Shown here in pieces: positions 1 to 55,348 of a stretch of DNA of 55,348 nucleotides. The position numbers and the translations under genes are program-made. Source of the stretch: Dehalococcoidia bacterium (GTDB taxonomy: Bacteria > Chloroflexota > Dehalococcoidia > Dehalococcoidales > W111). The stretch is from contig DUEU01000071.1 in assembly GCA_011191985.1 (NCBI GenBank), positions 1-55,348 on the forward strand, read 5' to 3'. Position 1 is the first letter of the stretch; every line of letters begins with the position of its first letter. Under the pieces are notes generated by a model. It saw only the letters and a list, made by a program, of their open reading frames with translations. It was not told the DNA's origin and made no database searches.

Positions 1-204
1 GGCTTCAGCACCATGCTCACGGACAGCCTCAGCAACGGTATTATACACAGGAACGCCCTCCACCTCCTCACCACCCCGGCCTGGTGTGACCCCGGCAACA
101 ATATTGGTCCCGTAATCTAGCATCCACTTGGTCTGCACCCGACCTATCTTACCGGTGATACCTTGTACCAGCACCCTGGTCTCCCGGTTAAGCAGGATGC
201 TCAT
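1..204 (-). CDS. sucD: Succinate-CoA ligase alpha subunit, N-terminal part (runs off left edge)
   Basis: The first 68 residues of the alpha subunit of an NDP-forming succinate-CoA ligase, which carries the CoA-binding Rossmann domain and the phospho-histidine. The protein begins [15 protein letters not shown] and continues with [19 protein letters not shown], then [11 protein letters not shown] and [10 protein letters not shown], all typical of the SucD CoA-binding domain. Its ATG overlaps the TGA of sucC (ATGA), so the two are translationally coupled in the order sucC-sucD. The catalytic histidine lies beyond the window and cannot be checked. Confidence 0.93.
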
Positions 205-1343
205 TGACTCTCCCCCAGCAGACGAAACAGCTCTTCCACCGCTTTTTCCGTTGAGACGTCGGTCACTACCGTCACTCCGTTTTTACGGAATATCTCCCAG
301 GTCTCTTCCTGATGATTGCCCAGGGCCTTAGCCACGACGGGGATAGTAACCCCGTGCTCTTTCATGTAGCGCACGACTCCCTTAGCCCCTTCATGAATGG
401 GGTTAATGCCTCCGTACACGTTGATAAAGACAGCCCTTACCCCCTCCTTTTGCAGCACCAGCCCCATAACCTTGTAGAGCAGGTCAGCGGTTATGGCACC
501 ACCCGTTTCCAGAAAGTTGGCCGGACTATACCGGCGGCCGATAATATCTATGGTCGCCATGCCCAGACCGGCGCCGCTGGCGATAACGGCAATATCCCCA
601 TCCATTTCCACATAGGTAACTCCAATATCACGTCCCTTCTTCTCCAGGGGAGTATATGTCCGGTCTCCCAGCACCATATTGAGCTCGGGGTGGCGTTTCA
701 AGCCGAGCTCATCGATTTCCACCTTGGAGTCAACGGCGACGTAGTTACCCTGTGTAGTAAGAACCAGCGGATTTATTTCGGCAGTCAGGCCATCGTACTT
801 ACTGAAGACATTGTAAAGAGCACCAAGGATATTGGCCACCCGGACCATTTCCCGGCCACTCAAACCTGCCTCTCGGGCCATCATCTGGGCTTCAAACGGC
901 AGCAGGCCGGTGGTAATGGGGACACGACGGGAGATAATCAGCTCAGGATGGTCACGGGCAATCTCATTGATGGAGACGCCGCCCTCAGTGCTGAGAATGA
1001 CCACTGGCTCACCCTGGTATTCGTCCACGGTGACCCCCAGGTAGAACTCCCTGACTGACTCTACCTTTGGGGTTACCATGACCTGCTGCACCGGAAAGCC
1101 CCGGATCAGCGAACCGAGGATGCTATCGGCGACATATTCCACCTGCTCCAGAGAGGCCGCCGTCCGCACGCCGCCGGCCAGCCAGCGGCCCCCGGTCAAA
1201 ACCTGGGCCTTTATCACCACCGGCAGGCCCATTTCCTGTGCCTTCTCCCTTGCCTCCCGGCCGCTGGTGGCCAGGGCATAATCGGGTACCGGTACGCCTT
1301 CACGGGAGAATAACTCGTGTCCTTCGTATTCGTACAGTCTCAT
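201..1343 (-). CDS. sucC: Succinate-CoA ligase (ADP-forming) beta subunit-like, ATP-grasp
   Basis: 380 residues, close to the usual SucC length of about 390. SucC/SucD interconvert succinyl-CoA and succinate with substrate-level phosphorylation in the cytoplasm. The N-terminal ATP-grasp region starts [19 protein letters not shown]. The later parts contain EINPLV, the metal-binding region, and a C-terminal ligase domain with INVYGGI. Two motifs diverge from canonical SucC: the nucleotide loop normally GGRGKAGG reads GGRWLAGG, and the loop after GGI, normally RCD-like, reads NPIHEGAKG. The true acyl substrate could therefore differ (malate or another dicarboxylate). It is followed by sucD with a 4-base overlap. 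No strong promoter was recognised in the divergent gap to the dehydratase gene. Confidence 0.85.
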
Positions 1344-1450
1344 ATCGGCTAACCACTACATCTTACCCTGCCCGGGCAAGATGAGTCAAATCGGTACTCC
1401 TACCGCCCAACCAAGCCGCAGTATAGCGCCACGCTCAAACACTGCGGTTT

Positions 1451-1479
1451 TTACAACCAACACCGCTAAATGTTATACT
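1451..1479 (+). promoter_or_regulatory. Promoter candidate for the hydroxybutyryl-CoA dehydratase/pur operon
   Basis: An extended -10, TGTTATACT (1471-1479), lies 17 bases after a weak -35, TTACAA (1451-1456). It sits in the 193-base gap between divergent sucC and the dehydratase gene, about 57 bases before the GTG start. Assignment is by motif only. Confidence 0.5.
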
Positions 1480-1536
1480 GACTTAGGAGCTGAAATTTCT
1501 TCAATTCTGGCGGGACAAGGAGGCTAGAGGAGACCA

Positions 1537-2976
1537 GTGGCATTAAAGACAAAGGAACAGTATTACGAGTCATTGAAAGAACTGCACCCTACGGCCTACA
1601 TCCTGGGGGAGAAGGTGGATAATCCCACCGAGCACCCCCTGATTAAGCATATGACAGCAGCGGTGGCGAAAACCTACGAGCTGGAAAATGACACGGAAGG
1701 TAAGAAATTCCTGGTGGCTCAGTCCGACCTGACTGGGGAAGAGGTCAGCCGCTTTGTGAAATTCTATAAGGGTGTTGACGATCTGATGGCTAAGGTGAAA
1801 ATGCTGAAATACCTTTCCCAGAGGATCGGCGGTTGCTACATGCGTTGCACCGGCATGGACGCCATCAATGCCGTTGGCATAGAGGCCTATAACTGCGACC
1901 AGAAGTACGGCACGGAGTACTGGCCCCGACTGCAGGAATTCGTCAAGATGGTGCAGAAGAATGACCTCGTCGTCTTCAGCGGCGTTACCGACGTTAAAGG
2001 GGACCGCTCACTGCGCCCGTCTCAGCAGAAAGACCCGGATATGTACCTGCACGTGGTAGACCGGAATAAGGACGGCATCGTCGTCCGGGGCGCCAAGATA
2101 CACCAGACCGGCTCCATGTGCGCCCACTGGGCACTGGTAGTGCCCACCCGGGAGATGCGCGAGGATGACAAGGACTACGCCGTTTGCTTCGCCGTACCCA
2201 ACGATGCCGAAGGGCTTATTCACGTCTACGGCCGGGGTACGCTGGAAGCCCAGCCGCTGCAGGACTGCGACCTGGGTAACGCCGAGTTCAGCAAGGCCTC
2301 TCCCATGGTCATCTTTAACGACGTATTCGTGCCCTGGGAAAGGGTGTTCCTGTGCGGGGAATACGAGTACGCCGGCGATATGGTACGCAACTTCGGTAAC
2401 TACCACCGTCACTCTCACGGCGGCTGCAAGTGCGGTGTGGGCGATGTCTTGATTGGTGCTGCCGCTACCGCCGCCGATTATAACGGCTTACCAAAGATAT
2501 CTCACCTCCAGAATAAATACGCCGAGATGCTTAAGGTTACCGAAGCAATCTATGGCTGCTCCATCGCCGCATCGGTGGAATCCACCGAGACACCGTCCGG
2601 CATCTATACCGTTGACCCGGTGCTGTCAAACACATCCAAGCTCTACGAAGGCAAGGAGTTGGCTGAAGTTGTACGCCTGATGATCGAGGTTGCTGGCGGC
2701 ATGACCACCGACCTCCCTTCAGACAAAGACTTCGCCAACCCGGAAATCGGCCCCCTGCTGACCAAATACCTCAAGGGCGTGGATGGCGTTGCTACGGAAG
2801 ACCGGGTGAAGATATTCCGGTTAATCGAGAAGCTTGCCTTCGAAAGCCGGGATATCGTCTCCAACATCCATGGTGCCGGCTCACCAGAGACACACCGCAT
2901 GACCATACTGCGCAATGCCAATATAGAGGCCAAAAAGAAGCTGGCCAAGAACCTGGCCGGTATCAAAGAAAACTAA
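1537..2976 (+). CDS. abfD: 4-hydroxybutyryl-CoA dehydratase
   Basis: 479 residues, matching the HpaB/AbfD flavoprotein family. The enzyme uses FAD and one [4Fe-4S] cluster to dehydrate 4-hydroxybutyryl-CoA to crotonyl-CoA through a ketyl radical. In the clostridial enzyme the ligands are C99, C103, H292 and C299. Here the equivalents are all present at nearly the same numbers: GGCYMRC gives C100 and C104, and NYHRHSHGGC gives H290 and C297. This favours dehydratase over a monooxygenase paralogue. Translation starts at GTG after GGAGGCTAGAGGAG. It stands directly upstream of purD (4-base gap) although the pathways are unrelated. It could serve GABA/succinate fermentation or a 4-hydroxybutyrate carbon cycle; the sucCD next door makes a C4 route plausible. 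Confidence 0.9.
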   Translation: MALKTKEQYYESLKELHPTAYILGEKVDNPTEHPLIKHMTAAVAKTYELENDTEGKKFLVAQSDLTGEEVSRFVKFYKGVDDLMAKVKMLKYLSQRIGGCYMRCTGMDAINAVGIEAYNCDQKYGTEYWPRLQEFVKMVQKNDLVVFSGVTDVKGDRSLRPSQQKDPDMYLHVVDRNKDGIVVRGAKIHQTGSMCAHWALVVPTREMREDDKDYAVCFAVPNDAEGLIHVYGRGTLEAQPLQDCDLGNAEFSKASPMVIFNDVFVPWERVFLCGEYEYAGDMVRNFGNYHRHSHGGCKCGVGDVLIGAAATAADYNGLPKISHLQNKYAEMLKVTEAIYGCSIAASVESTETPSGIYTVDPVLSNTSKLYEGKELAEVVRLMIEVAGGMTTDLPSDKDFANPEIGPLLTKYLKGVDGVATEDRVKIFRLIEKLAFESRDIVSNIHGAGSPETHRMTILRNANIEAKKKLAKNLAGIKEN

Positions 2977-2980
2977 AACA

Positions 2981-4252
2981 ATGAAGGTACTGGTTATCGG
3001 CGGTGGTGCCAGAGAGCATACCCTAGTCTGGAAGCTCACCCAGAGCCCCAGGGTCAGCGAAATTTTCGTTACGCCGGGTAATGCCGGCACCGCTCAGCTG
3101 GCCTACAACCTCGATATCAGCCCGACCGATATTGAAGCCCTGGCCCAGGCCGCCAGAGATAACCGAATCGACCTCACCGTAGTCGGCCCGGAGGCACCGC
3201 TGGCCGAGGGCATCGCCGACCAGTTCCTCATCAGGGGGATGGCCATCTTTGGTGCCACTAAAAAGGCCGCCGAAATAGAAACCAGCAAGGTTTTTGCCAA
3301 AGAACTGATGCAGAAATATAACATCCCCGGCGCCGGCAGCGCCAGCTTTGCCGACTACAACCAGGCGAAAGAGTATGTCTCCCAGCAGACAGCGCCGGTA
3401 GTGATAAAGGCCGATGGGCTGGCAGCAGGTAAAGGGGTAACAGTCGCCGAGACAATCCCGCAGGCCCTGGATACCCTGGCTAGCATCATGGAAGCTAAAG
3501 TCTTCGGGGCGGCCGGTGACCAGGTGCTCGTTGAGGAATACCTGTCTGGAAGAGAGATGAGCGCCTTTGTCTTTACCGATGCCCACACCGTGGTGACGAT
3601 GGTACCCGCCTGCGACTACAAGCCGGTTTTCGATGGCGACCTCGGCCCCAACACCGGTGGCATGGGCAGTTACAGCCCTCCGTATTTCTACGGCCCTGAC
3701 CTAGCACAGGTGGTCGCCGAGACAATCATGAGGCCAACAGTAAAGGCCCTTTATGAGGAAGGCAGACCCTATAAAGGTGTCCTCTACGGCGGCCTGATGA
3801 TTACCAAGAACGGGCCAAGGGCACTGGAGTTCAACGCCCGCTTCGGTGACCCTGAGGCACAGGTTATTCTGCCCCGGCTCAAAACTGACCTGCTGGAAAT
3901 CATGATAGCCGTGGTTGACAACAGACTGGATAAGATAAACGTAGAGTGGAGCCAATATGCCTGTGTTGGTGTTGTCCTGGCATCTGCCGGCTACCCCGAC
4001 AGCTACCAGACCGGCTTCCCCATCAGCGGCCTCGACGACCTGGATGATAACATCCTAGTATTCCATGCCGGCACCAGGGCCGGTACCGGGACGGGACAGG
4101 TATTGACCAGCGGTGGGCGCGTGCTTACAATAGTAGCTATGGGGAAGACCATTGCCGAGGCGAGGGAAAAGGTCTACGCTAATGTCCCCCGAATTCACTT
4201 CGAGGGTGTTCACTATCGCCAGGACATTGCCCTCACCAAGAGAGGTAAGTAA
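2981..4252 (+). CDS. purD: Phosphoribosylamine-glycine ligase
   Basis: 423 residues, the standard PurD length. It joins glycine to 5-phosphoribosylamine using ATP in de novo purine synthesis. Visible motifs are VIGGGAREHTLVWKL at the N-terminus, VGPEAPLAEG, the ATP-grasp pieces ADGLAAGKGV and VEEYLSGREMSAF, NTGGMGSYSP, and the metal-binding EFNARFGDPEAQ. It begins four bases after the dehydratase stop with no clear Shine-Dalgarno sequence, suggesting coupled translation. Its stop overlaps the ATG of purE. Confidence 0.97.
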   Translation: MKVLVIGGGAREHTLVWKLTQSPRVSEIFVTPGNAGTAQLAYNLDISPTDIEALAQAARDNRIDLTVVGPEAPLAEGIADQFLIRGMAIFGATKKAAEIETSKVFAKELMQKYNIPGAGSASFADYNQAKEYVSQQTAPVVIKADGLAAGKGVTVAETIPQALDTLASIMEAKVFGAAGDQVLVEEYLSGREMSAFVFTDAHTVVTMVPACDYKPVFDGDLGPNTGGMGSYSPPYFYGPDLAQVVAETIMRPTVKALYEEGRPYKGVLYGGLMITKNGPRALEFNARFGDPEAQVILPRLKTDLLEIMIAVVDNRLDKINVEWSQYACVGVVLASAGYPDSYQTGFPISGLDDLDDNILVFHAGTRAGTGTGQVLTSGGRVLTIVAMGKTIAEAREKVYANVPRIHFEGVHYRQDIALTKRGK

Positions 4253-4713
4253 TGCCACCGGTAGCCGTGGTCATGGGTTCCAAATCAGATGCCGAGATAA
4301 TGCAGGCAACACAGGACGTGCTAGACAGTCTGGCTATCGGTTATGAGGTGAACGTAATCTCGGCCCACCGCACCCCAGAAAAGGCAAAACAGTTTGCCCT
4401 GAACGCGCGCGACTGCGGTATAGAAGTCATAATTGCCGCCGCGGGCGGAGCAGCCCACCTGCCCGGGGTTCTGGCCAGCTGGACAAGCCTGCCCATTATC
4501 GGCGTCCCCCTGGCCAGCAGCGATTTGCAGGGGCTCGATGCCCTCCTTTCTATAGCCCAGATGCCGGCCGGTATCCCTGTGGCCACGGTAGCGGTAGGCA
4601 AGGCCGGCGCCAAGAACGCCGCCTATCTTGCTGCCGAAATCCTGGGCCTGAAATACCCCGAGATAAGAGACGCCTACGAAGAATACCGGAAGGGCCTGCA
4701 AGGAGAGTCATGA
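4252..4713 (+). CDS. purE: N5-carboxyaminoimidazole ribonucleotide mutase
   Basis: 153 residues, a class I PurE by length. It rearranges N5-CAIR to CAIR. The signatures VVMGSKSDAEIM, SAHRTPE and AAAGGAAHLPG are intact and form the nucleotide and phosphate pocket. No purK lies in this cluster, so the N5-CAIR synthetase must be elsewhere. The start overlaps the purD stop (TAATG) and the end overlaps the purB start (ATGA), so the operon is tightly coupled. Confidence 0.97.
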   Translation: MPPVAVVMGSKSDAEIMQATQDVLDSLAIGYEVNVISAHRTPEKAKQFALNARDCGIEVIIAAAGGAAHLPGVLASWTSLPIIGVPLASSDLQGLDALLSIAQMPAGIPVATVAVGKAGAKNAAYLAAEILGLKYPEIRDAYEEYRKGLQGES

Positions 4714-6059
4714 TTGAGCGTTACTCTCGTTCCCAGATGAAGAGAATATGGTCCGATGAGAACAAGTTTAGCAAGTGGCTTGAGGTCGAGATTTCCGTTT
4801 GTGATGCCTGGGCAGAGCTGGGCGTTATTCCCCGTCAGGCGGCCGCCAAGATTAAGCTGGCCAAATGCAATCTAAAACGTATGGAGGAGATTCTCAAAAC
4901 AACTCACCACGACGTGACCGCCTTTCTCGGCTCGGTGTCAGAAAGCCTGGGAGAGGAATCACGATTTGTCCATCTCGGTCTCACCTCATCCGACGTCATC
5001 GACACAGGCTTGAGCCTGCAGATGGTTGAAGCCGCCGAGATACTGGCCCAGGATATAAAGGAACTGATATCAGCACTGGCACAGAAGGCGATAGAACACA
5101 AATACACGCCAATGATAGGTCGCACCCACGGCGTTCACGCCGAGCCGATTTCCTTCGGGCTAAAGCTGGCACTGTGGACAGAGGAGATGAGGCGCAATCA
5201 GAAGCGCCTGGCCGAAGCCAGACAGGCAATCGCGGTGGGCAAGATTTCCGGCGCCGTCGGCACCTATGCCACGGTGCCGCCTGAGGTCGAGGAGAAGGCC
5301 TGTGCCAAGCTGGGTCTTACCCCCGCCCCGGTGTCCAGCCAGGTTCTACAGCGCGACCGCCATGCCCAGTTTGTGACCACCTTGGCCATAACCGCCAGCT
5401 CTCTGGAAAAGTTTGCCACCGAGATCAGGCTTCTGCAAAAAACGGAGACACGGGAGGTAGAAGAACCGTTCAGTGCCGGGCAGACCGGCTCGTCGGCCAT
5501 GCCCCATAAACGGAACCCCGAGCTCTGTGAGCGCATCAGCGGCCTAGCCCGGCTGGTACGGGGTTACGCCCTGACCTCAATGGAAAACATCGCCCTCTGG
5601 CACGAGCGGGACATAAGTCACTCCTCCACCGAGCGCATCACCATACCCGACGCCTGCCTGCTGCTGGACTACTGCCTGGCCATGTTCACCTCGATAATCA
5701 GCGGGCTGCACGTTTACCCCCGGAAAATGAAGCAAAATATCGGGCTCACCAAGGGACTTATCTTCTCCCAGAGGGTGATGCTGGCGCTTATTGATAAAGG
5801 ACTCTCCCGGCAGAAAGCCTACGAACTGGTGCAGCGCAACGCTATGCCAGTATGGCTCAAAAACCGTAATTTCCTGACCCTGCTGAAGGCAGACCCTGAG
5901 GTGACGGCCAACCTATCCCCGGCAGAGCTCGAAGCACTATTCGACTACCGGTACTACCTGCGCTATATAGACGATATCTTCCAGCGCCTGGGGTTAACCC
6001 AAACGCAGTGGAAACCCAGCATCACCAAGCATGCCGACCTGGGTCCCCGGGCACTATAA
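4710..6059 (+). CDS. purB: Adenylosuccinate lyase
   Basis: 449 residues of the fumarase/aspartase superfamily. PurB removes fumarate from SAICAR and from adenylosuccinate. It contains GRTHGVHAEPISFG with the catalytic histidine region and the superfamily signature GSSAMPHKRNP, whose flexible loop serine follows the GQTG segment. It is placed between purE and purC, giving the order purD-E-B-C. Length and motifs are complete and nothing is unusual. Confidence 0.97.
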   Translation: MIERYSRSQMKRIWSDENKFSKWLEVEISVCDAWAELGVIPRQAAAKIKLAKCNLKRMEEILKTTHHDVTAFLGSVSESLGEESRFVHLGLTSSDVIDTGLSLQMVEAAEILAQDIKELISALAQKAIEHKYTPMIGRTHGVHAEPISFGLKLALWTEEMRRNQKRLAEARQAIAVGKISGAVGTYATVPPEVEEKACAKLGLTPAPVSSQVLQRDRHAQFVTTLAITASSLEKFATEIRLLQKTETREVEEPFSAGQTGSSAMPHKRNPELCERISGLARLVRGYALTSMENIALWHERDISHSSTERITIPDACLLLDYCLAMFTSIISGLHVYPRKMKQNIGLTKGLIFSQRVMLALIDKGLSRQKAYELVQRNAMPVWLKNRNFLTLLKADPEVTANLSPAELEALFDYRYYLRYIDDIFQRLGLTQTQWKPSITKHADLGPRAL

Positions 6060-6066
6060 GGAGCCT

Positions 6067-6981
6067 ATGGACAATAGCACCCCGGTCTTACTAGAAACTG
6101 ATTTACCACTACCCCTATTCCTAAGGGGCAAGGTACGGGACACCTACGACCTCGGTGACCTGATGCTCATTATCGCCACTGACCGCATCTCGGCCTTCGA
6201 TGTGGTCCTCCCCGATGGTATACCAAGCAAAGGACGAGTGCTCAATCAACTTTCCAGCTTCTGGTTCCAGAAGACCGCAAGCCTGATACCCAACCACCTG
6301 GTAGCCACCGTGGATGACGTCCAGAAGCTCGATGCCTACCTCCCGGCTCAGAGTCGCGCCTACCCCGCTTACCTGGCCGGTCGGTCAATGATAGTTAAGA
6401 AGGCAGAGCGGGTGCTGGTGGAATGTGTCGTTCGTGGCTATCTGGCCGGCTCAGCGTGGGACGAGTACCGGCAACATGGTACGGTACTAGGCAAGACGCT
6501 ATCGGCCAGACTCCAGCATAGCCAGGAACTACCCGAGCCACTGTTCACCCCGACCACCAAGGCAGAGAGCGGCCACGACCTGCCCCTCAGCAATGCCGAG
6601 CTGGAAAACCTGGTCGGCAGAGCCGTTGCCGAGGAACTGGAAGCCAGAAGCCTGGCCATATATCGCTATGCCCGAGAGTACGCCAGTAAGCAGGGCATTA
6701 TTATTGCTGATACCAAGATGGAGTTCGGGCTGGAAGACGGTCGGCTTATCCTTATTGACGAACTGCTGACCCCAGACTCGTCTCGCTTCTGGGACGCCGG
6801 CGAGTATAAGGTCGGCCAATCTCAACCCAGCTACGATAAGCAGCCGGTCCGCGACTGGCTCACCAACTCCGGGTGGAACAAAGAGCCGCCGGCGCCAAAT
6901 TTACCACCGGCGGTCATTGCCAGCACCACGAAACGATATGAGCAGGCCTACGAAAGGCTAACGGGCCAGAGACTGAGGTGA
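6067..6981 (+). CDS. purC: Phosphoribosylaminoimidazole-succinocarboxamide synthase
   Basis: 304 residues. It condenses CAIR with aspartate using ATP to give SAICAR. The N-terminus has LRGKVRDTYDLGD followed by ATDRISAFDVVLPDGIPSKG, and later AEERVLVECVVRGYLAGS-type sequence (here KKAERVLVECVVRGYLAGS), DTKMEFG and DELLTPDSSRFW. I chose ATG 6067, just after AAGGAG, rather than an upstream ATG at 6031 that would overlap purB by 29 bases. It is the last pur gene and is convergent with the next minus-strand gene, four bases away. Confidence 0.96.
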   Translation: MDNSTPVLLETDLPLPLFLRGKVRDTYDLGDLMLIIATDRISAFDVVLPDGIPSKGRVLNQLSSFWFQKTASLIPNHLVATVDDVQKLDAYLPAQSRAYPAYLAGRSMIVKKAERVLVECVVRGYLAGSAWDEYRQHGTVLGKTLSARLQHSQELPEPLFTPTTKAESGHDLPLSNAELENLVGRAVAEELEARSLAIYRYAREYASKQGIIIADTKMEFGLEDGRLILIDELLTPDSSRFWDAGEYKVGQSQPSYDKQPVRDWLTNSGWNKEPPAPNLPPAVIASTTKRYEQAYERLTGQRLR

Positions 6982-6985
6982 TAGC

Positions 6986-7330
6986 CTAGCGGTAGTAGGA
7001 GGTCGACTTCTCGAGGCCCGATTGAAGAAGTTTGTCTTCCGCCAGGTAATAATCGCCGTCTTTGGTCATGATTACAATCTCGGCCCTCATCAGCGAAGCC
7101 AAAGCATACTGCTTGTAGTCACGTCCCCGGAACATCCCTTCCAGCATCCCCTTGGGCCTCAGTCCCAGTTCGTCAAGTGACTTGGCACTGCCGATGCCGA
7201 CAGCGTTACTCTCCCGGAAAATCCGTATTACCTGCCGCACGGCCCGCTTCAGACGCCATTGGGGAATAAAAATCAGGGCCAGGAGCATGAGTACAATAGC
7301 GGCGATTATCAAAACTACATCATTGTTCAT
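6986..7330 (-). CDS. Small membrane-anchored protein of unknown function
   Basis: 114 residues. An N-terminal membrane helix (about residues 4-22, VVLIIAAIVLMLLALIF) is followed by a basic cytoplasmic region. The middle (RQVIRIFRESNAVGIGSAKSLDELGL) and end (ALMRAEIVIMTKDGDYYLAEDKL) resemble a short winged-helix-like fold, but no family is recognised. It follows hisB on the same strand with an 8-base gap, so it is probably the last gene of hisC-hisB transcription. No catalytic motif is visible. Confidence 0.7.
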   Translation of the reverse strand: MNNDVVLIIAAIVLMLLALIFIPQWRLKRAVRQVIRIFRESNAVGIGSAKSLDELGLRPKGMLEGMFRGRDYKQYALASLMRAEIVIMTKDGDYYLAEDKLLQSGLEKSTSYYR

Positions 7331-7338
7331 GTTAAACC

Positions 7339-7929
7339 CTAGCTTTCTAACAGGTCCTTAGTGCTGGGCAGATCGCCGGCAATCCGCTCGTCTATCTTGG
7401 TCGCTGCGTCCAGCGCCCGGCCCAAAGCCTTAAACAGGGCCTCGGCCTTGTGATGGTCATTAGTGCCGTAAGCCACCCGGGCATGAAGATTAAGACGGCC
7501 TTCAATGGCAAACGACTCCATGAAGTGGCGGATAAGGTCAGTGGGAAATCCGGCCATGTCGTTATCGCTAAAGGACAGGTCCAAGACCGTGTATCCCCTA
7601 CCGCCGATGTCAACGGCCACCATCGCCAGGGCGTCATCCATAGGCACGGCAACATCCGCCATCCGGACTATACCGCGTTTTTCACCCAGGGCTTCGTTAA
7701 AGGCCTTACCCAAACAGATAGCAACATCCTCCACCAGGTGGTGCTGGTCATTACCCACGGCTGACAACTTTATGTCGAGTAGCCCGTGGCGGGCTATCTG
7801 CGCTATCAGATGGTCAAAAATTCTGATGCCGGTGTTGGTCTCCCATATTCCGCTACCATCGAGGGCGAGCTCCAGACTGATGTTAGTTTCCGCTGTCTCG
7901 CGTCTGACGACCGCAAGTCTATTTGTCAT
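7339..7929 (-). CDS. hisB: Imidazoleglycerol-phosphate dehydratase
   Basis: 196 residues, the monofunctional bacterial HisB length. It dehydrates imidazole-glycerol phosphate to imidazole-acetol phosphate using manganese. Metal-binding motifs are visible: [12 protein letters not shown] near the N-terminus, [12 protein letters not shown], and a second repeat with IRHFMESFA and [16 protein letters not shown] near the C-terminus. The first histidine loop is one residue shorter than the common form. Its start overlaps the end of hisC by 11 bases. Confidence 0.95.
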
Positions 7930-9031
7930 CCAACTCCTTCTCTATTTGCTTGAGTACCCTTATCATAACATCAGTGTGCTCCGGTTTGCCAACACCGAAG
8001 CGAAGGGCGTTCTGCAATAGCGGAATATTGAAGTAGCGTATCAGTATCCCCTTTCTCTCAAGTCTTTGCTGGATTTCGTAGGCGTTACCCTTCAGGACAG
8101 AACAGAATACAAAGTTGGCCCAGGACGGATATGGCTTCAGGAAAGATAGCTGGCTCAACTCGGCAAATAGCCTGTCCCTCTCGGCCACTATAGTCTTCAC
8201 GTTGTTACGCAGATACTCAAGGTCTTTGAGCGACTCCCGCACCGCAATCTGAGCGGCTATATTTACGTTGTAGGGCTCCTTGATCTTCATTACATAGTCA
8301 GCGATCTGGGGAGGGAAGATACCATAACCAATCCTCATCCCGGCCAGTCCCGCCCACTTGCTGAAGGTCCGCAGTACCATCATATTGTCATACTTACTGG
8401 CCAGAGGGACAACGGTTTCCCCGTTGAACTCGACATAGGCCTCGTCCACCAGAACAGGTACCCCGGTCTCCACTATTTCCAGGATGTCCTCTAGCGGTAT
8501 CTTGGTGCCGGTGGGATTATTCGGGGTCGCCAGAGGTATCAATCTGGTCCGCGGGGTGATGGCCGCTTTCACAGCCGCGACATCGACCATATAATCCTCG
8601 TTGCGGGGCACCTCGACCAAGGTGCCGCCGCACAGTTGCGTCCGGTGACGGAAGATATCAAAGGTGGGCACACAGTTTATTACCTCATCACCCGGCCCGA
8701 CAAAAGAGCGCATAATATAGCCTATCAGCTCGTCGCTGCCGTTACCGGCGGCGATACACTCTGGCCTGGCGCCGACATACTCTGAGAGCATTTTCCTCAG
8801 TTCTACCTGCTCGGCATCGGGGTAGATATTAATACTAGAGCACTCGGCCAGTGCCCGCTGGACTCTGGGTGAACAACCGTAAGGATTTTCATTGGCATCC
8901 AGTTTGATGACATCCTTTGTCGCCACCTCCATCTTGCCCTCCAGGGCATCTGGGGCCTTGCTGGCAACGTAGCCACCCAGGGCAATAATCCAAGGCTTGA
9001 CCAGCCCTTCTATTCCGATAACCTTACTCAT
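7919..9031 (-). CDS. hisC: Histidinol-phosphate aminotransferase
   Basis: 370 residues, a fold-type I PLP aminotransferase converting imidazole-acetol phosphate to histidinol phosphate. The motifs [18 protein letters not shown] and the PLP lysine in [16 protein letters not shown] are present. I prefer ATG 9031 (preceded by AGAGG with 8 bases of spacing) over the GTG three codons upstream. It is separated from hisD by a 264-base gap with a terminator-like hairpin, so hisC-hisB may form its own unit or be reached by read-through. Confidence 0.95.
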
Positions 9032-9109
9032 TTTCCTCACCTCTTATCGCTGATTATTTTTAACCGGTCTATGACCAGCAGTTTTAATTACGTTCACCAA
9101 AATAAAATT

Positions 9110-9126
9110 CCCTCCGCTTGGGAGGG
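9110..9126 (-). terminator. Intrinsic terminator downstream of hisD
   Basis: A 6-bp stem CCCTCC/GGAGGG with a 5-base loop. Read on the minus strand it is followed by AATTTTATTTT; on the plus strand by CTTCTCTTTT, so it could stop transcription both ways. It lies in the 264-base gap between hisD and hisC. Otherwise I see no gene or T-box signature (no GGTGGNACCGCG-like antiterminator) in the gap. Confidence 0.6.
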
Positions 9127-9295
9127 CTTCTCTTTTAATTTCCGGATTGTCTTATTTCTTTGAGCTATACCATCGACATTACATCAATACCTCCCAAGCG
9201 CCGCTGCGCCCAGTAAACGCGAAATAATAATAGTAAGCCTTGTGAACAACTAAATACGCTTTCATCTCTAACTCACTTTATTTGCCGTAAGTTTA

Positions 9296-10639
9296 TCACA
9301 ACGAGCGTGGTTTGTCAATATCCTGAATCCGCCTTTCCACTGCCCGGGCGTGGGCATCAAGCCCCTCGGCCCGGGCGATGATGGCGGCCGCCTGCCCCAG
9401 TTGTCCCAGGTCGAACTGGTCAGTATCAACCAGGTTCGTAAGCTTGATGAAACTGCCTACATTAAGTGGTGAGCTGAACCGGGCCGTGCCGCCGGTGGGC
9501 AGAACATGACTTGGCCCGGCCACGTAATCCCCCAGAACCACGGTAGAACCCCGGCCGACAAATACCGTCCCGGCACTGGTTATCTTGTTGAGGTGCGCGC
9601 TGGCCCGGTCTATCATCAGGCACAGGTGCTCCGGCGCATAGATGTTGGCCAGCTCTATCGCCTCGTCAAGGGTATCAACCATGGCAATTATCCCCCTCCT
9701 CTCCAGGGACTCGGCGATGGTGGCTTGCCGCGGCAAATCTTTAACCTGCCGCTCAACTTCTCGGTTGACCTCTTCGGCCAACCGCCACGAAGTGGTTACC
9801 AGAATAGCCGAGGCCAGGGGGTCATGCTCGGCCTGGGCCAGGAGGTCACCGGCACAATACGCAGGGTCGGCCTTTTCATCGGCGATAATCAAAACCTCGC
9901 TCGGGCCCTGCAGCCCATCGATATCCACCACGCCGTAGACCATCTTCTTGGCCAGAACCACGAAGATATTGCCCGGACCACAAATCTTGTCCACACGGGG
10001 GATAGACTCCGTGCCGAAGGCCAGGGCAGCGATGGCTGACGCCCCGCCGACGCAAAATATGCGGTCGACACCGGCAATATCGGCCGCTACCAGCGTTGCC
10101 GGCGGTACTACTCCCTGCGGACCCGGTGGGGTGACCAGCACGACTTCTTCAACCCCGGCCACCCTGGCCGGAACCGCCGTCATCAGTACCGTGGACGGGT
10201 AGCTGGCAGTACCACCGGGGGCATAGACACCGACCCGCTGCAATGGCCTTATCAACCAGCGCAACTGCTCTTTTTCCGCCTGGCCCCAGATAATGTGCTT
10301 CTGAGCGCTGTGGAAGGCCTGGATTCGCTCCGCAGCCAGCTTCAGGGCCGATACCAGCTCTTCAGCCACCTCGCGGTAGGCGGCGGTTATCGCTTCCCGG
10401 CCTACCTCCAGCGAGGTCAGTTCCAGCCCGTCAATCCGCAGGGCATAATCAAAGAGGGCCGCATCCCCCCGCTCCCGCACTTCGGCAACAATCTGCCGCA
10501 CCGCCGCCTCAGGCTCAATCTCCCGGCCGAATATCTGCTTTAGCCTCTCCGCCAGCGCTGGCGAAACCGTATTCAACTCGGCAAGGGGGGACCGGGTTAA
10601 CGCCGACTTCGCCGGCTGAAAGCCGTCAATAATAATCAA
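9296..10639 (-). CDS. hisD: Histidinol dehydrogenase
   Basis: 447 residues. HisD oxidises histidinol to histidine in two NAD-dependent steps with zinc. Motifs include YAPGGTASYPSTVLM, GPGNIFVVLAKK, GPSEVLI, the histidine pair region LLAQAEHDPLASAILVT, and YAPEHLCLM. The start is TTG at 10639, one base after the hisG stop, with GGAGG six bases upstream inside the hisG end. It is the third gene of hisZ-hisG-hisD. Confidence 0.96.
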   Translation of the reverse strand: MIIIDGFQPAKSALTRSPLAELNTVSPALAERLKQIFGREIEPEAAVRQIVAEVRERGDAALFDYALRIDGLELTSLEVGREAITAAYREVAEELVSALKLAAERIQAFHSAQKHIIWGQAEKEQLRWLIRPLQRVGVYAPGGTASYPSTVLMTAVPARVAGVEEVVLVTPPGPQGVVPPATLVAADIAGVDRIFCVGGASAIAALAFGTESIPRVDKICGPGNIFVVLAKKMVYGVVDIDGLQGPSEVLIIADEKADPAYCAGDLLAQAEHDPLASAILVTTSWRLAEEVNREVERQVKDLPRQATIAESLERRGIIAMVDTLDEAIELANIYAPEHLCLMIDRASAHLNKITSAGTVFVGRGSTVVLGDYVAGPSHVLPTGGTARFSSPLNVGSFIKLTNLVDTDQFDLGQLGQAAAIIARAEGLDAHARAVERRIQDIDKPRSL

Positions 10640-10640
10640 A

Positions 10641-12059
10641 TCACGCCTCCACTGCTGCCTTCAGGGTAGCCATAATCGCCTTTATCCGTTTCCTTTTTTT
10701 CGGGCTGGCAACAGCGACAGTGCTGCCAACCAGGCAGGCCGTTGACTCGAAAAGACGGTCGATAATACGAAGGTTATGACGGGAAATCGTCCGTCCCGTC
10801 TGGGTATTCTCGATAAGTAAATCGGCGTCTTCCGGCAGAAAGCCTTCGCTGGCCCCCCAGGTCGGCACCACCCGATACCAGCCGAGGTGGTTATCCCGGG
10901 CATACTTATCAGCAATATTAACGTATTCCGAGGCTACCCGTAACGGAAGCTGCCATTCCCGGCTGAGCTTTCCCAGGTCCTCAACACTGTCAACAACCAG
11001 ACTTTTGCTGATGACCGCGACGATTTTTACCCCACCAAAGCCAAGGCCCAGAAGCTCGGTGACCGGGCTGGACGGGAACTGGTAGAGATGCTCCGTCAGC
11101 CAATCGCGGCCAGTGATGGCCAAGTCAAAATTCCCATTGGCAACCTGCGAGGGCATATCCTGGGGCCTTATCACCTTAATCCTGACCCCTTCCAGCTTAG
11201 AGGTCGGCCGGCGATTACCGGATGGAGACGGGTAATCGTCAATCTCAATACCAGCCCTGGTTAAAAGGTCAAAAGTGGGCTGCTGCTGGTGCCCGTCGGG
11301 CAAGGCCAGCCAGACGGTATCTTCAGCCAGCGGCCCCACACCGGAACCGTCTTTCTTTGCCGGCGACTTCACCTGGTCGCTCCGGGGAGTGGCATCCTCA
11401 CTCCCGGCAAGGCTATGGTAAATTGAGGTCAGCACCTGGCGCATATCCCTAGACTCCCAGCTGTTTTTATTGGCTATCAGAAAAGCGCTGGAACGGAGGG
11501 TCTTGCTCACCGACAGCAGTCCATAGTCAACCAGCTGATCCTCGGTATCCACCGGGATTAAGGCCAGGTCAGCGCCCTCTGGGGGATATACCTCGGCCGC
11601 TCCCCATACCGGGAATATGCTGAAGCGCCTCAGCCGCAGCCGGACGGCAAACGATTCGGCCAGATTGGGATACTCACTGGCGATGCGGACAGTGTCCGGC
11701 CTCGCCCGTAACCGGGCCAGAGCAGCCGTCCCTGCCGAGCGGCTGGCGGTCATGAGCAGGCTGCTTCGACCGTACCCCAGCTCTTTTACCTTGACCAGGT
11801 TGCTGCTGGGGTACCGGGACAGGAGTTCTTCAATCCAATCCCGTCCGCAGATGCCCAGGTCATAGTTGGCCACGGCTACCTGAACCGGGATATCCTTTTC
11901 ATGGAATACCTTTATCGCCAGTTCGGGAAACCTAGTGGACTCGAGACGATAAGACGATGCCCCCTGATGGTAGCCGCTGATTCCCCAGCCGGCGTTATCG
12001 AGCAACCTGGCCGTCTGATTGAGCAGACGTCCCTTAGGCAGCGCCAGCTTTATCGGCAC
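10641..12059 (-). CDS. hisG: ATP phosphoribosyltransferase, tandem double-length HisG
   Basis: 472 residues, about twice a short-form HisG (near 210), and clearly two HisG-like halves joined by a polar linker (about residues 217-246). Half 1 begins with intact LALPKGRLLNQ and has YDLGICGRDWIEE, but its PRPP loop reads PVDTEDQLVDYGL. Half 2 begins with degenerate LALPDGHQQQ, has FDLAITGRDWLTE, and keeps the PRPP loop ENTQTGRTISRHNL. HisG starts histidine synthesis by joining ATP and PRPP. Adjacent hisZ supplies the regulatory partner expected for a short-form enzyme. The start is GTG 12059 after GGAGGGAAAAG, overlapping hisZ. Whether one or both halves are catalytic is unknown; the reciprocal motif loss suggests specialisation. 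Confidence 0.88.
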   Translation of the reverse strand: MPIKLALPKGRLLNQTARLLDNAGWGISGYHQGASSYRLESTRFPELAIKVFHEKDIPVQVAVANYDLGICGRDWIEELLSRYPSSNLVKVKELGYGRSSLLMTASRSAGTAALARLRARPDTVRIASEYPNLAESFAVRLRLRRFSIFPVWGAAEVYPPEGADLALIPVDTEDQLVDYGLLSVSKTLRSSAFLIANKNSWESRDMRQVLTSIYHSLAGSEDATPRSDQVKSPAKKDGSGVGPLAEDTVWLALPDGHQQQPTFDLLTRAGIEIDDYPSPSGNRRPTSKLEGVRIKVIRPQDMPSQVANGNFDLAITGRDWLTEHLYQFPSSPVTELLGLGFGGVKIVAVISKSLVVDSVEDLGKLSREWQLPLRVASEYVNIADKYARDNHLGWYRVVPTWGASEGFLPEDADLLIENTQTGRTISRHNLRIIDRLFESTACLVGSTVAVASPKKRKRIKAIMATLKAAVEA

Positions 12060-13296
12060 CTTTTCCCTCCAGCAAGGCTAAGACCTCGGTCGTACTCTGC
12101 ACTTCGTGTCTTTTCTGCCCGAGCCGGTCAGTAAGAACAAACCGGTCGGGCCCGACTTCCAGGGCCCAGCCAAAATCAGCCGACTCCCGGGTACCAAGGT
12201 CAAGCTCGGCGATGTATCCGGCCTCACGCAGTTCGCTGACAATACCGAATCCCGGCTTCAGTGCCCGTGACTCATCAGCAGTAAAGGTAACCAGAACCCG
12301 CTGTGCCAGGGGCTGACTCAGGACCTCCGGCGGCAATTGGTTCATCAGCCGGTCAAGGTAAAGGGCAAAACCCGAGGCGGGCACATTCTGGCCACCCAAC
12401 AGCGGTATCAAGGCATCATAGCGTCCCCCGCCGCCTATCTTTTCCCCATTCAGGAATAGCTGGAAGGTCATGCCGGTGTAGTACTCAAAGCCAGTGCCGG
12501 CGGTAATATCAATATGGTAATCATAACCCAGGGTGTCTAGCAGGCTGACCACCTCAATAAAGTCATCTACATGCGTTTCGAGCCGGGGCAGTTCATGATT
12601 AAACAGCGCCTTGAAGTTATGCAGAAAGCCAGATGATTTGCCCTTAAGGTCGAGCAATTGGGACATTACCCTGCCCAGTTCCGGGCTCTTTGGCTTTATC
12701 CTGGCCAGCGCGGCCGTGTCACCGCCCAGAATCTGGTCAAACACCTTTATCTGCTCACTGCGGCTCAACCCGAGCTCCTCAAGCAGGGTCCTTATCAGGC
12801 CAACGTGCGACAACCTCAGCTCTACCGTGCCTATCCGCAGCTTACTCAGCACTTCACGGGCTAGCGTTATCAGCTCTACATCGGCCAAGGCAGAACCAGC
12901 ACCGATAAGTTCGGCGCCACACTGCCAGCGTTCCCGCGATTCGGCACCGGTCTCCTCAAACATAAAGACATTGGCAATATAGAAAAGCTTGGCCAGTGCC
13001 GTACTTTCCATACCTTCAATATAGAGCCGGGCGACAGGGATGGTGCCATCGGGCCTCAGGACAACCCGCTCGCCGCTCCAACCATCCCAGTCCAAAAAGG
13101 AGTATACACGGCGCAAGGTACCCGGTGTAAGCGTTCCCGCTGCCGTAAACAGGTGGAGGTACTCAACGGTCGGCGTTCTTGCTTCCTCATAGCCCGCTTT
13201 AAGGCAACAGTCCCGGAATGTCTCCTCAATGTGGCGAAACCGCCGCATATCTCCGGGGGATAGGTCACGGCTGCCCTTGCATCTCTGAATTTTCAC
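12034..13296 (-). CDS. hisZ: ATP phosphoribosyltransferase regulatory subunit
   Basis: 420 residues related to class II histidyl-tRNA synthetase but used as the HisG activator and feedback subunit. It carries KGSRDLSPGDMRRF, RPDGTIPVARL, the motif-2 region FEETGAESRERWQCG, and GGGRYDALIPLLGG. No C-terminal anticodon-binding domain is evident, and the gene sits upstream of hisG with a 26-base overlap, both favouring HisZ over HisS. I chose GTG 13296, preceded by GAGAGGG. A frame extension to 13341 would start upstream of the probable transcription start. Confidence 0.92.
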   Translation of the reverse strand: MKIQRCKGSRDLSPGDMRRFRHIEETFRDCCLKAGYEEARTPTVEYLHLFTAAGTLTPGTLRRVYSFLDWDGWSGERVVLRPDGTIPVARLYIEGMESTALAKLFYIANVFMFEETGAESRERWQCGAELIGAGSALADVELITLAREVLSKLRIGTVELRLSHVGLIRTLLEELGLSRSEQIKVFDQILGGDTAALARIKPKSPELGRVMSQLLDLKGKSSGFLHNFKALFNHELPRLETHVDDFIEVVSLLDTLGYDYHIDITAGTGFEYYTGMTFQLFLNGEKIGGGGRYDALIPLLGGQNVPASGFALYLDRLMNQLPPEVLSQPLAQRVLVTFTADESRALKPGFGIVSELREAGYIAELDLGTRESADFGWALEVGPDRFVLTDRLGQKRHEVQSTTEVLALLEGKGADKAGAA

Positions 13297-13322
13297 ATCA
13301 CCCTCTCTACAGTAGCCGATAA

Positions 13323-13351
13323 ATTTTACACCATACGCCATAGCTATTCAA
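13323..13351 (-). promoter_or_regulatory. Promoter candidate for hisZ-hisG-hisD
   Basis: On the minus strand, TTGAAT (13346-13351), a 17-base spacer and TAAAAT (13323-13328). Transcription would begin near 13316, about 20 bases before the GTG of hisZ, which supports the shorter hisZ start. Confidence 0.55.
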
Positions 13352-13425
13352 CCGGGCCCTGCCGCTATTGATACGGTGCCCTTGACAACTCCCACCTCCA
13401 TTGCAATGATACCTCAAGCCCGATA

Positions 13426-13434
13426 TGATATAAT
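13426..13434 (+). promoter_or_regulatory. Extended -10 promoter for the nfeD/stomatin operon
   Basis: TGATATAAT, an extended -10 with consensus hexamer TATAAT (13429-13434), lies 28 bases before the nfeD ATG. No good -35 occurs at 16-18 bases; TTGCAA is at 13401 with 22 bases of spacing. Confidence 0.5.
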
Positions 13435-13462
13435 GAATATAAATTCAGGGATAAACTAAAAC

Positions 13463-14773
13463 ATGGCCAGAATCGTTCGCATTCTACTCCTAACCGGCCT
13501 GATTGTCGCGGTCTTTATCTCGGCCAGAGCACAGGCCGCCACCGACGATATCGTGGTGCTTGAGATTGAAGGCACCATAAACCCGGTCGTCGCCGAGTAC
13601 ATCCAGAACGGTATTGAAAAAGCCGAAGAGGCCGATGCCATGGCCTGCGTTATCCAGATGGACACCCCGGGTGGCCTGGACACCGCCATGCGGGACATCG
13701 TGCAGGCCATTCTTAACGCCGACATCCCGGTAATTGTATATGTATCGCCATCGGGGGCCCGGGCCGCCTCGGCAGGAACCTATATCACCCTAGCCGGCCA
13801 TGTTGCCGCCATGGCACCGAGTACGGCCATCGGAGCGGCCACTCCGGTATCGCTGGGCAGCGGCGGTGAGGCGGAAATATCCGACGAAATGCAGAGAAAG
13901 ATTATCAATGATGCGGTGGCCTATATTATCGGCCTCGCCGAGAACCACGGGCGCAATGCGGAATGGGCCGAGGACGCTGTCAGAAAGGGTGTTTCGGCCT
14001 CAGAGCAGGAGGCCCTGGAACTCGGTGTCATCGAAATCATTGCCAGTAATCTTGACGACCTGGTATCACAGCTCGATGGCTGGGAGGTAACCATGCTCGA
14101 TGAGAGTGTGGTGACCCTGCACACGGAGGGGGCCAGCATCAAGTTCATCAAGATGACCCTGGTTCAGGATTTCCTGCACACGATAGCCGACCCCAACATC
14201 GCCTTTATACTGCTAAGTCTGGCCACACTCGGCATATTTATTGAAATCACCAACCCGGGGCTTATTTTCCCGGGCGTGGTCGGTGCTATCTGCGGTATAC
14301 TGGCCTTCTATTCACTGGGCCAGCTGCCAGTAAACTGGGCCGGGGTCCTGCTCATCGTGCTCGCCTTTGGTCTCTTTGTCGGCGAGGTGCTCACCTCAAC
14401 CTTCGGTCTGTTCACCGCCGGCGGCGTCGTAGCCCTGGTCTTAGGTGCTCTAATTTTAATTCCGGGAGGCTCTCCAGTGTTTGAACCAGTTAATCCCTGG
14501 CTAATCGCCGTGGTGACCATCTGTATTGCCGGTCTGTTCGCCTTCGTCATCAATCGGATTATCCGAGCCCACCGCCGTCAGGCGTCAACCGGCCGGGAAG
14601 AACTAGTGGGCAAGAAAGCCGTGGCCAAGACAGTTCTCGACCCCGAGGGGATAGTCTTTTTCAAGGGTGAACGCTGGAATGCAACCTCGGAATCGGGACG
14701 GGTGGAACCCAAAGAAGAGGTAATCATTACCAGGGTGGACAGCCTGAACCTGTGGGTAACCAAAAAAGAATAA
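13463..14773 (+). CDS. NfeD-family membrane serine protease, long form
   Basis: 436 residues. A signal peptide or anchor (about 1-24) precedes a ClpP/SppA-like protease domain. RAASAGTY holds the nucleophile S103, and K146 in EMQRKIIND is the likely general base, matching the S97/K138 dyad of Pyrococcus 1510-N. Four or five membrane helices (about 230-375) and a cytoplasmic C-terminal OB-fold (GREELVGKKAVAKT onward) follow. Such proteases cleave the hydrophobic tail of stomatins, and a stomatin gene lies downstream. It is probably involved in membrane protein quality control. Confidence 0.9.
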   Translation: MARIVRILLLTGLIVAVFISARAQAATDDIVVLEIEGTINPVVAEYIQNGIEKAEEADAMACVIQMDTPGGLDTAMRDIVQAILNADIPVIVYVSPSGARAASAGTYITLAGHVAAMAPSTAIGAATPVSLGSGGEAEISDEMQRKIINDAVAYIIGLAENHGRNAEWAEDAVRKGVSASEQEALELGVIEIIASNLDDLVSQLDGWEVTMLDESVVTLHTEGASIKFIKMTLVQDFLHTIADPNIAFILLSLATLGIFIEITNPGLIFPGVVGAICGILAFYSLGQLPVNWAGVLLIVLAFGLFVGEVLTSTFGLFTAGGVVALVLGALILIPGGSPVFEPVNPWLIAVVTICIAGLFAFVINRIIRAHRRQASTGREELVGKKAVAKTVLDPEGIVFFKGERWNATSESGRVEPKEEVIITRVDSLNLWVTKKE

Positions 14774-14839
14774 ATACCGGTACAGCCGGTTCTCCCCGAA
14801 TATTACCGTAGCCCAATCATAGCTCCGAGGAGGTTGAAA

Positions 14840-15142
14840 TTGCCTCAAATAGGGTCACCAGACGTATGGCTTATTGTTTTAGTCGTCGTAGCCCTGGCTG
14901 CCTTCGTTGCCGTCAGTATCATCTGGGGTATCCGCGCCCATCGGTCGCAAATACTGGCTGGCAGAGAGGACCTGGTAGGTAAAATTGCCGAGGCCAAGAC
15001 GGTGATGAGGCCCAAGGGAACCGTTTTCGTTGAGGGTGAACACTGGACGGCGATATCAGAGAAAGGCCGGGTAGAACCCGGGGAGGAGGTGATTATCACA
15101 AAGGTCGATGGCCTTAAACTGTGGATAACCAAAAAAGAGTAA
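14840..15142 (+). CDS. Short NfeD (membrane helix plus OB-fold)
   Basis: 100 residues: one membrane helix (about 7-28) and an OB-fold domain (from about 38) closely matching the C-terminal domain of the upstream long NfeD, for example GREDLVGKIAEAKTV against GREELVGKKAVAKTV, and both ending LWxTKKE. It has no protease domain. I start it at TTG 14840, six bases after GAGGAGG; the in-frame TTG at 14834 would abut the ribosome site. It sits between nfeD and the stomatin and probably arose by partial duplication. Confidence 0.85.
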   Translation: MPQIGSPDVWLIVLVVVALAAFVAVSIIWGIRAHRSQILAGREDLVGKIAEAKTVMRPKGTVFVEGEHWTAISEKGRVEPGEEVIITKVDGLKLWITKKE

Positions 15143-15151
15143 AGGAGATGC

Positions 15152-15940
15152 ATGCCAATGGGTAACATAGTCATCATCGTAATAATTGTTCTATTTGTGC
15201 TTATACTCATCCCGATGACGGTAAAAATTGTCGCCGAGTATGAGCGGGGGGTCATCTTCCGCCTGGGGCGGCTGGTTGGGGCCAGGGGCCCGGGCCTCTT
15301 CCTGATTATCCCCTTCGTTGACCGCATGGTGAAGGTTGACCTGCGGGTGGTTACCATGGATGTCCCACCGCAGGACGTCATCACCAAGGACAATGTTACC
15401 GTCAGGGTGAACGCCGTGGTGTACTTCCGGGTGGTCGACCCCGAGGCCTCGGTGGTTAAGATTCTGGACCACATCCGGGGCACCTCGCAGATTTCCCAGA
15501 CAACGCTACGCAACGTACTGGGCCAGTCAGAGCTGGATGACCTGCTGACCGCCCGGGAGAAGATAAACCAAACCCTGCAGCAGATAATCGACGAGCACAC
15601 CGACCCCTGGGGAGTCAAGGTAAGCACGGTAGAGATTAAAGACGTTGAGCTTCCGGAAACAATGAGGCGTTCCATGGCCGCTCAGGCAGAGGCAGAGCGT
15701 GAGAGACGGGCCAAAATCATCCATGCCGACGGCGAGTTTCAAGCCTCGGAGAGGCTGGCCGAAGCCGGCGCCGTCATTGCCAAGGAGCCAACAACCCTGC
15801 AGCTTCGCTACCTGCAAACACTCACCGAGATAGCCTCGGAGAGAAACAGCACCATAATCTTCCCGTTGCCGATAGACATGTTTAAAGCCTTTGCCGGTCT
15901 CGGTGCCAGCAAGCCCCCGGAAGAGAAGAAGTCACGATAA
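15152..15940 (+). CDS. Stomatin/prohibitin (SPFH) family protein, slipin
   Basis: 262 residues. An N-terminal membrane hairpin (about 6-24) precedes the SPFH domain with [20 protein letters not shown], followed by a charged helical region ([25 protein letters not shown]) that forms coiled-coil oligomers. Slipins form large membrane rings and pair with NfeD proteases; the two upstream genes are NfeD proteins, so this is the usual operon. SD AAAGGAG lies just upstream of ATG 15152; ATG 15158 is an alternative. Confidence 0.94.
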
Positions 15941-15956
15941 TCAAGTAAAAAAGCCT

Positions 15957-15981
15957 GGAGCCCGCTATATGAGCGGGCTCC
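15957..15981 (-). terminator. Intrinsic terminator of birA
   Basis: A perfect 9-bp stem GGAGCCCGC/GCGGGCTCC with a 7-base loop. Reading the minus strand it is followed by AGGCTTTTTT, a proper U-tract. It lies in the 56-base gap between convergent stomatin and birA and may also slow plus-strand transcription. Confidence 0.85.
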
Positions 15982-15996
15982 GGGTGCTACCTGGAG

Positions 15997-16776
15997 CTAG
16001 TAGCGCAGGGATACGTCACCGGCGACGATTTTAAGCTGCTTCCCGTCAGATTGCCGCAGCAGCAGACTGCCGTCCCTGGCCACCGATTCGGCTATACCCT
16101 GGTATAACTTTTCCCCTTCGGTCACCCGAACGTCCTTACCCAGCATTACCAGATTGTCACGCCACGCCTCGAAAGCAGACCCCCCCGCCCGGAGGGTTAA
16201 ATATAGCCTCTCTACTTCAACCAGTAGGTGGCGCACTATGTCCCGGCGGGAAACATCCCTTCCCGTCTCGGCAACAAGGCTGGTGGCGGTTGCCGCAATC
16301 TCCGGGAAATCGGATAGCCTTATATTAACGTTTATCCCCATGCTGACAGTGGAATAGTCAACCTTATCCCCCCGTACCTCGCTTTCAATCAAGATACCGC
16401 AGACCTTCTTGCCATTAATCAGCACATCGTTGGGCCACTTGATTCCTGGCTCTAATCCAGTGACTGCCCTGGTGCTGTTGACCACGGCCAGTGAGGCCAG
16501 CATGATGAGGGACGGCAGATGGGCAACGTCGGGATAGAGGATAATAGACAGGGCAATGCTGCCCCGGGGTGATAACCATGAGCGTCCCCGCCGCCCCCGG
16601 CCTCCCGTCTGTTCCCCGGTGATGATAACGGTCCCCTCGGCGGCCTCCTGCCGGGCTTCCCGCCTGGCCACATCTATTGTTGACTTCAACCGGCGGTAGT
16701 ATATAGTCCTCTGCCCGACAAAGCGGGTGCCCAGACCACGGGTAATGGACTGTGCCGAAAGGTCATCTGCGGTCAT
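15997..16776 (-). CDS. birA: Biotin-[acetyl-CoA-carboxylase] ligase
   Basis: 259 residues. It activates biotin with ATP and attaches it to the biotin carboxyl carrier protein. The biotinyl-AMP loop GGRGRRGRSWLSPRG and the motifs KWPNDVLINGKKVCGILIE and SMGINVNI are present, with an SH3-like C-terminal domain. There is no N-terminal helix-turn-helix, so it is a pure ligase rather than a BirA repressor. It is transcribed alone, with its own terminator. Confidence 0.94.
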   Translation of the reverse strand: MTADDLSAQSITRGLGTRFVGQRTIYYRRLKSTIDVARREARQEAAEGTVIITGEQTGGRGRRGRSWLSPRGSIALSIILYPDVAHLPSLIMLASLAVVNSTRAVTGLEPGIKWPNDVLINGKKVCGILIESEVRGDKVDYSTVSMGINVNIRLSDFPEIAATATSLVAETGRDVSRRDIVRHLLVEVERLYLTLRAGGSAFEAWRDNLVMLGKDVRVTEGEKLYQGIAESVARDGSLLLRQSDGKQLKIVAGDVSLRY

Positions 16777-16849
16777 TTCAAGCTACCCTCATATCACACC
16801 GACCATACAAAATGCTACCACTATAATAACATATGCCAACTCCAAAAAA

Positions 16850-16879
16850 TTGACACCGGCTGAAGGCGAAGTATATTAT
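16850..16879 (+). promoter_or_regulatory. Promoter candidate for the FAD/AOR operon
   Basis: Consensus -35 TTGACA (16850-16855) with TATTAT (16874-16879) at 18 bases, or TATATT (16872-16877) at 16 bases. It gives a leader of about 160 bases before the gene at 17046. The leader holds a short open stretch but no convincing gene. Confidence 0.6.
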
Positions 16880-17045
16880 TCTAGCAAGGCCTACTTACCC
16901 GAGAACGACTGAATCACGGCGCAGCGACTCTCCCAGGTGACCAAAAAGAGTTCCGACGAGATTGAAGCCTTCAGGAACTACCTCAATCTCTGGACTCTGT
17001 TGCGGCCATGCCCGACTCTATTAGCGGGTTAAAAAGCGCGCTTTT

Positions 17046-18728
17046 ATGTCATTATCAATGAGAATAGTGCCTACAGGATACCGAGAAGCTAGCAAAGAAG
17101 CCCCCTGCAAACGTGCTTGTCTGGCGGGAGTGGATATTCCGCGCTACATTCGCTTAATCAGGCTAGGTAAATATGATAAGGCACTGGCCGTTATCCGCGA
17201 AAGAAACCCCTTCCCGTCAGTCTGCGGTCGTGTCTGTCCAGCCCCCTGCGAGAAGGCATGTCAGGCACACCATAACCACCTAGGTGGACCGGTAGCCATC
17301 AACGCTCTCAAGCGTTTTGTCGCCGAACGGGGCTCAACGGCCGGCCCGCTATCGGTAAACGAACCATCCGGTAAACGGGTGGCCGTCGTCGGTTCCGGCC
17401 CGGCCGGGCTGACCGCCAGCTATTACCTCGCCGGGCTTGGCCATGAGGTGACCGTTCTGGAGGCCTTACCGGTGGCCGGCGGCATGATGCGGGTGGGTAT
17501 CCCAGAGTACCGCCTGCCCCGGGAAGTGCTGGACAAAGAGATAGATGAGATAAAGCGAGCTGGTGTCACCATCAAGACAGACACCAGGGTCAATTCCCTG
17601 GATGAACTGCTGGAGCAGTATGATGCTGTTTTCCTGGCGCTGGGGGCCCACCGTGGCCTCGGGCTGATGGTGGAAGGAGAGGACAATCAAGGGATAGAGC
17701 CAGCGATAAACTTTTTGAGAGAGGTAAGCCTGGGTAAAGGGGTGAATCTGGGAGATAGTGTCGCCATTATCGGTGGTAAATACGCCGCCATAGATAGCGC
17801 CCGAACCGCCCTTCGCCTCGGCAGTCGGGAAGTTACCGTAATCTACGCCGGCACCAGAGAAAAGCTACAAGCTGGCCAGGAAGAGGTAGCGGCCGCCATC
17901 CAAGAAGGTGTAAAGATAGTGTTTTCAGCGGTACCGCAGAGTATAAGACGGCAAAACGGTAAACTGCGTTTATCGTGCTCCCGTACGGAGATGGCCAAAC
18001 CCGATGAGAGTGGCCAGCAGCAACCTATGCCGGTTAAAGGTGGTGACTTTTCCCTGAAATGCGATGCCATACTGGCTGCCATCGGGGAGACCTCCGATGT
18101 TCCCAGCCAGTATGGCTTGGAGATGGGCAAGGGAAACACCATCCAGGTCGATAACCAACATACACTGGCTACCAGCCGACCGGGCGTTTTTGCCGGTGGT
18201 GATGCGGTTACCGGCCCATCCTCGGTGATTGCGGCCATCGCCGCCGGCAGGCGGGCGGCCATTTCCATAGACAAGTACCTTGGTGGCAGCGGCAATATTG
18301 ATATTGATGAGACAAGTATCGCTCCTAATGAAGAATTGCCAGCGCCGGTGCGCGGCGTTACTGTCGGCCAACGGGCCGCGATGCCAACGCTACCTCTCAA
18401 AAAGAGGTTGTCCGGTTTTAATGAGGTGGAGCTTGGCCTTGACGAAGCCGCTACCACGGGCGAGTCTACCCGGTGTCTCTGGTGCGACCTGCCGATCCTG
18501 GCTGACCCGACAAAATGCGTCGGCTGCCTCAGGTGCGCCCTGATGTGCAGCTTCCGGTTCGAAGGGGCATTCCACCCCGGCTATGCCCGGATTAAAATCG
18601 TCCCCCCGGACCGCTCCACGCCGCCCGGTGAGCCCGAAATTTTCTTCAGCGACGATTGTGACGGTTGTGGCATCTGCGTCAGAACCTGTTCTTACGGCGC
18701 TTTGACCCGTGAAAAAAGGCGAGCCTGA
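17046..18728 (+). CDS. GltD-like FAD/NAD(P) oxidoreductase with C-terminal 2[4Fe-4S] ferredoxin domain
   Basis: 560 residues in three parts. Residues about 15-95 form the Fe-S N-terminal domain of GltD-type proteins (CKRACLAGVDIPRYI, CGRVCPAPCEKAC). About 105-415 is a two-dinucleotide-fold flavoprotein with VAVVGSGPAGLTASYYLAGLGH, VAIIGGKYAAIDSART and FAGGDAVTG. The end holds a dicluster ferredoxin (CVGCLRCALMCSF, CDGCGICVRTCSYG). It would pass electrons between NAD(P)H and ferredoxin or a partner. The downstream aldehyde oxidoreductase starts 37 bases later, so this is probably its electron-transfer partner, combining the roles that separate Fe-S and FAD subunits have in multi-subunit AORs. 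The second nucleotide fold has GKYAAID instead of the common GGGNVAMD. Confidence 0.88.
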   Translation: MSLSMRIVPTGYREASKEAPCKRACLAGVDIPRYIRLIRLGKYDKALAVIRERNPFPSVCGRVCPAPCEKACQAHHNHLGGPVAINALKRFVAERGSTAGPLSVNEPSGKRVAVVGSGPAGLTASYYLAGLGHEVTVLEALPVAGGMMRVGIPEYRLPREVLDKEIDEIKRAGVTIKTDTRVNSLDELLEQYDAVFLALGAHRGLGLMVEGEDNQGIEPAINFLREVSLGKGVNLGDSVAIIGGKYAAIDSARTALRLGSREVTVIYAGTREKLQAGQEEVAAAIQEGVKIVFSAVPQSIRRQNGKLRLSCSRTEMAKPDESGQQQPMPVKGGDFSLKCDAILAAIGETSDVPSQYGLEMGKGNTIQVDNQHTLATSRPGVFAGGDAVTGPSSVIAAIAAGRRAAISIDKYLGGSGNIDIDETSIAPNEELPAPVRGVTVGQRAAMPTLPLKKRLSGFNEVELGLDEAATTGESTRCLWCDLPILADPTKCVGCLRCALMCSFRFEGAFHPGYARIKIVPPDRSTPPGEPEIFFSDDCDGCGICVRTCSYGALTREKRRA

Positions 18729-18765
18729 CGAAGACATCACAATATATGGCAAAGGAGAAGCTCCA

Positions 18766-20733
18766 ATGCAATCCAACGGGTATATGGGAAAGATGCTCTC
18801 CGTAGACTTAACCACCGGAAATATACGAGAGGCAGACCTTACCCCGGATATTACCAGCCGGTATGTTGGTGCCTTCGGTATCAGTGCCCGGATGGCCTAT
18901 GATCTTATAGCGCCCGGTATCGACCCGCTCTCACCGCAAAACTACATCATCATTGGTGCCGGCCTGCTGGTGGGGACACCATGCCCATCGACACCAAAGT
19001 GTAATGCCTGGACAAAATTCCCGCTAACCAATACCATCGGACCGGGCAGCAGCTCCATAGGACTGGCCAGCCGGCTCAAGCACGCCGGGTACGATGAGCT
19101 GATTATTTCCGGGCGAGCCGACCGGCCGGTCTATCTAAAGATCTCCGACGAAGGTGTGGAAATCTGCGACGCTGCTGACCTGTGGGGTAAGGACAGCTTC
19201 GAAGTTACCGATGAAATGTGGCAAAGATATGGCATTGACTACAGCATCGTCTCCATCGGTCAGGCCAGCGAGAACCTGGCGAAGATCTCGCTGGCCATAG
19301 TCGACAAGAGCGGCACATTGGGCCGGCACGGCTTCGGTGCCGTGATGGGCTCCAAGAACCTGAAGCTGATAGCGATCGGTGGCAAGAAAAAAGTACCGGT
19401 CGCTGACCCGGCCAGGTTTATGGAGCCGGTCGACCAGATAATGACCGATATCATGAACTGGCCGATACGGGATGATATCGTGAGGATAGGACTTGCCGAG
19501 TATGGCTTTGATACCGTTTTTCGCGGGCAGTTACTAGGTTACTACAACGAAGCACCCGATAATCTGACTGCCGCCAGAGAGAAATTTGGACCCGAGGTAT
19601 ACCTTCATAGGGTGCTAAAGTCAAGGCTTGGCTGCCACTCCTGCCCTATCGCCTGTCGGGATGTTGACCAGGTGGTACAGGGGGAGTATCAGGGGCTGAT
19701 AACATTCCAGCCTCACCCGGCCCACTGCGAGGGTATTCGCCTGGCATTCCAGAACTTCGAAGAGGCCACCAATTTTGTCCATGTTTCGCAAATCTACGGA
19801 ATTGACCGGATGTCATTTATGGCGGGTGCCCAGTTTCTTGTTGATTTACACAAGCGGGGCATCATAACCAAGGATGACCTTGAGGGTATTGAGATAGGTA
19901 ATGAGAAGAGTTTAACCAACCTGCTCGAGAAAGTGGCCTTCAGGCAGGGAGTGGGCGACGCGCTAGCTGATGGTATCCAGGGGGTAGTTAAACGATTCGG
20001 CCAGGAATGTGAAAAATATGCCTACTGCATTAAGGGTGGTGAGCTCTGGCGTGATGCCAGAACGGACAGTCTGCATCCCGCCATGCTAGGGGCAGTAGTA
20101 TCACCCCACGTTTTTGGTAATTCCAAAAGCGGCGGTCCGGGGCCAGGCAGGTCCGTAGCCAGAGAGAAGGCAAAAGAAATATTTCGGAGATACGGCGAGC
20201 AGACAGCCATACCACCAGACACTATGAACAGAATCCTTGATACCCCCTTCAATGTCAACGTGGCCCGGTTTTTAAGACACAGCGAAGATATCTTCACCAT
20301 CTATGAGGATCTAGGCTTGTGCCTGCACGCCCCGCCTTTCTTCAGCATGGAAAGGCTGGCCAATCTTTACTCAGCGGCCACTGGGATTGAAATGGATGCT
20401 GGCGAGCTAAAAAGAGCTGGAGAGAGAGCCTGGAACCTGCTGAAGGCACTTAATGCCAGAGAGGGCTTTTCCCGAGAGGATGACAAATTCCCCCTAAAGT
20501 GGCTGGAGCCTCTGAAGCGCGGAGACGAGGTCATCCGGATGAAGGATTTCTTGGGAATTAAGGTCCTTACCTCCGATGACCTGGAGCAGATGCTGGATGA
20601 CTACTATGACGAAAGAGGCTGGAATATAGAGACGGGGTTACCAACCAGAGAGAAGCTGGTGGAACTTGATCTTGAGGACATCGCCGATGACCTGGCCAAG
20701 CGAGGAATTCTCCCTACCAAGCATCTAAAATGA
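18766..20733 (+). CDS. aor: Aldehyde:ferredoxin oxidoreductase (tungsten)
   Basis: 655 residues of the AOR family, which oxidise aldehydes to acids (or reduce acids) with a tungstopterin and one [4Fe-4S] cluster. The N-terminus MGKMLSVDLTTGNIRE, GPGSSSIGLASRLKHAGYDELI, and GRHGFGAVMGSKNLKLIAIGG are characteristic. The cluster motif CHSCPIAC and the distal cysteine in EDLGLC are present. ATG 18766 follows AAAGGAG with 8 bases; an upstream start at 18709 would overlap the preceding gene. The natural aldehyde is unknown; the downstream CoA-ester and alcohol dehydrogenase genes suggest an aromatic or branched substrate. Confidence 0.93.
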   Translation: MQSNGYMGKMLSVDLTTGNIREADLTPDITSRYVGAFGISARMAYDLIAPGIDPLSPQNYIIIGAGLLVGTPCPSTPKCNAWTKFPLTNTIGPGSSSIGLASRLKHAGYDELIISGRADRPVYLKISDEGVEICDAADLWGKDSFEVTDEMWQRYGIDYSIVSIGQASENLAKISLAIVDKSGTLGRHGFGAVMGSKNLKLIAIGGKKKVPVADPARFMEPVDQIMTDIMNWPIRDDIVRIGLAEYGFDTVFRGQLLGYYNEAPDNLTAAREKFGPEVYLHRVLKSRLGCHSCPIACRDVDQVVQGEYQGLITFQPHPAHCEGIRLAFQNFEEATNFVHVSQIYGIDRMSFMAGAQFLVDLHKRGIITKDDLEGIEIGNEKSLTNLLEKVAFRQGVGDALADGIQGVVKRFGQECEKYAYCIKGGELWRDARTDSLHPAMLGAVVSPHVFGNSKSGGPGPGRSVAREKAKEIFRRYGEQTAIPPDTMNRILDTPFNVNVARFLRHSEDIFTIYEDLGLCLHAPPFFSMERLANLYSAATGIEMDAGELKRAGERAWNLLKALNAREGFSREDDKFPLKWLEPLKRGDEVIRMKDFLGIKVLTSDDLEQMLDDYYDERGWNIETGLPTREKLVELDLEDIADDLAKRGILPTKHLK

Positions 20734-20767
20734 CGCATAATATTTGTAAAAAGGAGGCATTACTTCG

Positions 20768-22162
20768 ATGAGTAACAATAAAAACACACCTATTGAGGCG
20801 CTATCAGCCAATGTTCTGGAGACCCGCTTTGATAACTTTGACCAAGCGACGGTGGAGAACGCCCGGTACCGTATTATTGATGTGCTGGGATGCGGCATCG
20901 GCGGTGCCCCGGCTGTCGGCAACGCCGCACTGGTAGAGCTGGTCAAAGATTGGGGCGGTAAGAAAGAGGCCTCGATTATTGCCCTCGGTGGCAAGGTGCC
21001 CGCCCACAATGCGGCCATGGTGAATAGCATTATGGCCCGGTCTTTTGATTTTGAACCGGTGGGTGTTTTATATGGGGATAAATTTATCCCCGCCCATATC
21101 AGCGGGACAACGGTCATGACTGCCGTTACCCTGGGAGAAATGACGAATATAGACGGCAAGGAACTGATTACCGCCTTGCTGGTCGGCGATGATGTTGCCT
21201 CACGGGTATTAGCGGCCACCGGCTTCCAGCTGAGCCGTGGCTGGGATAATACCGGCACGGTAAACGCCATCGGCGCTACCGCTATTGCCGGGCGTCTCCT
21301 GGGCTTGAACGAGCGGCAGATGAGGCACGCCTTTGGCATCGTCCTGAGTCAATTGGCCGGGAGCCTGCAAAATGTCTGGGACGCCAGCACGGTCTTCAAG
21401 TTGCCCCAGGGGTTATCCGCCCGCAACGGGGTCTTTTCGGCGCAGCTGGCCAAGGCCGGCTGGACCGGGCCGGAAGATATGCTGCTCAGCCAGTATGGCT
21501 ACTATTATCTCTATGCCGAAGGTTGCCAGGATCCAGAAATCATAACCAGGGATCTGGGTCGGAAATACTATTCTGATAGCTCTTTCAAGCCCTACCCTTC
21601 CTGCCGCGGTACCAATCCGCCCATTGAGTGCGCCCTAGCGATGGTCAATAAACATAATATAAAAGCTGACGACATCGCTGAAGTAATCCATTATGTACCC
21701 AAAGAGGAGTTAGAGCTATTTTGTGCACAACCTTTTAGAATTAGAGACTTTCCCCACGGCGATGCTGCCTTCAGCTACCAGTATACCGTGGCCAATGCCC
21801 TGCTCCGGGGCAGTTCCAAGCCCGAGCATTTCACCGAGGCGGCGATACGTGATCCCCAGGTCAACGCCCTTATCAGCAGAGTAAGGTTTGAGGAACTACC
21901 CGGAGAGCGCATGCTAAGCGCGACCAAACTTGAGGTCAGAATGAAGGATGGACGGCAGTTCTCCGAATTCACCGATGCCCCCAAGGGTGACCCGGTCAGG
22001 AATCCTATGTCAGAAGAAGAAAAGAAGGATAAATTCAGGGCCAATGTTGAATTTTCCCAAACGGTAGACAAGGATAATGCCGAAAAGGCACTAAAGTTGC
22101 TGGAGAACTTAGAGGAAATTGATAATGTAAACAAAATAGTCGAGCTGCTGGTTATCCAGTAA
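20768..22162 (+). CDS. MmgE/PrpD family protein (2-methylcitrate dehydratase-like)
   Basis: 464 residues of the MmgE/PrpD superfamily, which includes 2-methylcitrate dehydratase, cis-aconitate decarboxylase and iminodisuccinate epimerase. Recognisable pieces are DVLGCGIGGAPAVGNAALVELV, NAAMVNSIMARSFDFEPV, PAHISGTTVMTAVTLGE, ALLVGDDVASRVLAA and FKPYPSCRGTNPPIECALAM. No propionate/methylcitrate genes accompany it, so the substrate is undetermined. SD AAGGAGG lies 11 bases before ATG. It is 34 bases after the AOR gene and is likely cotranscribed. Confidence 0.85.
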   Translation: MSNNKNTPIEALSANVLETRFDNFDQATVENARYRIIDVLGCGIGGAPAVGNAALVELVKDWGGKKEASIIALGGKVPAHNAAMVNSIMARSFDFEPVGVLYGDKFIPAHISGTTVMTAVTLGEMTNIDGKELITALLVGDDVASRVLAATGFQLSRGWDNTGTVNAIGATAIAGRLLGLNERQMRHAFGIVLSQLAGSLQNVWDASTVFKLPQGLSARNGVFSAQLAKAGWTGPEDMLLSQYGYYYLYAEGCQDPEIITRDLGRKYYSDSSFKPYPSCRGTNPPIECALAMVNKHNIKADDIAEVIHYVPKEELELFCAQPFRIRDFPHGDAAFSYQYTVANALLRGSSKPEHFTEAAIRDPQVNALISRVRFEELPGERMLSATKLEVRMKDGRQFSEFTDAPKGDPVRNPMSEEEKKDKFRANVEFSQTVDKDNAEKALKLLENLEEIDNVNKIVELLVIQ

Positions 22163-22349
22163 AGAGGGCAACGTAGGAATAAATTGCCAGCTTGAAGAAG
22201 CCAGCACTCCCCACTTTCACTAAGATATACTTGAGCAACACTTGTGGTATTAACCTGGCTTCAATTGCTCTGGCACTTAAAGATGCAGTAACAATGCCGA
22301 CAATCAGCAAGATGATACCAGCAGCCATGATCAATAACACTTCTCTCAT
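22152..22349 (-). CDS. Possible small two-helix membrane protein
   Basis: 65 residues from ATG 22349 (GGAG 11 bases upstream): MREVLLIMAAGIILLIVGIVTASLSARA forms one membrane helix and KVGSAGFFKLAIYSYVALF a second. It is convergent with the PrpD gene and overlaps its end by 11 bases. No family is recognised. Hydrophobic composition alone could be chance, so confidence is low. Confidence 0.35.
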   Translation of the reverse strand: MREVLLIMAAGIILLIVGIVTASLSARAIEARLIPQVLLKYILVKVGSAGFFKLAIYSYVALFTG

Positions 22350-22696
22350 TCTTATTTGAACTCCGTTCTGCATGGGTCTAACGTGAGTCAAGCATAGTGT
22401 AATATGATTTTCTATTTCAATATATAGAACATTCCTGAAGTAAAATCATAGAACCGAATGAAAACGGTGTGGAGATATTGATTGAGCAATGGAGGATGGA
22501 GTACAATTAGGTACGTCCTCATAGCTCGTTAGGCTACCGTCCACCTGCTCCTGAGGTTAAAATACTGCAACTCTAACTTAAGATGTGGTATCTATCCTTT
22601 ATGGAGGCAGGTCAGCCCCAATGAGACAAGAAGCCATGGTGATAGTTTTCAGTATAACGAGTAGGAATTGAATCGACAAAACATAGCCAGATTTAC

Positions 22697-22714
22697 GATA
22701 TAAAATTTTGTATC
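22697..22714. promoter_or_regulatory. Near-perfect 18-bp dyad upstream of the CapA-like gene
   Basis: GATA-T-AAAATTTT-G-TATC, symmetrical apart from one T/G position, 36 bases before GTG 22750. It could be an operator. The rest of the 22350-22749 gap holds a long-looped inverted repeat (TATGATTTT ... AAAATCATA) and no gene I can support. Confidence 0.35.
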
Positions 22715-22749
22715 TCAGAAAGCTAAATTAGAAAAGGGAGGATCGCAAC

Positions 22750-23907
22750 GTGAGCGGTAAGACTCTGACAGTGCTAGCAGTGGGGGATATTATCCTTGGG
22801 AAACCGGACGCTGAATCCTACTTTACGTTGGCAGCACCCGTGCTTAGGTCAGCCGACGTAGTAGTTGGACAACTAGAGATTCCGTTTACGAAGAGGGTTA
22901 TCAATCCATACTACCTAGAGATACCAACGGAGATACCGGCCATACCAGGTTGTGACCCGAGTAATATGAGCGCTTTTCCTTTTGCTGGCTTTAATGTGCT
23001 TACTCTTGCTGGCAACCATATCTGGGATGCGGGCGTGCCGGGGATAGAGGACAGTATTGACGGCCTTCGGAAATACGACATTGCGTTCGTAGGGGCCGGA
23101 ATGAATATTGATGAGGCCAGGAACCATGTCGTGATTGAGCGTGATGGAACTCGCTTCGGTTTCTTGGATTATAATTGTGTTGGGCCGAAACTGACATGGG
23201 CCACGCCGGATAAACCGGGTTGTGCCTATGTGCATATCATTACCCATTACGAATTGGACCATCCCACTCCGGGAAGCAATCTCGCAATGGTCTATACCTT
23301 CGCCGAGCCAGTTAGCCTAGGGGCAATGGTAGAAGATATCAACAAGCTAAGGCCGCTCTGTGACATACTGGTGGTTGCTTTTCACAAAGGTGTCGGCTTT
23401 AAGCCAGTCGAAATAGCTTGGTATGAGAAACAAATATCGTATGCTGCTATAGATGCCGGGGCTGACCTGATTTTAGGGCATCATGCCCACATACTCAAAG
23501 GAATCGAGCAGTACAAAGGGAAGATAATATTCCATGGGCTAGGCAATTTCGTGGTGGCTATGCCTCCCGTACATGAAGAACCGGTAACCTGGGCTTTTCA
23601 GCAATGGGAGGAGAGGATGAAGGATATCTTTCATGGCTTAAATGAGCCTGATACTGGGTATACCGATTATCCCTGGCAAGCAGAGACCGCGCAGACCATC
23701 ATTGCCAAGTGCGAGGTAGATGGTGGGCAAATCTCCCGGGCAAGTTACCTCCCCTGTCTAATCAATAAACAAGGCCAGCCGGAGATGCTTAAGAATGACG
23801 AAAGAGGGCAGCGGGTGTTTGATTACATGGATAGAATAACGAGAGAAGCTGGCCTGAATGCCCGGTATGAGTGGGAGGGAGATGAAGTAGTTGTCCATTC
23901 GGAGTAA
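22750..23907 (+). CDS. CapA-family metallophosphatase-like protein
   Basis: 385 residues of the CapA/PgsA superfamily, a calcineurin-like fold first described in poly-gamma-glutamate capsule synthesis. Motifs are GDIILGKPDAE at the N-terminus, LAGNHIWDAG, VAFHKGVGFKPVE, and GADLILGHHAHILKGIEQYKG followed by IIFHGLGNFV. No signal peptide is present, unlike surface CapA proteins, so it is probably cytoplasmic and not a capsule gene. The GTG start is preceded by GGGAGG. Its position before an acyl-CoA dehydrogenase suggests a metabolic hydrolase role, but the substrate cannot be named. Confidence 0.8.
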   Translation: MSGKTLTVLAVGDIILGKPDAESYFTLAAPVLRSADVVVGQLEIPFTKRVINPYYLEIPTEIPAIPGCDPSNMSAFPFAGFNVLTLAGNHIWDAGVPGIEDSIDGLRKYDIAFVGAGMNIDEARNHVVIERDGTRFGFLDYNCVGPKLTWATPDKPGCAYVHIITHYELDHPTPGSNLAMVYTFAEPVSLGAMVEDINKLRPLCDILVVAFHKGVGFKPVEIAWYEKQISYAAIDAGADLILGHHAHILKGIEQYKGKIIFHGLGNFVVAMPPVHEEPVTWAFQQWEERMKDIFHGLNEPDTGYTDYPWQAETAQTIIAKCEVDGGQISRASYLPCLINKQGQPEMLKNDERGQRVFDYMDRITREAGLNARYEWEGDEVVVHSE

Positions 23908-23997
23908 GTATCAGTTTCCTTTGCCCATGAATAGAGGTGTAATTTTCCGGGTACGCAACGTATCAATTCGCTTAAAAAGGAGAATATTAATCGATAA

Positions 23998-25203
23998 ATG
24001 GACTTTGAATTAACAGAAGAACAAAAGGCTCTTGTAGCAATGGCCAAGGATTTCTGTAAACGAGAGACTAGCCCGGAGCTGTTGCGTGAATATTCCGCAA
24101 AAGAGGACCCGAGGGACCGTGTACCATGGAGTGTGTTGAAAAAAATGCATGATGTGGGGTTGCTAACGGTTACCGTTCCAGAAAGATACGGGGGCAGGGA
24201 CGCCGATTTACTTACTCTGGTGTTGCTGGCCCAGGCATTAGCGCAAAATACGGGCCCCGGGATTGCCGGTCTGCTTGCCCCAAATTTGCTCACCTTTAAC
24301 TGGAAAATGTGCGGAGACCTGGGTGCCGTCGGCACTGAAGAACAACAAGACGAGTTCTTTAAACGGATAACCAGTGACTATACCTTCTCTATGGGCGAAA
24401 TAGCCACCGAGCCTGACCACGGGCTTGACCCGATATTACCACATGATGAGCCTGGTTCCGGTCTGGCGACTTATGCCTATAGGGATGGGGACGAATACGT
24501 CGTAAACGGCGAGAAGTGTTTCTGTGGAAATGGGACGGCTAGTCTGCTGTGGGTCATTCTTCGAACGGATAAGACAAAACCGGTATCCCAATCTACGAGT
24601 ATATTACTGGTGCCTACGGACACGCCGGGATTCTCCATTCAGAAGGTTAACGAGTTTATTAGTACGGCCCTCGGAATTAATGCCGACCTTCATTTTGACA
24701 ACATGAGGGTTCCCGCGCGTTATTTGGTAGGTGAGGAAAACAAAGGTTTCGCTATATTCGAGGGCCGCCGGGCATTCTGGCTGCCTATTCATGGTTTTGA
24801 ACTTGGCATGGCTCAGGCAATTTATGAGTATACCAAGGAGTATGCTAAAACAAGAATCCAGGGTGGCAAACCTATTTTCGAACACCTGACCGTCGGCAGC
24901 AGAATAGTGGATATGCTCCTTCACATAGAGCAGGCCAGGTATCTCGTGTACAAGACCGCCTGGGAGTATGACCAGGCGGTCAAGGCTGGCAGCAAACTGG
25001 TTAGTTCGTTGGGGTTCAATTTATGCAATACTACTTTGCGTGAACTCGGCGTGTTGATTGCTGGGCATGCCGCCGAAGTCTTCGGGGGACGGGCGGCACT
25101 GAAAGAGCTACCCATCGAAGGATATATCCGTTCGGTTTATGGCGGCCTTCATGCCTTTGGGACAGCCACCTTCAATCGCATCAAGTCAATGAACATGATA
25201 TAG
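23998..25203 (+). CDS. Acyl-CoA dehydrogenase family protein, apparently without the usual catalytic glutamate
   Basis: 401 residues of the ACAD fold: helical N-terminus (FELTEEQKALVAMAKDFC), FAD region FSMGEIATEPDHGLDP, beta domain YVVNGEKCFCGNG, and C-terminal helices with HAAEVFGGRAALKELPIEGYIRSVYGG. Family members abstract the alpha proton of acyl-CoA with a glutamate in YEGT near the C-terminus, or in an LER-type site in the isovaleryl-CoA group. Here those positions read HAFGT and EGRRAF, so neither glutamate is present. It may use another base, act on an unusual CoA ester, or serve a different reaction. It is convergent with the 2-hydroxyacyl-CoA dehydratase-type operon. Confidence 0.85.
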   Translation: MDFELTEEQKALVAMAKDFCKRETSPELLREYSAKEDPRDRVPWSVLKKMHDVGLLTVTVPERYGGRDADLLTLVLLAQALAQNTGPGIAGLLAPNLLTFNWKMCGDLGAVGTEEQQDEFFKRITSDYTFSMGEIATEPDHGLDPILPHDEPGSGLATYAYRDGDEYVVNGEKCFCGNGTASLLWVILRTDKTKPVSQSTSILLVPTDTPGFSIQKVNEFISTALGINADLHFDNMRVPARYLVGEENKGFAIFEGRRAFWLPIHGFELGMAQAIYEYTKEYAKTRIQGGKPIFEHLTVGSRIVDMLLHIEQARYLVYKTAWEYDQAVKAGSKLVSSLGFNLCNTTLRELGVLIAGHAAEVFGGRAALKELPIEGYIRSVYGGLHAFGTATFNRIKSMNMI

Positions 25204-25305
25204 ATTATAGGTATGTCAATACAAGTACTGTGTTTTAAGAGCTGGATAATTCTCCGGCCTGCCTGAAGAATCTACAATTCCACTGTTGTCTTGACAAGGG
25301 TAACT

Positions 25306-26442
25306 TTATCGTTCTTCTATAGACTCGATAAAAGCTTCGATTCGGGTGCTGAGCTGACCGTGTTCCGCATCGTCGTATTCTGACACTATCTTGATGAAAG
25401 GGATGTCTTTACTTTGTGCCATACGCCCGAAGTGGATACCGCCGATATCATAGGAGTCACGGTACAATGTTGAATACCAGATTATCCCATCAACACTGAA
25501 TTCCTTGACCAGTTTTAACAGGAAAGCAGCCCTATCTTCAGTGGCCGGCCGGAAAAAAGCCGGAGGCGGAATCCTTCTCCTGAAGTAACCATCGGCTAAC
25601 GCTTCTATTAAATCACCACCGTCTTCTACTTCTTGCCAGTATGGCTTCATCCCTTCCGAGAACTCCTCGATGACAACATCGGCCCCGGCCGACTCTAAAA
25701 GATCATAAACCTTGTAGTCCCCCTCAGCTATAGAGGAGCCAACCAGCAGTATTCTGGGACCTTTCTTACCTTCCTTCCGTTTCAGTTCTTGAGATAGGGA
25801 CTCCAGGCTCTTTATCATGAAATCTCTATCAGTGTGAAAGGAAGCATGGTGCAGTTTTATATAATCCTTCCCGCTTATTGGCGGCCGCTCGGATTTTCGC
25901 ATCTCACTTATCTGTCGCAGGAGGAACCGCATCCGGTTGGCTAAATCGACTTCCTTCCTTAACTTATCCTCGGCAATGGAGTTACCGGTCAGCTTTTCCA
26001 CCTCCCCTTTAAGCGAATGTAGACCCTCGAGATAATACTTAAAGGCATGGTCCCTTTTGTTATGCGGGATACCGAGCTTTACGACCTTTGTCTCGGTCCA
26101 CATTTCCCAGCAGTCGGCGATGGATGATATATTTTTATCGGTGCAGGGGACAACAAACAGGTCAACCATTCGATATAGAGGCTCTTCTAATGCCCAATAA
26201 CCTATCTGAGCTCTAGAGTAAGCATCAAGGAATCTGGGAATATATTCCGTCGACTTGAGCACTGCCTCGTGGTCTCCGCCTCGATTGAGCCCTACCGGTA
26301 TTGCCCCACCAGCCCATACCAGTTCCTCAGGCATAAATCCCCCGGTGATATAGCCCACAACTTTCTTGCCATCTTCCTTCAACCTCTTCAGTTCTGACAC
26401 TCTTTCTTCCAGGTAGGTTGATAAGTCCTTCGTTGTGTTCAT
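25306..26442 (-). CDS. 2-hydroxyacyl-CoA dehydratase/benzoyl-CoA reductase small subunit, lacking typical cluster cysteines
   Basis: 378 residues, the size of HgdB or BcrC. The family fold is clear from GGFMPEELVWAGGAIPVGLNRGG near the N-terminus and SVDGIIWYSTLYRDSYD near the C-terminus. In family members the three [4Fe-4S] ligands fall in a YxCxxxPEEL-type segment, a CPF segment and an FCDP segment. Here these read YITGGFMPEEL, YIPRFLDAY and LYRDSYD. Only VPCTDK and ADCWEM retain cysteines near the middle. The subunit is probably cluster-free or rearranged. It is last in an operon with the large subunit and the activator. Confidence 0.82.
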   Translation of the reverse strand: MNTTKDLSTYLEERVSELKRLKEDGKKVVGYITGGFMPEELVWAGGAIPVGLNRGGDHEAVLKSTEYIPRFLDAYSRAQIGYWALEEPLYRMVDLFVVPCTDKNISSIADCWEMWTETKVVKLGIPHNKRDHAFKYYLEGLHSLKGEVEKLTGNSIAEDKLRKEVDLANRMRFLLRQISEMRKSERPPISGKDYIKLHHASFHTDRDFMIKSLESLSQELKRKEGKKGPRILLVGSSIAEGDYKVYDLLESAGADVVIEEFSEGMKPYWQEVEDGGDLIEALADGYFRRRIPPPAFFRPATEDRAAFLLKLVKEFSVDGIIWYSTLYRDSYDIGGIHFGRMAQSKDIPFIKIVSEYDDAEHGQLSTRIEAFIESIEER

Positions 26443-26472
26443 TACTCCCTCTTTAATCTTTAATAATTATTG

Positions 26473-27246
26473 TCAGCCAAGCTCAGCATCGGCAAGAAGG
26501 GCAGCTCCCAGGGCCCCGGTAATCTGTGGCTCTTCCGGAATAACGACCTCCATCTTGATCTCGTCTTCCAGAAACTTTTTAACCCCAATATTTTTGGCCA
26601 CCCCTCCGGTAAGAACCACCTCTCTTTCATAGCCTACTGCCTTTCCCATGGTTACAATTCTAGAAACCGCCGCTTTGTGGATCCCGCCAATTAAATCTTC
26701 CCGTCGTTTTCCCTGGGCGCGAAGGGAAACCATCTCTGACTCGGCAAAAACAGTGCAGGTGCTGCTTATCTGGCAAGGCTGGCTGCTTTTAAGAGCTACT
26801 GCCCCCATCTCATTTATGTCAAGTCCCAAAACCTTAGCCATGACTTCAAAGAATCTGCCTGTCCCGGCGGCACACTTATCGTTCATGGTGAAATTGACGA
26901 CGTTGCCCTTTTCATTGACCCGGATCACTTTGCTGTCCTGACCGCCGATATCAATTATTGTTCTTACCGCCGGCAGTTGAAAATGCGCCCCTTTAGCATG
27001 ACAGCGTATCTCGGTTACCGCTTTATTAGCAAAGGGGACCGCACTTCGGGCATAACCTGTGGAGACGATAAACCCGATTTCATTCATCGAACAGTTGGCT
27101 TTTTCCAATGCCAGCTTGATTACTTCATTGGCGGCGTTAACAACGTCGAATCCGGTAGGACTGATGGCGTAAGAGAGAACCTCGCGGTCGTTTAAAATGA
27201 CTGCCTTAGCCGTAGCCGCCCCAACATCAATACCTGCAACTAACAA
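26473..27246 (-). CDS. CoA-substrate enzyme activase (HgdC/BadF type)
   Basis: 257 residues of the ASKHA ATPase family. These homodimeric proteins carry one [4Fe-4S] cluster at the dimer interface and drive a single low-potential electron into the dehydratase or reductase at the cost of ATP. VAGIDVGAATAKAVILN is the phosphate loop, DIGGQDSKVI the second nucleotide motif, and the two cluster cysteines lie in NDKCAAGTGRF and SSTCTVFAESE. VLTGGVAKNIGVKKFLE completes the fold. The gene lies 13 bases after the large subunit gene and 30 bases before the small subunit gene. Confidence 0.93.
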   Translation of the reverse strand: MLVAGIDVGAATAKAVILNDREVLSYAISPTGFDVVNAANEVIKLALEKANCSMNEIGFIVSTGYARSAVPFANKAVTEIRCHAKGAHFQLPAVRTIIDIGGQDSKVIRVNEKGNVVNFTMNDKCAAGTGRFFEVMAKVLGLDINEMGAVALKSSQPCQISSTCTVFAESEMVSLRAQGKRREDLIGGIHKAAVSRIVTMGKAVGYEREVVLTGGVAKNIGVKKFLEDEIKMEVVIPEEPQITGALGAALLADAELG

Positions 27247-27259
27247 CTTTATCAGTCTC

Positions 27260-28645
27260 TCACTTCGTTTTCGCAGCCTTGGCGGCTTTTAACATTTCGG
27301 CAAATGCCTCTACTCTGTTCCTCATTGCCTCAGCGCTATAATCCCGGGTATCGATGTGGTCACACTCTAACAGTAAAACCGGAACTCCCAACTCTTTCAT
27401 TATAATATCCCTGGATTTGACCGGCGCAACGCACAAATCTCGGCACCCGATAGGATAGTTCAAGATCGCCCCATCTACACCCCATTCTTTACATATCTGT
27501 TTAAAGCGTCTGGCAAATTTTATACCACAAAAGCGCAGTGTCGCTTCGGCACTGCGTTCCCAATAATCTTCGTACTCACTCGGAATACGTTCCAGTTCTG
27601 TAATTGTAGTCATATCTACAATTACCGCTAATCCTGCCTCATCTATTACCCTCGCCCCGGTCGGCTCAGTCCAGGGTAAACCCATGGCTATCCTCGGTGC
27701 CCCCTTCGGGAGTACCCCTTCACCTCGGTCCACTCTTTCCTTCAACTCTCTATATAATAAATCAACCAGTCCCCCGGTATCTGTTGATACGGTCGTGGTG
27801 TTAGCCACTCTTGTGGCTAACCGGAACGCTATACCCATGTCAACAAAGCTTATTGGTGACGGATCAGCGCTTCTAATAAGATCGAGTACCCGATTGCCGC
27901 GTGTGAGAAGGTCGGCCGACCGTTCGTTGGCCCTTTGGGACACCTCCTCGGTCACCTTATAGCCGGTAACCTCTTCAAATATCGCCAGGGCATCCCGCGC
28001 CTCTTGGGCAATGTATTCTATCCTTTTATCGCTTACCCGCGGCCATCTTTCTTCCAGCTCATCATTAACACCATCTACATAGGCTACTGGAATGCCATAT
28101 CTCTTACTGACCAACTCATCTAATTTAGGTGTCTCGTCACACACAAAACCGCTCGAGACCAGAAGATCCGGGACCGGGATTACTCCCTTAATAATTCCGC
28201 CCAGCCTGACTTGGAGGCCGGAACAATAAGCCAGACCGGCGGGCAATAAGTCTCCCTCAGCTGCTTCTAAGACGGGGTTTAGCTTGTCGAATATCCCGCC
28301 CAGGGTTTGGGAAACCGTTACCTCTGGAGAAGTAACAAAGATTTCTTTAGAAACCATTACCATCGCGTTGGCCAGTTGAGGAAAAGGTGGAGCCGCACAA
28401 TAGATTATCTTCTCCCTTTCTTCCCTGGCGAGGACAAGGTCAATAAGGCTTTTTAGCCACAGCCCCATCATTTTCCTGATGCTGGTTAATTCTATATCAA
28501 AATACTGGCTAACTCTCTTCACACCCCTGTCTATATCCTTAGGGGTGAGTTCTAGCTTCTCAAGCGCCTTTTCTATCCTCGTCCTCTCATTCTCAATCTC
28601 CTCAGGTTCATAGCCGCATAACCTCAACAACTCGTCATAATACAT
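27260..28645 (-). CDS. 2-hydroxyacyl-CoA dehydratase/benzoyl-CoA reductase large subunit
   Basis: 461 residues, HgdA- or BcrB-sized. Cluster-type cysteines are retained in contrast to the partner subunit: YCSGLQVRLGG, SGFVCDETPK and IGCRDLCVAP, with further cysteines in IIYCAAPP and LLECDH. The C-terminal DGAILNYPIGCRDL and LGVPVLLLECDHIDTRDYS are characteristic. With the activase it would carry out an ATP-driven radical dehydration or ring reduction of a CoA ester. First gene of the operon, with a consensus promoter upstream. The substrate could be a 2-hydroxyacyl-CoA or an aromatic acyl-CoA. Confidence 0.87.
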   Translation of the reverse strand: MYYDELLRLCGYEPEEIENERTRIEKALEKLELTPKDIDRGVKRVSQYFDIELTSIRKMMGLWLKSLIDLVLAREEREKIIYCAAPPFPQLANAMVMVSKEIFVTSPEVTVSQTLGGIFDKLNPVLEAAEGDLLPAGLAYCSGLQVRLGGIIKGVIPVPDLLVSSGFVCDETPKLDELVSKRYGIPVAYVDGVNDELEERWPRVSDKRIEYIAQEARDALAIFEEVTGYKVTEEVSQRANERSADLLTRGNRVLDLIRSADPSPISFVDMGIAFRLATRVANTTTVSTDTGGLVDLLYRELKERVDRGEGVLPKGAPRIAMGLPWTEPTGARVIDEAGLAVIVDMTTITELERIPSEYEDYWERSAEATLRFCGIKFARRFKQICKEWGVDGAILNYPIGCRDLCVAPVKSRDIIMKELGVPVLLLECDHIDTRDYSAEAMRNRVEAFAEMLKAAKAAKTK

Positions 28646-28731
28646 TTTCCCCTCTTTTATAAAACTGATAAGAGCTTGATTGCGGTCGAAAATCCGCTAT
28701 TTTCAGCCTTCTAAAAATCCCACTAAATATA

Positions 28732-28761
28732 TTTATAGCAATTTTGTTAGCACCCTGTCAA
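28732..28761 (-). promoter_or_regulatory. Promoter of the dehydratase-type operon
   Basis: Minus strand TTGACA (28756-28761), an 18-base spacer and TATAAA (28732-28737), giving a leader of about 80 bases before 28645. Confidence 0.7.
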
Positions 28762-28805
28762 AGGATAAGGCCAGCAGGTTCCGCTAAATAGTCAGGGCAT
28801 ATTTT

Positions 28806-28823
28806 ATTGGCAATAGTGCCAAT
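28806..28823. promoter_or_regulatory. Dyad between divergent promoters
   Basis: ATTGGCA-ATAG-TGCCAAT, a perfect 7-bp inverted repeat. It sits 44 bases from the -35 of the dehydratase operon and 32 bases from the -35 of the alcohol dehydrogenase, in a position suited to a shared regulator. A shorter related dyad, TGCC-AG-GGCA (28867-28876), lies in the spacer of the alcohol dehydrogenase promoter. Confidence 0.5.
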
Positions 28824-28855
28824 GAGAGCCGAGCGCAAGCGGGCTTCAGGCATGT

Positions 28856-28885
28856 TTGACAACCAGTTGCCAGGGCACGTATACT
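28856..28885 (+). promoter_or_regulatory. Promoter of the Fe alcohol dehydrogenase gene
   Basis: TTGACA (28856-28861), an 18-base spacer and TATACT (28880-28885). The predicted start is about 75 bases before the GTG at 28965. Confidence 0.72.
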
Positions 28886-28964
28886 GCCGTTAACAAGGGC
28901 TGAGGGATACCTCATCGTAAGTTGCGATGGAAAATCCTGGCCATTATCAGCTGAGGAGGCAAAA

Positions 28965-30176
28965 GTGATAAATAAACAGGTGTTTCAGTTTCCTATAATA
29001 TATACCATGCCAATGAATAAGATTGCCATTGGCTGGGGGGTACATGAAACGGTAGCCGACGAATGTAAGCAGGCCGGAATTAAAAAGGCGCTGATCGTGA
29101 CTACCGGTCTGAAGGGGACCGGAATCGTCGACGAGATTAAGCAAATTCTAACCGGCAACGGCATCGCCACCGCAATCTACGACAAGATAACATCCAACAA
29201 CAAAGACTATGAAGTGATGGCAGCCTACGAAGTCTTCAAGAACGCTGAATGCGACGGAGTAGTCTCGGTTGGCGGCGGTAGTTCCCACGATTGTGGAAAA
29301 TGCGTCCGAATGCTGGCGGCCAACGAAGGAAAACAACTCACCGACTTTATCTTGCGTAAGGGCGTACCCTGGATGGAGGAAGCCAGAAAGCACAAGCCGG
29401 CTACTATACCACAAATCACTGTTAATACCACTGCTGGTACATCAGCAGAGTCCACATGCGCGGCCATGTTCACAGATACAAAAAGCCGTACCAAGCCGGG
29501 GATGATTCTGCCTTACCTGGCACCCACTACCACCCTTGTCGACCCCCTGCTGGTCCGGATGATGCCGCAGAACATTGCCGCCTGGACGGGATTCGATGCT
29601 TTCGCCCATGCATTCGAAGGATACTTATCCCGAATCCGCTCCCGATACACCGCCGCAATGGCTATAGCAATAATAAAACTGATCGCCGGAAACCTCAGAG
29701 AGTTTACCCACAACCGTATGAACCACGTGGCCTGTGAAAATATGTGCTGGGCATCGAACATGGCCGTTGTTCTATTGCACTTCGGTGGGGCAGTCGGCAT
29801 TCCACACGGTATCGGACTGCAACTCTCGGCGTTAACCGACTGCCATCATGGCCGTGCCAACGCCATTTTAACGCTACCACTGGAAAGGGCTAACGAAGCT
29901 TCCTGCCCGGACGAATTTGCCGAGATGGCAAGGGCAATGGGCGTTGATACCAGAGGCATGACCAAGATGCAAGCTGCCGATAAATGGTTCGATGAAGTCG
30001 AAAGATTACTGAAAGATTTGAATATCGAATCGGGGAACCTGAACAAGCAACTAGACATACAGAGAGATGAGCTGGAAAATATGGCAAGTGTATATTCCAA
30101 TGATTTTGTTCAAGAAGGAAATCCGAGAGACGTCGGTTATGACGAGTGTCTTAAACTATTAGAGGGCATGCTATAG
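28965..30176 (+). CDS. Iron-containing alcohol dehydrogenase
   Basis: 403 residues of the type III (Fe) alcohol dehydrogenase family, NAD(P)-dependent enzymes interconverting alcohols and aldehydes. The nucleotide motif VSVGGGSSHDCGK and TTAGTSAESTCAAMFTD are visible. Metal ligands fall in GFDAFAHAFEGY (D and H), LHFGGAVGIPHGIGL and DCHHGRANA. GTG 28965 follows GAGGAGG. It is divergent from the CoA dehydratase-type operon and may pair with the AOR to move between alcohol, aldehyde and acid. The 181 bases after it hold only a small dyad and no gene. Confidence 0.92.
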   Translation: MINKQVFQFPIIYTMPMNKIAIGWGVHETVADECKQAGIKKALIVTTGLKGTGIVDEIKQILTGNGIATAIYDKITSNNKDYEVMAAYEVFKNAECDGVVSVGGGSSHDCGKCVRMLAANEGKQLTDFILRKGVPWMEEARKHKPATIPQITVNTTAGTSAESTCAAMFTDTKSRTKPGMILPYLAPTTTLVDPLLVRMMPQNIAAWTGFDAFAHAFEGYLSRIRSRYTAAMAIAIIKLIAGNLREFTHNRMNHVACENMCWASNMAVVLLHFGGAVGIPHGIGLQLSALTDCHHGRANAILTLPLERANEASCPDEFAEMARAMGVDTRGMTKMQAADKWFDEVERLLKDLNIESGNLNKQLDIQRDELENMASVYSNDFVQEGNPRDVGYDECLKLLEGML

Positions 30177-30332
30177 AGGCTGCTTGAAGCGAGGGTTAGC
30201 AACCGAATTTGGCAGTATCGTTGGCCTTTGGCGCATTTAACTGTGCTCGCAAAGGTGAAGAGCACTGGCAACGTATGATCGACTCCGGCAGGAAAGCCTA
30301 TAATCCTCTTCGGTAACAGAATAAGCAACCGT

Positions 30333-30347
30333 TATCACTTTGTGATA
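30333..30347. terminator. Short hairpin between convergent genes
   Basis: TATCAC-TTT-GTGATA, a 6-bp stem with a 3-base loop between the alcohol dehydrogenase (+) and ccmD (-). No U-tract follows on either strand, so termination is uncertain. Confidence 0.3.
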
Positions 30348-30357
30348 TTACACAAGG

Positions 30358-30513
30358 CTATTTGTCATGTGATATCTGGCTTGCTACTGATTTTTGCAGC
30401 ATTTCAATTTGCCGCTGCAGTCTTTTCTGTTTCCGCTGCATATACAAAACGTAGCCAAAGATAACAGCCCAGACAACAGAATACGCGGCAAATAGATACC
30501 CTAAATATTCCAT
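30358..30513 (-). CDS. ccmD: CcmD-like small membrane protein
   Basis: 51 residues: one membrane helix (MEYLGYLFAAYSVVWAVIFGY, about residues 3-24) and a basic tail (QRKQKRLQRQIEMLQ). This is the size and layout of CcmD, which helps release holo-CcmE from the CcmABC complex. ATG 30513 has AGGAGGT 10 bases upstream. A frame extension to 30636 has no such site. It closes the ccm operon directly after ccmC. Confidence 0.82.
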   Translation of the reverse strand: MEYLGYLFAAYSVVWAVIFGYVLYMQRKQKRLQRQIEMLQKSVASQISHDK

Positions 30514-30527
30514 AAGCAGCCCACCTC

Positions 30528-31208
30528 CTAACCTGTTCGCCTTATTTTTAAACGTTTGATACTTGTCTCCAAAGATTTCAGGCCAGCACCCTGAGCGGTC
30601 AAGAGCACATACAATACGGTGAAAGCGGCAATACAAACCACCAATGTCATGAGCATTGGCGCTGTGATGCCGTCAGTAAAGATGATGGTAGTCGGATGCT
30701 GGGTCCGCCAGACGTTTACCGTCAGAAAAACGATGGGGACATCGATGAAGCCCACGATACCCACCACGGCTCCGAACCTGGCACCGCGGGCCGGCTCGGT
30801 GGCATACCCGCGCACCAGAAGATAGGCAATATATGTCAGCCAGAGCACCAAGGACGTCGTCAGGCGGGCATCCCACGTCCACCAGATTCCCCAGGCCGTT
30901 TTCGCCCAGATAGGGCCGGTAATCAAGACCAGGGTGGTAAAGACAACGCCAACTTCTGCCGAAGCGTGGGCAATATAATCCCACTTCAACAGCCGTTTAC
31001 GGAGATAACAGATACTGAAGACAAAGGTGACCAGAAATGCCAGAAAGCTGACCCAGGCCAGGGAAACATGAAAATAGAATATACGCTGCACGATCCCCAT
31101 AGATTTCTCGGTTGGCACATACATGAAGACCATATAGAGGGCGGCTATCATCAGCGCCAGTCCCAGCCCGAACAACAGGTTATTTATAAGATTACGCCTT
31201 CCGTTCAT
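30528..31208 (-). CDS. ccmC: Heme exporter/handling protein CcmC
   Basis: 226 residues with six membrane helices and the tryptophan-rich WWD motif GIWWTWDARLTTSLVLWL, which presents heme to CcmE on the outer face of the membrane. Flanking histidines (YFHVSLAW and a C-terminal TQHP) are the expected heme ligands. I chose ATG 31208 (MNGRRNLINN); the longer frame to 31286 overlaps ccmB. It lies 25 bases after ccmB. Confidence 0.93.
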   Translation of the reverse strand: MNGRRNLINNLLFGLGLALMIAALYMVFMYVPTEKSMGIVQRIFYFHVSLAWVSFLAFLVTFVFSICYLRKRLLKWDYIAHASAEVGVVFTTLVLITGPIWAKTAWGIWWTWDARLTTSLVLWLTYIAYLLVRGYATEPARGARFGAVVGIVGFIDVPIVFLTVNVWRTQHPTTIIFTDGITAPMLMTLVVCIAAFTVLYVLLTAQGAGLKSLETSIKRLKIRRTG

Positions 31209-31233
31209 AAGGGGCTCTTCTTCTTGGTGATTT

Positions 31234-31905
31234 TTACTCCTCAACAACAAAATCGAAAACCAGCGTGGATACGACGAGGTAAACAATGTCGAAGGCTATC
31301 ATTATTTGCAGCCATGTTAGCATATCTGACCACGACTTGTCGGCCAGCACCACCGCCGTAGCCCGCACCGCCGCAACCACCACTGGAACGACGACCGGCA
31401 AAAAGAGGACCGGCAGCATAATATCCCGCGCCCGCGTGTTTATGGCCACCGCCGAGAACAGAGTGCCCACCGCCGCAAAGCCGAGAGAGGCCAGCCCGAT
31501 TACAAGTAGCAGCCGGGGTAAAAAGAGGGGCAGGTTAAAAAGGGCGAGAAAGATAGGGGTAATGATAATGGCCACAACCATGGTGAAGGTGAAGCTGCCC
31601 GCGAGCTTACCCCAGTAAATAACAGCCCGGTCCACCGGACAAAGCATTAGTCCTTCCAGACGGGAATTTTCCTTCTCCACGGCAAAGGTATGATTGAAGC
31701 CAAGCACCCCACCGAAGGTTAACGCCGCCCACAGGATACCGGGGGCAACCAGCTCGGCCGTATCAATCCTGGTGCTAAAGGCAAAGCTGAAAATCACCAC
31801 CACCAGCAGGGAAAAGACCAGCACCGAGGTCACGACCTCCCTGGCCCTGAGCTCCGTAAGGATATCCTTCCAGAAAATGGTGATTATTCTGGCAAAAGTG
31901 CTCAT
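31234..31905 (-). CDS. ccmB: Heme exporter membrane subunit CcmB
   Basis: 223 residues with six predicted membrane helices. It is the permease partner of CcmA in the ABC complex that, with CcmC, loads heme onto CcmE. FWKDILTELRAREVVTSVLVFSL and the conserved VEKENSRLEGLMLCPVDR are recognisable CcmB sequence. The gene starts 3 bases after the end of ccmA and is clearly in the same operon. Confidence 0.93.
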   Translation of the reverse strand: MSTFARIITIFWKDILTELRAREVVTSVLVFSLLVVVIFSFAFSTRIDTAELVAPGILWAALTFGGVLGFNHTFAVEKENSRLEGLMLCPVDRAVIYWGKLAGSFTFTMVVAIIITPIFLALFNLPLFLPRLLLVIGLASLGFAAVGTLFSAVAINTRARDIMLPVLFLPVVVPVVVAAVRATAVVLADKSWSDMLTWLQIMIAFDIVYLVVSTLVFDFVVEE

Positions 31906-31908
31906 AAC

Positions 31909-32655
31909 CTAGCCCGTCTCCGTGCACTGATTATAGACCTGCCTGAAGAGCGTGGTGTCTATATCATGTCTGGATGCCCGATAGGCGACTTTGCCTTTAT
32001 TAAGGATGACGATACTATCACCCAGTTCCAGGCCTCGCTCCAGATTATGGGTGACCATCACCACGGTAAGACCATCGCCACCGGCATTGCCCATTACATC
32101 ATTTATAACGGTGCTGGCCTGAGGGTCAAGACCAGCCTCCGGCTCATCGAGTAACATTATTGACGGCCTGTGGAGAGCCGCCCGGGCAAGGGAAGCCCTC
32201 TGCTGCAAACCGTGTGATAGGGTGCCGACCCGGTCATGCCGTCGGTCCACAAGCTGCATCCAAGACATTACCTCTTGAATCCGCTGTTCCAAATTCGCGA
32301 TACCGTACATCTGGCTATAGAATTTAAGGTTCTCGTAAACGGTAAGGTTATCATAGAGAAAGGTCTGATGACCAACCAGACCTATCTTACGCCTCACCTG
32401 GGCCGGTTTATCACGTATGTTTACGCCATCCAGCCATACGTTGCCGGAGGACGGCCTGACTAGCATAGACAGTATCTTGACCAGCGTCGTCTTACCTGCC
32501 CCATTGGGCCCAAAGATGACCAGCCGCTCGCCCCGGCCAACCTGCAGGTCAATACCACGCAGGGCTGGATGGTAGCCGAACGATTTGGTCAGCCCTTGAA
32601 CCTCTATAGCCCAGGAGAAAGGGGATCGAGCATTCTCACTCACGGCTATTTCCAC
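31909..32655 (-). CDS. ccmA: Cytochrome c biogenesis ATPase CcmA
   Basis: 248 residues. An ABC ATPase with Walker A GPNGAGKTT, Q-loop VGHQTFLYDNLTV, signature LSHGLQQRASLARA, Walker B IMLLDEPEAGLD and H-loop VTHN. ATP hydrolysis by CcmAB releases holo-CcmE. The GTG start overlaps the end of the preceding unknown gene by 20 bases; GTG 32643 is an alternative that would shorten the overlap. Confidence 0.93.
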   Translation of the reverse strand: MEIAVSENARSPFSWAIEVQGLTKSFGYHPALRGIDLQVGRGERLVIFGPNGAGKTTLVKILSMLVRPSSGNVWLDGVNIRDKPAQVRRKIGLVGHQTFLYDNLTVYENLKFYSQMYGIANLEQRIQEVMSWMQLVDRRHDRVGTLSHGLQQRASLARAALHRPSIMLLDEPEAGLDPQASTVINDVMGNAGGDGLTVVMVTHNLERGLELGDSIVILNKGKVAYRASRHDIDTTLFRQVYNQCTETG

Positions 32656-33601
32656 CCCTTCTTCTTCTCACTAGGTAAGTGATAATACCAGCGATTATCA
32701 CCACAACCACTACCCAGAAAAATACCAAAGACATACTGCTATCAGTCGGTAAATAAGAAAAGCTTAAGTGTATCACGGTGTCACGGGGGAGATTGTCGCC
32801 CCGGAAGTGCAGGAAACGCTCACCGGCGTCAGTAATTACTGGCTCAGCCGGGGCCAGCTTATCCGTAGCCACCTCTATCCCCTCACTGGCTACCAGGAAC
32901 TCGAAATTATCCGTAGGATAGTTGATTTTCAGGGGAATAGCTATCTCATTTGAATCCGGCCCAGCCAGCCGGTAAGAGTAGACAAGCTGTCTTTCCCCCG
33001 GGGGAAACGGCACAAGATAGCTGACCGTATTGTCGTCCAGGAACTGGTAGTCCGGCATCAGTTCTGGCGGGGCCTCAAAGCCGGCCGCGCCCTCGGGTAG
33101 ATTAAAAACCAGCCCGCCTCCTGTCTCGACATATGTCCGGTCTCCGTCATTGACTAGCCAGAGAACCTCGGTCACCAGCAGGCCCTCTTCCTCTAAAGTG
33201 ATAATAACATGGGCCAGGCCAACCCTTATCGCCTCATCACTGTTAGTAGCATCACAGACCCAGACCTCCAAATATGCCGTCGCCTCTCCTGATTCAAAAG
33301 CCACCGGGTAGTAGTAATCAACCTCCATGTATTTCGCCGAGACCAGATAGGTATGCTCCACGGCAACATTGTCAAACCGGAACTTACCTTCCTGATCGGT
33401 CCTGGTAGTTCTTGTTGCCGTCATCACATCTTCAACGTATGTAATCAAGATAACCTCTATTTCAGCTACGCTGCCACCACCTTCAGTGCCGTTGATTACT
33501 TGCCCATCGATTACCCCGACAGAAGGTCCCTGAGCAAGGGCGGTCACCGGTAAAATGACCATCAGCGAAACGAAAATGACAGCAATAATAATACGATGCA
33601 T
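32636..33601 (-). CDS. Unknown secreted, membrane-anchored protein inside the ccm operon
   Basis: 321 residues. A signal peptide (about 1-24, ending ALAQG) precedes a beta-rich region resembling carboxypeptidase-regulatory/Ig-like domains (VINGTEGGGSVAEIEVIL, TRTDQEGKFRFDNVAVEHTYLVSAKY). A second domain of unknown family follows, with a C-terminal membrane helix (about 292-312) and a basic tail RRRRGG. It is wedged between ccmF and ccmA with close spacing. It has no CXXC motif, so it is not CcmG or CcmH. It may be an extracytoplasmic scaffold for apocytochrome or heme handling; that role is inferred only from position. Confidence 0.85.
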   Translation of the reverse strand: MHRIIIAVIFVSLMVILPVTALAQGPSVGVIDGQVINGTEGGGSVAEIEVILITYVEDVMTATRTTRTDQEGKFRFDNVAVEHTYLVSAKYMEVDYYYPVAFESGEATAYLEVWVCDATNSDEAIRVGLAHVIITLEEEGLLVTEVLWLVNDGDRTYVETGGGLVFNLPEGAAGFEAPPELMPDYQFLDDNTVSYLVPFPPGERQLVYSYRLAGPDSNEIAIPLKINYPTDNFEFLVASEGIEVATDKLAPAEPVITDAGERFLHFRGDNLPRDTVIHLSFSYLPTDSSMSLVFFWVVVVVIIAGIITYLVRRRRGGNSRE

Positions 33602-33604
33602 AAT

Positions 33605-35563
33605 CTATACTCTATCCCGATATAGCTGCCTGTCCTCGGCTAAAAAGGCGACCGCTCCCCCCAGCAGGAAGAAACCTCCCCCCACCCACATCCAGACAAT
33701 CAACGGGTTCACCAAAACCCGGAAGGTAGCTGATTTATCCCCGGGGTCAAAACCGGTCCAGACCAGAGAGACGAATAGGTCCTCGGCCGGTGTGCTGCGT
33801 ACTGCTACTTCGGCAAAGTGGTCATCGTGCCGGAACCAGTAATCATAGCTTGGCTGCATAACGCCCACCGGACGGCCATTACGACTTGCCGACAGGGAGG
33901 CAATGGCCCTCGCTCTCACGTTGTCCTGTCTGAATATCAGTTCATCATAGGTTAATTCATATTTGCCAATATTCATAGTCTCGCCAATATCAAGGGTCGC
34001 CGTCCTCTCAATGTTATAGAAAGAGGAAACGATAATGCCGAGGGTAATGAGAATTATACCGATATGGGCCAGAAAACCACCGTACCTCGCCCGGTTGCTG
34101 CCAATCAGGAAAAGGAAGGCCAGGAAGTGGTTCTCCCCCCTGGCCCGGTGACGGGCCCTGGTGCCCCGGTACCACTCTTGCAGCACGATAAAAAGCGGAA
34201 AGCTGCATACCATCATCACCGCAATATACCAGTTGCCAATCCCGAAAACCAGAATAGCGATGGTAATTACCAGTACGGCCAGCAAAAAATAGCCGGCATT
34301 TCGCTCCGCTGGACTCCAGACCGCTTTCCCCCACCCCAGCAGCGGGCAAACTCCAGTAAAGAACACCAGGACGAGCATAACCGGCCCACAGGTCCGGTCA
34401 AAGAAGCTGCGGTCTAGCGTTATCCTCACCCCCGCCACGGCCTCAATTACCCGCGGCAGCACCGTTCCCGCCAGGATAATGAATGCCAGGACTACTAGGA
34501 TAACATTGGTCAGCAGAAAAGCGCCCTCTTTTGAGACGAGTGACGCCGGTTTTTCCTCATTCCCTGAATCCCGGTGGCGATATAATAACCACGACGAACC
34601 GACCAGCGTAATCAGAATGGCCGCCAGGATGTACGGCGGAAAGGTCGAGCCGTAAAAGCCATGCAGGGGCGACTCAATGCCACCGTGGGTGATAAAGGGG
34701 CTAAGCAGGGTCAATGCGAAAGTGAAAACAATAAGAAGCCGGCTCCAGGTAACCAGGTAACGCCGCCGCCTTCGCATCGCCATCGAGTGTATAAAGGCGG
34801 TCCCCACCAGCCAGGGCATCAGCCCGGCATTCTCTACGGGATCCCACGCCCAGTACCCGCCCCAGCCGAGCTCATTGTAAGACCACCACATCCCCAGTAA
34901 ATTGCCTACCCCCAGGGTACACCAGGCAAAGATTGCCCAGCGTCTGACCACCGCGCCCCACTCGGCACCGGCGCGACGGGTGATGAGCGCCGCCATGCTC
35001 AGGGCGAAGACAACGGCAAAGCCAGCGAAGCCCAGATACAGCAAAGGGGGATGAACTAGCATACCGAAATTCTGCAGTAGCGGATTCAGGCCAAAACCTT
35101 CGGCCACCGGTGATGGCTGTTTTTCAAATACGTTTACTACCAGTGTGATCAGGGCAATGAAAAATACCTGCACTACTGCCAGGATAGTAAGAGCATAATA
35201 CTTAACCTGCCGGTGAAAACCCTGTTTCTGGAAAGCCAGGACAGCCGTAAAAAGCGAGACCAACCATCCCCAGAAGAACATGGAGCCGGCCTTGTCGGCA
35301 TATAGAGCGCTCAATGTGTAGGCAGCGTTCAGGTCCCGGCTGACATGCTCGACGACAATTCTTAGGCTGAAATCCCTGGTGAAAAAGGCGTATATAATAA
35401 CTGCCAGTGCCAGCGTGAACAGGCCGAAGAGAACGTATATGCTATTTCGGGCAATGGTTGTTGGCCACCCCGGCCCAATCCTGGCACCAATGGCTGAGGC
35501 TGTTGCCGCGAGTATTGCTACCGGGAGAGCCATAATTAAGGCGATATGTCCTATTTCCGTCAT
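33605..35563 (-). CDS. ccmF: Heme lyase CcmF
   Basis: 652 residues with about 14-15 membrane helices, the typical CcmF length. It has the WWD motif GGYWAWDPVENAGLMPWL and the conserved SLFTAVLAFQKQG-like early helices and HPPLLYLGF. It transfers heme from CcmE to apocytochrome c. The C-terminal extracytoplasmic loop (ATLDIGETMNIGKYELTYDEL) is also typical. It follows ccmE by 9 bases. No CcmG, CcmH or CcmI gene is present in the operon. Confidence 0.95.
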   Translation of the reverse strand: MTEIGHIALIMALPVAILAATASAIGARIGPGWPTTIARNSIYVLFGLFTLALAVIIYAFFTRDFSLRIVVEHVSRDLNAAYTLSALYADKAGSMFFWGWLVSLFTAVLAFQKQGFHRQVKYYALTILAVVQVFFIALITLVVNVFEKQPSPVAEGFGLNPLLQNFGMLVHPPLLYLGFAGFAVVFALSMAALITRRAGAEWGAVVRRWAIFAWCTLGVGNLLGMWWSYNELGWGGYWAWDPVENAGLMPWLVGTAFIHSMAMRRRRRYLVTWSRLLIVFTFALTLLSPFITHGGIESPLHGFYGSTFPPYILAAILITLVGSSWLLYRHRDSGNEEKPASLVSKEGAFLLTNVILVVLAFIILAGTVLPRVIEAVAGVRITLDRSFFDRTCGPVMLVLVFFTGVCPLLGWGKAVWSPAERNAGYFLLAVLVITIAILVFGIGNWYIAVMMVCSFPLFIVLQEWYRGTRARHRARGENHFLAFLFLIGSNRARYGGFLAHIGIILITLGIIVSSFYNIERTATLDIGETMNIGKYELTYDELIFRQDNVRARAIASLSASRNGRPVGVMQPSYDYWFRHDDHFAEVAVRSTPAEDLFVSLVWTGFDPGDKSATFRVLVNPLIVWMWVGGGFFLLGGAVAFLAEDRQLYRDRV

Positions 35564-35572
35564 CGATAAGAA

Positions 35573-35956
35573 CTATTCTACGGGTTCGTACTTGGAGGGG
35601 CATTTCATTATAATTTGACTTGCCCGAAATACCCCGTCGGGGTGACCCTTTCCCTCAACCAGTATGTTAGAACCGACCTTAAACCCGCTGGGCTTGGCAC
35701 CCTGGTAAATCACCGGCAAGTTACGGCCACCTTCAGTGATGTCGAACCTGAGCTCGAGGTCGGCAGCATTCCAGTCAACCGGACTATCCGCTATCTTACC
35801 AGCTACCCTAACGTTGGTATCATGGAACTCGCTACCGCTCTCTAAAAACTCGCTCACCGTTAGATAGTAACTTACCGAACTACCAAAACTGAGGTAGAGA
35901 AGATAACCCACCACCAGTATAAGGATTACCCCCCCAATTAAATACTTCTTTTTCAT
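35573..35956 (-). CDS. ccmE: Cytochrome c maturation heme chaperone CcmE, CXXXY type
   Basis: 127 residues: an N-terminal anchor (about 5-24) and an OB-fold. Classical CcmE binds heme covalently through the histidine of HXXXY. Here the C-terminal motif is CPSKY, the CXXXY variant known from sulfate reducers, archaea and some Gram-positives. That variant usually goes with ccm operons lacking CcmH, as here. First gene of the operon. The best promoter would start transcription only about 6 bases before its ATG, so the message may be nearly leaderless. Confidence 0.92.
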   Translation of the reverse strand: MKKKYLIGGVILILVVGYLLYLSFGSSVSYYLTVSEFLESGSEFHDTNVRVAGKIADSPVDWNAADLELRFDITEGGRNLPVIYQGAKPSGFKVGSNILVEGKGHPDGVFRASQIIMKCPSKYEPVE

Positions 35957-35968
35957 ACCCCCATCTTT

Positions 35969-35998
35969 AGTCTACTGTGGCCGCCGGTATAGTGTCAA
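35969..35998 (-). promoter_or_regulatory. Promoter of the ccm operon
   Basis: Minus strand TTGACA (35993-35998), an 18-base spacer and TAGACT (35969-35974). It is divergent from the rhodanese/cytochrome promoter in a 333-base gap that also holds the latter's operator and leader. Confidence 0.6.
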
Positions 35999-36077
35999 TG
36001 AAAATCGCCTGAGAGAGCCATTCTCAGCCTCACCGCTGCCGGTTTCCCGACTCATGAAAAATACCGGCCAATAATGT

Positions 36078-36107
36078 TTGACTTAGCATACCTACGTATG
36101 GTATACT
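36078..36107 (+). promoter_or_regulatory. Promoter of the rhodanese/multiheme cytochrome operon
   Basis: TTGACT (36078-36083), an 18-base spacer and TATACT (36102-36107). The spacer and the first bases of the -10 are occupied by the dyad ATACC-N7-GGTAT. The predicted leader is about 175 bases. It contains a short cysteine-bearing open frame but no good ribosome site for it. Confidence 0.72.
36088..36104. promoter_or_regulatory. Operator candidate ATACC-N7-GGTAT (copy 1)
   Basis: Inverted repeat with half-sites ATACC (36088-36092) and GGTAT (36100-36104), centre TACGTAT. It fills the -35/-10 spacer of the rhodanese promoter, an ideal repressor position. The same half-sites with the same 7-base spacing recur at 41327-41343. 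The form resembles CsoR-family operators, which are A/T-ended dyads around a C/G tract. Confidence 0.65.
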
Positions 36108-36289
36108 TCACCGTTGGAATGTTATGCGGTTTTACGGTAGCCTCCTACGCTTCTACCCTATTAGCCCTGTTTCATATTTATCCACCTACTGGCTCAGCCT
36201 GGCAGCATCTAAATGATTGTGTCCGCCAGTGCTCCGGCCAGTGTTCATATACATTATTATAAATCGCACAGTAACAAGGAGGATAATTA

Positions 36290-37297
36290 ATGCGAGTAAG
36301 ACTATGGCCCGGTGTGGTAACCATTGTCGTCCTGCTGGCACTACTGGTATCAATTCCATTGCTCAGCGCCTGTGGTGGACCAAGTGAGACGCCAACTACC
36401 CCGACCACACCAACCACTCCAACAACACCGACCACTCCACCGACAGCAGAAGAATCCGAATTTGACGTAGTGCAGGATGCCGTGGCGGACTACCTGACCC
36501 ACATGGCTCAGCACATAAAGGCTTCCGATTTACACATGATGATAGTTGAAGGCGATGCTCCATACATCGTCAGTACGCAAAGCGCGGAAAATTATGCCAA
36601 GGGAAATATTCCCGGGGCAATTAATATCGCATTCAGCGAACTGACCACACTCCCCAAGGATGAGGAGATTCTCCTATATTGCGATTCAGGTCAGGTAGCT
36701 TCCTTCGGAGCGGTAGTACTCGGTGTTCTGGGCTATGATGTCAATAATCTAAAACACGGGATAGCCGGCTGGACTTCGGACCCGAGCATTGCCACGGCAC
36801 AGTTCGACCCGGAGAAACACCAGTCTGATTTCCAAACGGAGACCACGGCCAACGCTGGTTCGACCTATGACTACCCGGATATTGACAACACTACCTCAAC
36901 CGATACTGATGACATCATAGAGGCTGCAGTGGCAACGATATCGGCTAAATTTATCCTGGCAACTGATTTGAACATGAAGATTGCTGAAGGCGAGGACATG
37001 ACTGTCCTGGACATTCGCAAGGCGGAGTATTATGCCGCCGGGCACATTCCCGGTGCCATAAACTTCGGGATAAGCAAACTGGTCGAGAACCTGAACAAAC
37101 TTGACCCGGATGCACCAGTCTACGTATACTGCGATACTGGACACTGGGCGGCGGAGGCAGCGGCTCTACTGCAAGCGCTGGGGTATGACGCCTGGAGCCT
37201 CAAATACGGCATCTGCTCCTGGTCACCAGATGAGGCAATCAATAATGGCCTGTGCTACGATGCCGCCAGTATCCCGAATTACGAGTTGGAAAAATAG
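36290..37297 (+). CDS. Lipoprotein with two rhodanese-like domains
   Basis: 335 residues. A lipoprotein signal (lipobox LLSAC) is followed by a Thr/Pro linker (residues about 34-51) and two rhodanese-like domains. Domain 1 has an active-loop cysteine in YCDSGQVAS and domain 2 in YCDTGHWAA. Rhodaneses move sulfane sulfur as a cysteine persulfide. The loops lack the arginine of common CRTGxR rhodaneses, and domain 1 lacks the aspartate of the DVR motif (IVSTQSAENY), whereas domain 2 has LDIRKAEYYAAGHIPGAI. It would face outside, tethered to the membrane. SD AAGGAGG, ATG 36290. It precedes the multiheme cytochrome and is probably in the same operon. Confidence 0.92.
   Translation: MRVRLWPGVVTIVVLLALLVSIPLLSACGGPSETPTTPTTPTTPTTPTTPPTAEESEFDVVQDAVADYLTHMAQHIKASDLHMMIVEGDAPYIVSTQSAENYAKGNIPGAINIAFSELTTLPKDEEILLYCDSGQVASFGAVVLGVLGYDVNNLKHGIAGWTSDPSIATAQFDPEKHQSDFQTETTANAGSTYDYPDIDNTTSTDTDDIIEAAVATISAKFILATDLNMKIAEGEDMTVLDIRKAEYYAAGHIPGAINFGISKLVENLNKLDPDAPVYVYCDTGHWAAEAAALLQALGYDAWSLKYGICSWSPDEAINNGLCYDAASIPNYELEK
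36389..36442 (+). repeat. In-frame 9-base (Thr-Pro-Thr) coding repeat
   Basis: Eighteen codons encoding repeated TPT units form the flexible spacer after the lipidation site of the rhodanese lipoprotein. Codon usage varies between units, so it is an old or selected repeat rather than a fresh expansion. Confidence 0.85.
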
Positions 37298-37310
37298 CTT
37301 TTACAAAACT

Positions 37311-37346
37311 CTGCCTGTCCGGGGGCAATATCCCTCGGACGGGCAG
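37311..37346 (+). terminator. Strong hairpin between the rhodanese and cytochrome genes
   Basis: An 11-bp stem CTGCCTGTCCG/CGGACGGGCAG (one T-G pair) whose loop pairs further (GGGG with CCC). No U-tract follows, so it is more likely a partial terminator or mRNA stability element tuning expression between the two genes. Confidence 0.5.
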
Positions 37347-37409
37347 CCAAAGCCAATAAGGTTCATCAGTTACTACGTCTAATAAGGCCAAGAAGAAATG
37401 GAGTGGCCT

Positions 37410-38729
37410 ATGAAGCGACCGATATTAGCAGTGGCAGCGGCAATATTGGTGCTGTTTGTAATTGCCGCCTTTGGCTGTACGGAAGGAGAACCGGCGGTAA
37501 CCCCCGTAGAAGGGGAGGTAGTCGCCAGCTCCTGTGTAAGCTGCCACAGCGATAAAGACCTGCTTAAGGCAGTAGCTTCACCGGAACCAGAAGAGGCCGT
37601 GTCTGAGGCCACCACGGGCGAAGGCTGAGGGGGAGAGTTGCCTCCGTTGGAGGCATGGGAAAAGGTCTTCCTGGGTGATGCCGATTTCATGGAGAGCACC
37701 CACGGCAAGGTGGGTTGCGTTATCTGTCATGGTGGCGACAGCAGTATAGCAGACAAGGAACTGGCCCATACCGGGCTGTTAGCCGACCCTTCCGACATCA
37801 GTTGTGATACCTGTCACCAGGATATTGACGAGAAGCATGATTTCAGTCTCCATGCCACCCTCGGTGGCTTTCAGTCGGTTCTTGAAGCCAGGGGTGGTAA
37901 TCTGGAAGAGGGCTCCCCACTGGCCACGGCCTTTGAGAATCACTGCCAGCAGTGCCACACCTCCTGTGGTCAGTGCCACGTCAGTCGGCCGGATGAGACG
38001 GGCGGGGGACTGGTCTCGGACCATGAGTTCCGCCCTACTCCCTCGATGCAGTATAACTGTGTAGCCTGCCACGGCTCACGTGTTGGCGATGAATACCTCG
38101 GCAATAACGAGGGAATCCCAGCCGATGTCCACTGGACGCAGGCAACAATGACTTGCGCCAAATGCCACAGCCAGGAACTGCACGGCTCCAGCCAATCCGC
38201 AGCTACCCGATACCAGAATTCAAATGTCGTAAAATGTGAAGACTGCCATGAGGAAGTCTGGACAAACACGGAGGGTAATCCCCAGCATGAGCAGCACCTG
38301 AGCGACCTTCAATGCCAGGTGTGCCACTCTGTAGCCTATAAGAACTGCTACGGCTGTCATGTTGCTTTTGATGAGGAGGGGCTACCCTGCCGTACCAGTG
38401 AACCTTCCCAGATAGACTTTGAAATCGGCTACAATCCGCTGCGGTCCTCGGAGCGTCCCTACAAGTACGTAGTATTACGCCACGTACCTACTTGCCTGGG
38501 CACCTGTGACTACTATGGCGCCAACCTATTGCCAGACTTCAATGCCTTACCAACCTGGAAGTACGCCACGCCGCATAACATTCAGCTCAACACCCCACAA
38601 AATGAAAGCTGTGACGCCTGTCATGGCAACATTGACCTGTTCTTAACCGAAGATGACGTCCGCCCCGAGGAGAGAGAGCCCAATAAGGATGTCATTGTGA
38701 CCGGTAATCCTTATACGCCGGAGGAATAA
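37410..38729 (+). CDS. 11-heme lipoprotein cytochrome c with an in-frame UGA, probable selenocysteine
   Basis: 439 residues if UGA 37626-37628 is read as selenocysteine (U73). The start ATG 37410 follows GGAG with 6 bases. The N-terminus is a lipoprotein signal with lipobox AFGC (C23), then a first heme site CVSCH and TTGEG-U-GGELPPL. Ten more CXXCH sites follow: CVICH, CDTCH, CQQCH, CGQCH, CVACH, CAKCH, CEDCH, CQVCH, CYGCH and CDACH. The frame is unbroken across the UGA. The downstream part alone has no signal peptide, so its hemes could not be attached; this argues for read-through. A SECIS-like hairpin follows the UGA, and formate dehydrogenase in this window also uses UGA. Downstream Fe-S and cytochrome b genes complete a membrane complex. 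A recent nonsense mutation or sequencing error is the alternative. Confidence 0.85.
37626..37628 (+). other. In-frame UGA, predicted selenocysteine codon of the multiheme cytochrome
   Basis: TGA lies between codons for TTGEG and GGELPPL, within one continuous frame from the lipoprotein signal to the last heme. The only alternative initiation just after it is TTG 37638, whose nearest purine tract is two bases away. No second stop occurs before 38727. Confidence 0.78.
37629..37655 (+). promoter_or_regulatory. SECIS-like hairpin after the cytochrome UGA
   Basis: A perfect 7-bp stem TGCCTCC (37639-37645) / GGAGGCA (37649-37655) closes a 3-base loop GTT. The loop starts with G and lies 17 bases after the UGA. 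This fits the general bacterial SECIS description (short stem, G in the first loop positions, about 16-37 bases from the UGA). The formate dehydrogenase element has the same 7-bp stem and 3-base loop. Confidence 0.68.
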
Positions 38730-38736
38730 CCAGGGC

Positions 38737-39654
38737 ATGGAGCTAAGTCGAAGGAAATTTTTAAAAGCCTCCGCCTGTGCCGCTGGTGCTGCCGGTCTGC
38801 TGTTACTTAAGCCAGCAACCTCGGTCCTAGCCAGCGATTCACAGACTCGAGAAGGCATGGCCATGCTGGTGGATGTTACCAAATGCGTCAGTTGCTGGTG
38901 GTGCTACGCCGCCTGTAAAAATTACAACAGGCTACCGGAGACTATCAAACCCGACCCGGCAGACCCGCCCCCGCTTTCCCCTAAGGTCTGGACGACTCTG
39001 AAACCGATAAAGAAGGGTAATGAGTGGCATTCCCGAAAACAGGCGTGTAACCACTGCACTGATGCCGCCTGTGTTGCGGTCTGCCCCACCGGAGCGCTGA
39101 GCTACAACCATCAGGGTTTCGTCCAGTACGATAAGGAGAAATGCTCCGGCTGCGGGTATTGCGCCGAGTTCTGTCCCTTCGGGGTGCCGCAAATGGAGAG
39201 CAACCGGCTTACCGGGGTCGCTATCATGAACAAGTGCACTTTCTGCCAAGACCGGGTGGCCAATGGTGAGCAACCCGCCTGTGCCGAAGCCTGTCCCACG
39301 GGGGCAATCAAATTTGGCCAACGTTCAGAACTGGTGACGGAGGGACGGGGAAAAACAGCAGACCTGAGAAAGACAAATCCCGATGCGACCTTCTACGGAG
39401 ACAAAGAGCTAGACGGCCTGCACGTGATGTATGTGCTTGATGATGCACCGGCAGTATACGGTCTGCCCGCGGAACCTGAAGTCGCGGCGGCTACTTCAGT
39501 GCGAGACGTACTTCAATGGGTAGGAGCCGGCGCCACCGTCGCCGTAATTCTCGGCTTCGGTCTCAACTATATTGTCGCCCGCGAAGCAATGATGACCAGC
39601 CGTCTACCCGGGAAAGAGTATATGCGCAAGAGTAAAATTGAAGGCAAGCAATGA
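38737..39654 (+). CDS. Tat-exported four-cluster Fe-S subunit with C-terminal membrane helix (FdnH/HybA-like)
   Basis: 305 residues. The N-terminal Tat signal SRRKFLKASACAAGAAG is followed by ferredoxin motifs for four [4Fe-4S] clusters, including CVSCWWCYAACK, CTDAACVAVCP, CSGCGYCAEFCPFG and CTFCQDRVANGEQPACAEACP. A C-terminal membrane helix (about 257-277) resembles that of formate dehydrogenase beta subunits. It usually links a molybdenum catalytic subunit to a cytochrome b; here no such subunit is present and the multiheme cytochrome takes that place. It lies 7 bases after the cytochrome gene and overlaps the next gene (ATGA). Confidence 0.93.
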   Translation: MELSRRKFLKASACAAGAAGLLLLKPATSVLASDSQTREGMAMLVDVTKCVSCWWCYAACKNYNRLPETIKPDPADPPPLSPKVWTTLKPIKKGNEWHSRKQACNHCTDAACVAVCPTGALSYNHQGFVQYDKEKCSGCGYCAEFCPFGVPQMESNRLTGVAIMNKCTFCQDRVANGEQPACAEACPTGAIKFGQRSELVTEGRGKTADLRKTNPDATFYGDKELDGLHVMYVLDDAPAVYGLPAEPEVAAATSVRDVLQWVGAGATVAVILGFGLNYIVAREAMMTSRLPGKEYMRKSKIEGKQ

Positions 39655-40298
39655 CTGAACCGCGAGTAGTGGAGCGTTTCAAGAAGAGGACCATCTGGTT
39701 TCACTGGATTCATACTACCGCCTTCCTGGCGCTGATAGTGACCGGGGCAATTCTGTTCTTCCCGGGGCTCGGCGCTCCTGCCGCTGGCGGCCTGACCAGA
39801 CTTATTCACCGCATTGCGGCGGCACTCTTCGTGGCGGCACCAGTAATATACGCTGTGTTCAACCCGAGAATGACGCTGCATTTCATCAAGGAGACCCTGA
39901 CATGGGGCATAGACGACTTTGGCTGGGCAGAAGCCGCCCCGCTCTACTACTTCGGTGGTGGGGAGGAAAAGATGCCCCCGCAGGGACATGTAAATACCGG
40001 CCAGAAGATGTGGCAGGTTATCGTACTGGGCACTGGCGTTTTATTCTTTATAAGCGGCTTAATAATGTGGTTTTTCAAAGGAACGGTTACTACAGAAGTC
40101 TTTCAGTGGTGCGTTATTGTTCATGACGTTGCCTTTATCCTGGCCTTCCTCATGCTGCTGGTACATATCTACACCGGCGTCATTCATCCCCGGATGACTG
40201 AGTCGCTTCGTTCAATGTGGGACGGCAGAGTTTCCAAAACTTATGCCCGGCACCACTATGGCAAGTGGTATGATGAGACTTCGGCCGGTGACAAGTAG
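39651..40298 (+). CDS. Cytochrome b subunit (formate dehydrogenase gamma-like)
   Basis: 215 residues with four membrane helices. It is of the FdnI/cytochrome b561 type, with histidines in WFHWIHTTAFLAL, LIHRIAAALF and VHDVAFILAFLMLLVHIYTG positioned to bind two b hemes across the membrane. It would exchange electrons between menaquinone and the Fe-S subunit, connecting the extracytoplasmic cytochrome to the quinone pool. The start overlaps the Fe-S gene stop. Confidence 0.92.
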   Translation: MTEPRVVERFKKRTIWFHWIHTTAFLALIVTGAILFFPGLGAPAAGGLTRLIHRIAAALFVAAPVIYAVFNPRMTLHFIKETLTWGIDDFGWAEAAPLYYFGGGEEKMPPQGHVNTGQKMWQVIVLGTGVLFFISGLIMWFFKGTVTTEVFQWCVIVHDVAFILAFLMLLVHIYTGVIHPRMTESLRSMWDGRVSKTYARHHYGKWYDETSAGDK

Positions 40299-40327
40299 CG
40301 AAATTTACTCTCCGTTATTGGCTGAAT

Positions 40328-40612
40328 CTAGTCGCCTACCCGCACCCGACCCCAGATGCCGATTACTCTGGCTAGAGAATCAAGGGCAACCGTATCGGTT
40401 TCTTGAGCGGTCTGGCGGAAGCAGAGATGCATGTAGTTATTCAAGACCAACGCCCCGGTACTGTCAATAGCCGAACGTACGGCCGCTAGCTGGGTCACTA
40501 TACTTTCGCAATCCCGCTCTTCGGAAACCATTTTCTGGAGACCCCGTAACTGACCCTCGATTCTCTTGAGGCGCTTTAACACTGCTTCCCTTGATACTTC
40601 TTCCTGATTCAT
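40328..40612 (-). CDS. CsoR/CstR-family transcriptional repressor
   Basis: 94 residues, the all-helical DUF156 fold (VLKRLKRIEGQLRGLQKMV at the N-terminus). Copper-sensing CsoR uses C36, H61 and C65. The aligned residues here are C35, Y60 and C64, so the copper histidine is lost while both cysteines remain. That is the pattern of CstR-like repressors, which sense persulfide or polysulfide through the two cysteines and control rhodanese genes. The rhodanese operon converges on it from the plus strand. The start is ATG 40612, 5 bases after GGAGG; the TTG one codon upstream is less likely. Confidence 0.88.
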   Translation of the reverse strand: MNQEEVSREAVLKRLKRIEGQLRGLQKMVSEERDCESIVTQLAAVRSAIDSTGALVLNNYMHLCFRQTAQETDTVALDSLARVIGIWGRVRVGD

Positions 40613-40641
40613 CAAGTCCTCCGGAATACCAGCCTAGTTCA

Positions 40642-40651
40642 TAGTATACTA
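40642..40651. promoter_or_regulatory. Palindromic -10 region of the CsoR/CstR-like gene
   Basis: TAGTATACTA, a perfect 10-bp palindrome containing a minus-strand -10 TATACT (40643-40648), with a weak TATTCA 18 bases upstream. It lies 30 bases before the gene's start. It shares the TATACTA core with the outer arms of the operator at 41322-41348, so autoregulation is possible. Confidence 0.45.
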
Positions 40652-40721
40652 CAATCTAATATCGCCTGAATACAGCAGGAAAGCAGCGTGGTAATATTAG
40701 TACCGCCATGGCATCATAGAA

Positions 40722-40759
40722 CTAACCTGGTACCGGTTATTTCGTCAGCACCAGGTTAG
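40722..40759 (-). terminator. Hairpin overlapping the stop of the zinc-ribbon/HTH gene
   Basis: 10-bp arms CTAACCTGGT and ACCAGGTTAG with an 18-base loop that includes the stop codon region. No U-tract follows. It could limit read-through into the CsoR/CstR-like gene. Confidence 0.35.
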
Positions 40760-41279
40760 ATTCCAGTCGCTCTCTAGCGATATTCTGGGCCAGTTTCAGC
40801 AGTTTGCGCTTCTGGATGGATTTCCGGATACTTATAAGACGCCTCTTTTTTGCTCTGGCATCTTTATATATGTATTTCTGGCCCTCTTGATAACATCTTG
40901 GTGAGCAGTAGACCCTTCTGCCTTTCGGAATGGGGCGAGAGCACATTCTACATCGGCGGTTTTCCTGGTAATGGCTGATTATCTTAGCCACTGTCTGAGG
41001 AGACCATAGAAGGCGGTGATGCTTACCCGTTTTCCACTCCACCATCGGTATTATCATACGGTCTTCATATAAGTTCACGATTTGGTGCCTAGATAGGCCC
41101 AGTAGATCACAGATTTGGGCAGTGGACATCATATTAATTTTGGTTGTTCCGTAATTCTTGAAAAGTAGTTGCCTGATTCTCTCTTTGCTCTTGCCTGTCA
41201 TTTCGGCAATTTGCTGTAGAGATGCCCCAGCTTGCCGCATCCCGTATAAAGTGTCGATATTTAAAGAGGAGGTTGCCAT
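40737..41279 (-). CDS. HTH and zinc-ribbon protein of unknown family, likely DNA-binding
   Basis: 180 residues. Residues about 8-45 (MRQAGASLQQIAEMTGKSKERIRQLLF) look like a sigma-70 region 4 type helix-turn-helix. About 51-105 (STAQICDLLGLSRHQIVNLYEDRMIIP) resemble a second, MerR-like helix-turn-helix. Cysteines C110, C113, C125 and C129 (CRMC ... CSPRC) form a probable zinc ribbon, followed by a long lysine/arginine-rich helical tail. Its promoter is covered by a strong dyad, suggesting it is repressed by itself or by the neighbouring CsoR/CstR-like protein. I do not recognise the family. Confidence 0.82.
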   Translation of the reverse strand: MATSSLNIDTLYGMRQAGASLQQIAEMTGKSKERIRQLLFKNYGTTKINMMSTAQICDLLGLSRHQIVNLYEDRMIIPMVEWKTGKHHRLLWSPQTVAKIISHYQENRRCRMCSRPIPKGRRVYCSPRCYQEGQKYIYKDARAKKRRLISIRKSIQKRKLLKLAQNIARERLESNLVLTK

Positions 41280-41321
41280 GCTGAAATCTACTTAACAATG
41301 TGAAGAGCGCGCGTATTTAAC

Positions 41322-41348
41322 ATACTATACCCTAGACGGGTATAGTAT
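41322..41348. promoter_or_regulatory. Operator candidate, 11-bp inverted repeat containing ATACC-N7-GGTAT (copy 2)
   Basis: Perfect arms ATACTATACCC (41322-41332) and GGGTATAGTAT (41338-41348) around TAGAC. The inner part ATACC-N7-GGTAT (41327-41343) matches the dyad in the rhodanese promoter. It overlaps the -10 of the minus-strand promoter and its probable start site. Confidence 0.72.
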
Positions 41349-41373
41349 ATCTATTCCTGAATTACTATGTCAA
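41344..41373 (-). promoter_or_regulatory. Promoter of the zinc-ribbon/HTH gene
   Basis: Minus strand TTGACA (41368-41373), an 18-base spacer and TATACT (41344-41349), overlapped by the operator dyad. The leader is about 58 bases. Confidence 0.72.
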
Positions 41374-41504
41374 TACTAGCTATCACCACATATTTATAGA
41401 ATTAACTATTGGATATACGGACAAAGCGGAGTGCGCTGGCTTGACTCCTAAGCTTCGTTCAACAAAGTGTGTATAACTCTGAATAGTACGACAAGTGGTT
41501 GTTG

Positions 41505-41533
41505 TTGACAATATATCATGCTGGTGGTATTCG
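41505..41533 (+). promoter_or_regulatory. Weak promoter candidate for the beta-CASP nuclease gene
   Basis: TTGACA (41505-41510) with TATTCG (41528-41533) after 17 bases. The -35 is consensus but the -10 is poor. Confidence 0.4.
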
Positions 41534-41581
41534 TGTTTAAGTGGTATCATAAGTTAAAGTAACTACACTATAGGAACGAGT

Positions 41582-42994
41582 CTGAAGATTAGGCTACATT
41601 TTTTAGGTGCTTCACGTAATGTTACTGGTTCCTGTTACCTGTTAGAGGCTGATGATATCCGCGTGATTATAGATTGTGGGTTATATCAGGAGCGTAAATA
41701 TCAAGATAGGAACTGGCAACCATTCCCATTCAGCCCGGAAACAATCGATGCTGTCTTTCTAACGCATGCCCATCTCGACCACTGTGGCCTGTTACCCAAG
41801 CTGGTGCGTGATGGCTTTAAAGGTAGGATATACTGCACGCAAGCCACAGCAGAGATAGCCCAAATTATTCTACTCGATGCGGCCCATCTTCAGGAAGAAG
41901 ACGCTGCTTATAAGGCAAAACGTCACCAGCGTGAAGGTCGTCGGGGGCCGCATCCGGAGTTACCACTTTATACTGTTGAAGATGCCGAGGCAGTCGCACC
42001 ATACTTCACTGCTGTAGAATATGATAGTTGCGTAAGAATAAAAGACGGCATCGAGGGCTGTTTCTATGAGGCCGGCCATGTTCTCGGTTCAGCGACTGTT
42101 GCTATCAATACAGTCCAGGACGACAAGAAGCAGCGTATCCTTTTCTCCGGTGATATTGGCGAACCAGACCGGCCTATTATTAATGACCCGGCCATTTTTA
42201 ATGCGGCAGATTATATAGTCGTTGAATCAACCTACGGTGACCGCACCCATGCCGAGCATAAGATCACTGATATTCAATCACAACTGCGTGATTGCATAAA
42301 CGAGACAGTACAGGCAGGCGGTAACATCATCGTGCCCAGCTTCGCATTGGAACGCAGTCAGGAAATACTCTACCATTTGAATGAACTCTTCCTGCGCAAC
42401 GAAATACCGCCGATAACCGTCTTTCTGGATAGTCCGATGGCAATACGTATTACCGAAGTCTTTAAACATCATGCCGAACTCTTCGACACGGAAATGACGC
42501 GGCGTCTGCGCCAGGGAAATTCACCTTTTAGCTTTGACAACTTGAAAATGGTGCAGACTACAGAGGAGTCCAAGGCAATCAACTCTCTTAAAGGTAGCGC
42601 TATAATCATAGCGGGTAGCGGCATGGTGAGTGGCGGACGTATTAAACATCACCTTGTGAACAACATCACCCACCCCGGGAGCACCGTTCTTTTCGTGGGA
42701 TATCAAGCGGAGGGGACGCCGGGTAGAAAACTCCTGGACGGGGCGAAGCGGATACGACTATTAGGGCGTACTCACCGCGTGCGGGCGCGCGTTGTTAAAA
42801 TAGACGGCTTTTCTGCCCATGCTGATCGTGACGGGCTGTTGGCCTGGCTATCTGACATCAGAATACCACCTCGCTACGTATTTATCACCCATGGTGAAAA
42901 GAAGGCCGCCATTAGCTTTGCCCAGTTTCTGGGAGAGAAGACAGGTTGGAAAACATCTGTGCCAGAATATGGGGCAGACGTTTTACTGGAATAG
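41582..42994 (+). CDS. Metallo-beta-lactamase/beta-CASP RNA nuclease
   Basis: 470 residues if started at CTG 41582. The N-terminus then reads KIRLHFLGASRNVTGSCYLLE, which is conserved in this family and would be lost with the GTG at 41663. AGGA lies 6 bases before CTG. The zinc motif HAHLDHCGL, then FSGDIGEPDRP, the beta-CASP region (STYGDRTH, SFALERSQEILYHL) and the C-terminal FSAHADRDGLLAWL and ITHGE are intact. These enzymes process or degrade RNA 3' to 5' or endonucleolytically. It is followed by a LOG-family gene after 33 bases. Confidence 0.9.
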   Translation: MKIRLHFLGASRNVTGSCYLLEADDIRVIIDCGLYQERKYQDRNWQPFPFSPETIDAVFLTHAHLDHCGLLPKLVRDGFKGRIYCTQATAEIAQIILLDAAHLQEEDAAYKAKRHQREGRRGPHPELPLYTVEDAEAVAPYFTAVEYDSCVRIKDGIEGCFYEAGHVLGSATVAINTVQDDKKQRILFSGDIGEPDRPIINDPAIFNAADYIVVESTYGDRTHAEHKITDIQSQLRDCINETVQAGGNIIVPSFALERSQEILYHLNELFLRNEIPPITVFLDSPMAIRITEVFKHHAELFDTEMTRRLRQGNSPFSFDNLKMVQTTEESKAINSLKGSAIIIAGSGMVSGGRIKHHLVNNITHPGSTVLFVGYQAEGTPGRKLLDGAKRIRLLGRTHRVRARVVKIDGFSAHADRDGLLAWLSDIRIPPRYVFITHGEKKAAISFAQFLGEKTGWKTSVPEYGADVLLE

Positions 42995-43027
42995 CACTAT
43001 TAATATTCATATCAAGGGGAGGAGAAA

Positions 43028-43711
43028 ATGCGACGAGGCTATGAAATAAACGATTTAGCCAAGGAAGAATCCTGGCGAATGTTCCGGATAATGGGCGAAT
43101 TGGTAGAGGGCTTTGATAGACTTGCTGGTATAGAGCCGGCGGTTACTATATATGGTTCGGCGCGACTTCGCCCGGATGACGAGCTTTACACACAGACAGA
43201 AGAAATCGCTAATAGATTGGGGCAGGCGGGCTTCTCAATCGTAACCGGCGGTGGGCCTGGAGTGATGGAAGCAGCCAATAAGGGTGCGCTCAAAGCCGGG
43301 GTTAAATCGGTTGGCCTGAATATTGATCTACCCGAGGAGCAAGTATGTAATACCTATACTACAATGTCAATGACGTTTAATCACTTCTTCGTTCGTAAAG
43401 TCATGCTGGTGAAGTACGCCACTGCCTTTGTCACTATACCTGGCGGATTGGGCACGCTTGATGAACTAACTGAAGTGCTAACACTAATACAAACCTATAA
43501 AATGATGCCCTTCCCTGTTTTGCTGGTCAATAGCCGGTACTGGCAAGGACTTATGGATTGGTTAAAGAAATCGGTCCTGGCCAAAGGGTTTATCTCTGAA
43601 GGCGACCTTAATCTACTAAGAGTATGCGATCAACCTGATGAGGTAATTGAGACTATTCAGAGGTGGTACACTAAGCGGGAGATTGTCGGTAGAGAGGCAC
43701 TACGGGGATGA
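43028..43711 (+). CDS. LOG/TIGR00730 family Rossmann-fold protein
   Basis: 227 residues of the lysine decarboxylase-like (LOG) family, nucleotide 5'-monophosphate phosphoribohydrolases. The motif IPGGLGTLDELTEVLT matches the PGGxGTxxE active site, with VTGGGPGVMEAANKGA for substrate phosphate binding. SD GGGGAGGAG. Probably cotranscribed with the nuclease. Some family members have other nucleotide-hydrolase roles. Confidence 0.88.
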   Translation: MRRGYEINDLAKEESWRMFRIMGELVEGFDRLAGIEPAVTIYGSARLRPDDELYTQTEEIANRLGQAGFSIVTGGGPGVMEAANKGALKAGVKSVGLNIDLPEEQVCNTYTTMSMTFNHFFVRKVMLVKYATAFVTIPGGLGTLDELTEVLTLIQTYKMMPFPVLLVNSRYWQGLMDWLKKSVLAKGFISEGDLNLLRVCDQPDEVIETIQRWYTKREIVGREALRG

Positions 43712-43756
43712 AGATTAGCTCCTAAAGCCAGATATCCAGTCGTAGTTGGCCGCGCA

Positions 43757-44962
43757 CTACAATTCAATTCCCATCGCTTCCGCCACCAAAGTTGAGAGGT
43801 CGCATACTTCCAGTTCCATTCCCTGTTTTCTTACCGCTTTATCCATGATATTAAAGCAAGAAGTACATGCCGTTACGATAGTGTCGGCAGCTTGCTTCCC
43901 CTCCACCAATCTTTCCTTGGTGATAGCAGTGCTAAATTCCGGATAACAGTTCGAAATTACCTTGGCCCCAGACCCACAGCAGTAAGACCACCTTCTGCTT
44001 CGCTCCATTTCAATAAGCTTAATCCCGGGTATGCTCTCCAGAACCTTTCTCGGCTCATCATAAACCTTGCCGTGTCTGCCGAGAAAACATGGGTCGTGAT
44101 AGGTTACTCCTTTCTTAACCTCATGGGTGAACCGTATCTTTTTCTCATCAATGAGCTTGGCAAAAAGCTCGGCAACATGTACTACCTCGAAAGGAAGCTC
44201 CCCCAAGATGAGCGGATAGTCGATTTTCAGGGTCTTGTAGCAGTCGGCACAGGATACAATCACCCGTTTAGCCCCGGCCTTTTTGAACGCAGCGATATTT
44301 TCAGTTGCCTGTTGTTCCAGTAACGCGGTGTTGCCATCGTGTCCGGCCACAAAACCACAGCATCTTTCCGCGTCACCCAGGCAGGCAACGTCCATGCCGG
44401 CGGTCTTTAAGACCTCGACGGTAGCTTTTATGACTTCTGGCTGCTGGAAGCGGGCCGTACAGCCAGCAAAGTAGATATTCTCCCCAGTGGTCGGGATCTC
44501 TTCAAGGGCTTTGGGTTGTCTTCTGGCACCGAATATATTACCCGATTTCTCGATGTTAGCGTGTATCCTGTCCAGAGGCTCTGGCAGTTTGGCCCCCCTC
44601 TGTACCAGTTCTTCCCGTAAAGCCCATATAGCGGTGAGCGGTTGAAATTGTCGGCAGATTTCAGAGCACATGCCACAGCTGGTGCAGGTGTAAACAACTT
44701 TTATCAGGTCATCGGTAATCGGAAAATCGTTGTCATCAAAAACAACGGCGGCCAGGTTACCCCTACCGGAGGCAGTATAAGCACGAAAGTAGTAATACTC
44801 AAAGGAAGGGCATTTACGCTGGGGAGGTGACCATTCGGGCGGTGGCAATTCAAGCCAGTTATGGGGAATATTCGGCCCCCTATAATAACACCCGGCACAG
44901 TGAAGACAAAAAGTCCAGCTTTCTTTGAAATCTTTCAGGTTTGTTTTCTTTAACTCTTTCAC
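43757..44962 (-). CDS. HdrD/GlcF-like Fe-S protein with two CCG domains
   Basis: 401 residues. The N-terminal part has FCLHCAGC and a ferredoxin-type motif CTSCGMCSEICRQ. Two cysteine-rich CCG domains follow. The first has AGCTARF, CCGFVAGH and SCADC. The second has DPCFLGRHG, YCCGSGAKV and TACTSC. Such domains bind noncubane [4Fe-4S] clusters and exchange electrons with disulfides or flavoproteins, as in HdrD, GlcF and LutA. It is the last gene of a five-gene operon, one base after the FAD oxidase gene ends, so it is likely its electron-acceptor subunit. No cytochrome b partner is adjacent. Confidence 0.9.
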   Translation of the reverse strand: MKELKKTNLKDFKESWTFCLHCAGCYYRGPNIPHNWLELPPPEWSPPQRKCPSFEYYYFRAYTASGRGNLAAVVFDDNDFPITDDLIKVVYTCTSCGMCSEICRQFQPLTAIWALREELVQRGAKLPEPLDRIHANIEKSGNIFGARRQPKALEEIPTTGENIYFAGCTARFQQPEVIKATVEVLKTAGMDVACLGDAERCCGFVAGHDGNTALLEQQATENIAAFKKAGAKRVIVSCADCYKTLKIDYPLILGELPFEVVHVAELFAKLIDEKKIRFTHEVKKGVTYHDPCFLGRHGKVYDEPRKVLESIPGIKLIEMERSRRWSYCCGSGAKVISNCYPEFSTAITKERLVEGKQAADTIVTACTSCFNIMDKAVRKQGMELEVCDLSTLVAEAMGIEL

Positions 44963-44963
44963 T

Positions 44964-46400
44964 TTACCCTTCTCCCAGTTCGAACGTTCCCGGGCTCAAG
45001 ATGTTATTGGGGTCAAGAACTGCCTTGATACTTTTTAGAAGCGCAAAGGCGCTCAGCTGATTTGTCCAGACAAACTCAGGCACCAGCGGAGGCAATCTGT
45101 ATTGAAACGTCCCCCCCATTACCCCAAACCATTCTCTGAATTCACCCTGAGCCTTATGGAAACGCTCAACCATATCCGGGTCACTATCATCAAGGGCTAT
45201 CGGGATAGGTGAACATATCACCTGGGGACTCATGGTGAAGCCGTCAAAGCCGGCCGCCTGTGGCGGATCCCATAGTCCATGCTTCTGGCAAATTTCCGTT
45301 ACTTTGGTATAGACGTCGGGCACTTTTGATGTGGGATAGATGAGCTCATCGACGAGATACAGGTAACGACGCAGCTTTTTGGTTGGCGTATGCGCAGACG
45401 GAGGTGGCTCAGCCATCATCAGACAAAAGTAGGTTGGCCAAATAATATGGACATTTTCAGCAATACCCGGTAGAGAGGCACCTCCGTAGGTCTGGCATAT
45501 GTCTTTAACGGACTGTTCCTTGCCATTCAACTCCTGTTGGTTCTCTGCATTTACTATTACCGTGAGGGCGAAGTGACAATCATCGGGTATCGTGAAACCC
45601 ATACCTAGGAGCCACCACTTATCATAGAGGTGAGCATCAAACACCTCAATAGCTGTTACTGCCATCAGAGCCTTGGTGACATCTTCTATCTTTTCCAGAG
45701 GCCAGCAATAAGAATGGAAAGCCCAGTGTGCTGGCCGGTGCAGACAACGATAGGCGACTTTGGTGACAATGCCGAAGGCACCGTTGGACCGGGTAAATAG
45801 CCCGACCAGGTCCGGCCCGGTTATATATCGGTAGTATGGCCCAAAATCACTGTCAGCATAGGCCATAGAGCCTACCCTTATCGTCTCACCGGAGGGGAGA
45901 ACGACCTCAAAGCCTTCTACCAGGTTTATGTTTGCTCCGTACCTCGTTTCACCAAAGCCGTTGGCCGGGGTTATCGCTGAGGCCGCCACGCTCGGTCCGG
46001 GGCCGTAAGCAGCCGTAGGCAACATTAATCCATTCTTGAACAGTTCCTGGGATAGCTTGAAGAAGCTGCATCCGGCTTCGGCTACTGCCTTCATGTTGGT
46101 AGCATCAATCAAGATTATTCTATCCATGAGAGCCAAGTCGAGCAGGATGCCTCCTTTTAGAGGCCCTCCGTGCCCGGCCCCACCAACTGCCCCCTTGGGG
46201 GTCACCGGTACCTTATACCGGTTTGCCACTTTTAATATTGCTGACACCTCCTCAGCTGTTTCCGGCATGACTACTATATCTGGCTTCCTTACGATACCTT
46301 TACCCATGAAGCAGTTAAATGCGTAGCTCAGACAAACCGCGTCAGAGGTTGAGACTCGGTCAGGGCCAACGATTTCCGCCAAATCGCTTACAATTCCCAA
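44964..46400 (-). CDS. FAD-linked oxidase of the GlcD/VAO family
   Basis: 478 residues with the PCMH FAD fold: VVMPETAEEVSAILKVANRYKVPVTPKG and GGAGHGGPLKGGILLDL, then the C-terminal cap ending VLDPNNILSPGTFELGEG. Relatives oxidise 2-hydroxyacids such as glycolate or lactate, or form aryl-alcohol and alkylglycerone phosphate enzymes. Adjacent CCG-domain Fe-S gene resembles GlcD-GlcF arrangements. The substrate is unknown. Confidence 0.9.
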   Translation of the reverse strand: MGIVSDLAEIVGPDRVSTSDAVCLSYAFNCFMGKGIVRKPDIVVMPETAEEVSAILKVANRYKVPVTPKGAVGGAGHGGPLKGGILLDLALMDRIILIDATNMKAVAEAGCSFFKLSQELFKNGLMLPTAAYGPGPSVAASAITPANGFGETRYGANINLVEGFEVVLPSGETIRVGSMAYADSDFGPYYRYITGPDLVGLFTRSNGAFGIVTKVAYRCLHRPAHWAFHSYCWPLEKIEDVTKALMAVTAIEVFDAHLYDKWWLLGMGFTIPDDCHFALTVIVNAENQQELNGKEQSVKDICQTYGGASLPGIAENVHIIWPTYFCLMMAEPPPSAHTPTKKLRRYLYLVDELIYPTSKVPDVYTKVTEICQKHGLWDPPQAAGFDGFTMSPQVICSPIPIALDDSDPDMVERFHKAQGEFREWFGVMGGTFQYRLPPLVPEFVWTNQLSAFALLKSIKAVLDPNNILSPGTFELGEG

Positions 46401-46473
46401 AACAGCACCTCCATGATAATAGCTCTACAGGTAAAAAAGGACTGAGGAAGTATTACGGTCTTTTCCCGAAGTG

Positions 46474-47427
46474 TCATCGGTCAAGCTTAATACGTGGTGG
46501 CTTTTTTACCTTGAAGAAAGGAATATCCCAGTTGATTGTCTCCAGTGGTACTAACCTCCGAAAACGCCCCTTGGCCTCGGCGGTATCGAAAAATACCATC
46601 ATCTCATTTGCCATCGGCGTTTTTTGCGGCTCAACAAGTTTGTCGTAAGGTTCCCAGTCGACTTCTATCGCCCCCCGAGGGCAGGTCTGCTCACAATGCC
46701 AGCACCAATCGCAATTTATCATGAAAAGGGGCGGCGATACCGAGAAGTCAATGGCACCCATAGGGCAAATATCAATACAATGGCTACATTTGGGATAATT
46801 ACACTTCTCCATGTTGACCTTGAACCCGAAGCTCTGGGACTTATACAGTTGCCTGTTTGTTGCGCTTTCCAGTATTGGGCCTACAGTTGGCCCATAGATT
46901 TCATCATAGTCTTTACCTCTGGGAAATGTGGGGACGAGACTTTTTTCACCCAAGGATATCCTGCGGCTGCGTATCACCATCTCGGTGCCAAAGTCCTCGG
47001 CTTCTTTGATATCAATTTCGTCAGGATGTCCATCAGTGATATATGGTTTGGGAAGAAAAGGATAATATTGGCTGCCATACCATGAATTCCAGCCAATAAC
47101 GATTAAACCTCTCTGTGTCAGCGCCGATACCACTCTCGATAGATAGTGGCCAATCATGCCAGCGTAGGTGCAAAAGACAAATGCGTGCTTCCCATCTAGG
47201 GATTCCATGTTGTGCTCTATAAAGTGTGTTACATTGGCGAGTTCTCTAAAGTGAAACACGGGGCTACCCAGACCAATCAAATCGTAGTTCGCTAAATCCC
47301 GCAAATTTACGTCCCGTAGTCGCACAATATCGCACTGCTCTCTCAGACGGCTCATCCCCTTGTGGATGGCATAGGCAATCCTCTTGGTGTTTCCGGTATA
47401 AGAATCGTAAATTACTATGCTTTTCAT
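46474..47427 (-). CDS. Flavodoxin-ferredoxin fusion protein
   Basis: 317 residues. A flavodoxin-like domain (MKSIVIYDSYTGNTKRIAYA, with the FMN phosphate loop YTGNTK) is joined to a dicluster ferredoxin (CSHCIDICPMGAI, CDWCWHCEQTCPRGAI). This EFR1-type layout suits one- or two-electron transfer between Fe-S proteins and flavoproteins. I start at ATG 47427 because the flavodoxin fold begins there; the frame extends 14 codons upstream. It lies between the oxidase and ferredoxin genes in the operon. Confidence 0.88.
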   Translation of the reverse strand: MKSIVIYDSYTGNTKRIAYAIHKGMSRLREQCDIVRLRDVNLRDLANYDLIGLGSPVFHFRELANVTHFIEHNMESLDGKHAFVFCTYAGMIGHYLSRVVSALTQRGLIVIGWNSWYGSQYYPFLPKPYITDGHPDEIDIKEAEDFGTEMVIRSRRISLGEKSLVPTFPRGKDYDEIYGPTVGPILESATNRQLYKSQSFGFKVNMEKCNYPKCSHCIDICPMGAIDFSVSPPLFMINCDWCWHCEQTCPRGAIEVDWEPYDKLVEPQKTPMANEMMVFFDTAEAKGRFRRLVPLETINWDIPFFKVKKPPRIKLDR

Positions 47428-47513
47428 CCGCGCTACCGTCCTCTGGTTGTTATTCCTCGTCCCAACCAATTACGGTCATGCTCTTGTTGGTGATTCATCT
47501 GCAGTATTGTTTT

Positions 47514-47732
47514 TCACCATGATACCAGGAGTGGTACGTGTCTTACAGGCGATACATATATGGCATCCTCAGGGCATTCAAGTTCACAGATGTAGCAACA
47601 CATACAGTCCTCAGGATATTTACAAACAGCCTTGTTACTCTCTTCATCCAGCCTTATCACATCCATGGGGCAGCTATTGATACACAGTCTACAGCCGTTG
47701 CATAAATCAGGATTTATCCGCTCGATAGCCAT
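47514..47732 (-). CDS. Dicluster ferredoxin (AprB-like)
   Basis: 72 residues. Cluster motifs CNGCRLCINSCPMD and, after a longer loop, CMCCYICELECPED. The unusual YPEDCMCCYICE segment resembles the beta subunit of APS reductase, and the next gene encodes an AprA/FrdA-type flavoprotein, so the pair may form an AprAB-like complex. I chose ATG 47732, 8 bases after GGAGG. Confidence 0.88.
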   Translation of the reverse strand: MAIERINPDLCNGCRLCINSCPMDVIRLDEESNKAVCKYPEDCMCCYICELECPEDAIYVSPVRHVPLLVSW

Positions 47733-47813
47733 GGTAACTACCTCCAAACAATAACAAACTATTATGTTTTCTCTGCCTATGGGTCTTCTCAACCCGCTGA
47801 TATAAAAACACTG

Positions 47814-49499
47814 TTATTCCCCAAGCAGTCTTCTAGGATAGATCTCTTCGTAGGGCTTTGACAGGTCCGGCCACCACTCCTTTGGAACCGGCTCCTTCCA
47901 AAGCTTCATCTCGCCATTCTCCTCTCGTAGTTTCACCCAGGCTAGCCAAGCGGGATCATCTCTACGAGGATAATCCTCCCGGTAGTGGACACCCCGGCTC
48001 TCGGTCCTGAAAAGGGAGCACCTCAGTATCATTTCGGCATGAAGAACCATATTTTTAGTGTCATGGGCCAAACGCAGTTCGTGACTATCCTTGGCAGTCA
48101 GTTTTGGCACAAGGTGGTCATTCAGGAACCTAACTATTGTTAATGCCGCCTTTAAACGCTCCTCGTGCTTAATATAAATAATGAAGTAAGGTACCACTGT
48201 GTTGTGCAGTATTTGTGTTACCCACCTCGGGCTGAAACCGCTATTACGTTCGACCGGGGCATATAGAATCCTCTTTGCCCTTGCCAGCTCTTCCCCGTCT
48301 ATCACTGGCTTTTCTACTTGAAGAGCATACTCGGCAGCACCAATTCCAGCCCTGGTACCGGTAACCGCCGAACCGAGGAGACCGAATCCAGGCGCGGGGT
48401 GATAAGCACCCAGGTACCTCGTGCCGCAACATTCACCGGCAGCGTAAAGTCCGGGAAGGGTAGTGGCACATTTTGTGTTAATGGGCCATATACCTCCGGT
48501 TTGAGAGTTCTGCATCCCCACCCAAGCACCACCCGCTATTCGAAATTTCCCCCGCTTGCCCGGGTCGAAGGCTGCCCACTTGCTCTTCGGCGGAACTGAA
48601 TGCTCCTGCCGCTGGCGCATTTTCTCAATATCTTCAGAAGTGGCGGTGTCAAGGTCCCAAATAATCGGGCCCCTGCCAGCATGGACGGCAAACTCCTGAG
48701 TAAGGGCTAATTCATATTCATCGCTCAGGTCCAGCCTGTTGCCTTCGGCGTCAGTATGGTAACGCCAGAGGGGAAAGGCTTCCCCAAAGAGACTGCCACT
48801 GGGATCAACCGGTAAGGCATTTGTATCGGGAAACTCTTTGGATGTGATCTCAGCACCGGCCCGGTAGGCCATTGCCTCCCCATCACCGGTTAGGTTGCTG
48901 ATGTTACCCAGGCTCCTGAATGTGTTTACTCCGCTACTTATGACAGTGGCCTTCGCTTTGAAGACATACAGGTCGCCGGTGGTCGGCGCGAAGCCAATGG
49001 CGCCAACCACTCTCCCATCCTGCTTCAGCAGTTCAACAACCGTGATTCCATCCATGATTTCAACGCCGCTCTTCACCGCCTGCTTCCTAGAAGGTGGACC
49101 GGCTCTTGTTAGCCCCATGCGAACAACCCCGAAAGGAGGGTAGGCTTTTACAGATTTGGTACCGTCTTCACCTTCTACGAATTCTGTTCCCCAGGACTCG
49201 AGAGCCTCATAGGTCGCCCACGAATCCTTCAAGACAATCTCAGTCCATTCACGGTTGTTGATGTATTCACCCTTTGTGTTGATGGCATTCATGCAATCAT
49301 CCAGGTTATGACCCCATTCAGGGTTGAAGACCACGTAGCCATAGCCGGCAACGAGAGTACCGCCCGAGTTACCGGCAGAAGTCTTATCGGCAATGGTTAC
49401 AGCGAGCCCATGCTCTCTAGCCTTTATCGCAGCGAAACAACCAGCAATGCCGCCCCCGACAATGAGAACATCAGTCTCAACCACATTCTCTGATGGCAT
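47814..49499 (-). CDS. AprA/fumarate reductase-type FAD flavoprotein
   Basis: 561 residues. The N-terminal FAD fold DVLIVGGGIAGCFAAIKAREHGL, the middle GDGEAMAYRAGAEI and the C-terminal AAGECCGTRYLGAYHP match the succinate dehydrogenase/fumarate reductase/APS reductase alpha superfamily. The absence of ATP sulfurylase or sulfite reductase genes and the neighbouring GlcD- and HdrD-like genes make true APS reduction uncertain. The pairing with a ferredoxin is AprAB-like. First gene of the operon. Confidence 0.88.
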   Translation of the reverse strand: MPSENVVETDVLIVGGGIAGCFAAIKAREHGLAVTIADKTSAGNSGGTLVAGYGYVVFNPEWGHNLDDCMNAINTKGEYINNREWTEIVLKDSWATYEALESWGTEFVEGEDGTKSVKAYPPFGVVRMGLTRAGPPSRKQAVKSGVEIMDGITVVELLKQDGRVVGAIGFAPTTGDLYVFKAKATVISSGVNTFRSLGNISNLTGDGEAMAYRAGAEITSKEFPDTNALPVDPSGSLFGEAFPLWRYHTDAEGNRLDLSDEYELALTQEFAVHAGRGPIIWDLDTATSEDIEKMRQRQEHSVPPKSKWAAFDPGKRGKFRIAGGAWVGMQNSQTGGIWPINTKCATTLPGLYAAGECCGTRYLGAYHPAPGFGLLGSAVTGTRAGIGAAEYALQVEKPVIDGEELARAKRILYAPVERNSGFSPRWVTQILHNTVVPYFIIYIKHEERLKAALTIVRFLNDHLVPKLTAKDSHELRLAHDTKNMVLHAEMILRCSLFRTESRGVHYREDYPRRDDPAWLAWVKLREENGEMKLWKEPVPKEWWPDLSKPYEEIYPRRLLGE

Positions 49500-49700
49500 T
49501 TATCTTCCCCTCCTTCTGTTCCAAAGCATTATATAACCAAGAGACGTTTCTGGCCACTTATTATAATCCGATAGATATACACGAATACCGGGCCAAACAA
49601 CTGTTTAAAGAATCATATGCATACCTACTACATCTTGTCAATTTTTATAATTCTCTTGACAAATCTAAGAACTATGTTATCCTTTTATTATTAACAGTAT

Positions 49701-49729
49701 TTACAGTTATTGCCAGACTCGATTATAAT
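49701..49729 (+). promoter_or_regulatory. Promoter of the solute-binding lipoprotein gene
   Basis: TTACAG (49701-49706), a 17-base spacer and a consensus TATAAT (49724-49729). A second candidate, TTGACA at 49656 with TATCCT after 16 bases, is upstream. The 332-base gap is AT-rich and holds no gene I can support. Confidence 0.62.
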
Positions 49730-49831
49730 TATGTTTCACATTTAAGATATTGAGGGGGTAGGAGAAATGTGATGATAAAACTGCTCGTTGGTAGTTCAAA
49801 ATACCTCTCTTAAGGACAAGGAGGCGTTCAG

Positions 49832-51040
49832 GTGGCAAGAAAGAAGTTATTAACCTTAGTTGGTAGCATCTGTCTAATTCTGATAGTGGCAAGCCTTTCC
49901 CTCATGACAGCTTGTAAGCCGGCAACACCCGAAGAGAAGACTTTGCAGATTGGCGGTCTTTGGGCTCTGTCAGGCTGGGCTTCAGCTAATGACGTTAAAT
50001 CTGTCCAGGCCGCACAAATAGCAGTGGACATGTTTAATGAAAGAGGCGGACTTACTATTAACGGACAGAAATACAAGGTTGAGCTTGTCGTTGAGGATGT
50101 TAAATCTACTGCTGAAGGAGCTGCGGCTGCTGCCAACAGGCTTGTCTATGACAAAGGCATTAAGTTCATTGCCGGCGGTTTGGCGTTTATGACCGCGGGA
50201 GCCGGAACGGTAACTGAACCAGCCCAGGTGCTACGTTGCACATTCTACAACGTAGGTTCGCCCGGGGAATTAGGACCGGATGTACCGTACACCTTTTCTA
50301 GTACCTGCAACTTGGGAGGTGCTATAGCCGGCATTGAGTATCTCAAGCAGGCTTACCCTGATGTAAAAAACGTTGTTGAGATTGAACCAGTGGGAGCCTT
50401 TTCACCCGATTTTGGTCTTCAGGTCAGGAATGTCTTCCAACAAGCTGGTATTTCTTTAGTTGGAGATGTGTTAACCTATCCTGACGAGATAGTGGACTTT
50501 GCCCCCTTTATAGCCAAGATTACGTCTCTAGACCCGGATGCCCTGTTTTCGGCAAGCGGAATGCCGCATCACTCTGGCGCTATCCTTAAAGGGATAAGGG
50601 AAGCAGGCTGGAACAAACTTTATGCTATGGGCTGTCCCATGTCGGCTGTAGAGCTGGTAGCCATCAGCGGTAAGGATACAGCCACAAATACCTTCACTCT
50701 ATGTGATGTTGAGGGAGCACCTGGGACGCCGCCTGTCTTAGCTGAGTTCCAATCTAGGACCAGGGCAGAATTAGACGACGTAAGTCTCATGTTAGGGTAC
50801 GGGGCAAATTGTGTATGGACCCTGCTAAGTGCCATTCAGGCGGCACAAAGCCTTGATCCAACTGTGGTCAAAGACACTTGGGAGAATCTGGATACTATTG
50901 ATACTCTTTATGGAACCGGGTGGATGGGTGGACAGGAAACTTATGGGATTAAACACCAAGTAGGTTACAAAATGCCAGTACAGGTTATTGAAAATGGCGA
51001 GGGCAAGTTTGGTGACTGGATAGAGGTTCGCATCCCGTAG
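49832..51040 (+). CDS. ABC transporter solute-binding lipoprotein (LivJ/type I)
   Basis: 402 residues. A lipoprotein signal with lipobox LMTAC (C about 28) precedes a type I periplasmic-binding fold: QIGGLWALSGWASANDVKSVQAAQIAVDMFNERGG, in two lobes. Family members bind branched amino acids, amides or aromatic acids. No permease or ATPase is in the window, so transport partners must be elsewhere. The GTG start follows AAGGAGG. It is divergent from the flavoprotein operon, hinting that it supplies that pathway's substrate. Confidence 0.9.
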   Translation: MARKKLLTLVGSICLILIVASLSLMTACKPATPEEKTLQIGGLWALSGWASANDVKSVQAAQIAVDMFNERGGLTINGQKYKVELVVEDVKSTAEGAAAAANRLVYDKGIKFIAGGLAFMTAGAGTVTEPAQVLRCTFYNVGSPGELGPDVPYTFSSTCNLGGAIAGIEYLKQAYPDVKNVVEIEPVGAFSPDFGLQVRNVFQQAGISLVGDVLTYPDEIVDFAPFIAKITSLDPDALFSASGMPHHSGAILKGIREAGWNKLYAMGCPMSAVELVAISGKDTATNTFTLCDVEGAPGTPPVLAEFQSRTRAELDDVSLMLGYGANCVWTLLSAIQAAQSLDPTVVKDTWENLDTIDTLYGTGWMGGQETYGIKHQVGYKMPVQVIENGEGKFGDWIEVRIP

Positions 51041-51076
51041 GTAATGTTCCGCAGGTAATATTGTGCTATGCTGTGA

Positions 51077-51113
51077 CAATCGTGGGCGGGGGAATTAGCC
51101 CCTCCCACGATTG
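51077..51113 (+). terminator. Intrinsic terminator of the solute-binding gene
   Basis: A 15-bp stem, CAATCGTGGGCGGGG against CCCCTCCCACGATTG with one mismatch, followed by TTTAATTATT. Strong plus-strand terminator. Confidence 0.88.
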
Positions 51114-51243
51114 TTTAATTATTGCGATATCTAACATTCATAAGTAAAAGGCCTGAAACGCTGAGTAGGATAACGCGGTACGGACATTAACGAACCGCGC
51201 ACAGTCAGGCGGGGTGCGTATAGACTTCCCCTAGGAACGCTCG

Positions 51244-51342
51244 CTACTTCTTCTTGGGAGGTGCTTTCTTTACTCTTCCCGGTTTGGTTGCCGGTTTATC
51301 GACATACAGTTCCGGATGGTGGCGTCTACAGGTCTGGCACAT
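51244..51342 (-). CDS. Candidate 32-residue CXXC small protein
   Basis: Reads MCQTCRRHHPELYVDKPATK and then a basic, proline-rich tail ending KKAPPKKK. ATG 51342 is preceded by AAAGGAGG with 8 bases of spacing, a very strong ribosome site in an otherwise empty gap. CxxC plus two histidines could bind a metal. No family is recognised. The rest of 51114-51693 holds no other gene I can support. Confidence 0.5.
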   Translation of the reverse strand: MCQTCRRHHPELYVDKPATKPGRVKKAPPKKK

Positions 51343-51693
51343 GTTCGTGACCTCCTTTGGCTACTCGAATTACATCAGGTCGTTGGATTCCCTGACAAAA
51401 TGGCAACCTGTAAATGTACGGTGGCTCTGGCGTTACCTCTAGTCAGATCGTGCACCTCACTGACCAAGTCCTCAATGTCGTGATTATCTAAAATGGAACT
51501 GGCACAAGTAGGTATTAATACGTAGATGTTGGCAGTTGGAAATAGGTATCACGGCGGAAGCCAGTTTAGTCTGTTGGTGGTAAATTAGTAGTGGAGGTAG
51601 GAGGAAAGGAGGAAAATTTAAAGAAATCTCTGCGGCTTAGCTCCGTAATCCTCTTACCTCCGGCAAATATCAGCTTGGGAGGGGGTGTGAGCA

Positions 51694-51864
51694 ATGGAAT
51701 GGCAGTTCATAGTAGCGCTGGTGATTGCCATCCCTATAATCCTTTTCCCGGCAGCGTTTGTCTGGTACCTGAATATCGGCGGTATTTATGCCGCCATCAG
51801 GGAAGCACGGGCAAGAAGAGCTGCCCACGAAAAGGAAGTTAGGGAAGCTGTTAAAGCCAAGTAG
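51694..51864 (+). CDS. Small single-helix membrane protein, copy 1
   Basis: 56 residues: MEWQFIVALVIAIPIILFP begins one membrane helix, followed by AFVWYLNIGGIYAAI and a charged helical tail (REARARRAAHEKEVREAVKAK). A GGGAGGGGG ribosome site lies just upstream. It is a close paralogue of the next gene and lies upstream of the formate dehydrogenase. It may be an accessory or anchoring subunit of that complex; this is inferred from position. Confidence 0.75.
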   Translation: MEWQFIVALVIAIPIILFPAAFVWYLNIGGIYAAIREARARRAAHEKEVREAVKAK

Positions 51865-51915
51865 AAGATATACGAAGCAAGGCGAACAGAAAAATTCTGA
51901 AGGGAGGGACTGATA

Positions 51916-52125
51916 ATGCAGTGGCAGGTCATAGTGGCTCTGGCAGTGGTGATACCTATTATCCTTATTCCGGTGTTGTTTGTCTGGTATCTGAATATCG
52001 GCGGTGTCTATTCTGCCATTAAGGCCAGGCAAGCTGCCCGGGCACAAAGGAGGAAGGTGAAGGTGGCGGCAGACGCCATGCAGCGTGCTGCCATAGTCGT
52101 TAATGAAGAATCCGCGAAAAGTTAG
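51916..52125 (+). CDS. Small single-helix membrane protein, copy 2
   Basis: 69 residues: MQWQVIVALAVVIPIILIP then FVWYLNIGGVYSAIKARQAARAQRR. The first 35 residues match copy 1 with conservative changes; the tails diverge. It is preceded by AGGGAGGGAC. The conserved extramembrane block WYLNIGG directly after the helix suggests a selected function rather than random hydrophobic sequence. Confidence 0.78.
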   Translation: MQWQVIVALAVVIPIILIPVLFVWYLNIGGVYSAIKARQAARAQRRKVKVAADAMQRAAIVVNEESAKS

Positions 52126-52237
52126 TGTTGACAAAGCCGTACGAGAATTAATTAAAATAAGTGGAGAGTGGCATGCACGGTTTTTCGGTGTCTCTAGGTG
52201 ATAGCCTTCTGCCTCAGTGGAAAGGAGGAGACTACTT

Positions 52238-55200
52238 GTGGAACTAAACCGCAGAGATTTTTTAAAGCTGTCAGGAATAGGTACCGGTGCCGCTGTAGCT
52301 TTTAGTCTCCTTCCCTATACAGCGGCATTTGCTGCCCCCAGAGAGTTCCCTCTAAAGAGAAAGGTCAAAGAGACCAGCACCGTCTGCTGCTACTGCTCTG
52401 TTGGCTGCGGAGCAATTGTAACGGCATATGAGGATGGAATCATCAAGATTGAGGGGGACCCCGACCATCCCATCAATGAGGGTGCGTTATGTCCCAAGGG
52501 GCAGGCTATGGCTCAGATTCACCAAGTTAATGGTGAGCCCAACCAGTACCGGCTTACTAAACCTCTGTATCGGGCGCCAAACGCCGAAGACTGGGAAGAA
52601 AAGTCGTGGGACTGGATGATAGAGACAATCGCTAGAAGGGTTAAGAATACCCGTGATAATAACTGGAACAATTCGGCGAACCGGACCGATGCCATTGCCA
52701 GCCTGGGCGGTGGCGAGCTGGATAATGAAGAGTGTTATCTGCTGACTAAGATGAACCGTGCCCTCGGCGTTGTGTATTTAGAGCACTGTGCCCGTATCTG
52801 ACATTCCTCTACAGTTGCGGCTCTGGCAGAGTCGTTCGGTAGGGGAGCAATGACCAACCATTATATTGACCTTAGAAATGCCGACTGTGTGATGATTATT
52901 GGCTCCAATGCAGCCGAGAACCATCCCATATCATTCAAATGGATTACCAGGGCGATGGAGAAGGGGGCCAAGCTTATCAACGTTGATCCGCGCTTCACTC
53001 GCACCTCTTCCAAGGCAGATATCTATGCGCCAATAAGGTCTGGTACCGATATCGCCTTTATCGGTGGCATAATAAACTACGTGCTTAATGACATGGAGAA
53101 AAATCCCGGTAACTACAATATGGAATATGTGAAGCAGTATACCAATGCCGCTCTTATTATCAATCCTGAGTTTACTTTCAATAACGGGCTATTCGGAGAA
53201 ATAAGTAGTGGTAATTATACTGCTGCTTCAAAGAACACCTGGAAATATGCCGATACAAAAGCGCCAGCCGCTGACCTGACTTTAAAAGACCCCAATTGTG
53301 TCTTCCAGTTGATGAAAAAGCATTACTCACGCTATGACGTGGATACAGTATGTAATATTACTGGTACCCCTAAGAATGTTTACCTGGAGGTTATCAAGGC
53401 CTATACGGCAACAGGTAAAAAGGGTAAGGCAGGTACTATTTGTTATGCCATGGGCACCACCCAGCACACTTATGGCACCCAGAATATCAGAAGCTATGCC
53501 ATACTCCAGCTTCTGCTGGCCAACATGGGTGTTGCCGGTGGTGGCATAAATGCCCTGCGGGGCACATCCAATGTGCAGGGCTCCACTGATATGTGCCTGC
53601 TGTCTCATATCCTGCCCGGTTATCTCAATGTACCGGTTGAAAGCGACACTGATCTTGAAACATACCTGAAGCGAAGTGATAAGCACCCTGATGTCACCAT
53701 CACACCTCAAGGCCTGGCTGGTGATACCAGTTCTAACTGGTGGGGCAACGCCAAGAAGTACACAGTCAGCTTGCTCAAGGCCTGGTATGGTGATGCTGCT
53801 ACCAAGGACAATGAATTTTGCTTCAATTACCTGCCCAGAGTTGACTCCAAGGTAAACTACACCCATATCGGGATGTTTGAGGCCATGGGGCAGGGCAAAA
53901 TCAAGGGACTCTGGGTCTGGGGGCAAAATCCAGCAGCGGGAGGTCCTAATTCTAACGGGGAGCGGGAAGCACTGGCAAAGCTGGATTGGCTTGTTGCCGC
54001 CGACATATGGATGAACGAGACCTCTGAGTTCTGGAAGAGACCCGGCGTAAATCCGTCTGACATCAATACCGAGGTATTTATTTTACCGGCAGCCTGCTCC
54101 TATGAAAAGGAGGGGAGCATCAGTAACAGTGGGCGCTGGGCACAGTGGCGCTACAAGGCAGTGGAACCCCCAGGGGAAGCCATGGCCGACCTGGAGATTA
54201 TGAACCTCGTTATGCTGAAGCTGAAAGAGCTTTATCAGGCAGAAAGCACCCCCCAAGCCAGGCCAATCATGGACTTGGACTGGAATTATGGGGAGCATAT
54301 TACTGCTGATGCCGTGGCAAGAGAGGTCAATGGCTATGACCTGACCACCGGTAAGCTGGTCGCCAGCTTCGCGGCATTGAAGGACGACGGCACTACCACG
54401 TCCGGTAACTGGCTATACTGCAACCAGTACTCTGAAGAAGAAGGCAACAAATGCGCCAGACGTGGCATGGTGGATTCACATCCCCGGCAGATCGGGCTTT
54501 ATTCTAACTGGTCATGGTGCTGGCCGTTAAACCGGCGCATTATTTACAACCGGGCATCCGTTGACCTTAATGGGATACCCTGGGATGGTGAGCGACCTGT
54601 TATCCTTTATGACAGTGCGACAAAGAAGTGGGAAGGTGATGTTCCCGATGGCGGCTGGCCACCCATTAATAAAGCGGAAACTGGAGCAAAATATCTACCC
54701 TTTATCATGAAGCCGGAAGGCGTAGCACGACTCTGGGGCTATGGCCGTGTCGAGGGACCGCTGCCCGAAGCCTATGAGCCGTGGGAAAGCCCGTTAGATA
54801 AGAACCTGATGTCTGGAACCAAGACTAATCCTTGTGCTTTTATCGGCACTTACATGAATGAGCGGGGCACGCCGGATAAATATCCTTGTGTGGGCACTAC
54901 TTATCGCTGCACCGAGCACTGGCAGACCGGTATCATGACCCGGAACCTCCCCTGGCTGGTGGAACTCATGCCCAATATGTATGTAGAGATGGACGAGGAA
55001 CTGGCTGCCGACAAGGGTATTAAAGGTGGCGATAATGTCGTGGTGAGTTCGGCGCGAGGGGAAATCAGCGCTGTGGCGGTAGTCACCAGGCGCTTCCGAC
55101 CGCTGCGAGTGGATGGGCAGACCATCCATCACATAGGCGTAATCTGGCACTTCGGTTACAGCGGCATGGCGAAGGGTGATAGTGGCAACATCCTTACTCC

Positions 55201-55270
55201 GCATGTTGGTGATGCCAACACGACCATTCCGGAATACAAGACATTCCTGTGCAATGTGAGGAGGGCATAA
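52238..55270 (+). CDS. fdhA: Formate dehydrogenase catalytic subunit, selenocysteine-containing
   Basis: 1010 residues with UGA 52799-52801 read as selenocysteine (U188), close to E. coli FdnG (1015 residues, U196). A Tat signal (NRRDFLKLSG) is followed by the [4Fe-4S] motif C50-x2-C53-x3-C57 and C85. The context HCARI-U-HSSTVAALAESFGRGAMTNH matches the FdnG/FdoG selenocysteine site. The molybdenum/tungsten bis-pterin domain continues to the C-terminus. It oxidises formate or reduces CO2 on the outer side of the membrane. I chose GTG 52238, which follows GGAGGAG by 7 bases and begins immediately before the Tat motif. The next gene is its Fe-S subunit. Confidence 0.94.
52799..52801 (+). other. 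In-frame UGA, selenocysteine codon of formate dehydrogenase
   Basis: TGA between ARI and HSSTVAAL at the exact catalytic position of selenocysteine formate dehydrogenases. The frame continues for another 822 sense codons. Confidence 0.93.
52802..52834 (+). promoter_or_regulatory. SECIS-like hairpin of formate dehydrogenase
   Basis: A 7-bp stem CGGCTCT (52818-52824) / AGAGTCG (52828-52834), one G-T pair, closes loop GGC. The loop begins 24 bases after the UGA. G occupies the first two loop positions, as expected for bacterial SECIS elements. Confidence 0.7.
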
Positions 55271-55271
55271 G

Positions 55272-55348
55272 ATGGGTAAAGGAGTATTATGTGACGCAAC
55301 CAAATGCATAGGATGCCGGGCCTGTCAGGTGGCCTGCAAGCAGTGGAA
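55272..55348 (+). CDS. fdhB: Formate dehydrogenase Fe-S subunit, N-terminal part (runs off right edge)
   Basis: The first 25 residues are visible: MGKGVLCDATKCIGCRACQVAC and onward, a ferredoxin-type cluster motif typical of FdnH-like subunits. It begins one base after the fdhA stop. Unlike the Fe-S subunit at 38737 it has no Tat signal, so it would be exported together with FdhA. Confidence 0.88.
   Translation, partial: MGKGVLCDATKCIGCRACQVACKQW

Follow-up and report, generated by a model that had tools for sequence, protein, structure and literature searches.

We analysed a 55,348-nt stretch of DNA from a Dehalococcoidia bacterium (contig DUEU01000071.1 of assembly GCA_011191985.1), which we call the window; its parent assembly is designated G000. 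The window holds a gene for a c-type cytochrome whose single 439-residue frame begins at an ATG, preceded by GGAG at a distance of 6 nt, ends at a TAA stop codon (38727–38729) and is interrupted only by one in-frame TGA (Table 1). One CXXCH motif lies before the TGA and 10 lie after it, for a total of 11, exactly as an earlier sequence-only reading of this DNA had described. By eye, we likewise agree with its placement of a lipoprotein signal at the N-terminus, where a lipobox-like Cys is found at residue 23, and with its statement that the part downstream of the UGA has no export signal of its own. Most of the relatives listed also have a hydrophobic N-terminus when their start codons are chosen by a rough rule.

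The codon interrupting the frame corresponds to residue 73 and falls in a glycine-rich GEG-U-GG loop between hemes 1 and 2, matching the earlier placement of a selenocysteine (Sec) in TTGEG-U-GGELPPL and outside the heme motifs. Residues C42, C45 and H46 of the first heme motif are invariant across 48 aligned sequences, while ten histidines outside the motifs are kept at 90% or more in the cytochrome alignment, for eleven hemes. No partner Cys or Sec is present in the GEG-U-GG loop of the aligned sequences. An Rfam scan of the window gave no match at gathering cut-offs, and a tRNA search of the window found none.

Table 1. Features of the cytochrome locus and its surroundings in the window, with the SelB gene found on another contig (C59) of the same assembly
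Feature	Position	Strand	Basis or remark
Cytochrome c maturation genes CcmC, CcmB, CcmA-like ABC protein, CcmF, CcmE	30528..35956	-	
Lipoprotein-type protein (signal by eye) with two rhodanese domains	36290..37297	+	Pfam PF00581, E 6e-31, two stretches
Predicted Sec-containing 11-heme c-type cytochrome, UGA read through	37410..38729	+	Sequence and comparison
Signal peptide, lipobox-like AFGC, Cys23	37410..37478	+	By eye; N-termini of relatives
Heme motif 1 (CVSCH), upstream of UGA	37533..37547	+	C42, C45, H46 invariant
In-frame TGA, predicted Sec73 in GEG-U-GG	37626..37628	+	TGA in 61/66 readable sequences
Bacterial SECIS-type hairpin, 7 bp, loop GTT	37639..37655	+	Fold and covariation
Heme motifs 2 to 11 (CXXCH)	37716..38624	+	Residues 103, 132, 179, 186, 217, 249, 276, 302, 313, 401
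[4Fe-4S] ferredoxin subunit, FDH-beta/HybA-like	38737..39654	+	Twin-arginine start by eye
Membrane cytochrome b subunit, b561/FDH-gamma-like	39651..40298	+	
Fdh-alpha-like gene, internal TGA at 52799 in CARI-U-H	52205..55267	+	Hairpin loop GGC, 23 nt after TGA
SelB of G000	C59:49216-51078		Only SelB found; divergent

We determined how far the in-frame TGA is conserved by scanning genome contigs for relatives, which yielded 66 loci. The aligned codon at residue 73 could be read in 65 of them and in the window; one locus begins past the Sec site (L022), and another was dropped as a duplicate because it is the same contig as L019 (L002). Across these 66 readable sequences, the codon is TGA in 61, Cys in two (L042, TGT; L050, TGC), Trp in one (L031, TGG) and Leu in one (L033, TTG), while the last (L065) lacks the motif. 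L042 and L050 are close relatives and are therefore counted as one change to Cys. A further Cys occurs at the Sec position of the database protein P0337. Trp occupies the position in three relatives (L031, P0118 and P0327), likely as an easy one-base exit from Sec. According to their record titles, the loci come from Chloroflexi/Dehalococcoidia, Anaerolineae, Deltaproteobacteria, KSB1, Calditrichota, Gemmatimonadetes and others, although binning errors may account for some of these taxon labels, such as that of the Thorarchaeota bin L030. The search for Cys or UGA in homologues, which the sequence-only reading had named as a check, thus returned both, and a conserved in-frame UGA together with Cys in some homologues is the pattern expected of bacterial selenoprotein genes.

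We found that the TGA is followed by a hairpin with the sequence TGCCTCC-GTT-GGAGGCA, and that the spacing from TGA to loop is 17 nt, in agreement with the 7-bp, bacterial SECIS-like geometry claimed for it earlier. According to PMC13188914, a bacterial SECIS element has a loop of 3–9 nt, a stem of 4–16 bp, 16–37 nt between the UGA and the loop, and a G in the first two loop positions; the window's 3-nt loop, 7-bp stem and 17-nt spacing lie inside these bounds, and its loop GTT supplies the G. The hairpin is the minimum-free-energy fold (-11.5 kcal/mol), but taken alone it does not exceed chance (z = -1.80; 11 of 200 shuffled sequences fold as well). Because the window's hairpin is unremarkable by itself, the case for Sec rests on comparison.

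We therefore measured covariation in 58 of 62 TGA sequences (56 distinct), leaving out the duplicate L002 and three sequences with a shifted geometry (L074, L075 and L077). Standard base pairs fill 94.1% of pair cells, compared to 75.3% after shuffling, cells with changes on both sides number 49 rather than 9.3, and the covariation score is 0.467 rather than 0.137; in each case, none of 500 shuffles was as high. The number of pairs with any double change is 6, compared to 3.9 in shuffles (14 of 500 as high). When the partner strand is slid by 1–3 columns, pairing falls to 42–53%. Without being supplied a structure, RNAalifold recovered the six innermost pairs, all of which show compensatory changes.

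A constraint on the protein could also shape these columns, and we separated it from a constraint on the RNA by re-drawing synonymous codons according to each gene's own usage. The mean number of pairs formed over the 61 TGA sequences is 6.43 of 7, compared to an expected 3.94, and all seven pairs form at the site in 38 of the 61, compared to 0.14% of 20850 windows elsewhere in the same genes. The loop reads GTT in 51 of these sequences, GGT in eight, GGC in one and AGT in one, a tally that includes L074, L075 and L077, whose hairpins are shifted so that the bases counted are not their loops. In the non-TGA copies, the number of pairs is 7 (L031), 7 (L042), 6 (L033), 5 (L050) and 0 (L065), with a mean synonymous expectation of 3.26. 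Since the Trp-bearing L031 and the Cys-bearing L042 keep all seven pairs, loss of Sec has not always been followed by loss of the hairpin.

The conserved TGA, the Cys in relatives, the co-varying hairpin and the presence of SelA in most of the carriers tested together support the proposal that this is a multiheme cytochrome with selenocysteine, and we regard the reading of the UGA at 37626 as Sec as nearly certain and by far the best available. Decoding as another amino acid, for example the Trp that replaces Sec in L031, P0118 and P0327, is very improbable and was rejected given that L042, L050 and P0337 have Cys there, that the hairpin co-varies and that most carriers tested have SelA; moreover, a TGA (39652–39654) ends the next gene, encoding the FeS subunit, where it overlaps the ATG at 39651.

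That the UGA is instead a true stop, a sequencing error or the mark of a pseudogene, with two separate products, would agree with two observations: nearly all database gene calls among the best listed start past the UGA, and SelA was not found in the window's own assembly. At E up to 0.001, two protein database searches returned 2319 and 1046 proteins, sets that overlap and include general CXXCH matches, and we examined the best 120 of each. The main alignment begins past the Sec position in 119 of the 120 best relatives of the window protein (86 starting at or after residue 74, and 33 starting at residue 77 or later with secondary CXXCH matches), the exception being P0118, and in 118 of the 120 best relatives of a Desulfobacula homologue. 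Such starts are what would result from gene callers stopping at the UGA, with some alignments also cut by short contigs. The best relatives are mis-annotated, having lost the signal, the first heme and the Sec. A number of the truncated copies carry the JGI label thiosulfate/3-mercaptopyruvate sulfurtransferase, perhaps because of rhodanese fusions.

A stop, error or pseudogene is hardly credible, and was rejected, when 61 of 66 sequences carry TGA at one and the same codon, when no separate signal is seen by eye in the downstream part, and when selection, where measurable, acts on both sides of the codon. The dN/dS ratio is 0.01–0.27 upstream of the TGA (five of nine comparisons with estimable dS) and 0.06–0.09 downstream (three of nine), with dS largely saturated; where dS is estimable, both halves of the gene are under purifying selection.

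We next considered whether the carriers could make Sec. SelA is found over its cut-off in 41 of 48 genomes, comprising 37 of 43 TGA carriers and four of five non-TGA carriers. The TGA carriers lacking SelA over the cut-off are G000, G091, G101, G104, G064 and G084, and the genome of the Cys-bearing L042 lacks it as well. As SelA fails to separate TGA from non-TGA carriers, these counts indicate no more than a capacity for Sec synthesis in most TGA carriers.

The relative G022, whose TGA homologue is 72% identical to the window cytochrome, has its genes for tRNA-Sec, SelB, SelA and a SelD-like AIRS-domain protein together within 8.5 kb on a single contig. In the window's own assembly, which is 95% complete in 97 contigs, the expectation of Sec machinery was borne out for SelB but not for SelA, SelD or tRNA-Sec, none of which reached its cut-off. 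The SelB of G000 scores 393 bits, has the SelB winged-helix domains, and is 40–45% identical to the SelB of eight of the nine other carriers searched. No SelA lies within 9 kb before or 5 kb after it, and none was found elsewhere in the assembly. SelD matches are far below the cut-off (44 compared to 125 bits); one, at the end of contig C57, was set aside as by eye a ThiL-type kinase, and the other, on contig C82, is also far below. The best tRNA-Sec match (42.5 compared to 47 bits, under stricter filters) is a tRNA-Ser.

The genes flanking the G022 sel island, a radical-SAM gene and purQ (named by eye), lie about 20 bp apart in G000 (end of C76). We therefore rejected the possibility that the sel genes fall into an assembly gap at the G022 position; the island is absent there rather than hidden, and we infer that G000 is an incomplete assembly with its sel locus placed elsewhere. 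The missing SelA, SelD and tRNA-Sec are the weakest point for Sec in the window strain. The argument of the sequence-only reading that formate dehydrogenase needs UGA decoded as Sec in this organism gains from three Fdh-alpha-like genes in G000, each with one TGA and one of them over the family cut-off: the gene with TGA at 52799, which is likely a second selenoprotein gene in the window, and two others.

We then examined the genes around the cytochrome. In the window, the neighbouring rhodanese protein has an active-loop Cys in both domains (CDSGQVA and CDTGHWA). The rhodanese gene contains a Thr-Pro repeat linker, and an antisense open reading frame with repeated VGV at 36178–36435 (-) is this linker read in reverse. 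A rhodanese match occurs in the flanks examined of 55 of 65 loci, usually adjoining the cytochrome and either upstream or downstream of it; the profile was iterated from a window seed, so its E-values are not independent, and Pfam confirms the rhodanese in the window, L016, L028, L040 and L074. In 56 of the 57 loci with a match (window and duplicate counted), one or more rhodanese domains carry the active-loop Cys; the exception, L047, is truncated where its contig ends.

Ten loci have no rhodanese match. Five of them (L020, L036, L051, L055 and L075) start 440 bp or less upstream of the site, three are non-TGA copies (L031, L033 and L065), and the other two, L043 and L046, carry TGA and are covered on both sides (for L046, with 1.9 kb downstream). 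The remaining non-TGA copies keep only pieces of rhodanese, in two frames in L042 and about the last quarter in L050, breaks that may come from assembly error. Thus, none of the five non-TGA copies has an intact rhodanese in the flanks examined. The loss or damage of rhodanese beside non-TGA copies ties Sec to a sulfur-transfer partner, here through only about four independent changes.

In six loci, the rhodanese and the cytochrome share one frame (L016, L028 and L074 by Pfam; L026, L027 and L030). The Actinomycetota-labelled L074 (L074:2102-5347) forms one continuous frame of 1082 residues when its UGA is read through, in which S-layer homology domains are followed by two rhodanese stretches and then the Sec cytochrome. 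Rhodanese is the usual partner of the GEG-U-GG cytochrome, a link that the earlier reading did not contain.

Other neighbours are more restricted. An FeS-subunit match occurs somewhere in 20 of 66 loci and a cytochrome b match in 10 of 66, so these partners are not general, and in the window's own lineage the two subunits are likely redox partners of the cytochrome. Relatives of CcmE and CcmF lie near the cytochrome in seven Dehalococcoidia loci (L014, L015, L017, L018, L019, L021 and L023). Within the window's own Ccm block, the ABC protein (31909–32655) is assigned only generally, and a further gene lies at 32636–33601.

On balance, we favour an exported Sec-containing eleven-heme cytochrome that works with a rhodanese as a chalcogen reductase as the best explanation overall. 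The chalcogen-reductase function itself is put forward more tentatively, as a possibility suggested by sequence and gene order. The signal peptide is predicted to export the cytochrome, so its site of action would lie outside the cytoplasmic membrane. There, the active-site Cys of the rhodanese would carry an atom of sulfane sulfur (or selenium) in persulfide form and pass it on to Sec73; the heme chain would then supply the electrons that cleave the resulting selenenyl-sulfide and set sulfide or selenide free. In the window's lineage, the downstream FeS and cytochrome b subunits could feed the hemes from the quinone pool. A glycine-rich Sec loop without a partner Cys, a competent-looking rhodanese Cys loop and a heme chain all fit such a transfer and reduction of chalcogen.

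With ten conserved non-motif histidines for eleven hemes, one heme may be without a His ligand and may lie at the Sec site. Such an open heme may be free for catalysis or ligated by Sec, and less conserved residues could also be ligands. Possible substrates include sulfane sulfur, thiosulfate, polysulfide, selenite and tellurite. The broadest form of the proposal, in which a widespread and uncatalogued family of exported Sec cytochromes takes chalcogen from rhodanese onto a Sec beside a His-free heme for respiratory reduction, is possible but doubtful.

Several alternatives would keep the Sec cytochrome while changing its role. The substrate could be selenite, tellurite or a metal, or the protein could belong to an extracellular electron conduit of the kind proposed for the Geobacter ext cluster, with the rhodanese handling selenium and not sulfane sulfur. 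The ExtKL cluster includes a rhodanese lipoprotein, ExtH, and loss of the neighbouring porin ExtI impairs selenite and tellurite reduction (PMC5877670, PMC6148476). The window protein (P0001), however, has no ExtKL match at E up to 10 and falls far below the cut-off on ExtM, ExtN and ExtO, and the Sec of ExtKL lies at a different place and in a different motif. We consider this alternative unlikely, though worth keeping in view.

A non-catalytic Sec, serving as a heme ligand or a structural electron-relay residue, would account for the ten conserved histidines outside CXXCH motifs for eleven hemes and for the missing partner Cys or Sec in the loop, but not for the five non-TGA copies without intact rhodanese in the flanks examined, and is improbable. 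Returning to the preferred chalcogen reductase, 10 of 18 ext cluster regions carry a different rhodanese-like protein (PMC6148476), and this second pairing of a Sec cytochrome with a rhodanese supports a functional link.

We compared the family with known systems. The earlier reading knew of no characterised Sec multiheme cytochrome of this type. A predicted precedent exists in ExtKL of Geobacter (NF040886, GSU2937-2936; PMC5877670), while the part of the claim that holds is that the GEG-U-GG family is a different one. ExtKL resembles the window cytochrome in being a multiheme c-type cytochrome with one predicted Sec, and its cluster contains, besides ExtH, an FeS protein and a b-type cytochrome (PMC5877670). 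Among 247 genomes drawn from the phylum of G061, 24 contain a match over the ExtKL cut-off, and we fetched twelve loci. In the seven of the twelve whose frame was obtained, five hemes come first and are followed by Sec in GH-x-[IF]PDG-U, 60–68 residues beyond the point where the last heme motif begins; in the window cytochrome, Sec instead lies between hemes 1 and 2 of eleven, in GEG-U-GG. The NF040886 model (cut-off 250 bits) gave no match at E up to 10 to P0001 and seven relatives, under HMMER filters that drop most matches above E of about 0.1, and nothing in 30 carrier genomes reached the ExtKL cut-off. Membership in ExtKL was therefore rejected on the model match, the Sec site, the motif and the heme count, and the GEG-U-GG family is separate.

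In Table 1 of PMC13188914, which lists 119 families, the only entries named as cytochromes are ExtKL and a Sec form of the octaheme TIGR04315. The latter, a tetrathionate-reductase-family octaheme cytochrome, is also a multiheme c-type protein with a Sec form in GenBank annotation (PMC13188914), but has eight hemes by name compared to eleven here. Membership was rejected because P0001 has no match to TIGR04315 (cut-off 375 bits) at E up to 10; the distant relative L074 matches it weakly (E 0.003). ExtM, ExtN, ExtO and the DmsE family (NF040943, NF040967, NF040968 and TIGR03508) give weak partial matches around CXXCH of 27–34 bits, compared to cut-offs of 192–800 bits, with the Sec loop outside the best-scoring stretches. 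The Sec formate dehydrogenase FdhA, present as a copy in the window, shares the type of recoding signal, a TGA and a hairpin, but is a molybdopterin enzyme and an unrelated protein. A profile search of solved structures gave partial CXXCH matches (E 4e-7 or weaker), and a fold search gave weak matches to octaheme proteins of the hydroxylamine-oxidoreductase type (PDB 6t5e, 4n4j and others; best Foldseek E 0.73), which may reflect shared heme packing only.

Sec multiheme cytochromes have thus been predicted before, and what appears to be new is the GEG-U-GG family and its rhodanese link. No description of the family was found in the open-access literature searched, an absence that is no proof in itself. 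The family is widespread, and appears to be an unlisted selenoprotein family that gene catalogues cut in two. It would add a selenoprotein family with Sec inside a heme chain; the other families with this setting to date are all predictions. Its usual rhodanese partner offers a direct and testable connection of selenium with sulfur transfer and with electron flow through multiheme proteins in uncultivated members of the Chloroflexi and deltaproteobacteria. If the proposal is true then, taken with ExtKL, a different protein that is also found by a rhodanese, evolution has twice joined a Sec cytochrome to a rhodanese.
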